The notes under the pieces: generated by a model
The model's input: the letters and a program-made list of their open reading frames with translations, nothing else
Databases searched by the model: none
What the model was told of the DNA's origin: nothing
Assembly (NCBI GenBank): GCA_015075105.1
Contig: JABTUZ010000001.1
Span: 62,001 to 126,000, forward strand
Origin: Leptospiraceae bacterium
Lineage (GTDB): Bacteria; Spirochaetota; Leptospiria; Leptospirales; Leptospiraceae
Direction: 5' to 3'
DNA length: 64,000 nt
In this document: piece after piece, positions 1 to 64,000 of the stretch
How the letters are laid out: each line of letters starts with the position of its first letter
Numbering within the stretch: position 1 is the first letter of the stretch
Translations under genes and position numbers: made by a program

Positions 1-1
1 T

Positions 2-250
2 ATTTTTTTAAAAAATATATATACGAACTTATTTACAGATGTAAAAAACTATTATAGTGGTTTAGATTGGATGCAAATTTTAAAAGAAAAAAATATAAAT
101 AAAGACTCTACTGTACTTTGTATGTGTGCAGGATGCGGTAAAAATGTTGAGAAAGTTTATCAAAATAATTTATGTAAGACTTGTTTGACCGGCATATTCA
201 AACGATTGGTAACAGTGATTGATTCTGTCAGGCACACAAATTCTATTTGA
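2..250 (+). CDS. C-terminal end of a zinc-ribbon protein (partial)
   Basis: An open frame enters from the left edge and stops at TGA 248-250, six bases before leuS starts. About 82 residues are visible. Near its end is a paired-cysteine knuckle, C-A-G-C followed about ten residues later by C-K-T-C, which looks like a C-terminal zinc ribbon. A similar ribbon ends the TtuA/CTU1 type of tRNA 2-thiolation enzymes, so a tRNA-modifying PP-loop enzyme is possible, but the catalytic part lies outside the window and this is only a guess. Its close spacing to leuS suggests co-transcription. Confidence 0.45.
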   Translation: MFLKNIYTNLFTDVKNYYSGLDWMQILKEKNINKDSTVLCMCAGCGKNVEKVYQNNLCKTCLTGIFKRLVTVIDSVRHTNSI

Positions 251-256
251 AGATCG

Positions 257-2842
257 ATGGATTACCCTTTCAAGCAGATTGAAGAGAAGTGGCAGAGATA
301 TTGGGAAGATAACAAAACTTTTTTAACGGACGAGGATGAGTCTAAGGAAAAGTTTTATTGCCTCGATATGTTCCCTTATCCAAGCGGTGCGGGTCTTCAT
401 GTAGGACATCCAGAAGGTTATACAGCAACAGATATAATTTCCAGATACAAAAGGATGCAAGGGTTTAGAGTTCTTCATCCTATGGGCTGGGATTCTTTTG
501 GTCTTCCGGCAGAGAGATACGCCATGACCACAGGGATTCACCCGAGCGTAACAACAAAATCGAATATAGACAATTTCAAAAAACAAATTAAGATGCTGGG
601 TCTTTCTTATGATTGGGAAAAAGAAATTGCAACGTCTGATTCTAAGTACTACAAATTCACTCAAGTGATCTTCTTAAAGATTTACAACAGCTATTACGAT
701 ATAGACTTAGACAAAGGAGTCCCGATTAGAGAGTTAATTTCTGAATTTGAAAAAAACGGCTCTAAAAAAGTAAACTCAGCGTCTTGGGATTATAGTAGAG
801 TCTTTAGCGAAAAAGATTGGAAAAATTTTTCCTCGGTTGAAAAAGAAACCATTTTGTCTGATTTTAGATTGGTTTATATTGCTAATATTCCTGTAAATTG
901 GTGTGAGGGTCTTGGCACCGTACTTGCCAACGAAGAAGTAGAAGAATGGGTAGGGAAGGGCTATACAGTAGTTCGTAAACCCATGCGTCAGTACATGATG
1001 AGAATTACAGCCTATTCCGACAGGCTATTGCAAGACTTGGATTTAGTGTCTTGGCCCCAGTCCACTTTAGAAATGCAAAAAAACTGGATCGGTAAAAGTA
1101 GGGGAATTGAGATAAATTTTTATACAGAATCAGGTAAACCAATCAGGGTATTTACGACCAGACCGGATACAATTTTTGGAGTAACGTATTTAGTTTTATC
1201 TCCTGAACACCCCTTGGTAGATGAAATTACTACTCAAGAGAATAAAAACTCTGTGGAAGAATACAAAAAAGCCACTTCTATAAAAAGCGATTTAGACCGG
1301 ACTGACTTGAATAAGGACAAAACAGGGGTAAAAACGGGTAGTTTTGCCATAAATCCTGCAAATAATGAGAAAATTCCGGTCTGGATTGGTGATTATGTTC
1401 TCTATGGATACGGAACAGGTGCGATTATGGCTGTACCTGCTCACGATACTAGGGATTTTGAGTTTGCAGAAAAATTTTTCTTACCCATTCTACAAGTAAT
1501 TCACTCAGAGGAAAACCTGCCTTTTGATTCAAAAAACTCGTATTGCATAAATTCTAACTCAAGTGAAGTCCAATTGAACGGTCTTGGATTTGAAGAGTCG
1601 TTTGAAAAGATTTCTAAATGGGCAGAGTCCAAAAAAATCGGGAAGGTGAAAAATCAGTATAAGTTAAGAGACTGGTTATTTGCAAGGCAGAGGTATTGGG
1701 GAGAACCTATTCCGCTTGTGCATTTAGAAAATGGGGAGACTTTTTCTCTTAGCGAAGACTCATTGCCTTTGGAGTTGCCTGACCTAAAAGAATTCAAGCC
1801 TTCTGGAACAGAAGAGTCTCCTTTGGCGCTTGCAAAGAATTGGTTAAGTTATTACGACCCAAAAACAGGTAAGAGAGGTAGGAGAGAAACAAATACCATG
1901 CCTCAATGGGCGGGATCTTGCTGGTACTATTTAAGGTTTATTGATCCTATAAATGATGAACTATTTTGTGATCCAGTAAAAGAAAAGAAATGGATGCCTG
2001 TTGACCTATACGTCGGTGGTGCTGAGCATGCAGTTTTGCATTTATTGTATTCTAGGTTTTGGCATAAGGTTTTATTTGATCTGGGCTATGTTTCTACACC
2101 AGAGCCTTTTAAGAAATTGGTTCACCAAGGACTTATATTAGGTGAAGACAAAAAGAAAATGTCCAAGTCGCTTGGTAACGTAGTCAATCCTGACGAGGTA
2201 GTAAAAGAATACGGTGCGGACAGTTTACGACTTTTTGAAATGTTTATGGGTCCTCTCGAAATCGCAAAACCTTGGAGTACGAAAGGGGTAGAGGGAATTT
2301 TTAGATTTTTAAATAGAATTTGGAGGTTGTTCCACGGCAAAGATGGAGAAAACTTTTTTGTAGAAGATATAGAGCCAAATGAAAAAGAGTTAAAAATTTT
2401 ACACCGGACAATAGAAAAAGTTTCTTCAGACATTGAGAATCTTTCTTTCAATACTGCAATTTCTCAGATGATGATTTTTGTAAATGAGTTGACTCCGGAA
2501 AATAGAAGACCAAGAGAAATCTTAGAAAAATTTGTATTGATTTTAGCGCCATTCGCTCCTCACCTTGCAGAAGAGCTCTGGGAGAAGTTAGGAAATAAGA
2601 AAAGTTTGTCGTATGAAAAATTTCCAAAGCTAAATAGAAAATTTTTAACAGAGGATTCTGTGAAAATAGTAGTTCAGGTAAACGGAAAATTAAGAGGCGA
2701 GTTTTTTGCAGATAAAAATATCACCGAAATTGATGCCATCGAAAAAGCAAAAAACTTAGATAAAGTAACCCAGTTTTTGCAAGACAAGCAAATTAAGAAA
2801 TCCATTTATATAAAAGAAAAATTAGTCAACATAGTAGTTTAA
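257..2842 (+). CDS. leuS: Leucyl-tRNA synthetase
   Basis: Class I cytoplasmic synthetase that charges tRNA-Leu. The 861 residues match the usual length. The HIGH-type signature is HVGH at residues 48-51 and the KMSKS loop is at 634-638; the CP1 editing domain includes TTRPDTIFG. About 70 extra residues follow SYDWEKE near residue 120, before the conserved VNWCE; from memory such an insertion is also found in spirochaete and Bacteroidetes LeuRS. The first ATG is six bases after the preceding stop; a weak GAAGA lies just upstream. It faces a minus-strand gene ten bases beyond its stop. Confidence 0.97.
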   Translation: MDYPFKQIEEKWQRYWEDNKTFLTDEDESKEKFYCLDMFPYPSGAGLHVGHPEGYTATDIISRYKRMQGFRVLHPMGWDSFGLPAERYAMTTGIHPSVTTKSNIDNFKKQIKMLGLSYDWEKEIATSDSKYYKFTQVIFLKIYNSYYDIDLDKGVPIRELISEFEKNGSKKVNSASWDYSRVFSEKDWKNFSSVEKETILSDFRLVYIANIPVNWCEGLGTVLANEEVEEWVGKGYTVVRKPMRQYMMRITAYSDRLLQDLDLVSWPQSTLEMQKNWIGKSRGIEINFYTESGKPIRVFTTRPDTIFGVTYLVLSPEHPLVDEITTQENKNSVEEYKKATSIKSDLDRTDLNKDKTGVKTGSFAINPANNEKIPVWIGDYVLYGYGTGAIMAVPAHDTRDFEFAEKFFLPILQVIHSEENLPFDSKNSYCINSNSSEVQLNGLGFEESFEKISKWAESKKIGKVKNQYKLRDWLFARQRYWGEPIPLVHLENGETFSLSEDSLPLELPDLKEFKPSGTEESPLALAKNWLSYYDPKTGKRGRRETNTMPQWAGSCWYYLRFIDPINDELFCDPVKEKKWMPVDLYVGGAEHAVLHLLYSRFWHKVLFDLGYVSTPEPFKKLVHQGLILGEDKKKMSKSLGNVVNPDEVVKEYGADSLRLFEMFMGPLEIAKPWSTKGVEGIFRFLNRIWRLFHGKDGENFFVEDIEPNEKELKILHRTIEKVSSDIENLSFNTAISQMMIFVNELTPENRRPREILEKFVLILAPFAPHLAEELWEKLGNKKSLSYEKFPKLNRKFLTEDSVKIVVQVNGKLRGEFFADKNITEIDAIEKAKNLDKVTQFLQDKQIKKSIYIKEKLVNIVV

Positions 2843-2852
2843 AGAAATCTTT

Positions 2853-3944
2853 TTAAATTACTAAAGCGATAATGATAGCGATAGCAACAACAACTCCGGC
2901 TACAACTATTAAGGGAAAGTTGCTGCCTTGACTTTTTGTTGAGCTATTCTGGTTTTCTTTTTGAGAGGTTGCACCTTTTTCTTTTGGAACTGCAAGTCGA
3001 ACCGGCCTTTCTTCAAATGCTCTAAGTAGTACTTCGTTTGGCCCTTTTGCAAAAATATGGTATTCATTTTTTGCCCCACCTAAGATTTTCACAAAAGTCC
3101 CGGTAATAGGTCTGTTGATCCCATCTTTCCCTACAGCACCCATACTCGCTGCCAATGCTTTTTCTTCTTCAGTTTGAAAAGGCAAGATAAACAAAAGTTT
3201 TTGTCCGTTTTGTAGTGCATCAAAGTCGATTCCAGCAACAGGGGACAATACAGTTTTGCAAATCACTACTCTGCCAAATCCTTTTTCCAATTCTTCAATT
3301 TCTTTTTCTACGGGAGAGCTTTCTAATTTCACAGATTGAGATTCTGTTTCCGATTCTTTTTCAGCAGGGTCATCATAGATCGGTCTTGCAATCGGATTTA
3401 CTATACCGTTCATCACATTTTTGTACCTAAATTTTACACTTGATATAGGCTCTACATCTGCTTGAACTTTAGTTCTTTTGGCACGGATATAAGAAGTGAT
3501 TGCAGGCTCAAGCATTGCAACTGTACTCGCTACATCTTTTTTTTCCCAAATAGAAAAAAGTCCGGCGATAGTAGCTTTGGTCAATTTCTGGTACACTGCT
3601 CTACCTACATTTTCAGACAATCCCTGATCCACTCCTCCAGACTTCATCACAGAAACCAAATCGTGAGAAAATTGGCTATAGTCTTCAAAGGTACGAATTT
3701 TTCTTAAATTAGGAGAATTCCCGAAAATAGAATACATGACCAATATATCGGAAGTGAACTTAGAAATTATAGCAACCATTGCCCCAGAACGGTTTTCAAT
3801 ATCTACTCTAAGTTTTAATATATAGGCATCCTGAAATTTGCCTTGAATTAGCTCCCTTGCCTTGTCTTCGGTCTTTACGGACTCTAATGCAATAGACATT
3901 AACTCTGTGTGTTCTTTAAGTTTATCTTTTTCTTCTTCTGCCAT
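2853..3944 (-). CDS. Tail-anchored conserved hypothetical protein
   Basis: The 363-residue protein has no signal peptide. It has a soluble N-terminal region of about 190 residues, an acidic linker rich in Glu and Ser, a second globular part, then a Ser/Asn/Gln-rich stretch and a single hydrophobic helix that ends the protein. That topology is of a C-tail-anchored protein with its bulk in the cytoplasm. I recognise no family. The ATG directly abuts the stop codon of the upstream GHKL ATPase gene (TAA at 3945-3947), so the two are surely translated from one message and may act together. It ends the minus-strand run that starts near 7.7 kb and converges on leuS. Confidence 0.8.
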   Translation of the reverse strand: MAEEEKDKLKEHTELMSIALESVKTEDKARELIQGKFQDAYILKLRVDIENRSGAMVAIISKFTSDILVMYSIFGNSPNLRKIRTFEDYSQFSHDLVSVMKSGGVDQGLSENVGRAVYQKLTKATIAGLFSIWEKKDVASTVAMLEPAITSYIRAKRTKVQADVEPISSVKFRYKNVMNGIVNPIARPIYDDPAEKESETESQSVKLESSPVEKEIEELEKGFGRVVICKTVLSPVAGIDFDALQNGQKLLFILPFQTEEEKALAASMGAVGKDGINRPITGTFVKILGGAKNEYHIFAKGPNEVLLRAFEERPVRLAVPKEKGATSQKENQNSSTKSQGSNFPLIVVAGVVVAIAIIIALVI

Positions 3945-4709
3945 TTATTTAAAATAACTCCATTCTTTTCTTAAATCTTCTCTTGGTGTTTGTCCGTTTG
4001 AAAGAATCTCGTCAAAAATCATTCTTCTGGGCTTATAATCCTGATTCAATGGGATTTCAATTCTTGCAATAGTTTTATTTTCTTTTTCAGAGGTAAAGAT
4101 CGTGAATAGGTGTCTGTCTAATCCACACTGAGCCATGAGAATTTCTACTAAGGTAATTCCCATCCCGGCTCCTTCTGTATTATCTCCGTGCTCTGTAAAA
4201 AATTCAAATAAGTTGTCGTAAGATTTTGCAGTGACAAATTTTTCTCGAATTCTATCTTCTTCTTTTTTTAACAGTGGAAAATTATTGATTACGTTTAATA
4301 TCAACCTATCTTTATTGTGGAAAAATTTGATTTTGACGTTGATGTCATTTGTTTTCATTTTTTCTTTGTAATATGGAAATTTTTTATCACTCAAGTTTAC
4401 TTTGAAACTTTGCATCCCCTTATCGTACTCTTCAGGATTATCAGAGTTTACATTCATTTCGTTAAATAAAATTCTCTTTATCGCAGCTTTTGTGGAATTC
4501 ACTACTAATTCCTTGCAAGCAGTGTAAATCAATTCCATTAAGTCGCTTCGTTCATAGCTGTTTAGAATAGATTGGATGATGTATTTGATTTTTGCTTCTC
4601 CTGAGTCTCCTAGTACACAGGTAGAAAATGAGATTGGTTTTCCGCTCAACACAGAATTGCCCACAACTTCTCGAAAAGTTTCTGTTATAAATTTAGATTC
4701 TTCTTTCAT
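3945..4709 (-). CDS. GHKL-type (histidine-kinase-like) ATPase domain protein
   Basis: The 254-residue protein carries an N-box-like segment (KELVVNSTKAA) and a glycine box GAGMGITLVE, the marks of the HATPase_c fold shared by sensor kinases, anti-sigma kinases and GyrB-like ATPases. There is no HisKA dimerisation helix, no transmembrane segment and no phospho-acceptor His box. It is therefore not a complete sensor kinase; an anti-sigma-like kinase or a signalling ATPase is more likely. It is coupled stop-to-start to a tail-anchored protein, a plausible membrane partner. Upstream is thrC, 54 bases away. Confidence 0.75.
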   Translation of the reverse strand: MKEESKFITETFREVVGNSVLSGKPISFSTCVLGDSGEAKIKYIIQSILNSYERSDLMELIYTACKELVVNSTKAAIKRILFNEMNVNSDNPEEYDKGMQSFKVNLSDKKFPYYKEKMKTNDINVKIKFFHNKDRLILNVINNFPLLKKEEDRIREKFVTAKSYDNLFEFFTEHGDNTEGAGMGITLVEILMAQCGLDRHLFTIFTSEKENKTIARIEIPLNQDYKPRRMIFDEILSNGQTPREDLRKEWSYFK

Positions 4710-4763
4710 TGTTATTTTTCAAGAAATTTTTCATATATCTATTTCTAAGTATGCTCTCACAAG

Positions 4764-6107
4764 TTATTGTAAAATTTGTTTCAACCTTTCTTTTACTTCT
4801 TGAATATTTGCCTTGCAAGGAATGATCGAATTCATAAGTTTTTTATTTATATTCTCAATTTTTCCTTCGTGAAAATTTACTTTAAATTCAGTAAATTTAA
4901 GCCCATTTGCAGTAGAAATTACCACAACCCTTTGCCCTTTTTGTATAACCTTCTTATTTAGTAGTTTAAATAGAGCGGCTAAGGCTACACCTGTATGCGG
5001 GTCATTGTACAATCCATACAAATCTCCTTTTGCTGCTGCATCCGAAAGCTCCGATTCAGATGCTTCCTCTACAACTCCATCAAATTTTTGTAGTATTCGG
5101 ATTGCTTTTTTAACAGACACGGGATTTCCGATTTGGATTGCCGAAGCTAATGTTTTTTTTGCAATAACAGGTTGAAACTCCTGAAAATGATTCAAGTAAG
5201 ACTTATACAATGGATTTGCATTTTGAGATTGAGCCACTGCGATTCGAGGTAGTTTTTTTATAATTCCAAGATTGCTCAACATTTCAAAACCTTTACCGAG
5301 GGCAGATACATTCCCAAGATTTCCACCGGGTATAATCACCCAGTCCGGCACATTCCAATCCAATTGTTGTACAATTTCCGGGGATATTGACTTTTGTCCT
5401 TCTACCCTAAGTGAATTCATGGAATTCGCAAGATAAATACCGCTTTCTTCTGAAACTTGTTTTACGATTTCCATGCAACCGTCAAAATCAGTTTCAAGGG
5501 AGATGACTTTGGCACCATTGGACACAGGCTGGATCAGTTGGGCAGGAGAAACTTTATTGGAAGGTAAAAATACGATTGCAGGAATTCCTGCTTTTGCTGC
5601 ATAAGAAGCCAATGCAGCCGATGTGTCTCCGGTACTTGCACAAGCCACTGCGCGAACTTGGCTGCCTGATTTTTTCATGGAGTTTACTTGGCTTACAAGC
5701 ACAGTCATTCCAAGGTCTTTGAAAGAGCCTGTGTGAGATACACCGCATTGTTTTATATAAAGACCTTCAAGCCCCAAGTCATTAGCAAATCGTTCTGAAT
5801 GAAAAAGATGCGAGTTTCCCTCACCGGATGTAATGATATGTTCGTTTGGAATTTCAGGCAACACCCATTCTTTTTTACCCCAGACACCTGATGTAAAAGG
5901 CTCTTTTGTTGACCTGTACCTCTCATTAAAAATAGATTTCCAGTTTTCGGAAGATATTTTTTTTAACGAATTTAGATCATGGGTAACCTCTAAGAGATCC
6001 CCGCATTTTTTGCAATTGTAAACTATCTCGTTTAATGGGTAGGTTTCGTTGCAATTTTCATTGATACAGGAAAATTTTGCGGTAAACTGTGAAATCGAAT
6101 TGTTCAT
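4764..6107 (-). CDS. thrC: Threonine synthase
   Basis: PLP enzyme converting O-phosphohomoserine to threonine. The N-terminus has a zinc-ribbon-like C-x4-C...C-x2-C pattern (residues 14-35), as in the ThrC form related to plant and archaeal enzymes. The PLP-binding lysine is K130 in SHTGSFKDLGM; the phosphate-binding loop GGNLGN follows near residue 260. At 447 residues the length is ordinary. It starts five bases after the SPFH gene stop, so a housekeeping enzyme sits inside a run of otherwise unrelated genes. No leader peptide or riboswitch was seen, and there is no room for one. Confidence 0.93.
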   Translation of the reverse strand: MNNSISQFTAKFSCINENCNETYPLNEIVYNCKKCGDLLEVTHDLNSLKKISSENWKSIFNERYRSTKEPFTSGVWGKKEWVLPEIPNEHIITSGEGNSHLFHSERFANDLGLEGLYIKQCGVSHTGSFKDLGMTVLVSQVNSMKKSGSQVRAVACASTGDTSAALASYAAKAGIPAIVFLPSNKVSPAQLIQPVSNGAKVISLETDFDGCMEIVKQVSEESGIYLANSMNSLRVEGQKSISPEIVQQLDWNVPDWVIIPGGNLGNVSALGKGFEMLSNLGIIKKLPRIAVAQSQNANPLYKSYLNHFQEFQPVIAKKTLASAIQIGNPVSVKKAIRILQKFDGVVEEASESELSDAAAKGDLYGLYNDPHTGVALAALFKLLNKKVIQKGQRVVVISTANGLKFTEFKVNFHEGKIENINKKLMNSIIPCKANIQEVKERLKQILQ

Positions 6108-6112
6108 AGAAA

Positions 6113-7117
6113 TTAAATTGAGGATAGGATTTCCTTTTTCTTTGTTTCAAATTCATCGGCAGAAATCATCCCACCGTCGAGAAGCTGCTTTAGCTTTGCG
6201 ATCCTCGCCATTGGGTCATTGGCTTGAGTGTTTTGTGGTTGTGTGCCTGCCTGCATATTCTGGCCCATCATTCCAGCCATCATATTACCCATGTTCATGC
6301 CGACTCCAAGTCCGAGTCCAGCTCCCATAGTATTTCCGGCTCCTCCACTTTCATTTTTTGCAGCTGCTTCTCCGATATCCAGCATTCGTTTTTGTTGGTA
6401 AGCTGCGCCTAACGTATCTATCTCAAATTTCTCTGATAGAATTTTTTGTATTTTCTGGAAGTTAGGATCGCCTTTGTCGAAGTTGATAGATTGAATCAGA
6501 AAATCAATCACTTCAATTCCATATTTTTGGAAGTCTGCCTGAATTGTAGTCTTACCAGCAGAGCCTGCTTCGTTTCTGTATTTATTGATCTCGACTATGG
6601 AAGTATTATTACTTAAAACTACTTCAGATAGAAAATCTCCGAGTCTTTGATCTATAAATGGTTTTAAGAAACTGTCAATTTCGCCATTGCTGTATTTGTG
6701 GGAGGCTCCGACTACCGTAGTCACAAAGTTTTTGGAGTCTGCAATTTTCATATTGTATGAACCAAATGCACGTAGCTCAATCATAATCTTGTACTTTGGG
6801 TCTTCTAATGGGATGGGTGAGATTGTTCCCCACTTCATAGGAATCACTGCTTTATTCACATAGTACACCTCAGCAGTAAAAGGAGTTTTTCCACCAAAAG
6901 GAAGGTTTACTAATTTTTCTAAAATTGGTACATTTCCTGTTTTTAGAGTGTGGGTACCCGGACCGAATACGTCGAGAGCTTTTCCTTCTTTAAAAAATAC
7001 TGCCTCTTGGCTTTCATTTACAATTAATTGTGTAGCGTAGCTTAGATCAATTGCTGGGTATTTCCATACAATAAGGTCTCGATCGCCTTCAAATTTGATT
7101 ACGTCTATTAGTGCCAT
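6113..7117 (-). CDS. SPFH-domain protein with C-terminal SHOCT motif
   Basis: The 334 residues begin with an SPFH (band 7) core of the YdjI/virion-core-like type, from VIKFEGDRDLIVW onward. A Met/Gly-rich linker (about residues 255-295) leads to a C-terminal helical hairpin with the SHOCT pattern LKQLLDGGMISADEFE. There is no N-terminal membrane segment, so it would assemble in the cytoplasm, possibly against the membrane. Proteins with this layout form large oligomeric scaffolds, often in stress responses. The start has GAGGAG just upstream. A gene for a small helical protein lies 19 bases upstream in the same direction. Confidence 0.88.
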   Translation of the reverse strand: MALIDVIKFEGDRDLIVWKYPAIDLSYATQLIVNESQEAVFFKEGKALDVFGPGTHTLKTGNVPILEKLVNLPFGGKTPFTAEVYYVNKAVIPMKWGTISPIPLEDPKYKIMIELRAFGSYNMKIADSKNFVTTVVGASHKYSNGEIDSFLKPFIDQRLGDFLSEVVLSNNTSIVEINKYRNEAGSAGKTTIQADFQKYGIEVIDFLIQSINFDKGDPNFQKIQKILSEKFEIDTLGAAYQQKRMLDIGEAAAKNESGGAGNTMGAGLGLGVGMNMGNMMAGMMGQNMQAGTQPQNTQANDPMARIAKLKQLLDGGMISADEFETKKKEILSSI

Positions 7118-7136
7118 TTGTGAATCTCCTCAAGTA

Positions 7137-7688
7137 TTACAATTTTATAAAAATATTTTTTCTTTCTTTGAATAGTTTATCTATCGCTTCGATTTCTTTG
7201 ATTATAAGGCTTGTCTGGTAGGTTATGTCTGTTTCATTTGTCATCTGACTAACATTGGATGAGTATTCATTAATTTTATCTTCTAAGTCATTCACTGATT
7301 TTAAAACAGTGTAGTCAAACTGTGCTAATTTTTCTAACTCTTCTTGTGTTGGTTTCAATCCGGTGCCGGCACCACTAAGTCCGTAAGAGGCTGAGTTTAC
7401 TGAAATAGCAACTCTGTCCAGTAGGCTTGATAGAGAGTCTGTTTTCCCGATTAGATTCAATAGATTCTTTCTTACAAATTGAGCTTCAATATCTCGGATC
7501 GGATTTTTATAGGATTGGAGCTTGGTTGAGATTTCTTTTCGGATTGTTAAGTCGGCGTTATCGTATTGAAAATTTTCTAAAGCTTGTGAGTATAGAGGAA
7601 TTTTTGCAAAGAAGGATTTGATTACACCTCTTTCGGCTTTATATCTTCCAATTAGAGAATTAACCGGATCGCTTTCGTTTAAATCCAT
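7137..7688 (-). CDS. Hypothetical helical protein in front of the SPFH gene
   Basis: A 183-residue protein predicted to be almost wholly helical, with heptad-like stretches and no signal peptide. An in-frame GTG lies three codons further upstream, but the ATG at 7686-7688 has AAGGAG eight bases before it and is the better start. I do not recognise the family. It is the first gene of the minus-strand cluster ending at 2853, so it may work with the SPFH scaffold. Confidence 0.7.
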   Translation of the reverse strand: MDLNESDPVNSLIGRYKAERGVIKSFFAKIPLYSQALENFQYDNADLTIRKEISTKLQSYKNPIRDIEAQFVRKNLLNLIGKTDSLSSLLDRVAISVNSASYGLSGAGTGLKPTQEELEKLAQFDYTVLKSVNDLEDKINEYSSNVSQMTNETDITYQTSLIIKEIEAIDKLFKERKNIFIKL

Positions 7689-7849
7689 TTGAAACACTCC
7701 TTGAATTGTAATATTTTTGAGTAGTAAAAAGAATCAATGAAATTTATTTACTTTCATATCCGTTATATTAGAAAATAACCTATTTCTGGAAAGATTTTTT
7801 TAGATTTTTTTAGAATAGTGCTAAGTATTTTGGAGATTGGAAATACATT

Positions 7850-7890
7850 TCTCAATCTGGCTCCGAGCATAGTTCAGAGCCAAATTGGGA
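7850..7890 (-). terminator. Long hairpin downstream of the lipoprotein gene
   Basis: TCTCAATCTGGCTC at 7850-7863 pairs with GAGCCAAATTGGGA at 7877-7890: 14 positions with one mismatch and one G-U pair. It lies about 28 bases beyond the lipoprotein stop. The following tract is not a strong T run, so it is a probable but not ideal rho-independent terminator. Confidence 0.5.
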
Positions 7891-7917
7891 TAGTTGAGAA
7901 AAAAAATCAGGAAAAGA

Positions 7918-8871
7918 TCAATATCCGTGGTATGGGCTTCCTTTAGTTCCTGATATTTTGATTTCGCTCATGCAAGTATCAGAGGCTTTTCCCTTAAACG
8001 CACCGTTAATGATGAACTTAATATTTTTTCCGGTGATTGTCATTTCCCCTGAGCCATTGTCTTGGTAGTCATATACGTCATCTTTTAGATCTACAGTAAG
8101 ATCTGCACTATCTGAGGTAACTCGGAGTGAAGAAACCCGGTTATTATTTTTGTAGTTAGCTTCGCTTTTTGCGTATCCGTTAACTACACCGATCCCGTAA
8201 ATTGAAACATATTCATCAAACTGAACATTTACCCATTCACCTACTCCATCGTCGTTATTTTTTCCTTCGCACCAAGCGGTTTGTAAACTTCCATCAAATA
8301 GGTTTCTTGGGTCGAATTCATTTTCTTTTCCTTCAGATGCAATGTATTGAGAGGAAGAAGTAATGACTGCCTTACCAAGTCCGGGAAAATTTACAGATCG
8401 CATTACCATATTCGCAGGGCCTAAATTTTTTAGTTCAATATAAGCCTCTTTTCCGGGAAATTGGATTAATACAAAATTTCCACTCGTTTCTAATTTGAAT
8501 ACATTTTGTCCGGATTTTGCTGTTCCGGCTTTTTCGCTTTTTTCATTGGGTCGGATAAACAGGTCAGAGTCTAAAATTACTGTAGCCGATTCTAACTTTC
8601 CTTCTCGGACTGCTTTGTCTTCGATCCATCCTTTGGTGCTTGTTCCTTCAACTTGCACTAAAAAATACTTTTTTCCGTCCAAAGTTTTTTCTTCTAAAAA
8701 TTTAACGTATTCTCCTCTTTTTACTTTTCCGTTTTGAACAAAAACGGGTTTTTTTTCGCCTGGATTTTCTACCAGTGTAGTGTCTGTTAAAATAGTTCTC
8801 AGTTTACTGTTTCCGCAATTGAATAAGAATATCCCGCTTAAAAAAATTGCGAATAGAATTTTACTTTTCAT
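7918..8871 (-). CDS. Lipoprotein with SH3-like and NADase-type glycan-binding (discoidin-like) domains
   Basis: A type II signal peptide ends in the lipobox LFNC, with the modified Cys at residue 19. Residues about 40-150 form two SH3-like units: the first has FVQNGKVKRGEYVKFLEE, the second repeats the pattern around NEKSEKAGTAKSGQNVF. The C-terminal 150 residues carry FDPRNLFDGSLQTAWCEG and GEWVNVQFDEYVSIYGIGV, the pattern of the F5/8-type domain called NADase-type glycan-binding in Leptospira. It is probably anchored in the outer membrane and binds cell-wall or host glycans; the partner is unknown. A terminator-like hairpin follows. Confidence 0.82.
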   Translation of the reverse strand: MKSKILFAIFLSGIFLFNCGNSKLRTILTDTTLVENPGEKKPVFVQNGKVKRGEYVKFLEEKTLDGKKYFLVQVEGTSTKGWIEDKAVREGKLESATVILDSDLFIRPNEKSEKAGTAKSGQNVFKLETSGNFVLIQFPGKEAYIELKNLGPANMVMRSVNFPGLGKAVITSSSQYIASEGKENEFDPRNLFDGSLQTAWCEGKNNDDGVGEWVNVQFDEYVSIYGIGVVNGYAKSEANYKNNNRVSSLRVTSDSADLTVDLKDDVYDYQDNGSGEMTITGKNIKFIINGAFKGKASDTCMSEIKISGTKGSPYHGY

Positions 8872-9024
8872 ATTTTCTCCTTTATTTTTTCAAAAATCGG
8901 ATTGAATGTATTCTTTTACAATTCTTTTTTTATATTATAAAATTGGAAACTAATCTATTTTGTTTAAAAAACAATCAATAGAAATACAGTTGAAGTGACC
9001 CCCTAAAGCTTGGCGAATTTTTTA

Positions 9025-10209
9025 TTATTTCCCTTTATTCCCTAATAGGATATTTAGAAAATAAGAGTTTTTTATAAATACATCGTAGATTAGAAAACTA
9101 AAAAAGGTTACACCTGCAAAATGAACTAAAAATTTCACAGTTTGCTCAAGCTTTATTTCAACGAGATAGTACCCCAATACTAAAGATACCGGAAAATGGA
9201 TTAGAAATACCGGGAGGCTGGACTTTAGTAAATATTTAGAAAATGAATTTTCAAAGTTCACCCACTTTTGAAAAGAGCTTAAGAGTAGATAGGAAAGGAG
9301 CCAAGCCAAGACAGATTCTAAAAATAAATGAAAAAACCGAATCCATTTTCTGTAAGCATCAAAATAAGGAATCCAGTACGGATCTAAAAAATCTATCTTC
9401 AAATATAAAATAAATGCAATGACTCCCAAAACACAGGCGAATAGATAGCTATTTTTTTCCAATTGGAATATTTGCAAAATAGAATATCGAAAAGAAAAGA
9501 CCCCGCATAAAAAATAAGAAAAATAGCCTATAAAGCTGAAAATATCAATTTTAAAAATACTAAACCCTATTAAAAAAAAAGTATGGCTGATTAGAGAAAC
9601 AGAAAAGCTGAATAAAATTCCGAAGAAAATAAAATGTAGAATTTTTAAAAAGTACAATTGGTTAGTTTTGTTTTGTAAATTCTTTTTTTCTTTCCAATCT
9701 TTTTTGTTTGATTTATTCAAAAAATATAGTTTTGGGATGTATTGTAAAAACACTTTAAATAAAATAAATAGAAATGTATATATCAAGAGATAGATTAAAA
9801 ACCAAATATAGGAAAATTGAAATTTTTCTATATGAAAAAAATGAATGTAGAATTCTAAGAAAGATAAATCAGGGTTTTGTAATTTATTTTGGAAAAAATA
9901 TTCTACAGGACTAAAAGCTAAAACTCCAAAAATTGTAGGGATAAAAATCCTCCAAAATCTGTGTTTTATAAAAGTGGGTATTCCTTTTTGCACTAGTACC
10001 AATTCCGAAAAATATCCGGCTAAATAAAAAAAAAGGGGCATTCTGAAAATATGAATAAATTTTGTAGGTATATCGTACCAGTAAGCTCTCTCTAAATCTT
10101 TTAATACGTACCCATCTGTTTCAGAGAAAATAATAGTACTATGGAAAAATATTCCAAGAAGCAGTAAAAATGACCTTAGATTGTCTGTATAGAAAAGTCT
10201 TCCCTTCAT
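9025..10209 (-). CDS. Acyltransferase-3 family membrane protein
   Basis: A 394-residue polytopic protein with about ten hydrophobic segments. It begins with the family pattern R-x-x-x-x-D-N-L-R and a histidine at the end of the first segment (FFHSTII), as in OafA/MdoC-type acyltransferases that move acyl groups onto surface sugars. Residues 160-185 form a very basic cytoplasmic loop. It stands alone, with about 150 bases before and 90 bases after it. The substrate cannot be told from sequence. Confidence 0.85.
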   Translation of the reverse strand: MKGRLFYTDNLRSFLLLLGIFFHSTIIFSETDGYVLKDLERAYWYDIPTKFIHIFRMPLFFYLAGYFSELVLVQKGIPTFIKHRFWRIFIPTIFGVLAFSPVEYFFQNKLQNPDLSFLEFYIHFFHIEKFQFSYIWFLIYLLIYTFLFILFKVFLQYIPKLYFLNKSNKKDWKEKKNLQNKTNQLYFLKILHFIFFGILFSFSVSLISHTFFLIGFSIFKIDIFSFIGYFSYFLCGVFSFRYSILQIFQLEKNSYLFACVLGVIAFILYLKIDFLDPYWIPYFDAYRKWIRFFHLFLESVLAWLLSYLLLSSFQKWVNFENSFSKYLLKSSLPVFLIHFPVSLVLGYYLVEIKLEQTVKFLVHFAGVTFFSFLIYDVFIKNSYFLNILLGNKGK

Positions 10210-10313
10210 GTAAAAACGAGATTTTTCATAGAATATCTGAAAACTATCTTAAAAATTTCATTGACGAAAAAAAAAAATCCTTAAAGATTAGATAATCCTG
10301 AATTTGGAGTACA

Positions 10314-11084
10314 ATTATCAAAAAGTTTTTTGAAACACCTTCATTTAAAGATCTATTACTGAAGCCTCCCGATTATTGGATTCTAAACGCATTTCCGAGA
10401 TTTGTAGGTGATTATCTCAGAGATTTCACTATGCTCGAAGTAGAGGGCTTAGAAAATGTACCGAGGGCGGGTAGGGTCATGCTTGTCCCAAACCATAGCG
10501 GGTTACTTGGCTGGGACGCACTTGTGCTTCAAAATGAAATATTTCGACAAAAATTGAGAATCCCGAGAACTATGGCACATGCATTTTGGGAATCAACCCC
10601 ATTTTTAAAAGAGATGAGTGGTAAGTTTGGGTTTTTTGCGACTGATTTTAAAAGAGCCGTAAAAATTCTAAAAAGAAACAAGTTGATGATAATTTTTCCA
10701 GAAGCAGAGCACGGTAATTTCAAACCTTCTTACAAAATGTACCAATTGGCAGACTTTAATCCCGGGTTTGTTGCACTTGCGATTATGACCCACACACCAG
10801 TTGTGCCTGTGGTAATACTCGGAGCAGAAGAAAATTATATAAATCTGGGAACAGTGGATTGGTTTGAAAAATGGATTGGTGCAAAAGTTCCGATTCCTTT
10901 GAATTTACTCCCTCTACCTTCCAAGTGGAAGATCAAATTTTTAAAACCGATTTCTTTTTCCAAATACAACAGAACAGATGTGAAAAATGAAAAGTTTTTG
11001 CTGGAAGTCACCCAGAATATTCGATTTAGAATTCAAGCTACTATCCACAAGGAGCTTGTAAAAAAAGGAATATTCAAATTTTAA
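10314..11084 (+). CDS. PlsC-like 1-acyl-glycerol-3-phosphate acyltransferase family protein
   Basis: The PlsC signature NHSGLLGWD (NH-x4-D type with spacing for this subfamily) is followed by FPEAEHG, the second acyltransferase block. The first ATG in frame (10431) lies inside conserved-looking sequence; the frame stays open back to a TGA at 10299-10301. The region upstream reads as a normal amphipathic N-terminus (KKFFETPSFKDLLLKPPDYW). No ATG, GTG or TTG lies in it. The ATT at 10314 has GGAG four bases upstream and is my best guess for the start. It probably acts on membrane lipids. The CBS-domain gene follows 20 bases later. Confidence 0.82.
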   Translation: MIKKFFETPSFKDLLLKPPDYWILNAFPRFVGDYLRDFTMLEVEGLENVPRAGRVMLVPNHSGLLGWDALVLQNEIFRQKLRIPRTMAHAFWESTPFLKEMSGKFGFFATDFKRAVKILKRNKLMIIFPEAEHGNFKPSYKMYQLADFNPGFVALAIMTHTPVVPVVILGAEENYINLGTVDWFEKWIGAKVPIPLNLLPLPSKWKIKFLKPISFSKYNRTDVKNEKFLLEVTQNIRFRIQATIHKELVKKGIFKF

Positions 11085-11104
11085 TTAAAGGAAAACTAAA
11101 AGCT

Positions 11105-11554
11105 ATGGAAAATATACTTTCAAGAACAGAAAAGTTACTAAGAGTAAAAGTAAAAGATATAATGAGTACGAATCTTGTCACGGTTGATGCAGACGATTTA
11201 ATCGGAAAGGCTTCGAGGCTTATGATAGAAAATAGAATGCACAGCCTACTCGTGATGAAAAATGCAAAGCCAACATACATGATTTCTACTTATGATTTGA
11301 TAAAAGTTTCCTACGAAGATACATTTAGCGAAGATAGCGCAGACATGCTTAGGACTCAAGTGGAGGAGCTTGTAAAAGGGCAGAAGATGGCAAGTGTAAA
11401 CTCTGAGGACTTTATTATAGATGTGCTTAAAATTATTGTAGACTATAATTTTCACTCTTTACCTGTAATTGATGAAGGTATTGTGAAAGGTGTAGTGACA
11501 TTAATGGATCTCGCTAAGTGGTATATGAAAACCCACGAGGAATTGCAACGCTAA
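11105..11554 (+). CDS. Tandem CBS-domain protein
   Basis: The 149 residues hold two CBS domains, the first from VKDIMSTNLVTVDADD, the second from MASVNSEDFIIDVLKIIV to GVVTLMDLAKWY. There is no other domain. Paired CBS domains bind adenine nucleotides and regulate partner proteins. It sits 20 bases after the acyltransferase gene and five bases before the HNH nuclease gene, so the three are likely one transcript. Confidence 0.9.
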   Translation: MENILSRTEKLLRVKVKDIMSTNLVTVDADDLIGKASRLMIENRMHSLLVMKNAKPTYMISTYDLIKVSYEDTFSEDSADMLRTQVEELVKGQKMASVNSEDFIIDVLKIIVDYNFHSLPVIDEGIVKGVVTLMDLAKWYMKTHEELQR

Positions 11555-11559
11555 ACACT

Positions 11560-11829
11560 ATGGCTGAAGTTTTTTGGTCGGATGTGAGTGATGAAGAAAT
11601 TTCAAGAGAAAGAAAAATTGCAAAAGAGTTAAAGACTACAGCATGGTGGAAAAAAAAACGCTCCGATGGAGTTTGCTATTACTGTAAAAATAAATTTCCT
11701 ATGAGTGAAATCACTATGGATCATTTGATTCCTCTTGTCCGAGGAGGAAAGTCAATTAAGTCTAATTTAGTTCCTTCTTGCAAGAAATGCAATTTTGAAA
11801 AAAGACACAGCCTCCCTACTGAAATTTAG
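11560..11829 (+). CDS. HNH endonuclease domain protein
   Basis: An 89-residue protein with a classic HNH motif: C-Y-Y-C, then MDHLIPLVRGG (the H), KSNLVPSCKKCN (the N and the second cysteine pair). The frame opens further upstream, overlapping the CBS gene, but the ATG at 11560 lies five bases after the CBS stop and begins the natural domain. Small stand-alone HNH proteins of this kind occur in many bacteria with no assigned role. Confidence 0.88.
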   Translation: MAEVFWSDVSDEEISRERKIAKELKTTAWWKKKRSDGVCYYCKNKFPMSEITMDHLIPLVRGGKSIKSNLVPSCKKCNFEKRHSLPTEI

Positions 11830-11844
11830 AAAATAGAAAAAATT

Positions 11845-13563
11845 TTATTTATAAAATAGTACTGTCCCTTCATCTATAATATAATTTGTAAAATGATTTT
11901 GCTTTAAACAATCTATCTCTTCTTTACGAAACTCTTTAAATTCTTTATTTACGATTACTCCTTTTGCGAGTAGAATAGGTGAGTTAGAGTTTAACTGAAT
12001 TGCACAGTTTAATAAGAATTGAATAGAGCGATGATTTAAGTGGTAGTGGGTTTCAGGAAGATACCTTGAATACCCGTTTACTATCGGTTCTTTGTGAAAC
12101 ATTGCCCGAATAAAATAATTCTTTACAAATTCATCAAGATTATTTCTTGTATCTATTTCTAAAATCGGAAAAGTACCAGAGTTCGATTTTTGCAATTTGA
12201 TAAATTGATTGATTGGAGAATCATTTAGTTTATTTATATTAATCGGAATCGTGTCATTTCTGAATTTAAGGCTAAGCCTTTCCCTAATTTGTAAACTTAC
12301 GATAATTATAAAAGTAAGAGTAAGTAGAATGAGTTGTTTTTTATTTTGAGCTAATTTGATTTTGTATAAAATCCATTATAGTAAAATTGCAATTAATATA
12401 CATTCAGCCAGGACTATGAGTATTCCGACTCTGCCTATGGCTCTAAGATTTAAAATACCAGGAATAAACTGAAACAGGAGAGTCGTGTTTTCTTCGTCAA
12501 TCAATAACCCGCTTGCAATAGTCGAAGAAAATATAAGTAGCCCAACTCCGTAGTAGAATATTTGACTTGGATATTTTTTTATAAAAATTCTATTAAAAAT
12601 TTGAAACAGGATAAAAATTATTGAAATACCAAAAGTGTATAGGCCGGGAGAAACAATTCTTTCTATATTGGTTACGGTAGGCAGGATTTTTTTGTATTCA
12701 ATAGGATCGTGCAAGCTGGAAAAATAATCGCTTGCCCTTGCAGAGAAATCCATCTGATCTGCAATACTCCCTCTAGAGTTCTCGATTTCTGGATAAATTT
12801 TTGCTGACTCAAAATATCTATAGAGAATAGGCAAACTAAACAATACAGCAAGCATGATAGAAAAAGTAGAGCGAAGTAAAATAGTTTTCCTCATCTGAAA
12901 AGTTTTTGTAAAGATCAATTGAAATAGAATTGTAAAACCTACAGCAATTTCTGTAAAAACAAAATAGTATAAATTGCTGCAAGCTAGCAGAAAAAAAGAA
13001 AGCGCAAGTCCCAATTTATAAATAAACTTAGAATTAGAAAATATTTTAAATGTAAAATACAGAGCTAATGGAATTGTGAAGCTTGAGGTATTTTGAAAAT
13101 GGGAAGATTGAGATAGATGATGAAGTGAAAATGCCCAAAGCCAGCTAGAAATTATGGATGCATTTTTATTTTTAGAGATTTCATAAAATAATAGAAATGC
13201 ACAAAAAAAATTGAGTAGAAAAAACAGGGCAAATACAATATTTGCAGAGGTAAATAAATTTACTGAAAAAATAGTTTTCAGTAAAAATACTAAAAACCCC
13301 TGAAGTATAAACGGATCAGAATAGGCTAAGGTTCTAATCGCAGGGTAGAATAGACCTATATCCCAGAATTTAGATTGAAATGGGCTTAGTCCAAGGGCAA
13401 ATTGCCCACTTACCTTATCCATAACAAATGTACAAAAGTATGGGTCAACTCCCCAACCTGTAATTGTATCAGAATTTATCAGTGGAGAAAGTAGCCAGTA
13501 TGTAGGAATCAATAAAAATACTAATATTATCCAGAATATATTGGATTCTTTGAAGATCTTCAC
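11845..13563 (-). pseudogene. Polytopic membrane protein, probably glycosyltransferase-like, cut by an in-frame TAA
   Basis: The first 395 codons encode a membrane protein with about nine to ten hydrophobic segments. They end at TAA 12376-12378 in the middle of a hydrophobic run. The same frame continues without another stop for 177 codons: first a short basic loop, then another membrane helix, then a soluble C-terminal domain ending at 11845. The reading frame is unchanged, so one base substitution in codon 396 explains the break. The layout, with an acidic first loop (WGVDPYFC) and a soluble C-terminal domain, resembles lipid-linked-sugar glycosyltransferases, but I see no firm signature. 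It may be a real nonsense mutation, a sequencing error, or two separate polypeptides. Confidence 0.7.
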
Positions 13564-13732
13564 AATTGAACAGAAAAATAGATTTTAAATTTCTGAACAT
13601 CAAAAACTTTTAAGATATTAAAAAAAAAATGAAAAAATTTTTTAGAAATTATGGTTTTTTTATCTAAAACCTAATTTTTTGTCTTAGTCTTACTTTATTA
13701 TATTAATATAGAATAAATTTGGAGAAAATAAA

Positions 13733-15073
13733 ATGGGTGATAGTATAATGTATATAGCGATAGGTGCGTTAGTTTTAAACGTACTGACTCTACTTGTAGT
13801 TTTATTAAAAAAGGGTGCGGTCTCTTCTCAAGTAGGAGATTTTCAAAATATCGAATCCGGCTTAAAGGTGATTGGTACTTTATTAGAAAGAATAGACAAG
13901 GTTTTCAGAGAAGAGACTCGGGCTACAAGAGAAGAGTTTTCTAAATACGCAAAAGACGGTAGAGAAGAAACCGGCAAGAGCTTTATTACTTTTAGAGACT
14001 ATGTAATGAAGTCTATGGGTGATCTTGGAGTTTCTCAAAAAGGTCAGCTTGACACTTTCAACCAGCAACTAATTGAAATGACAAAGCTAAATGACTCTAA
14101 GATGCAGTCTATTCGAGAGACCGTTGACAATAGATTAAAACTACTGCAAGAAGAAAATTCTGCAAGGCTCGAAAAAATGAGAGAAACTGTAGATGAAAAA
14201 TTACAATCCACTCTCGAAAAAAGATTAAGCGAATCTTTTACTCTTGTAAGCGAAAGGTTAGAGATGGTTCACAAGGGACTTGGAGAAATGCAGAGTCTTG
14301 CGGTCGGGGTAGGAGACTTAAAAAAAGTTCTCACTAATGTAAAAAGTAGAGGTACATGGGGAGAGGTTCAGCTCGGAAATTTATTGGAGGAGCTACTCAC
14401 CAAAGACCAATTTGAGAAAAACGTGATTACGAAAAAAGATAGTAACGATAGAGTTGAGTTTGCGATTAAACTTCCAGGAAAAGAAAAAACTACATATATT
14501 CCAATAGATGCGAAGTTTCCAATAGAGAATTATTTAAAGCTTGTGGAAGCCTCTGAGAGGTCTGATAAAGATCAAGTAGAAGAGTATGCAAAAAATCTTG
14601 AGAAAACTTTAAAAGAGGAAGCTAAAAAGATTAAAGATAAATATATTGACCCTCCAAATACCACAGACTATGCGTTTATGTACTTGCCTATTGAAGGTCT
14701 ATATGCAGAGGCTCTACGAAGAGTAGGCTTGGCAGAGACTCTTCAGAGAGAATTTAGAGTGGTGATTGCAGGACCTACTACAATTTCTGCGATTTTAAAT
14801 AGTTTGCAGATGGGGTTTCGTACCTTGACTATAGAAAAACGTTCGAGTGAGGTATGGGAACTACTCAGTGCTGTAAAAACTGAATTTGGAAAATTTGGAC
14901 AAGTATTAGAAAAGATCAGTGATAAGATCAAGCAAGCCGGAAACGAATTGGATAATGCGGGGAAAAGATCTAGGGTAATTTCCAAAAAGCTAAAAGAAGT
15001 TAGTGAAATTGAATCTTCCCAAGCAGAAAAGATTCTGGGCACAGAGGATGTAAATTTACTTGACGAGGACTAG
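13733..15073 (+). CDS. rmuC: DNA recombination protein RmuC
   Basis: The 446-residue protein has an N-terminal membrane helix (residues 4-24), a long coiled coil (about 50-190) and the RmuC core with KSRGTWGEVQLGNLLEE, IPIDAKFPIENY and AGPTTISAILNSLQMGF. RmuC proteins limit inversions at repeats and are thought to include a restriction-like nuclease fold. GGAG lies eight bases before the ATG. AT-rich promoter-like sequence precedes it (TTGTCT at 13679 with TATTAA at 13701). An inverted repeat follows the stop. Confidence 0.93.
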   Translation: MGDSIMYIAIGALVLNVLTLLVVLLKKGAVSSQVGDFQNIESGLKVIGTLLERIDKVFREETRATREEFSKYAKDGREETGKSFITFRDYVMKSMGDLGVSQKGQLDTFNQQLIEMTKLNDSKMQSIRETVDNRLKLLQEENSARLEKMRETVDEKLQSTLEKRLSESFTLVSERLEMVHKGLGEMQSLAVGVGDLKKVLTNVKSRGTWGEVQLGNLLEELLTKDQFEKNVITKKDSNDRVEFAIKLPGKEKTTYIPIDAKFPIENYLKLVEASERSDKDQVEEYAKNLEKTLKEEAKKIKDKYIDPPNTTDYAFMYLPIEGLYAEALRRVGLAETLQREFRVVIAGPTTISAILNSLQMGFRTLTIEKRSSEVWELLSAVKTEFGKFGQVLEKISDKIKQAGNELDNAGKRSRVISKKLKEVSEIESSQAEKILGTEDVNLLDED

Positions 15074-15083
15074 AAGTTTTTCG

Positions 15084-15109
15084 CCTGACATGCGTAACAG
15101 TGTGTCAGG
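15084..15109 (+). terminator. Inverted repeat after rmuC
   Basis: CCTGACA at 15084-15090 pairs with TGTCAGG at 15103-15109, beginning ten bases after the rmuC stop. The run of T after it is interrupted by A residues, so it may be a weak terminator. Confidence 0.4.
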
Positions 15110-15232
15110 AGAAAAAATTTTTGTGTCATTTTTTTTAAGAATCAAATTTTTGAAAATCTGATTGAAAAAGTTCGACATATTTCTATTTGAAAAAAAAATA
15201 AAGTTTAAAATTTTGGAAAACAGGTGGTAGAA

Positions 15233-15769
15233 ATGAAATTCATAAAAATTAGTTTGGCATTTATTATTTTCATGGTGTATAATGGGACTGTATTTTCTCA
15301 TGAAACTGAAAAAGCTTTAGTGGATATTAAATTTTCCATTGATACTCGGATGGGTTTGACAAAGGGGCAGTTTCGTAAATCAGAATTAAAAATTAAAGAC
15401 AGAAAAAAAATGCTGGGCTTAGTGGAAATCGATGTGTCGTCGATAGACACTGACAGTGTAAAGCGCGACAACCACCTTCGTAACGAAGACTTTTTTGATG
15501 TAACTAAATACTCAAAAGCTGTGTTTGAAATCATCGAGGTTCAACCTTCAGGGAAAGATAGCTTTTTAGGGAAGGGGAATCTAACAATTAAAAATATTAA
15601 GAAAACTTATAGTTTTCCTATAAAATTAGAGAGAGAAAACAAATCAGAAAAATTTACAGGAAAAATAAAAATCAATAGAAAAGATTTCGGAATTGATTAT
15701 TCTTCTTCTATTAACCCAATTCAAGATATTGCAGATGTAGAATTTATTATTACAATCCCTGCGAAGTGA
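15233..15769 (+). CDS. YceI-family periplasmic protein
   Basis: A signal peptide (residues 1-22, cut near VFS-HE) precedes a YceI lipocalin-like domain: VDVSSIDTDSVKRDNHLRNEDFF is the family hallmark in slightly changed form, and KAVFEI and the GNLTIKNIKKTYSFP strand pair follow. YceI proteins bind isoprenoid-like lipids. A GTG three codons upstream is open, but AGGTGG lies just before the ATG at 15233, which starts the signal peptide. Confidence 0.88.
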   Translation: MKFIKISLAFIIFMVYNGTVFSHETEKALVDIKFSIDTRMGLTKGQFRKSELKIKDRKKMLGLVEIDVSSIDTDSVKRDNHLRNEDFFDVTKYSKAVFEIIEVQPSGKDSFLGKGNLTIKNIKKTYSFPIKLERENKSEKFTGKIKINRKDFGIDYSSSINPIQDIADVEFIITIPAK

Positions 15770-16066
15770 TTTCTCTGTTTTTTTTATAGCTTCGAATTTT
15801 CTTTTTAAATTTTGTAGAATGTCTATGTAAATAATTGAAATTTTTCAAAATTAGTTCTTTTAAAAAAGTACCGACAAAATTCAACCGAAATGGATAATTG
15901 AATTAATTTGAAAAAAGAAAAAGTTAAGAAATTTACAAAAAAAATTATTTCGTAAAGAATTTATTTTGCTTTCTTTCGCCTAAATTTTTTGACTTTTTTA
16001 AAAAATTTCAGTAAGTTTGAGATTACTGATTTTAATCTATTTGAAGGAAGTTAGTCGGAACAGATT
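15770..16066. other. AT-rich gap with no gene seen
   Basis: Almost 300 bases, very rich in A and T, between the YceI gene and the next plus-strand gene. No open frame of note, no stable hairpin and no RNA gene could be recognised. It presumably holds the promoter of the following gene. Confidence 0.5.
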
Positions 16067-17950
16067 ATGCAGAAAGTTGAAGTTAATCCGAATTTACCTC
16101 CCCTTCTTGCCGCAGAGGAATTTCAGTCAGTTTATGGGTTTGTTTTAGATAATTTTTCTCAAGGGTTATTGAAAGAAATTCAGTCCAAGTCAAATCCGAA
16201 AAATGCGCAGAACGGCACTCTGTACCGGATTAATACGATTTCTACAGAGGGTACTAGAAACTCTGTTGAGAATTTAATTACAGCTATTACAAAACTTGCC
16301 AAGTTGAGATTGGTTTTATCTGTTTTTGAAATCAAGTTTGAGCAAATAGATTCTGTGGTAAGCATACAGTCCTATTTTATTGCTCGAACAGAAAGCAGTT
16401 CTTCCTCTGATGAAATATTTCAAATTTTAATAGAAAAATCTGCGAAGGCATTTGAGAATTATTTAGCTTCACCTCTTATTTCTGAGAAAGATATTCGTAA
16501 GGAAATTACTTCATCTCTGAATCATGAAAATGAAGAGAAGGGAAAAGTAAATGAATTAGACATTCTTTTACAAAATTACAACTTTGAAGTTCCACCGAAA
16601 TCAGAAATTTTAGATGAGATGAAAGAAGGCATTCAGACGGTAATCCATGCAAATCAAAAAATACTCTATTTCCCAAATTTAGGTTTTTATTATATTCCAA
16701 AAGAAAAAATTTCTGAATATTTCCAGTTTTGTTTGATCAAATTTGAATCGAATGTTATTCCATTGGCAAAGAAGAATAATTTAGATTTAAGCGGGCTTAT
16801 CGAAAATATTGAAAAAGAAGAATCTGCTTATGAAGAAGACCCAATCAACTCCCTGACTTATACTTTCAAAAAGAAAATAGCAGAAAAAATTCGAGATTTT
16901 CACAAAGGTTCAAAAAAATATTACGGGTATCTTGTCGTTGAGTTGGTAATCTATTTTTCAGAGATAGTTCAATCTGGAATTGATCACAAAAAAAAATTGC
17001 AGGTGGATGCTTCTGCAAATACATACTTTAATAGACTTTTAGACATGAGATCAGACTTGGAAACTAGATTTTTGAAAATCAACTTAGAAAGAGATGATAA
17101 TTTTGATTACTCGGTTCTTACGGCTCTTAGAAAAAATCTCGAGGTGCTTTGTGCAGAGTGGAATGACGTAGAAGGAAAGGTTTCGGTTTTTGTTTGGGAT
17201 AATATTGAGAATTTGAAAAGTTTGAATAGATTGATTTATCAAAGACCTTACACCAAAAAAGATAGTACAATTTTGCATTTCAAACAAATTATAGAATCGA
17301 ATGAAAAAAGAATAAAGAAAATTTTTTCTGATTATGAGTTTGTTTCTATTTACGGGAAGAATTTACAAAAAGTATATTTAAGTTATATTCCATGGTACTA
17401 TTGGATATTTTTTATGCTGAATGTTAAGCCTGTAATTGATTCCGGTTATGCTATTGCAAAATCAAAAATCAAATACGAGCAGATGGACAGAGAGTTCAAG
17501 TATGAAAAAAGAGCCAAAGAAAGAAATAGAGAGAGAAAAGAAAAACACAAAAAGCAAATCGAATTAGATCGAATGAATAAAAATTTTGATTTTTTAGTCG
17601 CAGCTATGGATGAAAATTATTTTACATTGAATCGGATCCCTATTCTTTCGGAAATTATGGAATCAAGTTTGAGCTTGGATATTGATATGGTTCTAAACTT
17701 GATAAGACAAAAACAGATGGTTGTAATTCATTCGGAGAGCTCAAAGGACAATGAGAAAAATCAAGTTCTGAATTCTGTTATTTTGTATCCGAATATAGTT
17801 GAGTATTCTGAAAAAAATCGAAAGATAATTTCTCTTGCAGAAAAAATTCAAAAGAAGGGCGATAATGATTCCGATTTTGATTTGAATGAGAAACAAACCC
17901 AAAGAGCTAAATTGATTTTACTGAAAATTCCATCATTGCATATTTCTTGA
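16067..17950 (+). CDS. Large conserved hypothetical protein
   Basis: A 627-residue, mostly helical, charged protein without a signal peptide. A short hydrophobic stretch (YIPWYYWIFFMLNVKPVID, about residues 440-460) could touch the membrane. It is followed by a strongly basic coiled-coil stretch (YEKRAKERNRERKEKHKKQ) and a small C-terminal domain that looks winged-helix-like (LSLDIDMVLNLIRQKQMVVI). I do not recognise a family. It stands alone and converges on corA. Confidence 0.75.
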   Translation: MQKVEVNPNLPPLLAAEEFQSVYGFVLDNFSQGLLKEIQSKSNPKNAQNGTLYRINTISTEGTRNSVENLITAITKLAKLRLVLSVFEIKFEQIDSVVSIQSYFIARTESSSSSDEIFQILIEKSAKAFENYLASPLISEKDIRKEITSSLNHENEEKGKVNELDILLQNYNFEVPPKSEILDEMKEGIQTVIHANQKILYFPNLGFYYIPKEKISEYFQFCLIKFESNVIPLAKKNNLDLSGLIENIEKEESAYEEDPINSLTYTFKKKIAEKIRDFHKGSKKYYGYLVVELVIYFSEIVQSGIDHKKKLQVDASANTYFNRLLDMRSDLETRFLKINLERDDNFDYSVLTALRKNLEVLCAEWNDVEGKVSVFVWDNIENLKSLNRLIYQRPYTKKDSTILHFKQIIESNEKRIKKIFSDYEFVSIYGKNLQKVYLSYIPWYYWIFFMLNVKPVIDSGYAIAKSKIKYEQMDREFKYEKRAKERNRERKEKHKKQIELDRMNKNFDFLVAAMDENYFTLNRIPILSEIMESSLSLDIDMVLNLIRQKQMVVIHSESSKDNEKNQVLNSVILYPNIVEYSEKNRKIISLAEKIQKKGDNDSDFDLNEKQTQRAKLILLKIPSLHIS

Positions 17951-17953
17951 TTT

Positions 17954-18908
17954 TTAGAACCATTTTTATACGAAAAAAATAACCATTGCAATCCTACAGG
18001 ATGCCATCGCACCGAAGTCAGGTGAAACCCAACTCCCAATTCAGAAGAGGTATTTTGGTAAAGTTCATTCCATAAATTCCGGTGATCAAAGTCATTGGCA
18101 ACATGATTGCAGTCATTATCGTTAAAATTTTTACGATCTCGCTTGATCTTCTAGAAGAAATTGTGAGATGAACTTCCAACGCAGAGGAAATTAGCTCTCG
18201 TATAGTTTCGGCTGATTCAAGAATTCTAATAGAATGGTCTTTCACGTCTCTAAAGAATGCTTCGGACTCGTGGGAAAAAAATGGATTTTTGATGTCTTCC
18301 AAGTCGTCTAAAATTTCTTTGTGTTGGTGGATTACTTTTTTAATATGTTGCAGAGTTCTTCGCATTACAAATATAGAATTTATGTCCAAGTCCACATCTT
18401 CTTTAAATACTTGGGATTCAATTTCTTCGGCTTGGTCTTCTATTCTATAAATGATTGGCAGTATGTGATCGGTTTCAATGTCAATGATTCTATGTATTAT
18501 GAATTCTGCACCTTTTTCTAAAAGTTTTTTTCCTGAGTCCCAATCTGCAATCAAATCTTCAATCGTATTCCTGTGATCTAAAACAACTGTTATCAAAGTA
18601 TTTTGAGTTAGGATAAAGTTAAAATTTCTAGAGTGGATTGAATTGTTTTCAAAGTGGAGACCTCGAAAAACAAAAAACAAATAATTCGGAAATCTTTCAA
18701 ATTTAATCCTACTCATCGGATTCATACAATCTTCGATGGTGAGGGGGTGAATATCAAAATGCAAAAGCAGTTTATTTAATTCTATGTCGCTTTTGGGGGT
18801 GAGATGAATCCAAGTTCTTCCTTTGGGAATCGGAATCGGGGCGATTTCTTTGATTTCAAGTTTTGTTTTTGAGTTTAGTTCCCAGTTGTTCAAGTAAAAT
18901 AGATTCAT
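17954..18908 (-). pseudogene. corA: CorA-type divalent cation transporter, frameshifted at its second membrane helix
   Basis: The N-terminal cytoplasmic domain, long helix (VMRRTLQHIKKVIHQHKEIL) and first membrane helix ending in the signature YGMNF are intact. The open frame then ends after NWELGFT at TGA 18018-18020, before the second membrane helix that every CorA needs. One frame over, the DNA goes on as DFGAMASCRIAMVIFFV, a fair match to a second helix, and K-W-F-stop, the usual C-terminus, lies at 17954-17965 just past an intervening TAA (17966-17968). So the gene appears to have lost its end through a one-base shift close to 18022. The true or ancestral end would be four bases from the stop of the facing gene. 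Confidence 0.75.
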
Positions 18909-19016
18909 AACTCTCCTGCAAAAATACAGAATAAAATTTTTTTGTCATGCGTAAATGGAGATTTTACTTTATTTTTTAAATTTGTTTGTTTCAGTAAAAG
19001 ATTTTTAGCAAGGTTC

Positions 19017-20741
19017 TCACTCATGGATTTGAAAAAAAGTCTCCCGAACTGCCATTTGTCTTTTTGTAGGGGATTGTTGAAAGATTAATTTTGAATCCAA
19101 ATACACAAAGTAGGGCTTGCACAAACTTTTTAAAATTTTCCCCCGTCTGGCGATTAATAATTCGGCTTCTTTTTTTGGGTGTAAAGAATCTTTTAATTTT
19201 GCAAAATTTTTATTATTAACTTGCCTTTCATTGATAGAAATTAGTTCATCTCCAATAGATAGATTTGTGTTCGATCCGATTCTTTGTTGATAAATTTTAG
19301 AGATGATTTGCTTTTTGTTTTCGTCTTCTCTGATAGAAAATGGCAGATCCAATTTCTTTTGCTTTTCTTCTTTTTGAATTCCGGCGAGCGAGAGATATTT
19401 GTACACGGGTAGTCTGTTTCTGGAAGATAAGAACTTTCCAAATTCTTTTTTTACATCTACTCCGGTTGCGATTTTTGCAGAATAAAAAAAATCTTCTTTG
19501 GTAAATCCTGTGTTTTTATTTTGGTAGTATTCTATATACATAGATTTGAATATATCTAAAAAGCATTTTTTAGATTTTGTTTTATCCCTGATGTATAAAT
19601 CCATGCACAAAACAAAAATTGCTCCTTTCATATAGTAAGAAATTCCGGTGTTGTGAGAATTGCTTTGAGGTTTATAGTATTTTGTCCATGCAGTAAGAGA
19701 AGATTCTTCTAAGCTCATCCAATTTTCACCGTCAGAGTTTTCTAAAGCCTGAATATCTTGAAAAACTTCTGCAAGATAATCTTCTTTATTTAATAATCCA
19801 CACTGCAAAAGAATATAATTATCATAGAAACTGGTTACGCCTTCTGCAAACCATAACTCTTTGGTGAGAATTGGACTTTGAAAGTCGAGTGTATCTAAAT
19901 CCAAAGGGCGAAGTCGCTTAACGTTCCAAAGATGAAAATATTCGTGTGCTAGTAAACCTAATAGTTTTTGATAATCTTTCTTTTGAAATAGATTGCATGG
20001 ATCAAAAATATTCACACTGGATGAAGAGTGTTCAAGCCCACCGTAGGCAGAGTCGGTCATATTTATAATAAATAAATATTTTTTGTTTGGAGACTTTCCC
20101 ATCATCTTGATTTCAGTCGTAGTAATTTTTTTTAAATCGCTTAGGATTTTTTTGGTATATTTTTTTACTTCTCCTTCAAATACTACCTCGTGCCTGCAAC
20201 CCATACTTGAAAAAAAATACGATTTGGAATTTGAGATTTGAAAAGGAGAATCATACAATACAGAAAAATTTTCTGCAAAAAACTTATTCTTATTTTTTTG
20301 TGGTAGAGGTGAATAGATATTATCGAAATAGGAATTTGTTTTGAAAACAATTTCAGCGCTTTCGTTTAACATTCCACTTGGGTAGAGAAAAAATCCTGAG
20401 GGGTTGATAAAACCAAACTCTGAATCTAAAAAATTGGTTCTTACTGAATAATCGAAGGCAAAGATTTTATAGTGAATCTGAAAAAATTTATTATTTCCGA
20501 AAACTTTCCAGGAATCTTTTGTAGTCTGTGTCCATTCTAATTTTTTTTTATTTGTACCGGCTGCATTAAACAGATGGAGGTGGGTAGAATAATCTCTGAT
20601 TAAGTAAGACCCATAAGTCCAAGATGGTAAATAAAATTCTAACTCAGTTGATTGGAAGAATACGGATAGGATAACATCAAAATAGTGTTTTTCAGGCTCT
20701 ACAATATTTACTTGAAATTGTAATCTTGATTTTTTGATGAT
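19017..20741 (-). CDS. M61-family (glycyl aminopeptidase-like) peptidase with PDZ domain
   Basis: Zinc metallopeptidase with HEYFHLWNVKRLRP (HExxH and the family hallmark) and the downstream glutamate in LWFAEGVTSFYDNY. A PDZ domain near the C-terminus includes SIGDELISINERQV. The first ATG (20372) would remove the N-terminal domain, yet the frame remains open upstream and reads as typical M61 sequence: PSWTYGSYLIRDYS, FAFDYSVRTNFLDS and EFGFINPSGFFLY. That homology starts close to 20741. No ATG, GTG or TTG lies between the upstream stop and the homology; an ATC pair at 20736-20741 is where an ATG would be expected. No signal peptide is visible, so it probably acts in the cytoplasm. Confidence 0.82.
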   Translation of the reverse strand: MIKKSRLQFQVNIVEPEKHYFDVILSVFFQSTELEFYLPSWTYGSYLIRDYSTHLHLFNAAGTNKKKLEWTQTTKDSWKVFGNNKFFQIHYKIFAFDYSVRTNFLDSEFGFINPSGFFLYPSGMLNESAEIVFKTNSYFDNIYSPLPQKNKNKFFAENFSVLYDSPFQISNSKSYFFSSMGCRHEVVFEGEVKKYTKKILSDLKKITTTEIKMMGKSPNKKYLFIINMTDSAYGGLEHSSSSVNIFDPCNLFQKKDYQKLLGLLAHEYFHLWNVKRLRPLDLDTLDFQSPILTKELWFAEGVTSFYDNYILLQCGLLNKEDYLAEVFQDIQALENSDGENWMSLEESSLTAWTKYYKPQSNSHNTGISYYMKGAIFVLCMDLYIRDKTKSKKCFLDIFKSMYIEYYQNKNTGFTKEDFFYSAKIATGVDVKKEFGKFLSSRNRLPVYKYLSLAGIQKEEKQKKLDLPFSIREDENKKQIISKIYQQRIGSNTNLSIGDELISINERQVNNKNFAKLKDSLHPKKEAELLIARRGKILKSLCKPYFVYLDSKLIFQQSPTKRQMAVRETFFQIHE

Positions 20742-20797
20742 AGAAAAAAGTAGGGCTTGGATGCAAAAAGCCCATATCCGTTAAAGAATGAATGTGA

Positions 20798-21004
20798 TTA
20801 ATTTGCGAGAGGTTTTACTTTTGCAGCCGCTGGACCTTTTTTACCGCTAACAATATCAAACTGAACTCTCTCTCCGTCTTTCAATTGTTTAAATCCGTCG
20901 GTTTCAATTTCTGAATAGTGAACAAAAACGTCATCACCGCCATCCATTGAAATAAAACCATAACCTTTCTCTTTGTTAAACCACTTTACTGTACCTTGTG
21001 CCAA
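20798..21004 (-). CDS. csp: Cold-shock protein (CspA family)
   Basis: A 68-residue single-domain nucleic-acid-binding protein with RNP1 (KGYGFI) and RNP2 (VFVHY). The start codon is TTG at 21002-21004, with AAGGAG seven bases upstream; no ATG fits the conserved N-terminus (AQGTVKWFN). The long AT-rich region upstream could give a structured 5' leader, as cold-shock genes often have, but I could not identify a specific element. Confidence 0.95.
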
Positions 21005-21427
21005 TGTAAATCTCCTTGATTGATGAGTGTTTGGGTTTCTGGTTCAGCGAGAGAATTGGATGAAATAACAACTACAGAGCAGTAATTTTTTGGTAAGGTA
21101 AAAACTGTTAGAGTGCTTTGATTCAACTTAATACTACCTGCCGATTTAAAACTTCAACCAGCCATTCCGACAAATTCTAAGGCAATAAATAATTTTGTAA
21201 AGCATTTTTTAAAAATTTTTGATAAAAAAATAGAAAAAATTACTAAGATTAATAGTATGGCAACAGGGAAAATTCTGCCTCAAAATCTATAAAAGCAGGG
21301 AAACGAGTAAATCACCGTTCAATAGAGTAAAAAAAGCATTATACGGAAATTTGGCTTAGTTTTTCCGTTTTATAATACAAGTACGATTACCGTTAATTGT
21401 TGTAAGAATATAAAAAGTAGCTAACAA
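21005..21427. other. Divergent control region between csp and the chemoreceptor gene
   Basis: About 420 bases with no gene. It must contain both promoters. ACGGAAA at 21343-21349 and TTTCCGT at 21362-21368 form an inverted repeat about 60 bases before the chemoreceptor start, and a promoter-like TTTGGC / TAATAC pair overlaps it, so the repeat could be an operator. Nothing else stands out. Confidence 0.45.
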
Positions 21428-23959
21428 ATGAGAAAAAACCTACCGGTAACAAAATCAGAAATTCCTCTATCCGATCATAGTATATTGATCTCTAAAACTA
21501 ATTTGAAGGGTGTTATCACTTATGCAAATGAAGACTTTGTAAAAATTTCCGGTTACACTAAGGAAGAATTGGAAGGTCAACCTCATAATATTCTAAGGCA
21601 CCCGGACATGCCACCATCTGCATTTAAGGATCTTTGGGACACTATAAAAAGAGGGGAGCCTTGGTTTGGGTTTGTTAAAAACAGAACAAAAAATGGCGAT
21701 TACTATTGGGTGGATGCTACAGTTACTGCGAGCTACAACGATGCAGGTGAGATGGATGGCTATGTATCTGTTCGGAAAAAAATGAGTTCCGAAAATATTT
21801 CTAAGTATCAGGCGATCTACGACAAAATCAATAGAGGAGAAGTTTCAAAAAGTTTCAGTCTTTCTCCCAAAAAATGGATTTTGAATATGAAAATCTCCAG
21901 TAGGCTTAGTTTATTGTCTGTATCTTTTTTTATATTTATTATTTTATTTACAAGCCTTGGAGTGTATGAAACTAAAAAGAGCTACGATGTTTTCAAAAAA
22001 GAAAATGATGGTGCAGTTTTTTTGGGACAGATTTCTAAATTCACCCAAGGAATTGCAGTTCACAGAGGAATGACTTGTGCATACCTTGCTGGTGATAAAT
22101 CTTTTGAAGAGCGAATCTTGGAAAAGTCCAAAGATATAGATAGAATTTCAGAAGAGATTACTAGAATGGACTTGGAATTTAAGGAGATATTGAATACGAA
22201 AGAATATTGGGGAGAAATTGTGAGTGACTGGAATGAATTAAAAACTCATTATTCCAAATCAAATTCTTTAGAAAATTTTAAAAGGCATGCAGAAGTCATT
22301 TCAAAAATTCTCCTATTTGCAAAATACCTCGGAAATTCCAGTGAGCTAATCTTAGAGCCTGATCCAAATTTATATTATTATACGGTGCTAATCACAAATA
22401 TTTTTCCTTATCTTTCTGAAAGTGAAGGGCAGATGCGGGCTTTAGGGGCGATTATACTGAATAAGAAAATTAATTTGCAAGAAGAAGAAAAAAGAATCAG
22501 AAAAAAGATTAGCGAAGCAGAATATCTCAAAAACGAATTCAAAGATACTTATAATTACATTAAGCTCAATAACCCAAACTTATCTCCAGAGGTCAGGTTG
22601 ACTTTGGATCGAACTCTGGAAGCAAATGAAAAATTACTTTATTTGGTAAATACCGAAATTTTAGATAAAGCAAAACCGGATATGGAGCCTAAGAAATATT
22701 TTGATGAAATTTCAGGTTACATTCACGAAAATTTAGAGGCTTACAACACAACTACTTTTCATTTAGAAAACCTACTTCAAAATAGAATTTCCAATCTGAA
22801 AAAGAAGTTGGCTTTTCTGTTACCCGGTACTGCAATTTTAGTCTTATCGCTTTTTTATATAACAATTCTTACACATAGATCTATTACAAATTCGATCAAC
22901 AACTCTATTCAAACTCTCATTCATCTAACCAGAAAAAAGGGAAATGTCAGCCGGACTATCTCAATAGAATCGAACGATGAGATTAGTCTTTTAGGAAAAT
23001 GGATCAACGTACTTATTTTAAACTTTGTAGAAATTATCTACTATTTGAAAAGAGAGTCCCAGTATTTGATCGCCCAGTCTGAAAAAACTGTAGAGCTTGT
23101 GACTGCAAGTAATGAATCCACTCAAAGCCAAGCTGCATCTACAGAGGAAACTTCTGCCGCATCCGAAGAACTTCATGCCTCTATTGAAAATGTAGTGAGT
23201 AGTATTCTCCAAGTTTCAAAAAACTTGAAAGAAATGAATTCTATCAGTCAAAAATTTAAGAATTCTCAAGCACAGATGAGTGAGATTGTGAAATCTCTAA
23301 GAGTAAAAACTGACTTTTTCTCAGAAGAAGCTAGAAAGGCAAACGAGTCCACAAATAGTACGATTGAAGCGATTAAAAACGTAGATGAAAATGCTAAAAA
23401 AATTGATAATGTAGTTACTGTAATTAATGAGATCTCGGACAGGACAAATTTGTTAGCGTTAAATGCAGCAATTGAAGCAGCAAGAGCTGGTGAATATGGA
23501 AAAGGATTTGCTGTAGTTGCCCAAGAGATTTCTAAACTTGCAGATCAAACCGCCCAAAATACAAAGAATATCCAGAAATTAGTGAGCGATACGAAAAAAT
23601 CTGTTTCCGACTCTGTGTCTAAAGTGAATACCACTTCTTCTACATTATTGGATTTTATAAAAAATATTGAGTCAATTAAAGATTCGACCAATATTGTATC
23701 CGGGGCACAGGAAGAGCAGATTTTAGGTGCAGAAAAGATTGTGAACAATGTACAAGAAGTTTCAGATTACTCCGAATCAATTACAGAGGCTGCCAATCAA
23801 CAAAAAATTGCGTCCACAGAAATTATTAAAGCAATTCAATCCATTACAATCGAAACTCAAAATTTAGCCGCAGGCTCTCATCTACTTATGGATACAGCCA
23901 AACAATTGGAGTCAACAGGAAAGACTCTTCTAGGAATCATTAAAGAATACAATTTGTAA
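21428..23959 (+). CDS. Methyl-accepting chemotaxis protein with N-terminal PAS domain
   Basis: Residues 15-125 are a PAS domain of the Aer type ([20 protein letters not shown], then [13 protein letters not shown]). A membrane helix follows at about 158-180, then a helical sensor region of about 280 residues, a second membrane helix at about 460-480, a HAMP-like linker, and the cytoplasmic signalling domain with the conserved tip [18 protein letters not shown]. The combination of a cytoplasmic PAS domain with an extra periplasmic helical sensor suggests dual input, perhaps redox plus a soluble ligand. It would send signals to CheA/CheW at the cell poles. It stands alone. Confidence 0.93.
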
Positions 23960-23974
23960 GTAAACAAGATAGAC

Positions 23975-25345
23975 TTAAATACGAATACTTACCCATTCTT
24001 TTTTTCTGAATTTCCAAACAAAGGCTACGCTCATGGATAGTATCCATACAAATACCGAAGACCACAAACCTACAGTACCGTATTTTAAATGTACTCCAAG
24101 ATAATAACCCAATGGAAGCATGACAAAAAATGACACAAATATATAAACTACCATGACCCAGTAAACTAATCCTGTACTTCTAAGAGCAGACCCTACTACC
24201 ATGTGGTAAGCGTCTCCTACTTGAATGAGAGAGACTACAAATAAAGCAGGGTAGGTTTCGCAAATGATGATTGGGTCGGTAGAAAATAGGGAAATGATTT
24301 CTTTTCCGAATATTATAAATACAAGTCCTACAAAACCCATTAAAAAAGCCGAATAGGAGGCCGCTCGAAAGGTTCCTTGATAGGCGAGTCGAATTTTCCC
24401 GGCACCAAGTGCTTGACCTACAAGAGTAGTCGCTGCGATTCCAAAAGCAAACCCGGGCATAAAGGAAATTGTCATTATAGAAAAAACTATAGAAGACGCT
24501 GCAAGTGCTGTAGTGCTTATCATCCCTGCAAATTTTGTGAATATTAGAAATGCGAGATTGGTTAAGACACCATCTACTCCGGGTGGAAAACCGAGATAGA
24601 AAATTTCTTTGAGTACTTCCCAGTCAAAGAATTTTCCTGAAGATTTCAGGTAATTTAGAACTTCTCTTTTTAGTAAAAATAAAGAGATTACAACCATCCC
24701 AATAAATCCGGCGAGAGATGAAGCCATTGCAGCTCCATCAACACCGTAAGCCTGAAAACCTAGATTTCCATAAATCAAAACCCAGTTCAAAAAAATATTA
24801 CTGAAAGTCACAACGAAGGCTGCGATCATCCCTATATAGGTTAGCCCAAGCCCATTTAGAAATGCTCGTATCACAAAAAGTACAAAGAAGAAACCTGACC
24901 CGAGAAAACGGATCTTAATGTAAGAGCCTGCGGTTTGAATAATGGCTTGGTCATCACTCAAAAGCTGTACAAATGAGTCAGTCAAAAAATATCCTATGAG
25001 TGAAAAAAGAATCCCTCCATAGATTGCAAAACCGATTGCGGATAAGGCAACTTTCCCGACACCGGAGAAATTTTTTTCTCCTACTCTTCTAGCGGTTAAG
25101 ATTTGCACACTGGATGATGCGTTTAATATAAAAGATAGAATTGTGAAATAGGCAATTCCACCGAGACCTGTTGCGCCAAGAGCAATTTCACCGAGTTTTC
25201 CTACCATCATCGTATCGGCAACTTGGATCATAGTATGGCTTATCATTTCTAAAAATACGGGAAGAGAAAGGCTTAGGATTAGAAAATTTAGTTTTGTGTT
25301 TTGGAAAATTCTTTTAATTTTGTGAAACATTATAGTTACAAACAA
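23975..25345 (-). CDS. MATE-family efflux transporter
   Basis: A 456-residue polytopic protein with twelve hydrophobic segments in two similar halves, each starting like the family: IQVADTMMVGKLGEIALGA in the first half and FGIAATTLVGQALGAGK in the second. MATE pumps move cationic drugs or metabolites out in exchange for Na+ or H+. It is the last gene of the long minus-strand run and converges on the chemoreceptor gene with 15 bases between. Confidence 0.93.
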   Translation of the reverse strand: MFVTIMFHKIKRIFQNTKLNFLILSLSLPVFLEMISHTMIQVADTMMVGKLGEIALGATGLGGIAYFTILSFILNASSSVQILTARRVGEKNFSGVGKVALSAIGFAIYGGILFSLIGYFLTDSFVQLLSDDQAIIQTAGSYIKIRFLGSGFFFVLFVIRAFLNGLGLTYIGMIAAFVVTFSNIFLNWVLIYGNLGFQAYGVDGAAMASSLAGFIGMVVISLFLLKREVLNYLKSSGKFFDWEVLKEIFYLGFPPGVDGVLTNLAFLIFTKFAGMISTTALAASSIVFSIMTISFMPGFAFGIAATTLVGQALGAGKIRLAYQGTFRAASYSAFLMGFVGLVFIIFGKEIISLFSTDPIIICETYPALFVVSLIQVGDAYHMVVGSALRSTGLVYWVMVVYIFVSFFVMLPLGYYLGVHLKYGTVGLWSSVFVWILSMSVAFVWKFRKKEWVSIRI

Positions 25346-25401
25346 TGTTTTTTCTTTGACTAAGAAAGCAATGGTTTTTCACTAAAGGGGAGTTTGCTTG
25401 C

Positions 25402-25692
25402 TTATTTGGAGCTTTGCTTTTTGTCTTTCCAATACCACCATTGCAATTTTTCGCTAACACGTTTTTTTTCCGGGGTTTTAGCAAAATAGCAAGCACACCT
25501 AAATACATAGAGTAAGCACCTGTCTTGGGTCATTCCAGAAAAATCATTTGAGTCTTTATAAAGAACTTCCGGCTCTTTATTTTTCAAATCTTCTATTTTT
25601 CGTATCCCTATATCATACAAATCTTGTGCAATAGATTTACCTACACCCGGAATTTGCATCAAATCTTTTAAGGACTCATATTTTGCATTCAT
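25402..25692 (-). CDS. Helix-hairpin-helix protein of the Cdd1 (pathogenicity locus) type
   Basis: A 96-residue protein with one helix-hairpin-helix motif (LMQIPGVGKSIAQDLYDIGI) and a C-terminal cysteine/tryptophan-rich part (CLLYVFRCACYF ... WWYW) that matches the Cdd1 family layout. The family has no known function. It begins five bases after pgi and precedes the MATE gene. Confidence 0.83.
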   Translation of the reverse strand: MNAKYESLKDLMQIPGVGKSIAQDLYDIGIRKIEDLKNKEPEVLYKDSNDFSGMTQDRCLLYVFRCACYFAKTPEKKRVSEKLQWWYWKDKKQSSK

Positions 25693-25697
25693 CTAAT

Positions 25698-27044
25698 TTA
25701 GGGCTTCTGAAGTTTTGATTCTATATCGGCTTTTATTTTTTCGTACCCTTTTTTTCCAAGTAGAGCAAACATATTGTTTTTGTAACTTTCTACTCCCGGC
25801 TGATCAAACGGGTTTACCCCCAGCATGTAACCGGATACGCCGCAGGCATACTCAAAGAAATAAATTAACTCCCCTATTGTTTCTTCTTTTATTTCAGGAA
25901 TATCAACTTCTATACTGGGAACTTCGCCATCGTGGTGGGCAAGTATGGTTCCGAGTAATGCCTTTTCGGTAAGATAGGAAAAAGTTTTACCAGCTATAAA
26001 ATTTAATCCATCGGGGTCGTCTTTTACGGTAGGGATTTTGAGATTTTTCTTGGGAGAAGAAATTTTTAAAACTGTCTCAAACAGCATTCTCTCCCCGTCT
26101 TGAATGTATTGTCCCATTGAATGAAGGTCTGAGGTAAAATTCACTCCTGCGGGAAAGATTCCTTTTTTTTCTTTTCCTTCACTTTCTCCGTAGAGTTGCT
26201 TCCACCATTCCGTAAAATATTGAAGTGCAGGATTGTAGTTTACGAGTATTTCAATTTTTCGACCTGTGTCGTATAACGTATTTCGCAGAGAAGCATAAAG
26301 GCAGGCTATATTTTTTTCTGGGTTGTTCTCTTTCGATAGAGAGTCAGCCATTTTCGATGCACCTTTGACAAAAGACTTAATTTTATTTCCGGCTACTGCA
26401 ATCGGCAAAAGTCCAACTGGGGTCAATACCGAATAACGTCCACCGACATCATCTGGGATTACAAAAGTTTGAAATCCGTATTCATCTGAGAGTTTTTTTA
26501 AAGCTCCCTTGGATTTGTCTGTAGTGGATATTACGCGTTTTTTTAATTTTTTGTTTCCGTATTTTTTTTTGGCGAGTTCAAGTAGTAACCTAAAAGCCAA
26601 TGCAGGCTCTGTAGTTGTTCCCGACTTGGAAATTACATTTATGGAAAAATCTTTGTCTTCTAAAAAATCCAAAAGCTCGCTATGGTAGGTTGAGTCTGTG
26701 TGGTGTCCTGCATAGAGTATTTTGGTTTTCTTTTTTTTGAAAAAATCAAAAGGAGATTGAAGAGATTCTATGACTGCCCTTGCGCCAAGGTAGGAGCCGC
26801 CGATCCCTACAACTACTAAATAGTCTGAGCTTTCTTGAATTTGTTCTGCAACGTCTTGGATTTTTTCTAATTCAGAGTTTTTTATCTTTAAAGGTAAATC
26901 CACCCATCCAAGAAATTCAGAGCCTTTGCCTGTTTTGTTATGGAGTAGCTTTCTGGACTCTTCGGATTCTTTTAGATTTTTTTCTAAGGCTTCTTTGGAA
27001 AAAAAATTTTCCGTAAATCTAGATTGGATTTTTATATCGGACAT
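25698..27044 (-). CDS. pgi: Glucose-6-phosphate isomerase
   Basis: Interconverts glucose-6-phosphate and fructose-6-phosphate in the cytoplasm. The 448 residues match the short bacterial form. GIGGSYLGARAVIES is the phosphate-sugar site, VISKSGTTTEPALAF the SIS motif, and the signature DDVGGRYSVLTPVGLLP and QYIQDGER follow. A GTG two codons upstream is open, but the ATG at 27042-27044 has AAAGGAG at good distance and is preferred. Confidence 0.95.
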   Translation of the reverse strand: MSDIKIQSRFTENFFSKEALEKNLKESEESRKLLHNKTGKGSEFLGWVDLPLKIKNSELEKIQDVAEQIQESSDYLVVVGIGGSYLGARAVIESLQSPFDFFKKKKTKILYAGHHTDSTYHSELLDFLEDKDFSINVISKSGTTTEPALAFRLLLELAKKKYGNKKLKKRVISTTDKSKGALKKLSDEYGFQTFVIPDDVGGRYSVLTPVGLLPIAVAGNKIKSFVKGASKMADSLSKENNPEKNIACLYASLRNTLYDTGRKIEILVNYNPALQYFTEWWKQLYGESEGKEKKGIFPAGVNFTSDLHSMGQYIQDGERMLFETVLKISSPKKNLKIPTVKDDPDGLNFIAGKTFSYLTEKALLGTILAHHDGEVPSIEVDIPEIKEETIGELIYFFEYACGVSGYMLGVNPFDQPGVESYKNNMFALLGKKGYEKIKADIESKLQKP

Positions 27045-27117
27045 AATCACTCCTTTGAATTGAAAGAATCAATTTCAATTTACATTGTAAGAAAATTAGA
27101 ATTTCTTTGTCAGCATT

Positions 27118-28275
27118 TTATTTTATTAAATAATAGATTTCTCCCTTTGCGAAGTCAGAAAAATAGATTTCTCCTTTTGAATTTTGGCCAAAAGTACTGA
27201 TTGGAAAATTTGCCTTGAACAATTTGAAATTATTTATTTTCCTTGATTTTTCAGTAAAAAGAACCCAAACTTTTCCGCTTACAAAGTCTCCGTAAACATA
27301 CCCTCCATACAATTCAGGAATTTCTTTTCCTCTGTAAACATAACCGCCCGTAATCGACTGACCTTCCGAATGGGAATATTCGTGTATTGGCTCTGCAAAT
27401 TTTTCGTTACATTTTGGATTTTTTTTGTAACAGTGAAAACCTTCTCGAATATTCCAGCCGTAGTTTTTCCCTTTTTCTATAATGTTGATTTCTTCGTACT
27501 CGTTTTGACCGACATCGGCGAGAAAAAGTCTTCCTGTAGATTTGTCGAAAGAATACCTCCATGGGTTTCTAAGACCGTAGGCAAATATTTCGGGCAAGAA
27601 CTCTTTATCGTTTGCAAAAGGATTGTCTTTTGGGATTTTGTAGAGTTTGTGTTTTTCATTTTTGTCAACATCAATTCTAATCATAGAGCCAAGCATGGTT
27701 TTTGTATTTTGGCCATGACCGTGAGGATCTCCACCCGAGCCTCCGTCCCCAAACCCAATATACAACAGCCCGTCATTTCCAAAAGCCAGTTGACCTGCAT
27801 TGTGGTTAGGGTAGGGCTGTTCGATTTTGAGTAAAACTTTTAAAGGGGATTTTAAGTTTTCTGAAAAATTTTTGGACTTGGATAAAAATTCTGTGATAAA
27901 AGTGTAGTCTTTTCCGTTTTCTCTAACTACATAGTTTGCATAGAATAAGCCATTTTGTAAAAACTTAGGGTGAAATGCAAAACCGAGTAGCCCGGCTTCG
28001 CTTCTTGTAGTAACAACTTCTTTCAAATTTAGGAAAATATTTTTTTTACCGCTTGAAATTTCAATCAATACTCCGGTTCCATTTTTTTCCAATACGATCA
28101 TTTTGTTGTCGTTTAAAGGAAAAAATTGTATGTCTGTGATTTCTTGAAAGCCGGTTAGGATTTTTTTGAAATGTATTTTTGTCGTGAAGTTTGGGCTTTC
28201 TCCTTGGATCGGAGAGAAGAGAGTGAAGAACAGAAAAAAAAGAATACAATTCGAAAGAGTAAGATTTCTATTCAT
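27118..28275 (-). CDS. PQQ-dependent sugar dehydrogenase (GSDH-type beta-propeller), exported
   Basis: A signal peptide (residues 1-25) precedes a six-bladed propeller with FHPKFLQNGLFYANY, the cofactor-site run NHNAGQLAFGNDGLLYIGFG, GDGGSGGDP, and AYGLRNPWRYSFD. Members oxidise sugars such as glucose with soluble PQQ in the periplasm, though many family members have untested substrates. The ATG overlaps the stop of the upstream YkgJ-like gene by four bases, so it is translationally coupled to it. Confidence 0.88.
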   Translation of the reverse strand: MNRNLTLSNCILFFLFFTLFSPIQGESPNFTTKIHFKKILTGFQEITDIQFFPLNDNKMIVLEKNGTGVLIEISSGKKNIFLNLKEVVTTRSEAGLLGFAFHPKFLQNGLFYANYVVRENGKDYTFITEFLSKSKNFSENLKSPLKVLLKIEQPYPNHNAGQLAFGNDGLLYIGFGDGGSGGDPHGHGQNTKTMLGSMIRIDVDKNEKHKLYKIPKDNPFANDKEFLPEIFAYGLRNPWRYSFDKSTGRLFLADVGQNEYEEINIIEKGKNYGWNIREGFHCYKKNPKCNEKFAEPIHEYSHSEGQSITGGYVYRGKEIPELYGGYVYGDFVSGKVWVLFTEKSRKINNFKLFKANFPISTFGQNSKGEIYFSDFAKGEIYYLIK

Positions 28276-29000
28276 AAGACAGGTGCTTTTGTAAATATAG
28301 TTTCCAATTCAAAATATAGTTCTGAATTCTTACAGATACTTAGTCTTTCGCATAACGCATAAAATGGGCTATAAGACGATTCTATATAGTTTATTTCAAA
28401 AGAAGTCGTGTATAGTAGTTCGGGTTTTTGACTAAGGTTGAGTCTGTGTGAGAATATTTTTTTTAGTAAGTCGGTGTAGTTTTGAAAAACTACCAAAATA
28501 GGGATTTGAAGGGTTTTGAAAAAATTTTCTAATAACTCTATGGTTATATGGTCTGAAATAATAAGAGAGTAGTCTATGGAGTTTAGATTTTCATTGGATA
28601 AAAAATCTTCCCAGTAATCGACTGTTTTTCTTTCTTTATTTTTGCAATTATAACCCTGGCAGATAGACGCACCGTAAAAAGAAAAATTTTGACTTTTCGG
28701 ATCCTTTGTAAATACAGGGTGGATCATGCAACCGATCTTTTTCTCTTCTTGGTCTATATAACCCAGAAAGGGACAGTTGTATGTGGTATTGTCAAACTTT
28801 TCTATTTTGTTTTCTTTTTCTTCCATAGTCTGGCGATAGGCTGCAATTGTATGGGCTTTTTTAAAGTCTATTAGAGAACGAAAGTTTTGCGTACGTTTTT
28901 TAAATAAGTTTCTTAATTCTGTTTTTGAAATTTTTAAATTTAGAAACCCACAACACGCTCCGCAAGAAAAGCAGGAATTTTTTGGTTGGCAAACACTCAT
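28272..29000 (-). CDS. YkgJ-type cysteine-cluster protein
   Basis: The N-terminus has the cysteine cluster C-x2-C-x2-CC (C10, C13, C16 and C17 in NSCFSCGACCGF), and a further pair, C-P-F-L and C-M-I-H-P, follows as in YkgJ/UPF0153 proteins that bind zinc or an iron-sulphur centre. The last 100 residues are less conserved and I cannot assign them. Its start overlaps the CHAT protease stop by four bases and its stop overlaps the sugar dehydrogenase start by four, so all three are one operon. Confidence 0.82.
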   Translation of the reverse strand: MSVCQPKNSCFSCGACCGFLNLKISKTELRNLFKKRTQNFRSLIDFKKAHTIAAYRQTMEEKENKIEKFDNTTYNCPFLGYIDQEEKKIGCMIHPVFTKDPKSQNFSFYGASICQGYNCKNKERKTVDYWEDFLSNENLNSIDYSLIISDHITIELLENFFKTLQIPILVVFQNYTDLLKKIFSHRLNLSQKPELLYTTSFEINYIESSYSPFYALCERLSICKNSELYFELETIFTKAPVL

Positions 29001-30820
29001 GATTTTTGGTTTAAAAAAATGCTTTTGCGAAAACCGGGAAAAGACAGGCTTGTATTGTTTTCAGAATCTCTGTCGATGAGTACTCCTGTCAGAGGGAAAC
29101 TTCTTTTATTTTTTAAATTCAATAGTAAAAGTTTTCCGTCAATTTCATCTATTATAGATTGCACATACTCTTCACTTGCAAAGGGAGCTTGTGCCAGAAA
29201 GGAGGAAGGCTTTGTCCCTCTGAAGTAGTAATTGGTCTTTGTGTCTGAATCCGGGTGAACTAAAACTATGGCCAAGTTTTCAAATTCTTCTAATTCAAGT
29301 AATAAATTTTCGTAATAGTATTGAAATGAGATGAGATAGATCTCTACCAATTTTTCGTCAATTTTTTCTTGGGTATATAACTCAACCCATTGGATCATTT
29401 TATAAATTGTGTCTTTCAGTGTGTAAAGGATGGATACCGAGTTGTCCAAAAGTGGATTCATTCTCAGTTTCTTAAAGTCACTCAAACACTGAAAAATTAA
29501 ATCCCACCAATTTTTTAAAGTGAGTGCATCGTCCGGATGCTCTGGAATATACCTTCCCAGTGAATGAAATTTGTGATCACTGAAAACAAAGCACCCAATC
29601 ACTTTAGAAAATTCTTCAAAGGTATTTTTTAATTGATCGAAGTTTTCAATTGCAGTACTTGTAGAAACATCTTTCATGAAGTCCATATAGGATTTTGCAA
29701 TCGGGGTCGGATAGAAATTATAAACATTAGAAGGGTTGATGATGTCTTTTTTCAGCTTTGCTTTTTCTTCTAGAATTTTAAAAGTAGGATCCCCATGGAG
29801 AGAATAATTTGCCCAAGTTAGATCGTTTATGTTGTAGTTTCTTCTTGCATATTCTCCTGCAAGAAAAAGAGACTCGCCTATTGTTTTGTCGTTGAATAGA
29901 GAAGTATAAAATCGTATAGTAAAATCTAAGGTATTTTCGTTGTCTGCAATTTCCCAATTTGTTCCAATAAATGTACGAATCCCCGACATTAGAAATGAGC
30001 CTGCGAAGAAATTTAAAATACTTGGATTGGATTTCTTTTTAGCGTTTTCGGATGACTGACAGGAATTGCTAAAAACTAAATCTGTGTCAAAGCCGCTACT
30101 CTTGATTTCTCTTGCCTTTATTACTTTATCGTTGGACAGTAGCCAACCGTTTTCCAAAGGATCGTCAGAAAAGTATAAATGTCCGGAATAGTGTATGATA
30201 TTTTTTCCTTTGATGAGAGACAGTAACTTTAGTTTTGTGACTTGCCTTCCTCCGATAAATTCTATATCTAAAACAGACGACGGGACTTTTTGCTTTAGGG
30301 TTTTATATAGTTTTTCTCCTTCTAATCTTGCCCAATCTAAATCCTCAGTTGGGTCTGCGATGATTAGCATTTTCAGGCTTTCTCTGGATTTTTTCAATTT
30401 ACTGTGAGAGTACCCTTGAATGGTTTTTCCTATACAAAATTTATCTGATAAAAAACAATTTCCGTTGTGTAGCACAGACCAAGGAATTACGCTTAAAGGG
30501 GGTGCAATGTGAAAGTGAAGATATTTCTCTGATGTAGTTCTTAATTTGTCGGCGATCGGGGTTGGAAAAAATTGGTCAAAAAAAGCCTCTCCGATTTTTT
30601 TTAGGTCACTAAGTATGTCGATGGAAATTTGTGAATTGCCATCTTGATCAAAATACAGATTTCTGGAGACCTTGGTAAGGTGGTCAACCTCTTTCATAAA
30701 TTCAAAAATCAAATCTTCATCTACAATGGATTGCAAATGGGATTCTTTGGTAGGACTGTCATTTTCTAATACATTAAATACATTGACGTTTCCTACACGG
30801 TCAATTAATAACTCGATCAT
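28997..30820 (-). CDS. CHAT-domain (caspase-like) cysteine protease
   Basis: The 607 residues carry a CHAT domain in the N-terminal half. The likely catalytic dyad is H210 or H214 in HYSGH and C254 in FSNSCQSS. Around it are LSVIPWSVL, MLIIADPTEDL, the long GWLLS strand and the C-terminal block FIGTNWEIAD...ANYSLHGDPTF that are usual for the family. Residues about 350-607 form a separate helical domain without a match I know. There is no signal peptide or membrane helix, so it acts in the cytoplasm. It lies nine bases after a zinc-ribbon protein gene and downstream of a sigma factor gene. No TPR or other sensor domain is fused to it. Confidence 0.87.
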   Translation of the reverse strand: MIELLIDRVGNVNVFNVLENDSPTKESHLQSIVDEDLIFEFMKEVDHLTKVSRNLYFDQDGNSQISIDILSDLKKIGEAFFDQFFPTPIADKLRTTSEKYLHFHIAPPLSVIPWSVLHNGNCFLSDKFCIGKTIQGYSHSKLKKSRESLKMLIIADPTEDLDWARLEGEKLYKTLKQKVPSSVLDIEFIGGRQVTKLKLLSLIKGKNIIHYSGHLYFSDDPLENGWLLSNDKVIKAREIKSSGFDTDLVFSNSCQSSENAKKKSNPSILNFFAGSFLMSGIRTFIGTNWEIADNENTLDFTIRFYTSLFNDKTIGESLFLAGEYARRNYNINDLTWANYSLHGDPTFKILEEKAKLKKDIINPSNVYNFYPTPIAKSYMDFMKDVSTSTAIENFDQLKNTFEEFSKVIGCFVFSDHKFHSLGRYIPEHPDDALTLKNWWDLIFQCLSDFKKLRMNPLLDNSVSILYTLKDTIYKMIQWVELYTQEKIDEKLVEIYLISFQYYYENLLLELEEFENLAIVLVHPDSDTKTNYYFRGTKPSSFLAQAPFASEEYVQSIIDEIDGKLLLLNLKNKRSFPLTGVLIDRDSENNTSLSFPGFRKSIFLNQKS

Positions 30821-30829
30821 AAGGAAATA

Positions 30830-31552
30830 TTATTCTGTATAGATTGTAAGGTCAACTGATTTCAATCTATTTTTTCCGTTGAAATTCAGTCTATAGATTC
30901 CTTCCTGTAAATTTGGAAAACTCACAATTCCTTCTTCGTCTATTTTAGAAGACATAAGCAGTCTTTGGTTTAAGTTTAATTCGACTTCGTGAAAAGTGTT
31001 TTCATTTTTTGGATGCAGTTGAATCGTAAGGTAAATTAAATTTTCAGACTCTTTGATGAATTGATAAGAAAAATGAATGTCTTTATCTGATTCTTCCAAG
31101 ATTTTATATTTCAGAGAAGTATTTTTACTGCGAAAGGACGGGGACAACGGGTAGAGACTTTCTATGATACCTTTTCCAAACACGTCAAACACTTTAATCG
31201 TATCTGAAATTACACAAAGTAAGGATAGGTTTTGAGATTTGGCAGTGGTGTTGTCTTGGATAAATTTTTGTAAATAGACAGGAAGGGGCTTATTCGGGAT
31301 ATTTTTATCTTCCATTTTTGCGAGATCAATATTTTCGTTAAAATCCGAATACACCTTTGAGTTTGTCCCTGCAAGATATTTTTCTTTCAGAGTGTCAATG
31401 GTGAAATGAATCGTTTCAATACTTTGGTGGAGGGCTGATGTGCAATTTTCGCATTCAAATACTTTTGCAAATTGAATATCATTATTGAATAGAAAATTCT
31501 CAATCCTACTTCCATAGCAGGTTGGGTTTTTACAAAATTTATTATCATTCAT
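30830..31552 (-). CDS. Zinc-ribbon protein with beta-rich C-terminal domain, between sigma factor and CHAT protease
   Basis: The N-terminus has C7-x4-C12 and C34-x2-C37, an apparent treble-clef or zinc-ribbon site. A linker of about 60 polar residues follows, then about 130 residues that look beta-sandwich-like, ending in EEGIVSFPNLQEGIYRLNF, a carboxypeptidase-regulatory or Ig-like strand pattern. There is no signal peptide or membrane helix. I do not recognise the family. Its place, 49 bases after the sigma gene and nine bases before the CHAT gene, makes it the obvious candidate for a sigma partner or a protease substrate; both are inferences. Confidence 0.75.
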   Translation of the reverse strand: MNDNKFCKNPTCYGSRIENFLFNNDIQFAKVFECENCTSALHQSIETIHFTIDTLKEKYLAGTNSKVYSDFNENIDLAKMEDKNIPNKPLPVYLQKFIQDNTTAKSQNLSLLCVISDTIKVFDVFGKGIIESLYPLSPSFRSKNTSLKYKILEESDKDIHFSYQFIKESENLIYLTIQLHPKNENTFHEVELNLNQRLLMSSKIDEEGIVSFPNLQEGIYRLNFNGKNRLKSVDLTIYTE

Positions 31553-31601
31553 AGTTTAAGTTCACTCGGTTACTGTATTTGAGACGAAAAAAAAAGATTT
31601 T

Positions 31602-32489
31602 TTACACATAGGCCAACAAATTTTTTTGAAGTATTTCTATAACTCGGATCAAAGCTACGCTTACGTTTCCCTCTGATATTTCCAAGATTTCGGATACTAA
31701 CTTGTGTGGGGTTCTGGCAATTAGGTTGCCTTTTTGCTTTTTAGTCAATAATTTTTGGATTTGTTCGTATTTTTTGGAAATTGCAGATTCAATTTTATCT
31801 TTATATTCGAGGTTATCTTGAAAATTGATTTTTCCTTCCTTGTTTTGAATTTCTTTCAATCTTTGAATTGATGTGTAAAGCGATGTGATTTTTTCTTCGG
31901 AAAGTATGTTTTCCTTTTCTTTGTCCGAAAGAATCTCCCGAATTTTCAGAATTTCTTGGGAGAGGCTTTCTTTTGTTTTTCTCGTTTTATTTAGGATATA
32001 ATCAATTTCGTCGTCTTCCAAGTATAAATAGTAGATAAAGGATAATTTGAAAATTACTCTGTTCTCTATTTTGATTTGAGAGAGGGCTTTGTAAAATTCA
32101 TCTGTTACAAAATACGCATTTTCTTTTTCTAAAAATTTATTGTCCGGCTCGTTTTCTATTAAACTGTATTCTTCACCCTCTGAATTTATTCTATTTATAG
32201 AGTGGACTTTTAATTCTCTCTTAGATCTCTTCCAGTCGATTAGCATATTTCTAAGTACGGAATAAAACCATGTTTTGAAGCTGGACTTCCCTTTAAACGA
32301 TTGGAATTTTTTGCCTTCTTTTAGTCTTTCATACGCATATAAAAAAAAATCACCGGCTTCGTCTTCACTGAGGCGAAAAACTTTTATAGGAAAATTGTAA
32401 ATATCTTCAGAATATTCTTCAAAAAAAAATTTTAGACTTTCTGAATTTCCTTCTGCACAGGATTGAATGAGTTTTAATGTTACATCCAT
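31602..32489 (-). CDS. RNA polymerase sigma-70-family factor with a long linker
   Basis: Region 2 is visible in residues about 10-95: DEAGDFFLYAYERLKEGKKF and FKTWFYSVLRNMLIDWKRSK, the region 2.4 helix of extracytoplasmic-function sigmas. A region 4-like helix-turn-helix is at the very end (LVSEILEISEGNVSVALIRVIEIL). Between the two lie about 130 residues, much more than in ordinary ECF sigmas, with charged helices. No anti-sigma factor with a membrane helix is nearby; the next gene encodes a soluble zinc-ribbon protein. It is the first gene of the operon and diverges from the M23 peptidase gene. Confidence 0.85.
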   Translation of the reverse strand: MDVTLKLIQSCAEGNSESLKFFFEEYSEDIYNFPIKVFRLSEDEAGDFFLYAYERLKEGKKFQSFKGKSSFKTWFYSVLRNMLIDWKRSKRELKVHSINRINSEGEEYSLIENEPDNKFLEKENAYFVTDEFYKALSQIKIENRVIFKLSFIYYLYLEDDEIDYILNKTRKTKESLSQEILKIREILSDKEKENILSEEKITSLYTSIQRLKEIQNKEGKINFQDNLEYKDKIESAISKKYEQIQKLLTKKQKGNLIARTPHKLVSEILEISEGNVSVALIRVIEILQKNLLAYV

Positions 32490-32571
32490 TTTTCTATTGA
32501 AAAAATATCTTTACGTTTATAGAAAATTTTATCTATTGGATATTGTATATTCATTTTTTATTGATACTACA

Positions 32572-33483
32572 ATGGCAAAAAAAATATATTTATTATTTCT
32601 ATTATTCTGTTACTTGCCTTTCCCTCTTCGTTGGATAAGCTCGGAGTCAGAGCTGAAATTTTTTTATGTATAAGATCAGAAAAAAAGTAAGTTATCATCT
32701 ACATTCGGAGAGTCCAGAATGGATCATTTTCATAATGGCTTGGATATTGTTTCTATAAATGAAGAAGTGAAGTCCATAGCAGATGGAAAAATTGTCTATA
32801 CCCGGTATTCGGAAGACCAGCCTTTTGACAGCGATTACGGTACTGGAAACTGCGTTTGGGTATCCCACTCCAAGGGAATATTGTCTGCTTACTATCATTT
32901 AAAAAATACAAGGATAGATTTTTCTAAGTCAGATAATTTTGTAAAAGAGGGTGAAAAGTTAGGCTATACCGGAAATACAGGTCACTCCAGTGGCTCGCAC
33001 TTGCACTTTGTAGTTGCATCTGAAAATGGAGCAAAATTGATTAACCCTCTTATGATTTTACCTAAAATAGAAGATAGTATTTCTCCCGAAATCGGAGGGC
33101 TTACTTTAAGCGTAGGCGAAAATTATACAAATATCAACGACGGAGACAGCATCAATGTTTCTAAAAATTTTCCTCTCACCGTAACCGCTTTCGATAAAGG
33201 AGAGAATAGTGGTCAAAGAAGAGGAGTTCAGTATATAGGGTTTATTTTTAATGGCATAAAAATCAAAGAAAGCAGATTCAACGAAATTTCTATAAAAAAA
33301 GGAAAATGGATAAACGAAGATTCCTTAGAATATGATGAGCTGTACTATAATGGGAACTACTACATTGGAGACCTGTCTTTAAAATCCGGAGAGAATACAA
33401 TCCAAGTCAATGTCGCCGACTTTCACGGAAACACAAACTCTAAAACTTTTAGTTTTTACGTAAATAGAATTAGCGGTAAATAG
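32572..33483 (+). pseudogene. M23-family peptidoglycan endopeptidase, interrupted by an in-frame TAA
   Basis: The start ATG at 32572 opens a signal-peptide-like stretch (MAKKIYLLFLLFCYLPFP). The frame meets TAA at 32671-32673 and continues in the same frame through SKLSSTFGESRMDHFHNGLD, the front of an M23 (LytM) domain. The zinc ligands are present: H and D in HFHNGLD and H in GHSSGSHLHF. The part after the domain is a beta-rich tail of about 140 residues. Translation from the ATG at 32719 would give a protein without its signal peptide and without the first strand of the domain. Either a few codons were lost near 32670, or one base is wrong. Confidence 0.75.
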
Positions 33484-33485
33484 AT

Positions 33486-35087
33486 TTATTTTTTCTTTCC
33501 GGCTAGGATCCTGAAAATATTCAACCCATCCATTTGGGTTAGTGCTGCAGCCATTCCTCCCATCATTGCACCCGTGACCCCCGGAGAAGAAGCATCTGCT
33601 CCAACTAGATACAAACCTTCGATCGGAGTTTTAATATTGCACCAAGGAGATTTCCCCTTATGGAATCTTTCGGGAACGCAAGGGATTCCGTAAATATTAC
33701 CCTGGAAGTGTCCGGTGAAATGCTCGTTTGTGATTGGAGTGGATAGTTCTGAAAATTCGATTAGGTCATTAAAGCCCGGAAAAATTTTCTCTACATAGTT
33801 CAATAAACTTTCAGAGATTTCTTTTTTTAGTTTTTGGTAGTCTTCGTCTCTTTTTTTCCAAGGTTGGTCCTTCCATTTTTCAAAGGACTCATAATCACAA
33901 AATGCGATGATTTCTGCTGTGTGGGTTTTTGATTCCGGGTCTTTTAAAGAAGGAAAAGAGAGGTATAGTCCTGTAACATCTTTTGATTCTACCCAAGACT
34001 TTCTATTGGAGAAGTTTTTGTCGTGGTCGTAGTTGGAAAAAATCCAGTAGTTCTCTCCTTTGAATCCGAGCTTTCTTGGGTCTTCCGAAAATCCAAGATA
34101 CAAAGTTACACAAGCAAGATTTGGGCTATCTTTCATAAATTTTATTAAATCTTCTCTAAAGGTGATTTCTACAGAGTCCGGAATTAGCTTTATATAAGTA
34201 TTGTACGCGCCTGCATTTGACATTACTATATCAGAATAAAATTCTTTTGTATTGTCTTCTTCTCTTGTGTGTAAGTTTTTTACCCTAACTCCTGTTACTT
34301 TTCCGTCTTTGCATAAAATTTCTGTGACCTCGTGAGAAAGTAAAATTTCTCCACCTTTTTCTAAAATGATAGGCTCTATGGACTCGACTATTTTACCTGC
34401 ACCTCCTACAGGGTAGTACCCACCATTTATATAATGCTCTACAATTAAAGAATGGATTGCAAAGCTACTGAGAGAAGGTGGGAGACCGTAATCCCCCCAT
34501 TGAGAAACAAGTAAACTTTTTAGTTTCGGATCCTTGAAGTGAGAATCCATATAGTCTTTTGTGGTTTGAATCGAATCCTTAGATTCAAATAAATTGAAAA
34601 AACTATCTAAAAATGGTGGTGCTAATTTTAGCATCATATTTTTTCCGAAGTGACCTGCGACTTTTTTTACATCGAGGAAATATTTTTCGATTGAGGACTT
34701 TTCTTCTGGAAATAGATTCACTAAGTCGGAAATATATTTTTCTCTATTTCCATAAACGCTAAAAGTAAAATCGGGATATACGAATTTTTCAAAAGGCTCT
34801 TCCATTTTTTGCCAATGGACTTTTCCTCCAGTGATTGTATCAAAAATTTTTCTCGTAAAACTTTCTTCTTCTAAATTTCCTATATAATGGATTCCTACAT
34901 CCCAGAAAAATTTTTGTAACCTTCTGAAGCTGTGGGTAAATCCACCTGCTTTGAAATGTTTTTCTATAATCAGAATTTTTTTATTTTTGTATTGTGCGAG
35001 TAAACTCGCTGCGGTAAGGCTGCCGATACCAGAGCCTATAAATATGCAATCATAACGATTTGAGGTTTCCACTATTTTTACTCCCAT
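33486..35087 (-). CDS. FAD-dependent oxidoreductase of the phytoene-desaturase / carotenoid-isomerase type
   Basis: The N-terminal Rossmann motif is IGSGIGSLTAASLLAQ (GxGxxG) followed by KILIIEKHFKAGGFTHSF. The C-terminal FAD motif is EGLYLVGADASSPGVTGAMMGG. At 533 residues it fits the CrtI/CrtISO/RetSat family, which desaturates, isomerises or saturates polyenes; the substrate cannot be called. A TTG six codons upstream is also open, but the ATG at 35085-35087 is better placed. The gene overlaps the end of the HisI-like gene by about 38 bases. Confidence 0.85.
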   Translation of the reverse strand: MGVKIVETSNRYDCIFIGSGIGSLTAASLLAQYKNKKILIIEKHFKAGGFTHSFRRLQKFFWDVGIHYIGNLEEESFTRKIFDTITGGKVHWQKMEEPFEKFVYPDFTFSVYGNREKYISDLVNLFPEEKSSIEKYFLDVKKVAGHFGKNMMLKLAPPFLDSFFNLFESKDSIQTTKDYMDSHFKDPKLKSLLVSQWGDYGLPPSLSSFAIHSLIVEHYINGGYYPVGGAGKIVESIEPIILEKGGEILLSHEVTEILCKDGKVTGVRVKNLHTREEDNTKEFYSDIVMSNAGAYNTYIKLIPDSVEITFREDLIKFMKDSPNLACVTLYLGFSEDPRKLGFKGENYWIFSNYDHDKNFSNRKSWVESKDVTGLYLSFPSLKDPESKTHTAEIIAFCDYESFEKWKDQPWKKRDEDYQKLKKEISESLLNYVEKIFPGFNDLIEFSELSTPITNEHFTGHFQGNIYGIPCVPERFHKGKSPWCNIKTPIEGLYLVGADASSPGVTGAMMGGMAAALTQMDGLNIFRILAGKKK

Positions 35088-35661
35088 ATATTTGGTTAGG
35101 GTCAAATTCTTTTTTAGAATAATTAGTCACAAAAGAATCTTTTTCTAATTTTCTATAGAAACAGGAATAGAATCCTGTATGGCAAGAAGGAATTTTTTCT
35201 TTAGTTTGAAAAATGATCGAAGGCGTTTCGGAAAGATAGTAGATTTGTGAAATACTTTGGATCATACCGCTTTCTTCCCCTTTTTTCCAGATCGAATTTC
35301 TTTTTCGGCTGAAATAATGGGCGTAGCCGCTTTCTATACTAAGTGAAAGAGCTTCTTCATTTCCAAAGGCTTGCATTAGAATAGTCAGGAATGGATCTAT
35401 CGCAATAAAAGGGACTAGGGACGGAAAATGAAGGTCAGTTTCTTTTGAGATTTCTAAAAGTTTTACGGGGCTTTTAGGAAATTCACCCAAGATTAAAAAT
35501 GAATCTTCGTCGCAGTCTATAAAAATCTCAGAGTCTGGATATTTTTTTTGTAGCTCTTTTGCGAAATATAGCGAGTCCGCACATTTTGACAGTTCTATTC
35601 TTGCAATTTTTTTAGAAGTGGTGTCTTGATAAATTAAGATACAATTTTTCTGTTCTGGCAT
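35050..35661 (-). CDS. HisI-like (phosphoribosyl-AMP cyclohydrolase family) protein with altered metal site
   Basis: Residues about 80-175 follow the HisI fold: LTILMQAFGNEEALSLSIE, then GYAHYFSRKRNSIWKKGEES and the zinc motif CHTGFYSCFYR. In true HisI the segment before CHTG reads D-C-D-x-D and binds metal; here that position reads YYLSETPS, so the acidic ligands and the first zinc cysteine are missing. An unusual DCDED stands near residue 50 in an extra N-terminal domain of about 75 residues. The protein may be a displaced or inactive cyclohydrolase. No other his gene is near. Confidence 0.72.
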   Translation of the reverse strand: MPEQKNCILIYQDTTSKKIARIELSKCADSLYFAKELQKKYPDSEIFIDCDEDSFLILGEFPKSPVKLLEISKETDLHFPSLVPFIAIDPFLTILMQAFGNEEALSLSIESGYAHYFSRKRNSIWKKGEESGMIQSISQIYYLSETPSIIFQTKEKIPSCHTGFYSCFYRKLEKDSFVTNYSKKEFDPNQIYGSKNSGNLKSL

Positions 35662-35809
35662 TTTATTCTAACCATAATATAAAAGTAACAGAGATTGCAA
35701 AATAGTATTTTCATTTGAAAAATAGAAAAAATTGAACCATGAAAACATTGTCCCAAAATTCTCTTTTTAACAATTTGACAAAGCCCCCTCTAAAAAACAA
35801 AATGGTTTA

Positions 35810-36829
35810 ATGAGTTCAAGAAAAGAAAAAAAATCTGAAAATACCAAAGCGAAATCAAAACAGCCTTCTGCCTTTTCATCTATCGGCTCACTTGTCTTTA
35901 TTGTAGTATTGGTTTTTGCATTCAAATCTTCTATTCTGGATGCAAATAATATTCCTTCCGGTTCTATGATCCCTACTTTAAAAATTGGTGATTTTCTTTT
36001 TGTGAATAAAATGCGTTATTCTATTCGTATGCCATTTACCGAAAAAGAAATTTTCAGAATAGACAACCCTAAAAGAGGAGATATTATAACCTTTATCCCA
36101 CCCGCTACAGCACTCTCTGAAGATGAAGCCAAGCTCGGAATGTTTTCTAAGCGTTTTGTAAAAAGAGTTGTAGGGATGCCCGGAGATACGATTCGGATTA
36201 CAAAAAAAACTTTAGATACGACGAAAGGAAAAGTAGACCTTTCCTTTATAGAATACAAAGAGAGTGGAGCTACAGAATTTCAGAATTACAAACCGACTGA
36301 AATATCCAGAGAAAACGAGTTGAATGACTTAGATAACCCGGAAGCGTCCAAGCGTGCACTTTTTTTAGAAGAAAAGAATGGGTTCAAACATTTTACCTTA
36401 GAAGGGTATGACGATGATAGAAAATTTCATGTCATGGAATATTGTGATTTTAGAAATGGTTGCACGATCCCTCCCGATCGCTATATGGTAGTTGGTGACA
36501 ACAGAGACGATTCTCACGATTCCAGAGCTTGGGGTTTTGTTTCGAGGGAAGATATTTTAGGCAAGGCTCTAATCATTTATTTTTCAATTGACTGGAAAGA
36601 CAATGTGTGTATGTACAAAAATGAATCTGAGATCGCAGAGAAAGGTACAGAACTTACAGAAAAATACGAGGGAGCCGATTTGTTAAAAAAATGCCACCCT
36701 TATGAGATTTCACCTTACGGTTTTAGGAATAGAGAAGAATCTAAAAGTGATTGGGTTTTACGCACCCTCCAATATAGGATTTGGAGAATGAGTATTCGAT
36801 GGAAAAGAATTGGAAGAATTTTACAATAA
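35810..36829 (+). CDS. lepB: Signal peptidase I
   Basis: Cleaves signal peptides at the outer face of the inner membrane. It has one N-terminal membrane helix (about residues 25-43), the serine S52 in IPSGSMIPTL, the general-base lysine K118 in FVKRVVGMPGD, and the box VGDNRDDSHDSRAWG. The 339 residues include an insertion of about 60 residues after the lysine box. A TTGACA at 35775-35780 lies close to the ATG, so a very short leader is possible. Confidence 0.95.
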   Translation: MSSRKEKKSENTKAKSKQPSAFSSIGSLVFIVVLVFAFKSSILDANNIPSGSMIPTLKIGDFLFVNKMRYSIRMPFTEKEIFRIDNPKRGDIITFIPPATALSEDEAKLGMFSKRFVKRVVGMPGDTIRITKKTLDTTKGKVDLSFIEYKESGATEFQNYKPTEISRENELNDLDNPEASKRALFLEEKNGFKHFTLEGYDDDRKFHVMEYCDFRNGCTIPPDRYMVVGDNRDDSHDSRAWGFVSREDILGKALIIYFSIDWKDNVCMYKNESEIAEKGTELTEKYEGADLLKKCHPYEISPYGFRNREESKSDWVLRTLQYRIWRMSIRWKRIGRILQ

Positions 36830-36851
36830 GTTAAAATTTAAAAAATATCAT

Positions 36852-38066
36852 TTAAGTTAGTATTTTTAGAAACTTTCCTTTCTTACCTTGGCGTATGATA
36901 TACTCTCTATTTTTTTCTAAGGTAAATTTTTCATCGGTGAGTCTTTCTTCACCCAAGTAAAGTCCGCCGTTTGAGATGAGTCTTCTTCCTTCGGAGGAAG
37001 ATTTTATAAAACCTAATTTTGCAAGAATTGCAGTGAGTAAAACTTTCCCATCTTGAAAGTCAGAATCTCCCAATTTTGTAGTTTCTATATTTTCCGGGGT
37101 TACTCTGTTTTTTGGGTCATGAATTTTTTGCCATTGAGAAATGGCTTCTCTATTTTCTTCTTTTTCGTGAAATAAGTCCATTATCATAGTTGCAAGTTCA
37201 GTCTTTACTTCTTTCGGGTGAGTTTCTTTTTTTTGAATGGATTCTTTTTTAGAATTTATTTCTCTTATTGGAGTGTCGGTCAATAACTCAAAATAATTCC
37301 ACATCAATTCATCGCTAATAGACATGATTTTCCCATACATATCAATCGGTTTGTCGTTGAAGCCTATATAGTTTCCAAGTGACTTGGACATTTTTTTTGT
37401 ACCGTCGAGGCCTACAAGTAGTGGAAGAGTGATTACTACTTGTTGTGGTTTTCCGTAGTCTTTTTGCAATTCTCTTCCTACAAGCAGGTTGAACTTTTGG
37501 TCAGTGCCACCGATTTCAATATCACTTTCCATTACAACAGAATCGTAACCTTGGATTAGAGGGTATAAAAACTCTAGTACAGAAATGGGTGAACCGGATT
37601 TGTATCTTTTACTGAAGTCGTCTCTTTCCAAAAGTCTTGCTACATTGTATTTTGAAGCTAAGATTAATACTTCTTCAAAATTCATAGGTGAAACCCATTT
37701 TGAGTTAAATACAATTTTTGTTTTTTTGGGGTCTAAAATTTTAAATACTTGGGATTCGTAGGTTTTTGAGTTTTGTAATACTTCTTCTTTTGTTAGCCTT
37801 TTTCTTGTTTCTGATTTTCCAGTTGGGTCGCCAATCATTGCAGTAAAATCTCCGAGTAGAAAATTTACCTCATGCCCCAAATCTTGAAATAGCCTCATTT
37901 TCCTTATCAGTACAGAATGTCCGAGGTGCAAGTCAGGTGCAGTCGGATCAAATCCGGCTTTGATTTTTAATATTTTACCACTGTCGAGTTTTGTTTTTAA
38001 TTCTTCCTCAGGGATAATTTCTACTGTTCCCCGTTTTATTTTATCAATAATACTTTGGTCTGTCAT
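36852..38066 (-). CDS. tyrS: Tyrosyl-tRNA synthetase
   Basis: Class I synthetase with HLGH in [16 protein letters not shown] (the HIGH motif), the tyrosine-site residues around [22 protein letters not shown], and a C-terminal S4 RNA-binding domain ([20 protein letters not shown]). The 404 residues match the long TyrRS class. Its start lies within the last 23 bases of the AlgJ-like gene upstream. Confidence 0.96.
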
Positions 38067-39231
38067 TGTATTTACTCATTTTATATTTTTTTATAGTATT
38101 AGATTTTTTTTCTTCTGTGATTACTTTTTCTATAAACCCATATCCGAAATACTTTAGATTGACTTCGGATACAAGTAGAATAATTATATCTTTAGAGAAA
38201 ATATCTTTATTTAGATCGAATTTTTCTATTTGAGTGTTTGTTTTGCCGTTTATGGAATAATTGATTTTATCGTAGTAATAAAAATTAGACTCAATCGAAA
38301 ATAATTTTTCTGGGAGCTTAGTCGCTGATAGAGTAAAATAAAAACTATCTCCCACAATCAGTACGTTCGGCTTATAAAAGTTCGTATTTTCTATTAAAAT
38401 TTCAGGCTCAATATATTTACCAAAAGGTAAACTCCAAAGTAGGTTTAGAGAGTTAAAAATATCGCTGTCTAAATTATAATAGGGGAGGGTCGTTGTACTT
38501 TTCATTTGGACAGAAATTTTAGGGAAATTTTTATTTGTAACCTCTGAAATTTTTTGAATGATAACCGGCATCGCAATAGAGGCAGTGTAATAACTCCAGT
38601 GAGTTCCACCTTTTGGATAGAATGGCATTTTTTCTCCTTGTAAGCCTTTCATCCATGATATAAAATCTATACAGTGAATATAGTTTTCTTCTAAAACTTT
38701 TTTGAATTTTTTGTAGTTGGAGTTTTCTTTTTTTTGAGAGAGCATTTCTTCAGAAATATATTCAGGGTAGAAGGACGCTTTTCCCGGAGCCAAAAGAATG
38801 AAAAGAGGGATGTTTCTTTTTTGTAAAATATTTTTTAGCTTTTTTATATTTAGTCCAATCTCTTCGATTTTTTTATCTCCAAGGTAGTCTATTCCGAGGT
38901 GGGCTTCAATATGGTCTTTTTCAAATAGATAGTCTTTTTTCCCGAATACTGTTTTTTGTCCGTAGATTTTATGGAATAGACTGTAGTGGATTTGATTTCT
39001 AAACCGAATGAATACCCATCTTGACCCTGATTTTGAAGCAAGGTAGTTTTCTGTGGATTTTTGAAACTTTCCCGAAAAAAAATCTAAAAAATAGAATTTA
39101 GGTTCTTCTTGAGTGGGAACGGATCCGGAAAGTTTTAAACACTCCGGATGAAAAAATATTTCTATAAAAGTAAATAGAAAAGGTAGGCAGAAAACAATAA
39201 ATATAAATAGGAATTTTTTTTTGGGATTCAT
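38044..39231 (-). CDS. AlgJ/AlgX-like SGNH O-acetyltransferase partner
   Basis: A membrane anchor (residues 5-25) precedes an SGNH-type domain: [14 protein letters not shown], the histidine box [11 protein letters not shown], and the serine box [10 protein letters not shown]. Proteins like this take acetyl groups brought across the membrane by an MBOAT partner and put them on surface polysaccharide. The MBOAT gene lies five bases upstream in the same operon. The substrate polymer is unknown. Confidence 0.82.
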
Positions 39232-39236
39232 AAAAG

Positions 39237-40643
39237 TTAAAACCTAAAATAGATAAACGGGTTGAAATTAGTAGATAGCAATTCTCCAAGCGAGAGAGAA
39301 TACAATATAATGGAAATGAATACAAATAGTTTTGGATATTTTGTGATATAAGACTCTAAATCCATATATTTTTTCAATGGTTTAAAAATTGGATAAAAAC
39401 TAAAAATACAAGATAGGAAAAAGAAAAACAAAAAATACGCATCAACTGTAAAGTTCCCAAAAGTTTTTGGAAAATACATTGCCTTCCACATTCCAAGTGC
39501 TATGCTTAAAGAATCAGAGCGAAATAAAACCCAGCCATTCAAAATCAGAAAAAATGTGAATATCATTTTTAATACTTTTGTAAAATTCTTTTTTTCTTTT
39601 TCTTTGGGAGATTTAAAAAATTTCTCTAGTGAAATAAATAGACCGTGGTAAGCTCCCCAAAATACAAAATTCCAAGAAGCTCCATGCCAAAGCCCAGAAA
39701 ACAAGAACACAGCCCATAGATTCAAATAGGTTTGGAATTTAGAAACGAGATTTCCACCCAAAGGAATATAAATATAGTCTCTCATCCAGTTTCCGAGCGT
39801 TATGTGCCACCGTCTCCAAAATTCAGTAATAGATCCGGACGTATATGGAAATTGAAAATTTTCAGGAAATTGAAAACCCATCATTTTTCCGAGTCCTAAC
39901 GCCATGTCCGAATACCCTGCAAAGTCAAAATAAATCTGGAAAGTGTAGGCTAAAATTCCCATCCAAGCGAGAAAAAAACTAAGCTCTGGTTCGTTAAGTG
40001 AAAATATTTTGTCGGCTTCTTTTCCAAGTACATTGGCTATTAAGACTTTTCTTGCAAGCCCGATGCAGAATCGAATAAGCCCCTTTAGTCTGTTGTCCCA
40101 GTTTTCTAAATTTTTTCTGTCTAAGATTTGGTCTCTTATTTCATTAAACCGAATAATCGGTCCTGCAATTAATTGAGGAAAAAGTAGAATATATAAAAGA
40201 TAGTCTGAAATTTTTTTTAGAGGTTTGGATTTTTTATAATAGATGTCGATTGTATAGCTTACTTTATGAAAAGTAAAAAAAGAAATCCCTATTGGTAAAA
40301 TTATTTTTGGAAGAGGGAAATTTTTTTGCAATAGGAAATTCCAATTTTCAACAAAAAAGTCGGCGTATTTAAAATACCCTAAAATACAAAAATTAAAAAT
40401 TACAGAAAAGAGAGCGAGAATAAGTCGAAAATTCCCTTCTTTAGAATCCATGATGTGCATGAGAATAAAATCTACACATATAGATGCACAAAGTATTAGA
40501 AAAAAATCAGAGCCTCCCCAAATATAAAATACGATGCTTGCAAAAAGTGCCCATAAATTTTTTAGATAGTTTGGAAAAAGAAAATAAACAGTAAAAAAAA
40601 CCGGAAAGAAAAATACTAAAAATAAAACACTGGAAAATACCAA
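39237..40643 (-). CDS. MBOAT-family O-acyltransferase (AlgI-like)
   Basis: A 468-residue polytopic membrane protein with the MBOAT marks: PIGISFFTFHKVSYTID, GYSDMALGLGKMMGF and the catalytic histidine in FSGLWHGASWNFVFWG. It would carry acetyl groups across the inner membrane for its AlgJ-like neighbour. The two genes form a compact acetylation cassette ahead of tyrS. Confidence 0.9.
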   Translation of the reverse strand: MVFSSVLFLVFFFPVFFTVYFLFPNYLKNLWALFASIVFYIWGGSDFFLILCASICVDFILMHIMDSKEGNFRLILALFSVIFNFCILGYFKYADFFVENWNFLLQKNFPLPKIILPIGISFFTFHKVSYTIDIYYKKSKPLKKISDYLLYILLFPQLIAGPIIRFNEIRDQILDRKNLENWDNRLKGLIRFCIGLARKVLIANVLGKEADKIFSLNEPELSFFLAWMGILAYTFQIYFDFAGYSDMALGLGKMMGFQFPENFQFPYTSGSITEFWRRWHITLGNWMRDYIYIPLGGNLVSKFQTYLNLWAVFLFSGLWHGASWNFVFWGAYHGLFISLEKFFKSPKEKEKKNFTKVLKMIFTFFLILNGWVLFRSDSLSIALGMWKAMYFPKTFGNFTVDAYFLFFFFLSCIFSFYPIFKPLKKYMDLESYITKYPKLFVFISIILYSLSLGELLSTNFNPFIYFRF

Positions 40644-40650
40644 AGCAGTG

Positions 40651-40905
40651 TTACTTTTCTTTTAGCTTGTATATGAGTATAATCAGAGAAAAAATTAGAA
40701 CAAATACATTGGAAATTATAATCGGTAATTCTTTGTGTAATACACCATAATAGATCCAACACGATATACCGAGTATGAGTACAATGTACATATTTCTGGA
40801 TACATCCGTTGTTTTTCTTGTTAGAATCACTTTTAGCATTTGTGGAACGAATGCAATAGTCGTCAAAAGTCCTGCAATATAGCCAATGAGAGTTTCCAAG
40901 CTCAT
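40651..40905 (-). CDS. SemiSWEET sugar transporter
   Basis: An 84-residue protein with three membrane helices and the PQ motif (IAFVPQMLKV) plus the conserved Trp-Tyr-Tyr pair in helix 2 (CWIYYGV). SemiSWEETs work as dimers and carry small sugars by facilitated diffusion. From memory, a Leptospira biflexa member has a crystal structure. Its ATG overlaps the queF stop by four bases. Confidence 0.93.
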   Translation of the reverse strand: MSLETLIGYIAGLLTTIAFVPQMLKVILTRKTTDVSRNMYIVLILGISCWIYYGVLHKELPIIISNVFVLIFSLIILIYKLKEK

Positions 40906-41306
40906 TTTGAATACTCTCTAGTGACTATAGTTTTTATTCCACCGCGAATATGAAAATCCCCTCGCACTTTTAGATACAAAGGCTCTGAATGTTTTACAAT
41001 ATCTTCTAAAATTTTATTCACTACATTTTCGTGGAAAATTCCAATATTTCTAAAAAAAAGTATATACTCTTTAAGCGATTTCAACTCTATACATTTCTTA
41101 TGGGGTTTGTAAGAAATTTCAATGGTTCCAAAGTCTGGGAGTCCGGTCTTTGGGCAGATTGCGGTGAATTCGGGAATCGTAAATTCTATGAGATAGTCTT
41201 TGAGTTCATAGATATTTGTAAAAGTTTCAATTACGGGAGTTTCCATTCCCTGAATGTGATCTTGTTTTCCTTCGTAAGAAGAAACTGTATTGTTTTTATT
41301 TTCCAT
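40902..41306 (-). CDS. queF: NADPH-dependent 7-cyano-7-deazaguanine reductase (QueF)
   Basis: Reduces preQ0 to preQ1 in queuosine synthesis. The catalytic cysteine is in FTAICPKTGLPDFG, and ELKSLKEYILFFRN and NIGIFHE are the family boxes for NADPH and substrate. It is the short, unimodular form. An earlier ATG at 41331 would almost touch the divergent guaA start; the ATG at 41304-41306 is more likely, leaving a 29-base control region. Confidence 0.93.
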   Translation of the reverse strand: MENKNNTVSSYEGKQDHIQGMETPVIETFTNIYELKDYLIEFTIPEFTAICPKTGLPDFGTIEISYKPHKKCIELKSLKEYILFFRNIGIFHENVVNKILEDIVKHSEPLYLKVRGDFHIRGGIKTIVTREYSK

Positions 41307-41335
41307 CAAATCCAAATTTTTACAAGGCTTCAAAG

Positions 41336-43147
41336 ATGAAAAGTGATAAAAAAATAGGAATTATAGATTTTGGAGGACAGTATGCGCATTTGATCTCTTC
41401 CAGAATCCGAAGACTGGGTTCATACACTGAGATTTTATCTAATTCGGAAAGTTTAGACAGATACAAAGAATTTTCGGGACTGGTATTTTCCGGTGGACCA
41501 AACAGTGTGTACGAAGAAAAATCTCCGTCTATACCGAAAGAAATTTTTGAATTGAATATACCAATCCTTGGGATTTGTTATGGTCATCAATTAATTATGA
41601 AGCTACTCGGTGGTGTGGTAGAGCCTTCTAATTTAAGAGAGTATGGTTCTGCCATAATGTATTTTTCAGGTAAAGATGTACCAATTTTGGAAGGCCTTTC
41701 AAATAGCGAAAAAGTATGGATGAGTCACGGTGACGAGGTAGTGAAAATTCCAAAAGATTTTATTTCAATAGGGAAAAGTAGTAATTGCGAAAATGCGGCA
41801 GTTTATAACCTCAAAAAAAATATCTATGGGATTCAATTCCACCCTGAGGTTACGCATACCTTAAATGGAAATGTACTGCTTTCTAACTTTATTAAACTTT
41901 GCGGGACTAAAAGTACTTGGAATATGGAGATTTTCTTGGAAAGGAAGTTAGACGAAATCAAGAAAAAAGTTCCAATGGAAAGAAAAGTATTTATGCTAAT
42001 TTCCGGTGGGGTGGACTCAACTGTTTCTTATCTTTTACTAGCAAAAGCTCTGGGAAAGGATAGGGTCACAGGCCTTTTAATTGATACAGGTTTTATGAGA
42101 AAAGAAGAAGTGTCTTCTTTGAAAGGAAAACTTGGGTCTTTGGGAATTGATCTAAATGTCAGAGATTACTCGGAAATGTTTTATTCTTCTTTGCAAGATA
42201 TAAAGGATCCTGAATTGAAAAGAAATATTATTGGAGAGCTTTTTTTAAAATGCCAAAAAGAAAGTTCTATTTCACTTAATTTAAACCCGGATCATTGGAT
42301 TTTAGGACAAGGTACAATTTACCCGGATACTATCGAAAGTGGTGGAACGAAGCTGTCTAAAAAAATTAAGACACACCACAATAGAGTTCAGGGAATAACA
42401 GATTTAATAGAGAAGGGTCTTGTTATTGAGCCGATTTCAGATTTGTACAAAGATGAAGTTCGTGAGCTTGGAAAACTACTCGGTTTGGAAAAAGAATTTA
42501 CCGATAGGCATCCTTTTCCGGGTCCGGGTCTTGCAGTGAGGATGATAGCACATAATCATTTTACTAAAACACCTCATGAAGAGGAAGCGTTAGACGAAAT
42601 CTTAAAATATTATAAAGGAGTTGAATTCCAGATTCTTCCCGTACGTTCTGTGGGAGTTCAGGGAGACAACAGGACTTATGGACACTGCATAGCGTTAAAT
42701 GATTTTACGAACGACTGGAATGCGTATGAAGAAATTTCTACAAAAATTACGAACACAGTCAAAGGAATCAATAGAGTAGTGTTTTGTCCTTACATAAAAA
42801 GTCTTTCTTTCAACAAATTTCAAAAATCAAATTTAGAGTTAAATAGAATGTATTCTGACCTTTTAAGAGAAGCTGATGATGCAGTATTTCGGATTATTGA
42901 AAAACATCATCTTATCGAGAAAATTTGGCAAATGCCGGTTGTACTTTTGCCGGTTGGAAATTCAGAGGATTGCTTAAGTATAGTCCTTCGACCTGTGGAA
43001 TCAACTGAAGCAATGACTGCTAATTTTTATTGTATGGATAGAAAAGTTTTAGAAGAAATTCATAGAGAGGTTTTAAAGATTGAAAGATTATCAATATTAC
43101 TTTACGATATAACCAACAAGCCTCCCGGGACCATAGAATGGGAATAG
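41336..43147 (+). CDS. guaA: GMP synthase (glutamine-hydrolysing)
   Basis: Converts XMP to GMP. The class I amidotransferase part has the nucleophile C81 in LGICYGH and the His-Glu pair in FHPEVTHT. The ATP pyrophosphatase part has the P-loop SGGVDST. The C-terminal dimerisation domain ends with the usual KPPGTIEWE. At 603 residues it is about 80 longer than the E. coli enzyme, the excess lying in the C-terminal part. Confidence 0.96.
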   Translation: MKSDKKIGIIDFGGQYAHLISSRIRRLGSYTEILSNSESLDRYKEFSGLVFSGGPNSVYEEKSPSIPKEIFELNIPILGICYGHQLIMKLLGGVVEPSNLREYGSAIMYFSGKDVPILEGLSNSEKVWMSHGDEVVKIPKDFISIGKSSNCENAAVYNLKKNIYGIQFHPEVTHTLNGNVLLSNFIKLCGTKSTWNMEIFLERKLDEIKKKVPMERKVFMLISGGVDSTVSYLLLAKALGKDRVTGLLIDTGFMRKEEVSSLKGKLGSLGIDLNVRDYSEMFYSSLQDIKDPELKRNIIGELFLKCQKESSISLNLNPDHWILGQGTIYPDTIESGGTKLSKKIKTHHNRVQGITDLIEKGLVIEPISDLYKDEVRELGKLLGLEKEFTDRHPFPGPGLAVRMIAHNHFTKTPHEEEALDEILKYYKGVEFQILPVRSVGVQGDNRTYGHCIALNDFTNDWNAYEEISTKITNTVKGINRVVFCPYIKSLSFNKFQKSNLELNRMYSDLLREADDAVFRIIEKHHLIEKIWQMPVVLLPVGNSEDCLSIVLRPVESTEAMTANFYCMDRKVLEEIHREVLKIERLSILLYDITNKPPGTIEWE

Positions 43148-43998
43148 AGTACGAAAAATTTACAACATTTGATAATATAAACCTATCTGTAAAAATTCAA
43201 AATAACGGTAAGAGTGAAAAAATTTTACTTCTTCACGGGTTTAACGATTCAAAAGAGACTTTTCAGTTTATAGAAAAATTTCTATCCGAAAAGTTTGATA
43301 TAGTATCGTTTGATTTTAGAGGGCATGGGGACTCTGATTGGAAAATGGGAGTTTATAATTATTCGGACACTCTGCTTGATTTGCATCTCATAATCGAAAA
43401 TTATTTTCTTGAGCCTTTTACTGTTCTTGGTCATTCTATGGGATCGAGTCTTGCTGCAAGGTATTCTGGCTTATTTCCTGAAAAAGTAAAAAAATTAGTC
43501 TGTATAGAAGGTTTTAGTGGAATTCAATCTATGCACAAAGAAAGAGAAAAGATTCAAACCTGGATGAATAAGAAAAATGGACAAAAGCAAAGGATGTCGC
43601 CTAACGCACGCTTAAAGGAAATGGACTCTATCAAGGAAGCAGTCGAAAGACTTTCCTTGATATATTCTAAATTAGAAAAATCCAAAGTAGAAAAGTTAGT
43701 TTTGAGTTTAATAAAAAAATTAGAAAACGGAAAATTTGTCTGGAAAAATGACCCTAATTTAAAACTAAGCTCACCCATTCCGTTTCCTCCCGAATTGTCC
43801 AGAGCTTTGTGGTCAAATTTCTCTAACCCTAGTCTTATTGTGTTTGGAAAAGAAACTCATTTGAAGTCTTCAAACATAGATGAAGTGATTCAGAATTTTA
43901 AAAATCCTTTCTATGTTGAAATTGAAGGTGCCGGACACAATGTTCATCACGATAAGCCCGAAGAGTTGATACGGGTGCTAAAGGAATTTTTAGGGTAG
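43138..43998 (+). CDS. Alpha/beta hydrolase
   Basis: A 286-residue hydrolase with the oxyanion segment LLHGFNDS, the nucleophile elbow GHSMGSS, and the catalytic His in GAGHNVHHDKPEEL. A cap domain covers about residues 140-210. No signal peptide. Its ATG overlaps the end of guaA by ten bases, so it is translationally coupled to guaA. The substrate is unknown. Confidence 0.88.
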   Translation: MGIEYEKFTTFDNINLSVKIQNNGKSEKILLLHGFNDSKETFQFIEKFLSEKFDIVSFDFRGHGDSDWKMGVYNYSDTLLDLHLIIENYFLEPFTVLGHSMGSSLAARYSGLFPEKVKKLVCIEGFSGIQSMHKEREKIQTWMNKKNGQKQRMSPNARLKEMDSIKEAVERLSLIYSKLEKSKVEKLVLSLIKKLENGKFVWKNDPNLKLSSPIPFPPELSRALWSNFSNPSLIVFGKETHLKSSNIDEVIQNFKNPFYVEIEGAGHNVHHDKPEELIRVLKEFLG

Positions 43999-44413
43999 GT
44001 AGTTTTGTTTTAGTAGCATAAAAATGTGGGAACTCCAATTCAGAGGACTGATGCCTGATGTCTGAGGTCAGAAATAGTGGAGGTGGAAATTTTTTTCAAT
44101 TAGATTTTCTTTTTAGATAAATGTTTTGAGTTTACGCTTTTAGTGCAGATTTTTCACTTTTCGTGTGAAAATGTGGGATCTCCACTCTTTTCAGTAAAGT
44201 GCATGTTTTATACCAATTGTTCACCTTTTATGCAAAAATGTGGGAACTCCACTTTTTTGGGGGATTTTGAGAGATTACACATTTAATGCAGATTGGGGAC
44301 ATTTTCTGTAAAAGCTAAATAAAATTTCTTAAAATCAGTAAAATTTTATTTCTATTAGTATGTTTTTTTACCTTATCATAGAGGACAGGGAATTTTACTT
44401 TAAGGAGAAATTT
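43999..44413. repeat. Repeat block before the split DUF1564 gene
   Basis: This 415-base gap holds three copies of AAAATGTGGGAWCTCCA, at 44021-44037, 44168-44184 and 44235-44251. The stretch 44142-44251 matches 63221-63330 at 108 of 110 bases by eye. A second sub-unit around GAGGACTGATG / AAATAGTGGAGGT (44038-44085) also recurs near 63.13 and 63.34 kb. The block leads into a DUF1564-like gene in both places, so the repeat and the gene seem to travel together. AAGGAGA just before 44414 is the ribosome site. Confidence 0.85.
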
Positions 44414-44821
44414 ATGAACCCAGAAAAATATGTAGAAACACAATCGAGCTTGCTTGTTCCAGCAAAATATATGGACGAGTTCAATAGAAGAACGACAGGT
44501 TTTTCAAGGAGGAAATATTTACACGCATTGTTGAACAGATACAGAAATGTGATTCTTTGGGGAACTTTTGAGAAAATGGATAGAGTAAAGAAAGCGTATC
44601 AAGAAGTCGGACAGAATTTGCAGAAGAAGAATTTTACCCCGAATAACGCGGACTGGATAGACTATACAAATATCCCACGTTATTCGGCAATAAAACCCGC
44701 CGATTATGTCGTTTTAACTATGCCTTTTTTGACATTCATCGGCGACATTCTTTTATCCAGATATTCCTTAAGTGCAGTTCTAAGCACTTTTGACTTATCA
44801 GAATCATACATCTGCAAATAA
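44414..44821 (+). pseudogene. DUF1564-like protein, N-terminal part only, fused to foreign sequence
   Basis: From the ATG at 44414 (AAGGAGA upstream) about 82 residues match the DUF1564-like copy at 63.65 kb: LLVPAKYMDEFNRR, YLHALLNRYRNVILW and YQEVGQNLQKKNFTPNN. After NADWI near 44659 the similarity stops. The open frame runs on for about 53 more codons, but these are antisense to the antitoxin gene at 44704-44886 and are unlikely to be native. The missing C-terminal part is found 11.4 kb away at 56021. DUF1564 is, to my knowledge, a family of unknown role largely confined to Leptospira. Confidence 0.78.
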
Positions 44822-44886
44822 GTTGCAAATTGTCTTTGCAAATCATCATCAATTTTCATGGAAATCTTATTTACGATTGTCGCCAT
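44704..44886 (-). CDS. Ribbon-helix-helix antitoxin-like protein (orphan)
   Basis: A 60-residue protein beginning MATIVNKISMKIDDDLQRQF, a beta strand followed by two helices as in the ribbon-helix-helix DNA-binding fold, with the helix SKVLRTALKEYLDKR. AAGGAGG lies nine bases before the ATG at 44884-44886; a longer in-frame start upstream is less likely. No toxin follows on its downstream side, where the DUF1564 fragment begins; the toxin has apparently been lost. Confidence 0.72.
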   Translation of the reverse strand: MATIVNKISMKIDDDLQRQFATYLQMYDSDKSKVLRTALKEYLDKRMSPMNVKKGIVKTT

Positions 44887-45083
44887 ATTTCCGAAACCTC
44901 CTTGAGAGAGATTTCGGGTAGTTCTATCGTCAACCGCGCTTAGCGTTCCAATCCGAGACATACCCACATTATGACCATACAGAAAATTCTGTCAAGCGGA
45001 AAAGTCTGACTTTTCACTTTTTTTATAAAAACTGGCAAAAAAATTCTATTGACAATCTTAAATTTTTTACAATATTTTGAAAT

Positions 45084-45455
45084 ATGGAAAATCAACTAAC
45101 GCCTAAAAAAGACCAAGATCAGCAACTATTTTCACTAATTCAAGCCGCTTCCGAATTGTTTAAAACTTTTGGACATGAAAACTTTGAATCCGAAAAATTA
45201 CGATACAAACATGAAAAAGAAATGGAAAAAATGAGAATTGAATCAACTGGAAAATTCAATAAAAGTATTCTGATTCTCACAAGTTTTATTTTTACAGTAC
45301 TATTTAGCTTTGCAATTATTCTCGTTTTCAAGAGCCAAATTCCTGAAAGTATGGAAATTGTTAAATTGATTGGTTCTCTTTTCGCTGGCGGTCTCGCTGG
45401 TTTTGGAATTGGCGTTTACAGTGGGAAAAAAGCTAATCCCAAAGAGAACCTATAA
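45084..45455 (+). CDS. Small membrane protein with N-terminal coiled coil
   Basis: A 123-residue protein. Residues 1-60 are charged and helical with heptads (YKHEKEMEKMRIES). Two membrane helices follow, about 68-88 (ILILTSFIFTVLFSFAIIL) and 97-116 (glycine-rich). It has no family I know. It is the only intact plus-strand gene inside the island. A short hairpin (GGAAAAGT...ACTTTTC near 44998-45015) lies upstream. Confidence 0.65.
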   Translation: MENQLTPKKDQDQQLFSLIQAASELFKTFGHENFESEKLRYKHEKEMEKMRIESTGKFNKSILILTSFIFTVLFSFAIILVFKSQIPESMEIVKLIGSLFAGGLAGFGIGVYSGKKANPKENL

Positions 45456-45609
45456 AATAAAAATTTGCAAACGCAAAAAGAAAAATCATCAAAGCCCCAA
45501 AATTGACACTATCAAAAAATTGTTCCATGCTTTCTGATATATACAGATAATTTAAACAGCACAAATCTTTTTTATAGATTTCAGAAAAAAATTTTAGGGG
45601 AATGGGTGT

Positions 45610-45804
45610 TTAGTGGGTTTTATTTTTTCTGGGATCAACAAATTTTAATTTTATGCCATAATCTCTCTCAAGTTTTTTGGCGTTCTTCTTACTCCATTCA
45701 ATATATTTCTTTAGGTCATTCCCTGTTTTTTTTTCAATAACTTCTTGAGATTTTCTTTTTTCCCAAACTATTTGATCTAAGCAATCGCTAAGTGTCTTTT
45801 TCAT
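45610..45804 (-). CDS. Small partner of a PIN-type toxin
   Basis: A 64-residue charged helical protein whose ATG lies inside the end of the decayed PIN gene upstream (17-base overlap). Its pattern, with IVWEKRKSQE near residue 12 and YIEWSKKNAKKLE, fits the short antitoxin-like proteins that follow PIN toxins in some bacterial pairs. The assignment rests mainly on position. Confidence 0.55.
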   Translation of the reverse strand: MKKTLSDCLDQIVWEKRKSQEVIEKKTGNDLKKYIEWSKKNAKKLERDYGIKLKFVDPRKNKTH

Positions 45805-46235
45805 TTTTCAATAACCTCTCTGGTGAAACAATTTTAGGAAGTTCGTATTTCAAGCCTTTTACTGTTTTCCTTAAAAAATCCATTTTATTGTCATTCACGA
45901 TATGCTTGTAATTAAAGCTAAGAAGATAATCTATTTCATAATATGATGCACAAGCCAAATGTAGTGAATCCAGTCCTTCCTTGGCATTGCCTTTAATTCA
46001 ATAAGTTTTCCGCAAGGTAAAATATTTCATCATTAAATCATTTTTTATTCTTTTAGTAAATTTCAAAGATTTAATTTTATGACCATATATTCCTGCTGAA
46101 AGTTCATCAATTACATATTGAGAAATATAAAAAATCATAGCTCTTTTGATTTTCTTCCCACCATAAATTTGCTATTTTTTGAAAAACTCTTTGAAATTTC
46201 ATTTTGCTTGTGTCAACATTTTACTTTATGAATGA
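45788..46235 (-). pseudogene. PIN-domain toxin, broken by frameshifts
   Basis: Pieces of a PIN protein can be read in three frames in order. The start piece reads VDTSKMKFQRV and WWEENQKSYDF, the middle FYISQYVIDELSAG, the end DSLHLACASYYEIDYLLSFNYKHI and IVSPERLL, with the usual acidic active-site residues D and D. At least two shifts are needed to join them. The stop lies within the 64-residue partner gene, as in a coupled toxin/partner pair. It is surely inactive now. Confidence 0.68.
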
Positions 46236-46255
46236 AGTTTCAAGATAGACTGTCG

Positions 46256-46771
46256 TCATAGCCATATTATCTTTATATTTTTTTTTGTCAAGGGTTTTAA
46301 ATGGTCTCTAAATCTATCTAAAATCAGAAAGCAACCTTCCCTAATATTTCTGTCTTTTGTATTGATTGCAACAAAAGCCAAATTTCCAATAGATGTTGTA
46401 TTGAAATTTCCAAAATTGAAATCAAATGAAGTAATTTCGGAAAGGGTAATTTTTTCTACCTTTGACTGACATACCTTGTCTGCAAATTTCGCCATAAATA
46501 CAAGCGGGTAGTCAATTATTACCAGAAAAGTGATTCAGATATTCTATTGAATAATTCAACCCTAAAGCAGATTCTACTAGTGAAGCTTCTTTTTTCATAC
46601 TTTCAGCCCCTTCGCAAACTTGACGAAACTGGAAGCCTTGTCGAATTTGTGGATCATGTTTTCGGTTTTGGCAAGAACGTAAAATTTTTTTCCGTTTTCA
46701 GAAATGACTTTGCATTTTTCACATAGTTCTGGAAATTTTTTCTTTAAAGATTTAATTTGTGTTTCAGTCAT
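46256..46771 (-). other. Three short open frames of unknown role
   Basis: A 58-residue frame (46595-46771) has AGGAGA before its ATG and reads as a compact, Lys/Phe-rich protein with a Cys pair (LCEKC). Its TGA overlaps by the pattern ATGA with a second frame starting at 46598 (27 codons, stopping after LNHFSGNN). A third frame of 79 residues (46256-46495) follows. No family is recognised. The second and third may once have been one gene, since they are only a few bases apart in different frames. Confidence 0.5.
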
Positions 46772-46780
46772 TGGTTTCTC

Positions 46781-46994
46781 CTAAAAAATATATTCAAGCT
46801 CTTCTTCTGTAATTTCTTGTAATGTAGTTATATAATAAGAATCATCTGGAATTTCATCCACAATGATTTCTTTTTTCTTGACTCAACTTCTTTTTGTTCC
46901 ACGTCTAATGCATGTTTTCCGAATATACAATATTCGGCAAATCTTCTATAAGTAAATCACGTTTACATTTTTCTTCGTCAAGTTCTTTTTGCAT
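46781..46994 (-). pseudogene. Decayed small acidic protein
   Basis: From an ATG at 46992-46994 the frame starts MQKELDEEKCKRDLL and breaks after 29 codons. In other frames the sequence continues LDVEQKEVESRKKK and then EIIVDEIPDDSYYITTLQE up to a stop at 46781. Joined, it would be an acidic helical protein of about 70 residues, coupled to the next gene. No function can be given. Confidence 0.45.
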
Positions 46995-47294
46995 TCAGTC
47001 TTTACACTGTATTACATTATTTTCACTGTGTCTTTATAATATAAGAATTTACCGCTACGTTTTCCATCTTTTCGTTTTACTCTTCCAGTAAAAACTTAGA
47101 AAAGGACTTTCACGAATAAAATCATTTAGCTTTCTGTGTCGCATTTTTTATCTTTATCCTTTTTCTTCTATTTCGTAATTCTATCATTTAAGGATTTTAT
47201 TTTTCTGGAAAAATCTTCAAATCTAAATTTTAATTATTATGATTTCAGAGTCTAAATTCTTTGATACTGATTCGATTGTTTTTTTTGAAATTTC
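46995..47294. other. Decayed stretch with no intact gene
   Basis: About 300 bases in which short open pieces switch frame every 10 to 30 codons. Some look like the charged coiled-coil continuation of the small membrane protein at 47417, but no intact frame is left. Confidence 0.45.
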
Positions 47295-47417
47295 TTAATT
47301 CTTCTGTTTATTTTCTACAAGAATAGATAATTTATCTAATTTGTGCTTTTGGCGCGCAAAAATAGTTACCGCTCCGGTAATAATAGAGATTATTGATATT
47401 AAACTACCTATTTCCAC
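47295..47417 (-). CDS. Small single-helix membrane protein, holin-like position
   Basis: A GTG at 47415-47417 begins a 40-residue frame: one membrane helix (IGSLISIISIITGAVTIFA) then a basic coiled-coil start (QKHKLDKLSILVENKQKN). Beyond the stop, other frames carry on with coiled-coil-like sequence, so the original protein was probably longer. It overlaps the end of the amidase gene. One helix plus coiled coil next to a lysis enzyme recalls XhlA-like or holin-like phage proteins; this is inference from layout. Confidence 0.45.
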   Translation of the reverse strand: MEIGSLISIISIITGAVTIFARQKHKLDKLSILVENKQKN

Positions 47418-47936
47418 TGATAACCTCTTTAATGTTCTTCCACTCAATAATATTCTCTACAAAATATTTAGGGCAATTTTACCTGTAATATCATAATGTC
47501 GAAAAAGATTTTCAGTCGTTAAATTGAATTTGCTTAAAAGTTCTTGAGTCAAAAAACAGCATTTACAAGTGTTGCGTTGTTAATATATCCGTCATCTCTA
47601 TCGTGACAAAGCTCAATTCGATTTGTAATAATTCACTGCTAATGTGGAATGATTTTGCAATTTCAGTATATTTATTTTTCAGAGCTCCTACATGGTAAAG
47701 CGACCTCGTCCGTTGGTATGATCTCGATAATTTCTTTTCGTCAATCGCATAGTGTGCAGAAGCATATCTTGATTTATATGGTTGTTTGTTTTCAAATTAT
47801 TGAAATAGTCTACGAATATTTTTGCTGTAGCTTTCGGAAAAGCTGTATAATGCCAAATAATAGCTTTTACTTTTACGAGTTTTTCCCCTGAACGAGAAAA
47901 AGGATTTTTTTCTATATGGTCAACGATAAGATTCAT
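47404..47936 (-). pseudogene. N-acetylmuramoyl-L-alanine amidase (amidase_2), frameshifted
   Basis: The ATG at 47936 has GAGGAAAG just upstream. The first frame gives VKAIIWHYTAFPKATAK (zinc ligand His) and stops being homologous after about 50 codons. Other frames then give YASAHYAIDEK, YHVGALKNKYTEIAKSFHIS, IELCHDRDDGYI, LLSKFNLTTENLFRHYDITGK and EWKNIKEVI, which are in the right order for a whole amidase_2 domain up to the second His. Several one-base shifts separate them. The enzyme would cut the sugar-peptide bond of peptidoglycan; now it is broken. Confidence 0.78.
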
Positions 47937-47947
47937 TTTCTTTCCTC

Positions 47948-48436
47948 TCAATTTGAAACGGTCTTTTGAGTCTTTGAAAAAAACTGAGTATATAGAAAAT
48001 ACGCAAATAGTAACAAAATAATAATTCCAACCAAAGAAATTCCTGAATAAATAAGTTTATTGTTTCGCCAATCTTTGATCTGAAAATGTCGGGGATCATT
48101 CCATCCGCCTTTACGAAAGAAATAAAATTCCCATTGAATCTCTGGGTGTCTTTTTAGAATGGAGTCGATTTTTTCTTTATCAGTTCGTAAATTTATTCCG
48201 TCCACATCAAAGGCTTTTCTATGGTTGTGTGCCGACTGTCCGCCTCTCGCCCATGTCGCTACGTCTTCCGGTTTAATTCCGGGTAGTAGTTCGCCTGTTT
48301 TTCTATCCCGTTGTGACCAATAAATTTCTTCCTGTTTTTTGTTTGTCCTGTATCCTTCCGCAAATTGAATCTGTGGAATTTCTTTTTTCAGGTCTTCGAA
48401 AAAGTTTTGCAGTCTTTTGTCAACGCCTGAGATCAT
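47948..48436 (-). CDS. M15-family peptidoglycan endopeptidase with C-terminal membrane helix
   Basis: The zinc-site motifs are SAHNHRKAFDVDG (SxHxxxxAxD type) and the final His in DPRHFQ, as in L-alanyl-D-glutamate endopeptidases of the CwlK/Ply type. A C-terminal helix (LIYSGISLVGIIILLLFAYFL, about residues 128-148) would anchor it in the membrane, which is unusual for phage endolysins. The ATG overlaps the upstream stop by four bases, and the amidase starts 12 bases after the stop, so the two hydrolases form a pair. Confidence 0.85.
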   Translation of the reverse strand: MISGVDKRLQNFFEDLKKEIPQIQFAEGYRTNKKQEEIYWSQRDRKTGELLPGIKPEDVATWARGGQSAHNHRKAFDVDGINLRTDKEKIDSILKRHPEIQWEFYFFRKGGWNDPRHFQIKDWRNNKLIYSGISLVGIIILLLFAYFLYTQFFSKTQKTVSN

Positions 48437-48819
48437 TTCTTTTTTCCGCTCGCTGAAAAGATTTTTACTGCAATAAGTAAGACAATTCCGATGGCCGCAT
48501 AATCAACTATCGACTTTGCTTTTTCTGTGATGTATTCAGTGGCTTCATCAAAAGGAATATTTGTTTTTATTTCAGTTTTCCAGATTTTAAAATCTTTTTT
48601 GTGGCCGTTCATCATCTGAATTTCTTTAAAAATAAAACCTACTTGTGGATCATCTGTCTTAAATGAATTGTCTTTAAAACTCTCCCAAGTCGTATGCGCT
48701 TTGACTGGAAAAGAAATCACCCTCGATTTTGTATCTACTTTTAAACCTTCGAAATTGGGAACGCCTAAGCGCTCACCTTCTCCGATTGTGTAGTAAATAA
48801 AAAATAAATCTCTGGTCAT
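48433..48819 (-). CDS. Small protein with C-terminal membrane helix
   Basis: A 128-residue protein with an N-terminal soluble part beginning TRDLFFIYYTIGEGER and one membrane helix near the end (IVDYAAIGIVLLIAVKIF), followed by a basic tail. The opening is similar to part of the next upstream protein (RFFIYYSGLGK), so the two may be related. No known family. It lies three bases after the upstream gene and overlaps the endopeptidase gene by four bases. Confidence 0.68.
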   Translation of the reverse strand: MTRDLFFIYYTIGEGERLGVPNFEGLKVDTKSRVISFPVKAHTTWESFKDNSFKTDDPQVGFIFKEIQMMNGHKKDFKIWKTEIKTNIPFDEATEYITEKAKSIVDYAAIGIVLLIAVKIFSASGKKK

Positions 48820-48822
48820 TTT

Positions 48823-49314
48823 TTACTTTCTCTTTTTCTTCCCTTTACCTAAAAACAAGAAAGCTCCCGCGCCTACCGCAAGAATCAAAAGAATATTTTC
48901 GTTTCCGCCCGATTCTTCTTTTCTTACCTCAGAACTTTCTTCTCGTTTTACCTCCGATTTTTTGGAAGTTTCAGACGAAGTTCTTGAAGGCTGACTTGGT
49001 TGGCTTGACGAAGACATTTTCTGCACGTGAGTTCTTGCAATTTTCAGATTTGGATTTGCTTTCTGAAAATCTCTTAAAGTTTCCTTTTCGTCTTCATTAG
49101 AAAAAAGAAATGACATTCTTTGGTGTGTGCTGTTGTGCAAATATCCGTCATAGTTAATGCCACTTACTTTCGGACTGGTAACTTTTCCTAAACCTGAATA
49201 GTAAATAAAAAATCTGTCTTTTTCATAAAACCCTTTGAATTTATTTAATGCTATGTAAACTACAATATGCCTAAATAAAACCGCAAACAATGCGACAAAA
49301 AAAACCGCAAACAA
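48823..49314 (-). CDS. Membrane protein with Ser/Glu-rich stalk
   Basis: The open frame of 163 codons begins inside hydrophobic sequence (MFAVFFVALFAVLF), continues with a soluble part (RFFIYYSGLGKVTSP), a Ser/Thr/Glu-rich low-complexity stalk (about residues 100-138), and a last helix with a basic tail. The N-terminus may be longer: upstream DNA, in shifted frames, reads like an exported or lipoprotein-type start (SCSSTKQNAEIYIDSAEKL) followed by a coiled coil. So the present start may be secondary to a frameshift. Confidence 0.6.
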   Translation of the reverse strand: MFAVFFVALFAVLFRHIVVYIALNKFKGFYEKDRFFIYYSGLGKVTSPKVSGINYDGYLHNSTHQRMSFLFSNEDEKETLRDFQKANPNLKIARTHVQKMSSSSQPSQPSRTSSETSKKSEVKREESSEVRKEESGGNENILLILAVGAGAFLFLGKGKKKRK

Positions 49315-50484
49315 AGTTTCAGATTTGAATTGTGCAATTCGACTGCTTTTTCTTTTTTAAGTGTAAGGTCTTCTGTAATAGGTAATCTTTTTAATTCACT
49401 TTTCGATTTGGCTAATGCATTTCCAATTTTCAAAGCTCTTTATCAAGTTAATGCATTTTTTAACTTTTCGGCTGAATCAATATAAATTTCTGCGTTTTGT
49501 TTTGTTGATGAACAGGAAAAAGAAAAACAAAATAAAATCGTTTTTCATTTCTTCAATTTTTTTGAGAACAAAGATGTTGCTAAAATCAAACTTCGAAAAA
49601 ATTTCTTTTTTTCAATTACTTACTAAACTAAGTTTTTTATTGTTTCTTTTGACGGTGGAAAAAAATACTTATACGGCCTTGCAAGAACAGACGAAGTGAA
49701 ATCGTAAAACTTCAAAAATTCTTCGGAGGTAAAATTTTCCAGCAAGCATGTAGAAATATAGATCATTCAGTTGTTCCAGTTTTCATTTTATTTCTTTTGT
49801 CCGTTCGGTTTGCTGTTTGCCAGCGGTTTTGATGGAACAGTTCTCAATTTCGTAAAATATCAAATGGAAGTTTTGAGTTTTTTATTATTATCGAATTGCT
49901 GCAAATATTCAAACCAAGAGATTCGCAACCCGTCCATAATCCAGATTTTCATTTTCCAGCAACATTAGAAAGTCCCTGTGCTATTCACTGCAAACCATTA
50001 ATTCAGGAGTTGATTCTCGGAATTTCTTCATTTTGAAATTATCGTTCATGGCCTCACTTTCAGATGTTGCTCATCTGATTCTTTTTTCGCCTTTGTATTT
50101 AGGCATTAATTGCTCTTCTGGTTGTTCCATTCTTCTTGAGGCTGTTTTCAGAAGTAACAATAGAACCAATACTTGAGTTACTTGATTCAATGACCAAATT
50201 TTTGCAAGCTATGTTCCCTGCATTAGACCAAGGATGGAATTCTTAGAATAAATTTTTTCAAATTTTTTACCGTAAGCACTAACTCACGTGAAAACTCTTT
50301 CCTGTTCGAGACATCCTTTGAGAAACATTGACTGAGTGCTTAATTTTCAAACCTCTTTACAAACTTCTGAGATAACCAAATTGCCCCATGCTTCCATAGC
50401 GAAGCCAAAGATAATCCGATAAATGAACGATAAAGACCGCGACCTAAATGAATACTGTTCACAAAAATCTTGACCGGAGCAGCG
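49315..50484 (-). other. Heavily decayed coding stretch
   Basis: Almost 1.2 kb without an intact gene. On the minus strand many short pieces of protein-like sequence can be read in changing frames: FAMEAWGNLVISEV, STQSMFLKGCLEQERVF, a hydrophobic piece LVLLLLLKTASRR, LENFTSEEFLKFYDF, and SCSSTKQNAEIYIDSAEKL followed by KIGNALAKSKSELKRLP. The order suggests three or four former genes of the same operon. None matches a family I know. Confidence 0.5.
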
Positions 50485-50739
50485 TTACAATGGAAAGCTT
50501 TTTTCAATCAGGCGAAAACCATCAATAACCAAATCGCCGTTAAGCGATATATGTCTTCCATGTCTGAGGCCATTCAATTGATTTGTGTATGGATATTTTA
50601 CAATAGAAGAATCTACAACTAACGTCCCGAAAAGCTGACCGTCAATTGATTCCTTTGGATAAAATTTCCCCCTGACAGAAATTATATCTGTATCAAGAGG
50701 AAATTCTCTATCGCCTTCTAATGTAATAAGTTCTGCCAT
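50485..50739 (-). CDS. Small hypothetical protein
   Basis: An 84-residue, beta-rich protein with no membrane helix. It starts MAELITLEGDREFPL. No family is known to me. It is the first gene of the minus-strand cluster that runs to the amidase and holin-like genes, and about 130 bases of non-coding DNA precede it. It may be a regulator or a minor structural protein of the element; nothing in the sequence decides. Confidence 0.55.
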   Translation of the reverse strand: MAELITLEGDREFPLDTDIISVRGKFYPKESIDGQLFGTLVVDSSIVKYPYTNQLNGLRHGRHISLNGDLVIDGFRLIEKSFPL

Positions 50740-50871
50740 ATATACAAGATATGACAGACGAAAAGAAAAAGTACAAGCAAAAAAATCTGATCGCTACCGC
50801 ATAACGGACACTAAACGGACACTATTTACCCATTTTTTTAATTTTTTTTAAAATTTGATTTTTGAAATCAG

Positions 50872-51312
50872 TTAAACGTAAAATTCTTTTCTAAATTTTT
50901 CGTTGTATAGCTTTTTATCAAACAAACATCTTTCTGGATACGTTGCATCTGCAACCATCCAGTTTCCGTTTATTTTTATTTCTGGATAAATATGATGAGG
51001 CCTTTCCATTTCTCCACAAACTACCGCCCGTGACGGAATATTTAAAATAATCGCTTTCGCTAAAATTGGAACAGTCTTATCGTCACAATCTCTAGCACCT
51101 GTCCAGTTTATATCCAATGTATATTTAGGACGACTTACCGTTTCCTTTCCAACAGGATCAGAAATATACGGGAGGCGACGAACATAATTGTAAAAAGCAA
51201 AAATTGTCATCCCGTAAAACGGAATCAAATCTATTGTGTAATCTTTTGCCAATCTCAAGACAGTTTCCACCGTCTGAATATAGTCTTTTAAAGGAACAGA
51301 GGAAATTTTCAT
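50872..51312 (-). CDS. Transglutaminase-like cysteine protease fold protein
   Basis: A 146-residue protein with the triad of the transglutaminase-like fold: C76 in GARDCDDKTV, H106 or H107 in PHHIYPEIKI, and D122 in WMVADATYP. No signal peptide. Short proteins with this layout occur in phages and mobile elements. The ATG overlaps the VapC-like stop by four bases, so it is joined to the toxin pair and could be a third component. Confidence 0.72.
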   Translation of the reverse strand: MKISSVPLKDYIQTVETVLRLAKDYTIDLIPFYGMTIFAFYNYVRRLPYISDPVGKETVSRPKYTLDINWTGARDCDDKTVPILAKAIILNIPSRAVVCGEMERPHHIYPEIKINGNWMVADATYPERCLFDKKLYNEKFRKEFYV

Positions 51313-51701
51313 GCAAAACCTACTTCTAATCCTTCAACATCTTCAAAACTTTTATCTTTTGTCAAAAGTTTTAAATTATTTGATTTAGCAAGTGCCGAAA
51401 TCCAAACATCATTTTCTTGTACTTTTAGCCCTTTACTTCTTAATTGATCTTTTATAATTCCATATTCATTCGCTGTTTCTTGGTCGAATGTTAAAAAATC
51501 TTTTCTAAGAAAGATTTCCATCTTTTTCAATTCAGATTCATACTTCTTTTTATTCCCATGTTTTCTAAAGAAATTATATATTCCAAAATATAATTCACCT
51601 ATTGCAATTATCGGTATGTAAACTTTTTTATTTTCATCAATGTCGGTTTCATTTCCCCGAAAAGCTTCTATGCAAATCGTTGTATCAAGTATCAAATCCA
51701 T
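51309..51701 (-). CDS. VapC-like PIN-domain toxin
   Basis: A 130-residue PIN ribonuclease. The acidic residues are visible as LILDTTICIEAF near the start, E in AIGELYFGIY, and D in NDVWISALAKSNNLKLLTKDKSF. VapC toxins cut tRNA or rRNA until held by their antitoxin. Its start lies inside the end of the antitoxin gene (overlap of about 17 bases), the normal arrangement. The frame is intact, so the pair may still work. Confidence 0.88.
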   Translation of the reverse strand: MDLILDTTICIEAFRGNETDIDENKKVYIPIIAIGELYFGIYNFFRKHGNKKKYESELKKMEIFLRKDFLTFDQETANEYGIIKDQLRSKGLKVQENDVWISALAKSNNLKLLTKDKSFEDVEGLEVGFA

Positions 51702-51942
51702 TCCATTTCTTTCCTTTCGCTTTATAAATTTCCCTCATGATTCCATTTAAAGTACTGTCGCTTACTGTTCCGGCAAATTCTTTCCGTAAATCTCCCCACC
51801 TATGAACAGATTTAGAAATGTCTTTCTTCTTTTTTTCTGGAGAAAGTTTTTTCACGAAAGAAAAAACCTTCTCCTTATCTTCTTCACTTAAGTTTTCAAT
51901 AAGACTTTTTATTTCTTCTTCATCCATTTTGTTTGACTCCAT
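51685..51942 (-). CDS. VapB-like antitoxin, DUF2281-type
   Basis: An 85-residue, highly charged protein: MDEEEIKSLIENLSEEDKEK followed by a basic segment and a C-terminal part ending KAKGKKWNGFD, which would wrap the toxin. A start 26 codons upstream is open and would add a hydrophobic stretch, but the ATG at 51940-51942 begins the natural protein. It has no clear DNA-binding domain that I can see. Confidence 0.72.
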   Translation of the reverse strand: MESNKMDEEEIKSLIENLSEEDKEKVFSFVKKLSPEKKKKDISKSVHRWGDLRKEFAGTVSDSTLNGIMREIYKAKGKKWNGFDT

Positions 51943-52277
51943 GATTAAATTATTATAAAACATACTCGAAAATATTGCAAAACTTATTTTTACAATGCTT
52001 AAAAAAATCTTTTTACCCACTTTTTAGACGGTTTTTTCCTGCTTTTTACCCACATAAGTAACACTTTTTGAAAAATTACGCCACATCAGCAAATATTTTC
52101 TTCGTGAATAAATTGAGTTTTTCTTGAAATTCTTTTCAAAAAGAATTTGATATTTTAATTTTTCTCGAACTTCTCACGGCAACCTTTCAAAAAGTTTTCG
52201 TGAGAATATTTTTCCATAGGTTGCCGAATAAAGCAAATAATCCGCACCAGGAACACTTTTGATTTATCTACATGCTT
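51943..52277. other. Gap between antitoxin and Rep remnant
   Basis: About 335 bases. Minus-strand pieces such as SHENFLKGCREKFEKN can be read but no start, stop and ribosome site fit together. It presumably holds the promoter of the toxin pair. No hairpin of note. Confidence 0.4.
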
Positions 52278-53213
52278 TAATTTCTTCTTTTGAGTCCTGT
52301 TTCATTTTTCGGAAGTCCTATTTTCTCACCTTCTTCAACTCTTAAAAATTCACCCACCAATTGCAAACGTCCCAATGTCTTTTTGTGTTTTTCCTGTAAA
52401 TAATATATTCCATAGTCATCTATCGTTTGCATTTTAAACGAAGGATTTAAAAATTTTAAATAGTAATATACTGTTTTGGAAAACTCCTGATCCCAAAAAA
52501 GACCTGGTCAAATGATTTAATTTCTCCGGTTTTAAAATCAACCTTCATCGTGGGATTACAAAACTCATTCATAATCATTTATGCCGTAACTGAAATTCTA
52601 CTGATTCCAAATAAGGAAGGCTCTGACTTTGTTTGTTTTTTGTTGTCAAATTCTACAAAAATATCTGAATGCCAATCACCAATATATAAGGTCTGACCGT
52701 TTTTCTGCTTTTTGGATCCCGAAAAGAGAGCCAGCTCAAACTCCATAAACTGAACGGATTAAAAAGTTCTACTTTCAAAAATCCCCTAAACCTCGTAGAT
52801 ACTTCTTGATTTTTTAATTTTTCTAAAATTTCCGGTAAATTCAAATAACCGTCATAGTCGTCTTGTGAAAGGTCAATTCGGGAAAAAGTCCCGCCTCTTT
52901 GAATAATCTGTCGAATTAAATCATGGATTTCAATTTTTCCGTTTAAATTGAATAAAGCTTTGGAAGACAAACAAACATGAATCTTCATGGCCGGCCTTTC
53001 GGGGGAAAACCCACAAATTGCCCCTAAATCAGTCAAAAATGAATGAGAATAACCGTTAAAGCCTTTTTTTAGGTCAATTTTGAACCAAAAGTTTTTTCAA
53101 CCCATTCAAAGGTTTTTGCCTCATATTTCACCGAAAAACTTAGCCAATCTACAAACGGAATACGTAAATCCTGGTATGGAAGCCTCATTTTCGGTATTTT
53201 TCCTTTTATCCAT
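52278..53213 (-). pseudogene. Rep_trans / RstA-type replication initiator, frameshifted
   Basis: Read over several frames, the pieces follow the family order: MDKRKNTENEASIPGFTYS, VDWLSFSVKYEAKTFEWVE, KKGFNGYSHSFLTDLGAICG, the core motif FSRIDLSQDDYDGYLNLPE (family pattern R-I/L-D-L/A-x2-D-D), then GQTLYIGDWHSDIFVEF and a C-terminal part ending near 52278. The middle piece is an open frame of 127 codons. At least three one-base shifts are present. Initiators of this family nick one DNA strand to start rolling-circle replication in plasmids and in filamentous phages such as CTX. This gene marks the island as a former autonomous replicon. Confidence 0.75.
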
Positions 53214-53230
53214 AAAGTTTTGTCATTGCA

Positions 53231-53250
53231 AGGGGTTGTTACTACCCCCT
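53231..53250 (-). other. GC-rich stem-loop, candidate rolling-circle origin
   Basis: AGGGG at 53231-53235 can pair with CCCCT at 53246-53250 around a loop TTGTTACTACC. Runs of four to five G or C are rare in this AT-rich region. It lies 18 bases before the probable start of the Rep gene, where double-strand origins often lie, and the loop holds TACTAC, a string also found at the nick site of some other rolling-circle plasmids. The nick itself is not shown. Confidence 0.4.
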
Positions 53251-53764
53251 GAAAGTTTTTAAATTAAAAAATGTCAGGCTATCCGGTTTTCCAGAACTAA
53301 CTTGACATTTAATTCTGTTCATCGCCACTTATTCTTCGCGCCCCCTGCTTTAAAATAAATGCTCAATATACTTCATCCGGCAAATTTTCCTCTACCAAAT
53401 TCTGAATCCTCCTCGTCACGTTCCTCGATCCTGAACCGTGACAACCTCGTCACCAATCTTTTCGTTCTGGAAAACCGCAAAATTTAGCTTGTTCCATCAT
53501 GGCCAAGATGAAAAAAGAAAATTGTCCTAGAACAAACATTTTTCCGTATTCAATTTTTTTGTCGGTATAGGTTTATTCCAGATTGACCCTACAAGATTTT
53601 TCTGAAAAACTAAATAGTCTGATGATCTATCAGTCTTCTTTCTCTGTTTTCGACACAGAAAAATTCTGATCTTGCATAGAAAGGAAGATTGATAACAAGA
53701 TTCAAAAAACCTTTTTTTCGCCCTTACCTAATTTTTTTGTATTCGTGACTCTAAAGTTTGCCAT
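53251..53764. other. Non-coding or decayed stretch upstream of the Rep remnant
   Basis: About 510 bases with no intact gene on either strand. Minus-strand pieces such as MMEQAKFCGFPERKDW are too short to judge. The G+C content is a little higher near 53.33-53.46 kb than in the rest of the island. Confidence 0.4.
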
Positions 53765-54250
53765 TCATCGGCTCATCTCCTTTAATGTAAATTTTTCCTC
53801 GACTACCGTCGAGGATTTACAATATGCGATCCCAGAGAATGATCTCTGAGACGACGAACTGCCGGAAAGATATTTTCTGTTAAATTCTTGTAAAAATACC
53901 TTTCTCAAATCGTTCCAAGTGTATGCGTTATAACCTCTGTCCATCAAAAACTCTTTTTAACTCCATCGAAAAAATGTTCTAAAATCATTTCCGATTTCTC
54001 CTTTTATTTCAATCATTTGAGATTTACCATTCGATAAAATTTTTTTCAACATCGGAAATAAAATTTTCAAAATAGAAACCAGAATATTCATTTTTTTTTG
54101 TAAAACAATGATCTGGTTTCTTGATCTTTCAAATCTTGCTCTGTCATACGTTGTAGCTCTGTTCGAAGCAAAATCTTTCAGTTTATTCATTAGCTCATTT
54201 GAATTCATTCCAGATAAAACTGATTGATCTAACTCCAAATAGTTTCCCAA
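53765..54250 (-). pseudogene. Hypothetical protein in two frames
   Basis: A 97-codon frame (53957-54250) begins MGNYLELDQSVLSGMNSNE and contains a helical segment with basic residues and one hydrophobic stretch (MNILVSILKILFPMLKKIL). Nine bases after its stop a second frame reads MMDRGYNAYTWNDLRKVFL. The two were probably one protein of about 160 residues. No family is known to me. Confidence 0.45.
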
Positions 54251-54560
54251 GAAGAGGAACGGCTATCGGATGATTTAAAAGAGTCGATAAATCAAAATTA
54301 TTATCCACCGGCTTTCATTGCCTTCTGCTCAGAATTCTTTTTCTATCCTTCGGTGACTCTTTTCTGTCTTCTTCTAAAGATAATTGATTCGATTTCAATA
54401 AATCTAACTAAAAATTCATATTTCTGCTTTTCACGTTCAAGCTCTGCCTTGTGTTCTCTCCGGATGGATTCAATTTCAATTCGATGGTTTTCGTCTTCAA
54501 TTTTAATTGTTCACGATAGGACTCTCTTTCACGCTCAAAGCTTATGACAGGTCCTGACTA
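54251..54560 (-). pseudogene. Decayed coiled-coil protein
   Basis: On the minus strand the pieces FERERESYREQLK, ENHRIEIESIRREHKAELE and REKQKYEFLVRFIEIES follow each other in shifting frames, then DNNFDLSTLLNHPIAVPLLG. They suggest a protein with a long charged coiled coil, upstream of the previous gene. The transposase remnant begins at its upstream side. Confidence 0.45.
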
Positions 54561-54656
54561 CTTAATTTGAGTAGTAGGGACGTTGAATCCGAATTGAAGG
54601 AAGAAATCTGAAAATGAACCAAAAAAGTGTAGAAATTTTAGCCTTAAAAGAGGAAA

Positions 54657-55844
54657 ATGACAAAGGGACAAAAAAAGGAAACATATACAGAGGAATTCAA
54701 AAGGATGCAGTAAATCATTTGATTTCATCCGGCAAATCAGCAAAAGAAATTGCTTCAATTTAGGAATAATGAAAAGATCTTTTCATTGGAGAAAGAATTG
54801 ACAATTCAAGAAAGGTGATATAATGAAAGAAAATCGATCCAAAGATATTGAAATCCAACAGCTTCAGTATGAATTGTCCGAAGCAAAAAGATGGAATGTG
54901 ATATCTAAAAAAAGGCTATGGCCGTTCTCTCAAACTACAGAAATAATAGTATTGGTGATAAATGAAAACCGTAAGGAATATACGGTAGAGAGAATGTAAG
55001 GATTTAGGAATACTTCATGCAGTAATATTACAAGAAGCGAAATTAATTCTTTCAAAAGAAAATTTCAAGATAAAAGCAACGAAAGATATTGAATATTTTG
55101 AAGAGAATGAAAAAGTTTATGGAGCGAGGAGAATTGTAAAAGAGCTACATCAACAGGAAAATTTTATAGGGAAAAGGAAGTAAAAAGACTCATTTAAGGA
55201 TGCATTAAATACAGGGTATTCAACCTGCAAGATTTCAAGTCACAACAACTGTAACGAATCAAAATCTCCCAGTCTCTCAAATCTCTGGGATCGAAATTTT
55301 TTGCATATGCACCAAATAAAGTTTGGTTTTGATATTACATATATCAAAATAAAAAATGGATTTTATTATTTGTGTGTAATCGTCGATTTATATTCCAGAA
55401 AAGTAGTTGGCTGGTCGTTGAAAACCATATGAAAAAGAACTTGTGATTGATATACCTAGAAGTGCCATCAGAAAAAGGAAGCCTGCTTCGGGATTAATTT
55501 GTTTATTTAGACAGACACAGGTTCTCAATATCAAAGCAATTGTTCCTGAAAATTTTATTCTGGAATGGTGGTTTGAATCCAGTCCAATGAGCCGCAAAGG
55601 AGATTGTTGGGATAATACAGTTGTTAGAATCTTTTTCAAGACAATCAAAACAGAATTGATTTATAGAAATAAATTTGAAAATTATGAAGAATTGAGAAAG
55701 ATGTTTTCAAATTATATTATTTACAATAGGAAAAGACTTCATTCTTTCATTGGCTATCAAAGCCTCCTTCAAAGTTTGAAGAAAATTTGTGGCAAAATCT
55801 CTCCACTAAAACGGGTACACCTCAAGGGGTTCTTGTGGCGTTAA
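54657..55844 (+). mobile_element. IS3-family transposase, decayed (orfA and orfB remnants)
   Basis: orfA begins at 54657: KKETYTEEFKRDAVNHLI and SSGKSAKEIAS, the helix-turn-helix of IS3 orfA, and stops after 38 codons. orfB pieces follow in several frames: [52 protein letters not shown] (the DDE core region), and in an open frame from 55443 SPMSRKGDCWDN and NYIIYNRKRLHSFIGYQS, with the last catalytic Glu position changed or shifted. Many frameshifts mean it is dead. A probable right end, ACGGGTACA, stops near 55819. I could not find a matching left end. Confidence 0.82.
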
Positions 55845-55931
55845 GTTTATTTCAGCATTTACTTCGAAATTGTATTTTTTAATAATTTCGTCGTATCGTT
55901 TTTTTCCAGTATATTCTAATTGATTTTTCAT
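55806..55931 (-). pseudogene. Gene start cut off by the IS3 right end
   Basis: An ATG at 55929-55931 opens a frame MKNQLEYTGKKRYDEIIKKY that runs for 36 codons up to the IS right end near 55819 and then stops within the IS. It looks like the N-terminus of a small charged protein truncated by the insertion. No function can be named. Confidence 0.45.
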
Positions 55932-56020
55932 ACTCAATTTTCGGTCTTTAAAACATCAAAATTTATGACTCATTATGTCTAACGACAAAACGTTGTTAAA
56001 GAGACATATATCCGTCAACT

Positions 56021-56254
56021 AATGCAGATTGGATTGAGCTAGGCGAGTTTGCTCAATGGCTTGGTATTTCTCGAACGGCTCTTTTTACTCTTCTTTTGTT
56101 GCTTGACATTGCCGGATGGGACATAATCATCACTGCCAAGTTCTATGACTTTGGAGTTCCACCCAAGGTCAGTTCGATTGCGGTAGGAGTCTATCTCTCA
56201 AAGAGAAAAACTATACGATACAATAGGCTGATACGACATAAGATGAGAAAATAA
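56021..56254 (+). pseudogene. DUF1564-like protein, C-terminal part only
   Basis: From NADWIELGEFAQWLGISRTA the frame matches the last part of the 63.65 kb copy (DWIELGILADWLG) and continues for 78 codons to TAA 56252-56254: LLLLLDIAGWDIIITAKF, FGVPPKVSSIAVGVYLS. It begins just where the N-terminal fragment at 44.4 kb ends. The shared short stretch at the two joints (codons for N-A-D-W-I) differs at third positions, so the two halves come from slightly different copies or have drifted since. Confidence 0.72.
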
Positions 56255-56359
56255 AAGACAAAAAGAATCAAAATAAGGCGAATGAAAGAAAAAATAGAAG
56301 AAGAAAAAAATAGAATAGCAGAGCTATGCACAATCAATAAAAATAAAAATTCACTGAAA

Positions 56360-57067
56360 TCAGTAAATTTTTTCCATTAGATCTCCAAGTTGCCTCAAGG
56401 TTTCTAAATCTGGATCGTTATTTGAGGAAATTAAAAAAGTATTCCAACCTAATTTTCTTGGCGGAAAATAATCGAGTTCAGGCTTATCCCCCACGTAGAT
56501 TAAATTTTTCGGACTTACTTGTGCTAATTTCTCCCCCTCTATAAAAATTTTTTCAGAGGGCTTTTCGTAACCGAATTCAGAAGATATTACAATATGAGTA
56601 AAATATTTTAAGAGGTTCATATTTTTTAATAGGCTTCTCAGACGAATGTCCCAATTAGAAATAATTCCGAGTTGAATATTTTTTTTATCGCTAAATTCCT
56701 TGAGATTAAAAAAAGTTTCGTCAATTGCCCACGAGTTTGGATCGTTGAAGGTATTTACTATATCTAAATATACCTTTTCAGTCAGTTCTGTTTTTTCAAA
56801 AAACGATAAAAAATAACCAATGAGTTCTTTCCAAAAACCATCATTACCATATTTATGATTTGTGTATCTACATTGAAAATTTAGAGGAGCTTTTGAATTC
56901 ATGAATTTCCAGCTATCAAAAAAATATTTTTTTAGCAATTCTTTGTCGTAAGAGGCTTGGATTATGTTGTGAGATTTTAGAATATCGTAATAAATTTTTC
57001 CAGGGTTTGTTTTGATATGGATTAGAGTGTCTCCCACGTCTAAATAGATAAACTTTACTTTTTCCAT
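56360..57067 (-). CDS. HAD-superfamily hydrolase
   Basis: A 235-residue protein with HAD motif I (FIYLDVGDTLIHI), motif II (LGIISNWD), the lysine of motif III (FGYEKPSEKIF) and motif IV (LIYVGDKPELDYFPP). The cap is helical, as in haloacid dehalogenase or phosphoglycolate-phosphatase-like members. Its start lies inside the end of the thioredoxin-like gene, a 13-base overlap. Substrate unknown. Confidence 0.9.
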   Translation of the reverse strand: MEKVKFIYLDVGDTLIHIKTNPGKIYYDILKSHNIIQASYDKELLKKYFFDSWKFMNSKAPLNFQCRYTNHKYGNDGFWKELIGYFLSFFEKTELTEKVYLDIVNTFNDPNSWAIDETFFNLKEFSDKKNIQLGIISNWDIRLRSLLKNMNLLKYFTHIVISSEFGYEKPSEKIFIEGEKLAQVSPKNLIYVGDKPELDYFPPRKLGWNTFLISSNNDPDLETLRQLGDLMEKIY

Positions 57068-57519
57068 TTTTTAAAAAAATCTAATACCGTTATATCTTTT
57101 AGACCTCTTGAATTTGAAAACTCACCATTATTTGTTGATACAAGAATTTTTTCTTCAGATGATAAAATTACAATTGCAGGGATACCGGATTGAATCGGAT
57201 CTTCAAATTTTTTTGAAAATTCTAAATTCCGATCAAACTTTCCTACATCAACTTTGAGAATAAGGTAATTTGCGTTTAAATAGGAAAGATTTGGTTCACG
57301 AGTTAGTATATCATTGAAAACAGAACAATCCATACACCAATTAGCACCAAATTCGATCAGAATATTTTTATTTTCTGATTTGCTTCGATTCAATAAAATT
57401 TTATATTCCTTTTCTATGTTAAGATTTTCGTTAAACGGCAATTCTTTTTTTTCATATAATATGATTAGGGTTGAGATTATCAACAATGCTGCAATAAGAG
57501 GGATATGTTTTTTTATCAT
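57055..57519 (-). CDS. Membrane-anchored thioredoxin-like protein
   Basis: A 154-residue protein with an N-terminal membrane helix (residues 5-22) and a thioredoxin fold with the redox pair in FGANWCMDCSVF (CxxC = CMDC), as in DsbD-gamma or thioredoxin_7 domains, and the cis-proline region SGIPAIVIL. It would face the periplasm and reduce or exchange disulphides. It lies six bases after the stop of the giant repeat protein gene, so it may help that protein or its neighbour fold. Confidence 0.85.
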   Translation of the reverse strand: MIKKHIPLIAALLIISTLIILYEKKELPFNENLNIEKEYKILLNRSKSENKNILIEFGANWCMDCSVFNDILTREPNLSYLNANYLILKVDVGKFDRNLEFSKKFEDPIQSGIPAIVILSSEEKILVSTNNGEFSNSRGLKDITVLDFFKKWKK

Positions 57520-57525
57520 GATACA

Positions 57526-60500
57526 CTATAATTTGACTCCAAAAATTCGATTATAATTTTTCCCATTGGTTGTAGTATTAGAATACAAAAATTTAAAAAT
57601 TGAAAATTTAGAATAGTCTGTCTCTGTTTCAGTCTGGTACTCCCAAAGAATTCCCCATAGACTTCCTTTGGATTTATAGCCGCGCTCTTTGAGTCGCGTT
57701 TCATAATAAATCGAACCAAGAAGAATCGCTTTAGTTTCTTCTTCTTTTCGCTTATTGTAATTTCTATACCAAAAAACACCGAGTCCCCCTAATTGTAAAA
57801 GCCTGTCATTATTTTCAAATGAATAATATAACAATGGAGGAACAACTATTAAATTTTCTGTAGATGTTCTATCGTAATAAAGAAATGGAATGAGATTTAA
57901 TTTAATATGCTCTTCTCTCTCGTTTAAATATCTTAGCCATAAAAAATTAATATCATAGTATCCATCTGTGTCTCTTGACTCGTATCCTGCGAGTAGTCCA
58001 AACAACACTTTGAATTTTCTATAATTAGGAGCTGATTCAAAGTGAATTGTGCCAAGAAAGAATTTTAATTTCTGAGTATTTGTATTTCTCCAAGACTGAT
58101 GGTCTATTAAATATAAAAAATTCTGTCTTGAATATTCTTCTGAAGAGTAAATATAGAATCCAAAAAAAAATAGTCTTAAATCATTTTTTTCGTAGTCTTT
58201 TTTCCAGTCCATTAACCAGAATATATTGTAGTGCAAATCTGTATTGGATATACTTCTAAAAAATAATGGAACAATCGGAAAGAAAAATATATTAGAATAA
58301 TTCGATTTATCTTTATTGAAATACTTTTCTGAATAGTGAAACAATAGATTTGTAATTTGAAAAGTTTCCTTGTAATAATGATGCTTAATTGGTTTAATCA
58401 ATTCTTTCTCTTCTACTTTTTCGTAGAAGTAGTAGTTAATAGGAAAAATTGAGACTACACATTGAGTTGTGTCAGATGCGAAATCGGAGCTTGAGTTATA
58501 GCTATGGTAGTAGGGTAAAATCCATAGTAGATTTTTTTGCCATTTTTCTTTTTCAAAATTTCCATAGCTTTTTTCCTTATAGTAGAAAAAAGAATAATGC
58601 TCTTCTCTTTCACTAATTGAGCTACTTGAATAGTCATGAAAGAAAAAAGGAAATATCCATAAAGAGGTGTCTTCTTTTGAATCGCTTTGAATAGATTTTA
58701 AATAGTATAAAGGGGTTAGGGTAGTTGTGATTTTTTGTTTCATTGGAAACATTGTATCAACTTTGCTGTGGTAATACAATAATATCCAAAGAGCATTGTA
58801 TTTGCTATTTTCGTCTTTAGAGTGAATTTGATACATTTCATAATAAAATATCGGAGAAAGAGAAACTGTTTTTGATACATTGGTGTCTTCCGTCTTTTTG
58901 GTGTAAAAAATTGGAAAAAGCCACCATCTATTTTCATGAAAATTTATTTCTGTATGTTGAAGGATTGAAATTAGAGGGAGAAAACTTGGGAAGTGGATAC
59001 TCCATTTTTTAGAATCCTTGTCTTCTACTGAATTGTAATAATGTAGAAGGCTAAGAGATAATTTTTGCGTTGAATTATTGGTAGAAATTCTTTTATACCA
59101 ATAAAAAGGCAAGATTCTTGAGCCACCTGTATCGTCTGACGTATAAAAATTCGATATGGGCCAAAGAAAAGAATGTTCAGTGATTTTTGTTTTTTCATTG
59201 AACTCGCGTATATAACCTATTGCCAAAAAAGATTCCGTAAACGAGTTTCCATTTCTTTGCTTTGCGTATAATGGAATTATCAATGGAGCAATGACTTTAT
59301 ATTCCACTTCATCAGAAACATACCATAGGTTGAATAAAGGAAGAAAAAAAACTTTATTGTCAGATTCTTTGTCCCACGAGAACCATCCTAAGGGTAAAAC
59401 ACGAATATGTCTTTTTGTATCTGCTTTTTCATAAGCTGCAATCCCAAACAAGGCACTCCATCCCCAAAAGTTTTCCGACTTTTCTTTAGAAATAGATTTT
59501 TCTTTCTCTATTTTTGGTTGATTTTCATTATCTTTTGGAGAGTTCGCTATTAGGCTAACTGGTAAATATGGAAGTGAGCTATTTCCTTTTTTTTGTTTTG
59601 GAAAATATTCAGATTTGAATGATTTTCTTGTAGAAAAACTAAACAAGTTGTAAAATGCAATTATTTCAAAATCAAAATATGTCTTATCGAAGTTTCGACC
59701 TACTGAAGCATTTGCGTATAACGTCCCAAATTGTCTTGCTATTGAAAAACCGGCAATATTTAGGTGAAGGCTGTTGTTATCTTCTTTGTAATTTAGATAA
59801 AAGGGTAAGAAAATATTTCCTTCAGTTTTAGAATTTTTCCATACATACAATAATGGAAAGATTGTATAAAAGCTTGTCTTATTCCGAAAATTTTCATGCG
59901 AATAATACAATAACATCCATATTTTTTCGATTTGTTCCGATTTTTTAAAATAATGAAATGGGCTAACTGAAACTTGAACCTTGTCTTCTTTATTTTCATG
60001 CTTATGAAAAAATGGAAAAACCGTAAAAGAAGAATTACCAGTTTTTGAATTTGAATAATTATGATAAAAGAGAACCCACTGAATTTGCAAATCTCTGGAA
60101 GATTTTAGATAATAAAAAGGGCCAAAATATGTTTTTTCTTCTGTGTCTTCGGGATTACCCCAAGATGAATAATAAAATGGTAGAAATGCAAAATGAGAGT
60201 TTCTTTTGTAATAGATAAAAGGAAAAATATTTAAAGTGAATTCGTCTGTCTTTGAGTCTTTAGACCAATAGAAATTTGCGATCAGATTTGATGATTTTGT
60301 TCCAAATTCATGATGGTAAAATATTGGACCAAAAAAAGTTTTTTCAAATTTATTTCCATAAGAAAAATAAAAAAACAGAACACTATGGTAATAGCTTTCA
60401 TCGTTTGTATTCCAAGTGTTAAAAATAAATAGAGGAGGAATGTGCAAAAAACCATTTTCGGATTTGTCCCAGAAGAAAAATGGTAGAGCGTATAAGCTTC

Positions 60501-61206
60501 TTAATGTCCCCGCTCTTGTCGTTTTACCAAACAGCCACAAGATATTTGTATGGGTATAGTCTGGTTCTGAATGGTGGTAAAAAATCGGAATGATTGGAAA
60601 AAATCTTGTTGAAGACACAAAATCATTTTTACTATTTTCTAAAAAAAAATGAAATGGAGAGAAATTCAATTTAGTATAAGCCACGGTATTTGAATTCAGT
60701 TCATACCGAATTTTTTTTGAGAAATAAATTGGAGATAAAAATATTGTGCTTTTGCGATCTGGCTTACTGTCGTCACTACTATTGTAAAAAAAAGGAAATA
60801 TTCCGATTGATTCAGATGTATTTTGTTTATCATAGTAATAATAGACAAAGGGGAAAAAAAATCTTTCTATTTCGGAATTTTTTTGTTTATAAAAGAAATT
60901 GAAAATTCTAAATTTCTTTCGATTGTCTATCTTGCTTTCTAAAAAATTATAAAATGGGAAAAAATATGTTGAACGATATTTTGGATAATTTGTATGTTTG
61001 TAAAGCCAAAGTACTTGGTTGGAATAGTGATTTTCCCAGTTTTCTCTTTCCCAAAAATGTGCATTGATGTCGTACTTTGCCTCCTTCTCACTACCGTAGA
61101 TCTTTTTTGTTCCTTCGTTTAAATCATCCCAATTATCATTGGAAAAAATTGAAGTAGATAGAAGAATTGCAAAGACGAAAAAAGCAGGTGCTTTCAAAAA
61201 ACTCAT
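57526..61206 (-). CDS. Giant exported aromatic-repeat protein
   Basis: A 1226-residue protein with a signal peptide (cut near IFS-NDNW). Almost all of the mature part is made of degenerate repeats, each about 25-40 residues, centred on aromatic blocks such as IFPFFY, FGPFYY, LSPIFYY, WILLYYHS, LTPLYYL and WIFPFFF. I count more than thirty. Blocks are separated by polar, Lys/Asp/Ser/Asn-rich turns. About residues 500-600 hold a Lys/Ser-rich non-repeat region. The pattern of alternating strands with girdles of Tyr, Phe and Trp suggests an outer-membrane beta barrel or a membrane-attached beta structure, but I know no close family. The thioredoxin-like gene follows. Confidence 0.75.
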   Translation of the reverse strand: MSFLKAPAFFVFAILLSTSIFSNDNWDDLNEGTKKIYGSEKEAKYDINAHFWERENWENHYSNQVLWLYKHTNYPKYRSTYFFPFYNFLESKIDNRKKFRIFNFFYKQKNSEIERFFFPFVYYYYDKQNTSESIGIFPFFYNSSDDSKPDRKSTIFLSPIYFSKKIRYELNSNTVAYTKLNFSPFHFFLENSKNDFVSSTRFFPIIPIFYHHSEPDYTHTNILWLFGKTTRAGTLRSLYALPFFFWDKSENGFLHIPPLFIFNTWNTNDESYYHSVLFFYFSYGNKFEKTFFGPIFYHHEFGTKSSNLIANFYWSKDSKTDEFTLNIFPFIYYKRNSHFAFLPFYYSSWGNPEDTEEKTYFGPFYYLKSSRDLQIQWVLFYHNYSNSKTGNSSFTVFPFFHKHENKEDKVQVSVSPFHYFKKSEQIEKIWMLLYYSHENFRNKTSFYTIFPLLYVWKNSKTEGNIFLPFYLNYKEDNNSLHLNIAGFSIARQFGTLYANASVGRNFDKTYFDFEIIAFYNLFSFSTRKSFKSEYFPKQKKGNSSLPYLPVSLIANSPKDNENQPKIEKEKSISKEKSENFWGWSALFGIAAYEKADTKRHIRVLPLGWFSWDKESDNKVFFLPLFNLWYVSDEVEYKVIAPLIIPLYAKQRNGNSFTESFLAIGYIREFNEKTKITEHSFLWPISNFYTSDDTGGSRILPFYWYKRISTNNSTQKLSLSLLHYYNSVEDKDSKKWSIHFPSFLPLISILQHTEINFHENRWWLFPIFYTKKTEDTNVSKTVSLSPIFYYEMYQIHSKDENSKYNALWILLYYHSKVDTMFPMKQKITTTLTPLYYLKSIQSDSKEDTSLWIFPFFFHDYSSSSISEREEHYSFFYYKEKSYGNFEKEKWQKNLLWILPYYHSYNSSSDFASDTTQCVVSIFPINYYFYEKVEEKELIKPIKHHYYKETFQITNLLFHYSEKYFNKDKSNYSNIFFFPIVPLFFRSISNTDLHYNIFWLMDWKKDYEKNDLRLFFFGFYIYSSEEYSRQNFLYLIDHQSWRNTNTQKLKFFLGTIHFESAPNYRKFKVLFGLLAGYESRDTDGYYDINFLWLRYLNEREEHIKLNLIPFLYYDRTSTENLIVVPPLLYYSFENNDRLLQLGGLGVFWYRNYNKRKEEETKAILLGSIYYETRLKERGYKSKGSLWGILWEYQTETETDYSKFSIFKFLYSNTTTNGKNYNRIFGVKL

Positions 61207-61314
61207 TTACGAAAATTGCAAGAATGCTAATTGTGTTAGAATTTTCGAATTGAAGTGAGGCTTTATCGTAACAATATTTTGGAATATAATCATTTCATTT
61301 TGTAATTAGTGTAT

Positions 61315-61347
61315 ATTTAAAAAAAGAAACCCTGAAATATTCAGGGT
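61315..61347 (-). terminator. Rho-independent terminator of the caspase gene
   Basis: ACCCTGAA at 61329-61336 and TTCAGGGT at 61340-61347 form a perfect eight-pair stem with a three-base loop. On the minus strand it is followed by TTTCTTTTTTT. It lies 22 bases after the caspase stop. Confidence 0.85.
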
Positions 61348-61368
61348 CTTGCTGATACTTTATTTACA

Positions 61369-62994
61369 TCAGTATTTTGTTTTTGTACTGGGCATTCTCT
61401 GATTTAAAATAATTTGAACTCTTGTTACTTCTCCCTCGTTTACATTTAGCATGGAATTTTCTAATTTCATTTCTTCTGCAAAGGAAGCACGGATTTCATA
61501 GTCACCGGGTTTTAAATTGGTAAACCAGAAATTCCCATCTTTATCAGTGAATGTTTTTTGAATCCCGTTTACACTTTTAATTGTAGGCATATAAATCGGT
61601 TGCTTGATCACAGGATTATCCAAAGTTTTGTAAAATACATTTCCTTGAATTGCACCGTACCCAGACATAGAAGCAATTACTTCTATCTCATTTTGTTTGT
61701 TTGGTTGGATCCCTACAGTGGACTGGATCTCCGGGTATTCGTCGGCTTTGATTACAATCTTTTGAACTCCTGCAGGAATTTTTTTTAGGTGGATGTTGTA
61801 AATTTCTCCTGGAGTAGTTATTCCAACTCTTCTCATGGATCCAAAAAATTCAGACTTAACCGTACTTAATTTGTAGTCGTATTCCTTATCGTTTAGATAT
61901 ACTTTTATCCTTCTGTCGCCTTTTCTTGTTCTTTTTGCTTGAATCAGCTCAGCAGGAGGTAGATCAGACAGACCGTAAGTTCTATCTTTGATAATGGTAG
62001 TTTTTATTAATAGGTCTGCAAATTTTGCAGGTGGAGAGACAGGCTCTACATTCGTAACAGGTGGACGAATGGGATCCGGTTTTGGAGGATCGCTCACCGG
62101 TTCTGGTTTTGGAGTAGGGATAACTTCAGGAATTGGAGGTGTCGGAGGCGGCTCGGGTGTTTTCTTCCCTGCTAATAAAATTCCTGATGCGTCACCCGAC
62201 ACCTGTGGAGTTTGTTCATGATCATTTTCTTTAGCCATTTTTACTACATTGTCTCGAGTTTGAAAAAAGGCTTCTAAGGCTGTAACTACCTTGTCTCCAT
62301 TCAAGTCGGCAGTCTCTAACGCCTTTCCAAAATGATAAGTAAATATTCCGTGATTGATATCTCCACCCAATTCCATAGAAGTTTGATTATCGTCTGAAGA
62401 TGCTATGATTCCCTTATTTTGAAAAAAGAAGTCTTCTGAATTTTGTTTCACTACTCCATCATTTCCTGCGGGGATCGGGACTTCTCCTGCACCTCTGGTC
62501 TTCTTGCCCTTTTTTGCAATTCCACCCGAGAAGCAACAGTCAAAAACAAAAAGAGTTTTTGGAGATGTTATGGATTTTAAGTATTCATTTAATTCTTCAT
62601 CGGATAGATGAGGTCTTTCAAAGCAGACTAATACATTTCTCATCCCGTTTTTGGCGTTTGGATCTCTTTGGAAAGTTCCGTGCCCTGCAAAAAACAAGAA
62701 TACAGTGTCATCTTTTCCGGCTTTATTTCCAAGGCTTTTAATTTCTTTTTCGATATTTTTTTTAGTAATTTGAGAGCCCAGAAGTACTTTTACTTCGTCA
62801 AAATTCCCAACTTTTTTAATTTGATTGGTTAGATAATTCGCGTCGGACTCGCACATCAAAAGCTCAGGAATATTGGCTTTGTTCTTTGTGTAATTTGTGC
62901 CAAAAATCAATCCATACCTTTTCTGGCTGAAAATTTCTGAAGAAAAAAGTAGAAAAGTCAAAGTTATCGTTATAAACCCAAGTTTTTTCTGCAT
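61369..62994 (-). CDS. Exported caspase-family (C14) protease with proline-rich linker and CarboxypepD_reg-like tail
   Basis: A signal peptide (residues 1-23, cut near IFS-QKRY) precedes a caspase p20-like domain: H105 in FFAGHGTF and the cysteine in [10 protein letters not shown] (C154 the likely nucleophile). [15 protein letters not shown] looks like an EF-hand-type calcium loop. A proline-rich linker (about 285-325) leads to a beta-rich domain and a C-terminal carboxypeptidase-regulatory-like domain ([31 protein letters not shown]). The start has AGGAG upstream. It stands alone with its own terminator. It should act in the periplasm or at the surface. Confidence 0.88.
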
Positions 62995-63647
62995 ATAAGA
63001 CTCCTATTCGCTGTCTTTTTGATAGTTTATAAAATTATCTCAGAATTGTCACGAAATTATTTAGACATTTTAGTAAAAAAAATTTAGAGTTTTCGTGCAA
63101 AAATGTGGGATCTCCAATTCGGAGAACAGAAGACGAAACACCCGAGGACTGAAATAGTGGGAGGTTGAATCTTTGCATATAGGTTTATCTTGTAGGATGA
63201 GGTTTTGAAATTACGCATTTAGTGCAGATTTTGCACTTTTCGTGTGAAAATGTGGGATCTCCACTCTTTTTAGTAAAGTGCATGTTTTATACCAATTGTT
63301 CACCTTTTATGCAAAAATGTGGGAACTCCAATTCAGAGGACTGATGACGGAGGTCTGAGGTTGGAAATAGTGGAGGTAGAATCTTTGCAAATACGTTTTT
63401 AAAGGATGAGGTTTTGAGCTTTAGTAGAGTTTTTGAAATTTCGCGTTTGGTGCAGATCTACCTTTTCTGTTTCGTGCGAAAATGTGGAAAGAACTCTGCA
63501 AATTAAAAAGATTACACATTTAGTGCAGATTTGGGACTTTTTCTGTAAAAACTAAAAAATTTTTAAAATTGCAAAATTTTATTTTCTATCGTGATATTTT
63601 TTACCTTATGCAAGGAGAGTAAGAAAAATTTACTTTAAGAGAAATTT
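62995..63647. repeat. Second repeat block, before another DUF1564 copy
   Basis: Three good copies of AAAATGTGGGAWCTCCA (63100-63116, 63247-63263, 63314-63330) and a degenerate one near 63478. The stretch 63221-63330 pairs with 44142-44251. Sub-units around AAATAGTGG(G)AGGT occur at about 63.16 and 63.37 kb. The leader just before 63648 also matches that before 44414 (TTTACTTTAAGGAGAAATTT-like). No gene is present. Confidence 0.85.
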
Positions 63648-64000
63648 ATGAATCCACAAAATATGTAAAACACAATCGAGCTTGCACTGGTTCGGCAAAA
63701 TACATGGACGAGTTTAATAGAAGAAAACAGGATTTTTCGAGACGAAAATATTTGCACGCACTGTTGAATAGATACAGAAACGTGATTCTTTGGCAAACTT
63801 TTGAGAAGATGGAGAGGGTGAAAAAGGCTTACCAAGAAGTCGGACAAAATTTGCAGAAGAAGAATTTTACCCCAAATAACGATGACTGGATTGAGCTTGG
63901 CATTCTTGCAGACTGGCTTGGCACCACAAAGACCTCTTTTTACTCTTCTGTTGATGCTTGACCTTGAAAGGAATGGGACATTTTCTCCCCAGCAGATTCT
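63648..64000 (+). pseudogene. DUF1564-like protein, frameshifted and running off the window
   Basis: The ATG at 63648 starts a copy of the DUF1564-like gene, but a stop is met after six codons. From about 63704 the homologous frame reads MDEFNRRKQDFSRRKYLHALL, VGQNLQKKNFTPNNDDWIELG and DWLGTTKTSFYS, then a further shift occurs near 63940. It keeps the N- to C-terminal joint (DWIELG) intact, which proves that the halves at 44.6 and 56.0 kb belong together as a gene type. The right edge cuts it off. Confidence 0.72.

Follow-up and report, generated by a model that had tools for sequence, protein, structure and literature searches.

A 1226-residue repeat protein of a Leptospiraceae bacterium, distantly related to a shorter paralogue encoded in Mla operons of Spirochaetota

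What kind of protein is encoded by a gene whose 1226-residue product is built almost throughout from aromatic-rich repeats, and what might it do in the spirochaetal envelope? The window, i.e. the whole 64,000-nucleotide stretch of Leptospiraceae DNA that was analysed, contains an intact open reading frame (ORF) at exactly 57526–61206; the ORF listing and its translation confirm both its extent and its product length as given in the earlier sequence-only reading, and place it on the minus strand (Table 1). The export proposed there is likewise supported, since the N-terminus MSFLKAPAFFVFAILLSTSIFS reads by inspection as a Sec signal peptide without a lipobox. In several homologues, an AxA-type cleavage site lies directly before a conserved DWxDL motif. 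Aromatic residues (F/W/Y) account for 22% of the protein.

Table 1 Features of the 1226-residue protein gene and its surroundings (window coordinates; aa, residues of the protein).
Feature	Position	Strand	Basis
Thioredoxin-fold protein with CMDC motif, directly downstream	57055..57519	-	Pfam Thioredoxin_7, E 3e-10
CDS, LA_1737-family beta-repeat protein, 1226 aa	57526..61206	-	ORF, translation, NF047486 E 4.3e-45
C-terminal strand YNRIFGVKL, outer-membrane beta-signal-like, hydrophobic at -1/-3/-5	57529..57555	-	Family pattern
LA_1737 C-terminal domain (NF047486), aa 1071-1225	57532..57996	-	NCBIfam match
C-terminal repeat half, aa 576-1226, related to the short Mla-operon paralogue	57529..59481	-	hhalign, HMM controls
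Most conserved core, aa 576-735	59002..59481	-	Alignment, structure models
Polar linker between the two halves, aa 526-575	59482..59631	-	Gap analysis and alignment
N-terminal repeat half, aa 80-525, ~25 hydrophobic blocks, spacing 17-20 aa, many with a central Pro	59632..60969	-	
Family-specific N-terminal motif, aa 26-97: WDDL..G..KIYGSEKE....W..HYS...LW.YK.T.YPKY.S....PFY...SKIDNR	60916..61131	-	Invariant or near-invariant positions, 16-protein alignment
Putative signal peptide, aa 1-22, without lipobox Cys	61141..61206	-	Sequence inspection
Terminator-like hairpin (CCCTGAATATTTCAGGG + T-run) after the upstream caspase-like gene	61318..61348	-	Sequence read

The repeats themselves are real, and their number had been underestimated by half: instead of "more than thirty", we counted 61 hydrophobic blocks, or ~60 strands once the leading block, the signal peptide, is set aside. 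Their median spacing is 18.5 residues, not the 25–40 suggested before. The strand periodicity analysis proposed as a check revealed a strong period, with a spectral power in the 16–22-residue band of 112.6 compared to 21.0 ± 4.4 in 2000 shuffles (maximum 41.9). Autocorrelation peaks at 19, 36, and 56, together with the 18.5-residue spacing, indicate that the wider spacing mixes one and two repeats. The ~18.5-residue period is kept in members from 460 to 2333 residues, across both the family of this protein and the shorter paralogue described below.

Contrary to the impression that no known family fits, the protein matches NCBIfam NF047486, the LA_1737 family, over the full model (1–158 of 158) with 153.5 bits against a cut-off of 60 (E 4e-45). 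This family is catalogued and uncharacterised. Profile searches of Pfam, PHROG, PADLOC, and PDB found no relative of the 1226-residue protein, our searches of plasmid and viral collections yielded no relatives either, and a literature search on LA_1737 found no paper about the family; as far as these tools show, it is undescribed though catalogued. The NF047486 entry names only the C-terminal domain and is silent on the repeat, the Spirochaetota-wide range, the range of lengths, and the paralogue, whereas the window protein shares with the family its C-terminal 158-residue domain, signal peptide, N-terminal motif, and repeat.

Among 296 sampled Spirochaetota genomes, 49 contain the LA_1737 family; the named matches are metagenome-assembled genomes of Leptospiraceae, Leptospirales, and other Spirochaetota, and the window's genome has one copy. 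The extracted proteins range from 648 to 2333 residues, some being cut by contig ends or having uncertain starts, and all have a median block spacing of ~17.5–20.5 residues. Complete-looking members start with a signal peptide and a ..DW.DL.EGE..VYGSEKEEKY.. motif and share a conserved C-terminal domain, while gap analysis and alignment place a polar linker at a comparable mid-protein site in most. A 16-protein alignment shows ~30% identity and invariant motif residues, with the window protein sharing both N-terminal motif and repeat. At one locus (L060, G017:C18 about 28–39 kb), two LA_1737 genes of 2026 and ~1480 residues lie in tandem in one genome, the second with an in-frame TGA within the matches near its C-terminus.

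The genes surrounding the 1226-residue gene are of little help in assigning a role. The thioredoxin-like gene noticed earlier does follow directly, after a gap of 6 bp, and this thioredoxin-fold gene and a HAD gene downstream probably share a transcript with the 1226-residue gene, which probably starts its own transcript given the terminator-like hairpin after the caspase-like gene. As a functional clue, the thioredoxin link is not supported, since no homologue lies beside other LA_1737 members; an operon clue from the thioredoxin, HAD, and caspase neighbours was rejected for the same reason, none of them recurring there. The directly upstream gene (61369–62994, minus strand) encodes a caspase-domain (Peptidase C14) protein with a C-terminal carboxypeptidase-regulatory-like domain. 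Elsewhere in the window, the 49–56 kb region is gene-poor by ORF listing. Two adjacent small genes at 51309–52020 (minus strand), one with a 130-residue product that reads like a PIN-domain toxin, may form a toxin-antitoxin pair, and the translation of 55443–55844 (plus strand) resembles the C-terminal part of an IS3-type transposase.

Searching with a profile of the LA_1737 family revealed a second group of shorter proteins. A profile of this group had matches in 65 of the 296 Spirochaetota genomes, a few of which were only weak matches to the long family, and 63 of 393 passed E 1e-20, including the copy in the window's genome (G000:C2:429353-430729). The 44 short proteins fetched with their gene neighbourhoods comprise 464–641 residues (~460–640) and 24–32 blocks. 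Neither Pfam nor NCBIfam gave a match in the two members scanned, and a four-member profile found none in PDB. Both families are nevertheless related: hhalign aligned short and long family with a probability of 98.5 (E 2e-15; A1 columns 569–1019), and the short-family HMM detected, at E<1e-3, 39 of 42 long proteins versus 1 of 42 reversed and 4 of 42 block-shuffled copies, with the window protein at E 3.4e-8. The 1226-residue protein is thus a distant, enlarged paralogue of the short protein; because both families are repetitive, this support is firmer for a shared repeat architecture than for position-by-position homology.

It is the genomic setting of the short paralogue that points to lipid transport. 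In 35 of the 44 loci, an MlaE permease gene starts at most 200 bp downstream on the same strand; 32 loci also have an MlaF-like ATPase homologue downstream, and 27 have an MCE/MlaD protein there, with some loci being cut by contig ends. In representative loci, Pfam confirmed the MlaE, ABC_tran, and MlaD identities. Neither the short paralogue nor its link to Mla appeared in the annotation libraries or papers that we searched; to that extent, both are new. Upstream, on the opposite strand, 21 loci (L171-L189) have a divergent gene, one representative of which matches FlaA (Pfam E 7e-13), the flagellar outer-layer protein. In the window's genome, MlaE is encoded by a single gene, which lies next to that of the short paralogue. 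We did not find MlaA in this genome; an MlaC-like gene (G000:C1:467104-467508) and two MCE genes (G000:C1:1891675 and G000:C2:58638) lie away from the MlaE/short-paralogue pair. MlaE occurred in 193 genomes versus 65 for the short family, so the short protein is not a universal partner and would serve some spirochaetal Mla systems but not all. For the long family, we found no MlaE or MlaD in the locus neighbourhoods examined, although an ABC ATPase matching the MlaF profile was present in four of them. The window gene itself has no Mla genes nearby, and none that recur beside other long members; its product gave no Pfam match to MlaA, MlaC, MlaD, MlaE, or MlaF domains.

These observations can be placed beside what has been described for other diderms. 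The ancestral spirochaete is inferred to have had mlaDEF (PMC12236494), and in diderms without MlaA and MlaC, MlaD may itself reach the outer membrane via a fused barrel, as in Veillonella, whose MlaD has a C-terminal outer-membrane barrel (PMC10665443). The short paralogue resembles this arrangement in being encoded with MlaE, MlaF, and MlaD and in looking outer-membrane-targeted, and the window's genome resembles MlaA-less diderms in that MlaA was not found there. The short paralogue differs in being a separate protein with a different, larger strand number and no Pfam match to MlaA, MlaC, or MlaD, and the window gene differs in being unlinked to Mla genes.

When the blocks are aligned on their central proline, positions -2, -1, +1, and +2 are hydrophobic in 76–94% of cases in both families, position +3 in 75% (long) and 45% (short), and polar residues dominate more than ~6 residues to either side in both. 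On the face opposite the better hydrophobic face, the hydrophobic fraction is 0.41–0.46 in the long and short families; the same measure in E. coli K-12 gives 0.20 for LptD, 0.12 for FadL, 0.15 for OmpC, 0.19 for FhuA, and 0.12 for TamB. The in/out strand alternation of an ordinary outer-membrane barrel is therefore absent (0.46 versus 0.12–0.20 in the four E. coli barrels). Hydrophobicity on both faces argues against a water-filled ordinary barrel, a TamB-like groove, and a soluble single-layer sheet, and favours lipid or protein on both sides of the strands. Of the beta strands with aromatic girdles envisaged at the outset, the strands, polar turns, and Tyr-rich strand ends hold up and the spacing does not.

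Hydrophobic C-termini are expected for outer-membrane proteins inserted by BAM. In the short family, 57 of 60 proteins end in F, I, or L (F in 35 of these), and terminal F occurs in 11% of neighbouring ORFs. Long-family C-termini are hydrophobic at -1, -3, and -5 in 74–76% and at -2 and -4 in 24–29%, with 26% of members ending in a non-hydrophobic residue. The window protein ends in L, not F; the beta-signal-like pattern is one seen at the family level.

Structure prediction, also proposed as a check, returned an all-beta meander, as anticipated, with low global confidence in both AlphaFold models and hence no confident global fold. The mature protein modelled with 15 homologues reached a pLDDT of 41 and a pTM of 0.33, and the C-terminal half of a homologue (L076) with 20 other rows a mean pLDDT of 68.6 and a pTM of 0.38. 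Its best-predicted part (model residues 51–160, pLDDT 79–93) maps to the conserved core of the window protein. In this second model, the strands are separated alternately by polar turns (NG, DG, SPD) and by hydrophobic breaks (LPL, FPL, LWPI). A two- or three-residue PL/LPL turn without Gly or Asn is stereochemically awkward, which leads us to read the central proline, tentatively, as a kink in a continuous strand and not as a hairpin. Covariation among 60 short-family sequences points to antiparallel pairs of strands on either side of a polar turn (a-b 0/-1: mean z 0.46–0.64). Correlating the properties of adjacent blocks gave noise. Searched against PDB and BFVD, Foldseek gave no global match and no barrel match at E<0.001; what it returned were generic meanders, propellers, and phage tail proteins, all with a query TM of at most 0.21. 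Together with the PDB profile search, this supports the earlier idea of a new fold to the extent that solved structures offered no match. A reading as known MORN, YD, or WG repeats was rejected, given the same TM ceiling and the absence of any Pfam repeat-profile match.

How, then, might such a protein be accommodated in the envelope? We tentatively favour, with somewhat less than even confidence, an outer-membrane or envelope lipid-handling beta sheet or barrel, of which the short form works with MlaE, MlaF, and MlaD and the long form is a larger relative. The window protein would be an outer-membrane-destined all-beta meander of ~60 strands of ~15 residues, each with a 9-residue core hydrophobic on both faces and usually kinked by a central proline, with short polar turns in between. 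The short protein, with 24–32 strands, is the product of the first gene in a spirochaetal Mla (MCE) phospholipid-transport operon. It may be the partner of the MlaE/MlaF/MlaD pump in the envelope or outer membrane, where it would form a lipid-lined sheet or barrel for the uptake or delivery of phospholipid; the larger window protein might have a related part in handling lipids or structuring the membrane. This proposal draws on the constant 18.5-residue period, the HMM and hhalign relation between the families, the Mla linkage of the short one, the position of the only MlaE gene in the window's genome, where no MlaA was found, the hydrophobic C-termini, the two-faced strands, the predicted all-beta meander, mlaDEF ancestry (PMC12236494), and the MlaD-barrel precedent (PMC10665443). 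Weighing against it are the lack of linkage of the window gene to any transport gene, the frequent occurrence of MlaE without the short family, the one MlaC-like gene, the low global model confidence, the missing Foldseek barrel match, and the long members with a non-hydrophobic end. Strand number is a further difficulty, as a single barrel of up to ~116 strands would, to our knowledge, be unprecedented. A bolder version would unite both families as a novel type of lipid-handling beta-protein in the envelope: a meander of ~26 to ~116 strands, embedded in the membrane, with two hydrophobic faces and a proline-kinked mid-plane. The short form would then be the unrecognised outer-membrane end of Mla in Leptospirales and other Spirochaetota, and the long form would make up a very large assembly filled with lipid; this version we regard as doubtful.

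The signal peptide, the C-terminal hydrophobic pattern, antiparallel strands of suitable length with Tyr-rich ends, and the 24–32 strands of the short paralogue would equally suit a giant but otherwise ordinary outer-membrane beta-barrel of ~26–60 strands, such as a porin, export channel, or surface receptor, whose kinship with the Mla-linked protein reflects shared barrel ancestry only. We consider this unlikely, since such barrels alternate hydrophobic and polar faces where both are hydrophobic here, the turns on either side are short and no large surface loop is apparent, and Foldseek found no barrel at E<0.001. A very large barrel, as first imagined, is still a candidate: the C-termini look outer-membrane-like, but the strands lack the alternation of an ordinary barrel, and neither model was globally confident (pTM 0.33 and 0.38). 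LptD, a 26-strand outer-membrane barrel, comes near the short paralogue in strand number and lipid-transport setting and has proline in some strands, as do the repeat blocks; it gave no sequence or profile match, and its strands have one polar face. The better local Foldseek matches, to axonemal central-apparatus chains, teneurin, and OspA 2fkj, were antiparallel meanders forming a single layer or a shell. They would fit a structural, adhesive, or scaffold meander or solenoid in the periplasm or at the surface, outside the membrane. MORN repeats, the OspA sheet, and teneurin YD shells are indeed long antiparallel meanders of short strands, but they are soluble, have other repeat sequences, and match weakly (TM-scores below 0.2; the top matches overall reach at most 0.21, at 5–11% identity). 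With no Pfam repeat match, and given that a soluble sheet should not be 75–94% hydrophobic at consecutive positions, we hold this placement to be quite unlikely; the solenoid suggested earlier would, if soluble, be less likely because both faces are hydrophobic at mid-strand. A constant repeat with variable length, fitting a variable span, and the lipid-transport linkage of the paralogue also recall bridge-like lipid-transfer proteins of the TamB/AsmA/VPS13 type, long and variable all-beta envelope proteins with a groove across the periplasm. Such a bridge is improbable here: TamB/AsmA strands are amphipathic with a polar outer face, those proteins have an N-terminal membrane anchor where the homologues seem to have a cleavable signal peptide, and there was no sequence match, nor a TamB/AsmA Pfam match at E<1.

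The wider question is how phospholipids travel to and from the spirochaete outer membrane; the search of the window's genome turned up no MlaA. The short paralogue, as a conserved, operon-linked beta-protein, offers a concrete candidate for the missing part, and a stand-alone beta-protein would solve lipid delivery without MlaA and MlaC in a second way, beside MlaD with a fused barrel. The long form has been known only as an NCBIfam name, and its strand chemistry departs from that of the E. coli outer-membrane barrels compared. The family may thus represent a missing part of lipid movement to the spirochaete outer membrane.
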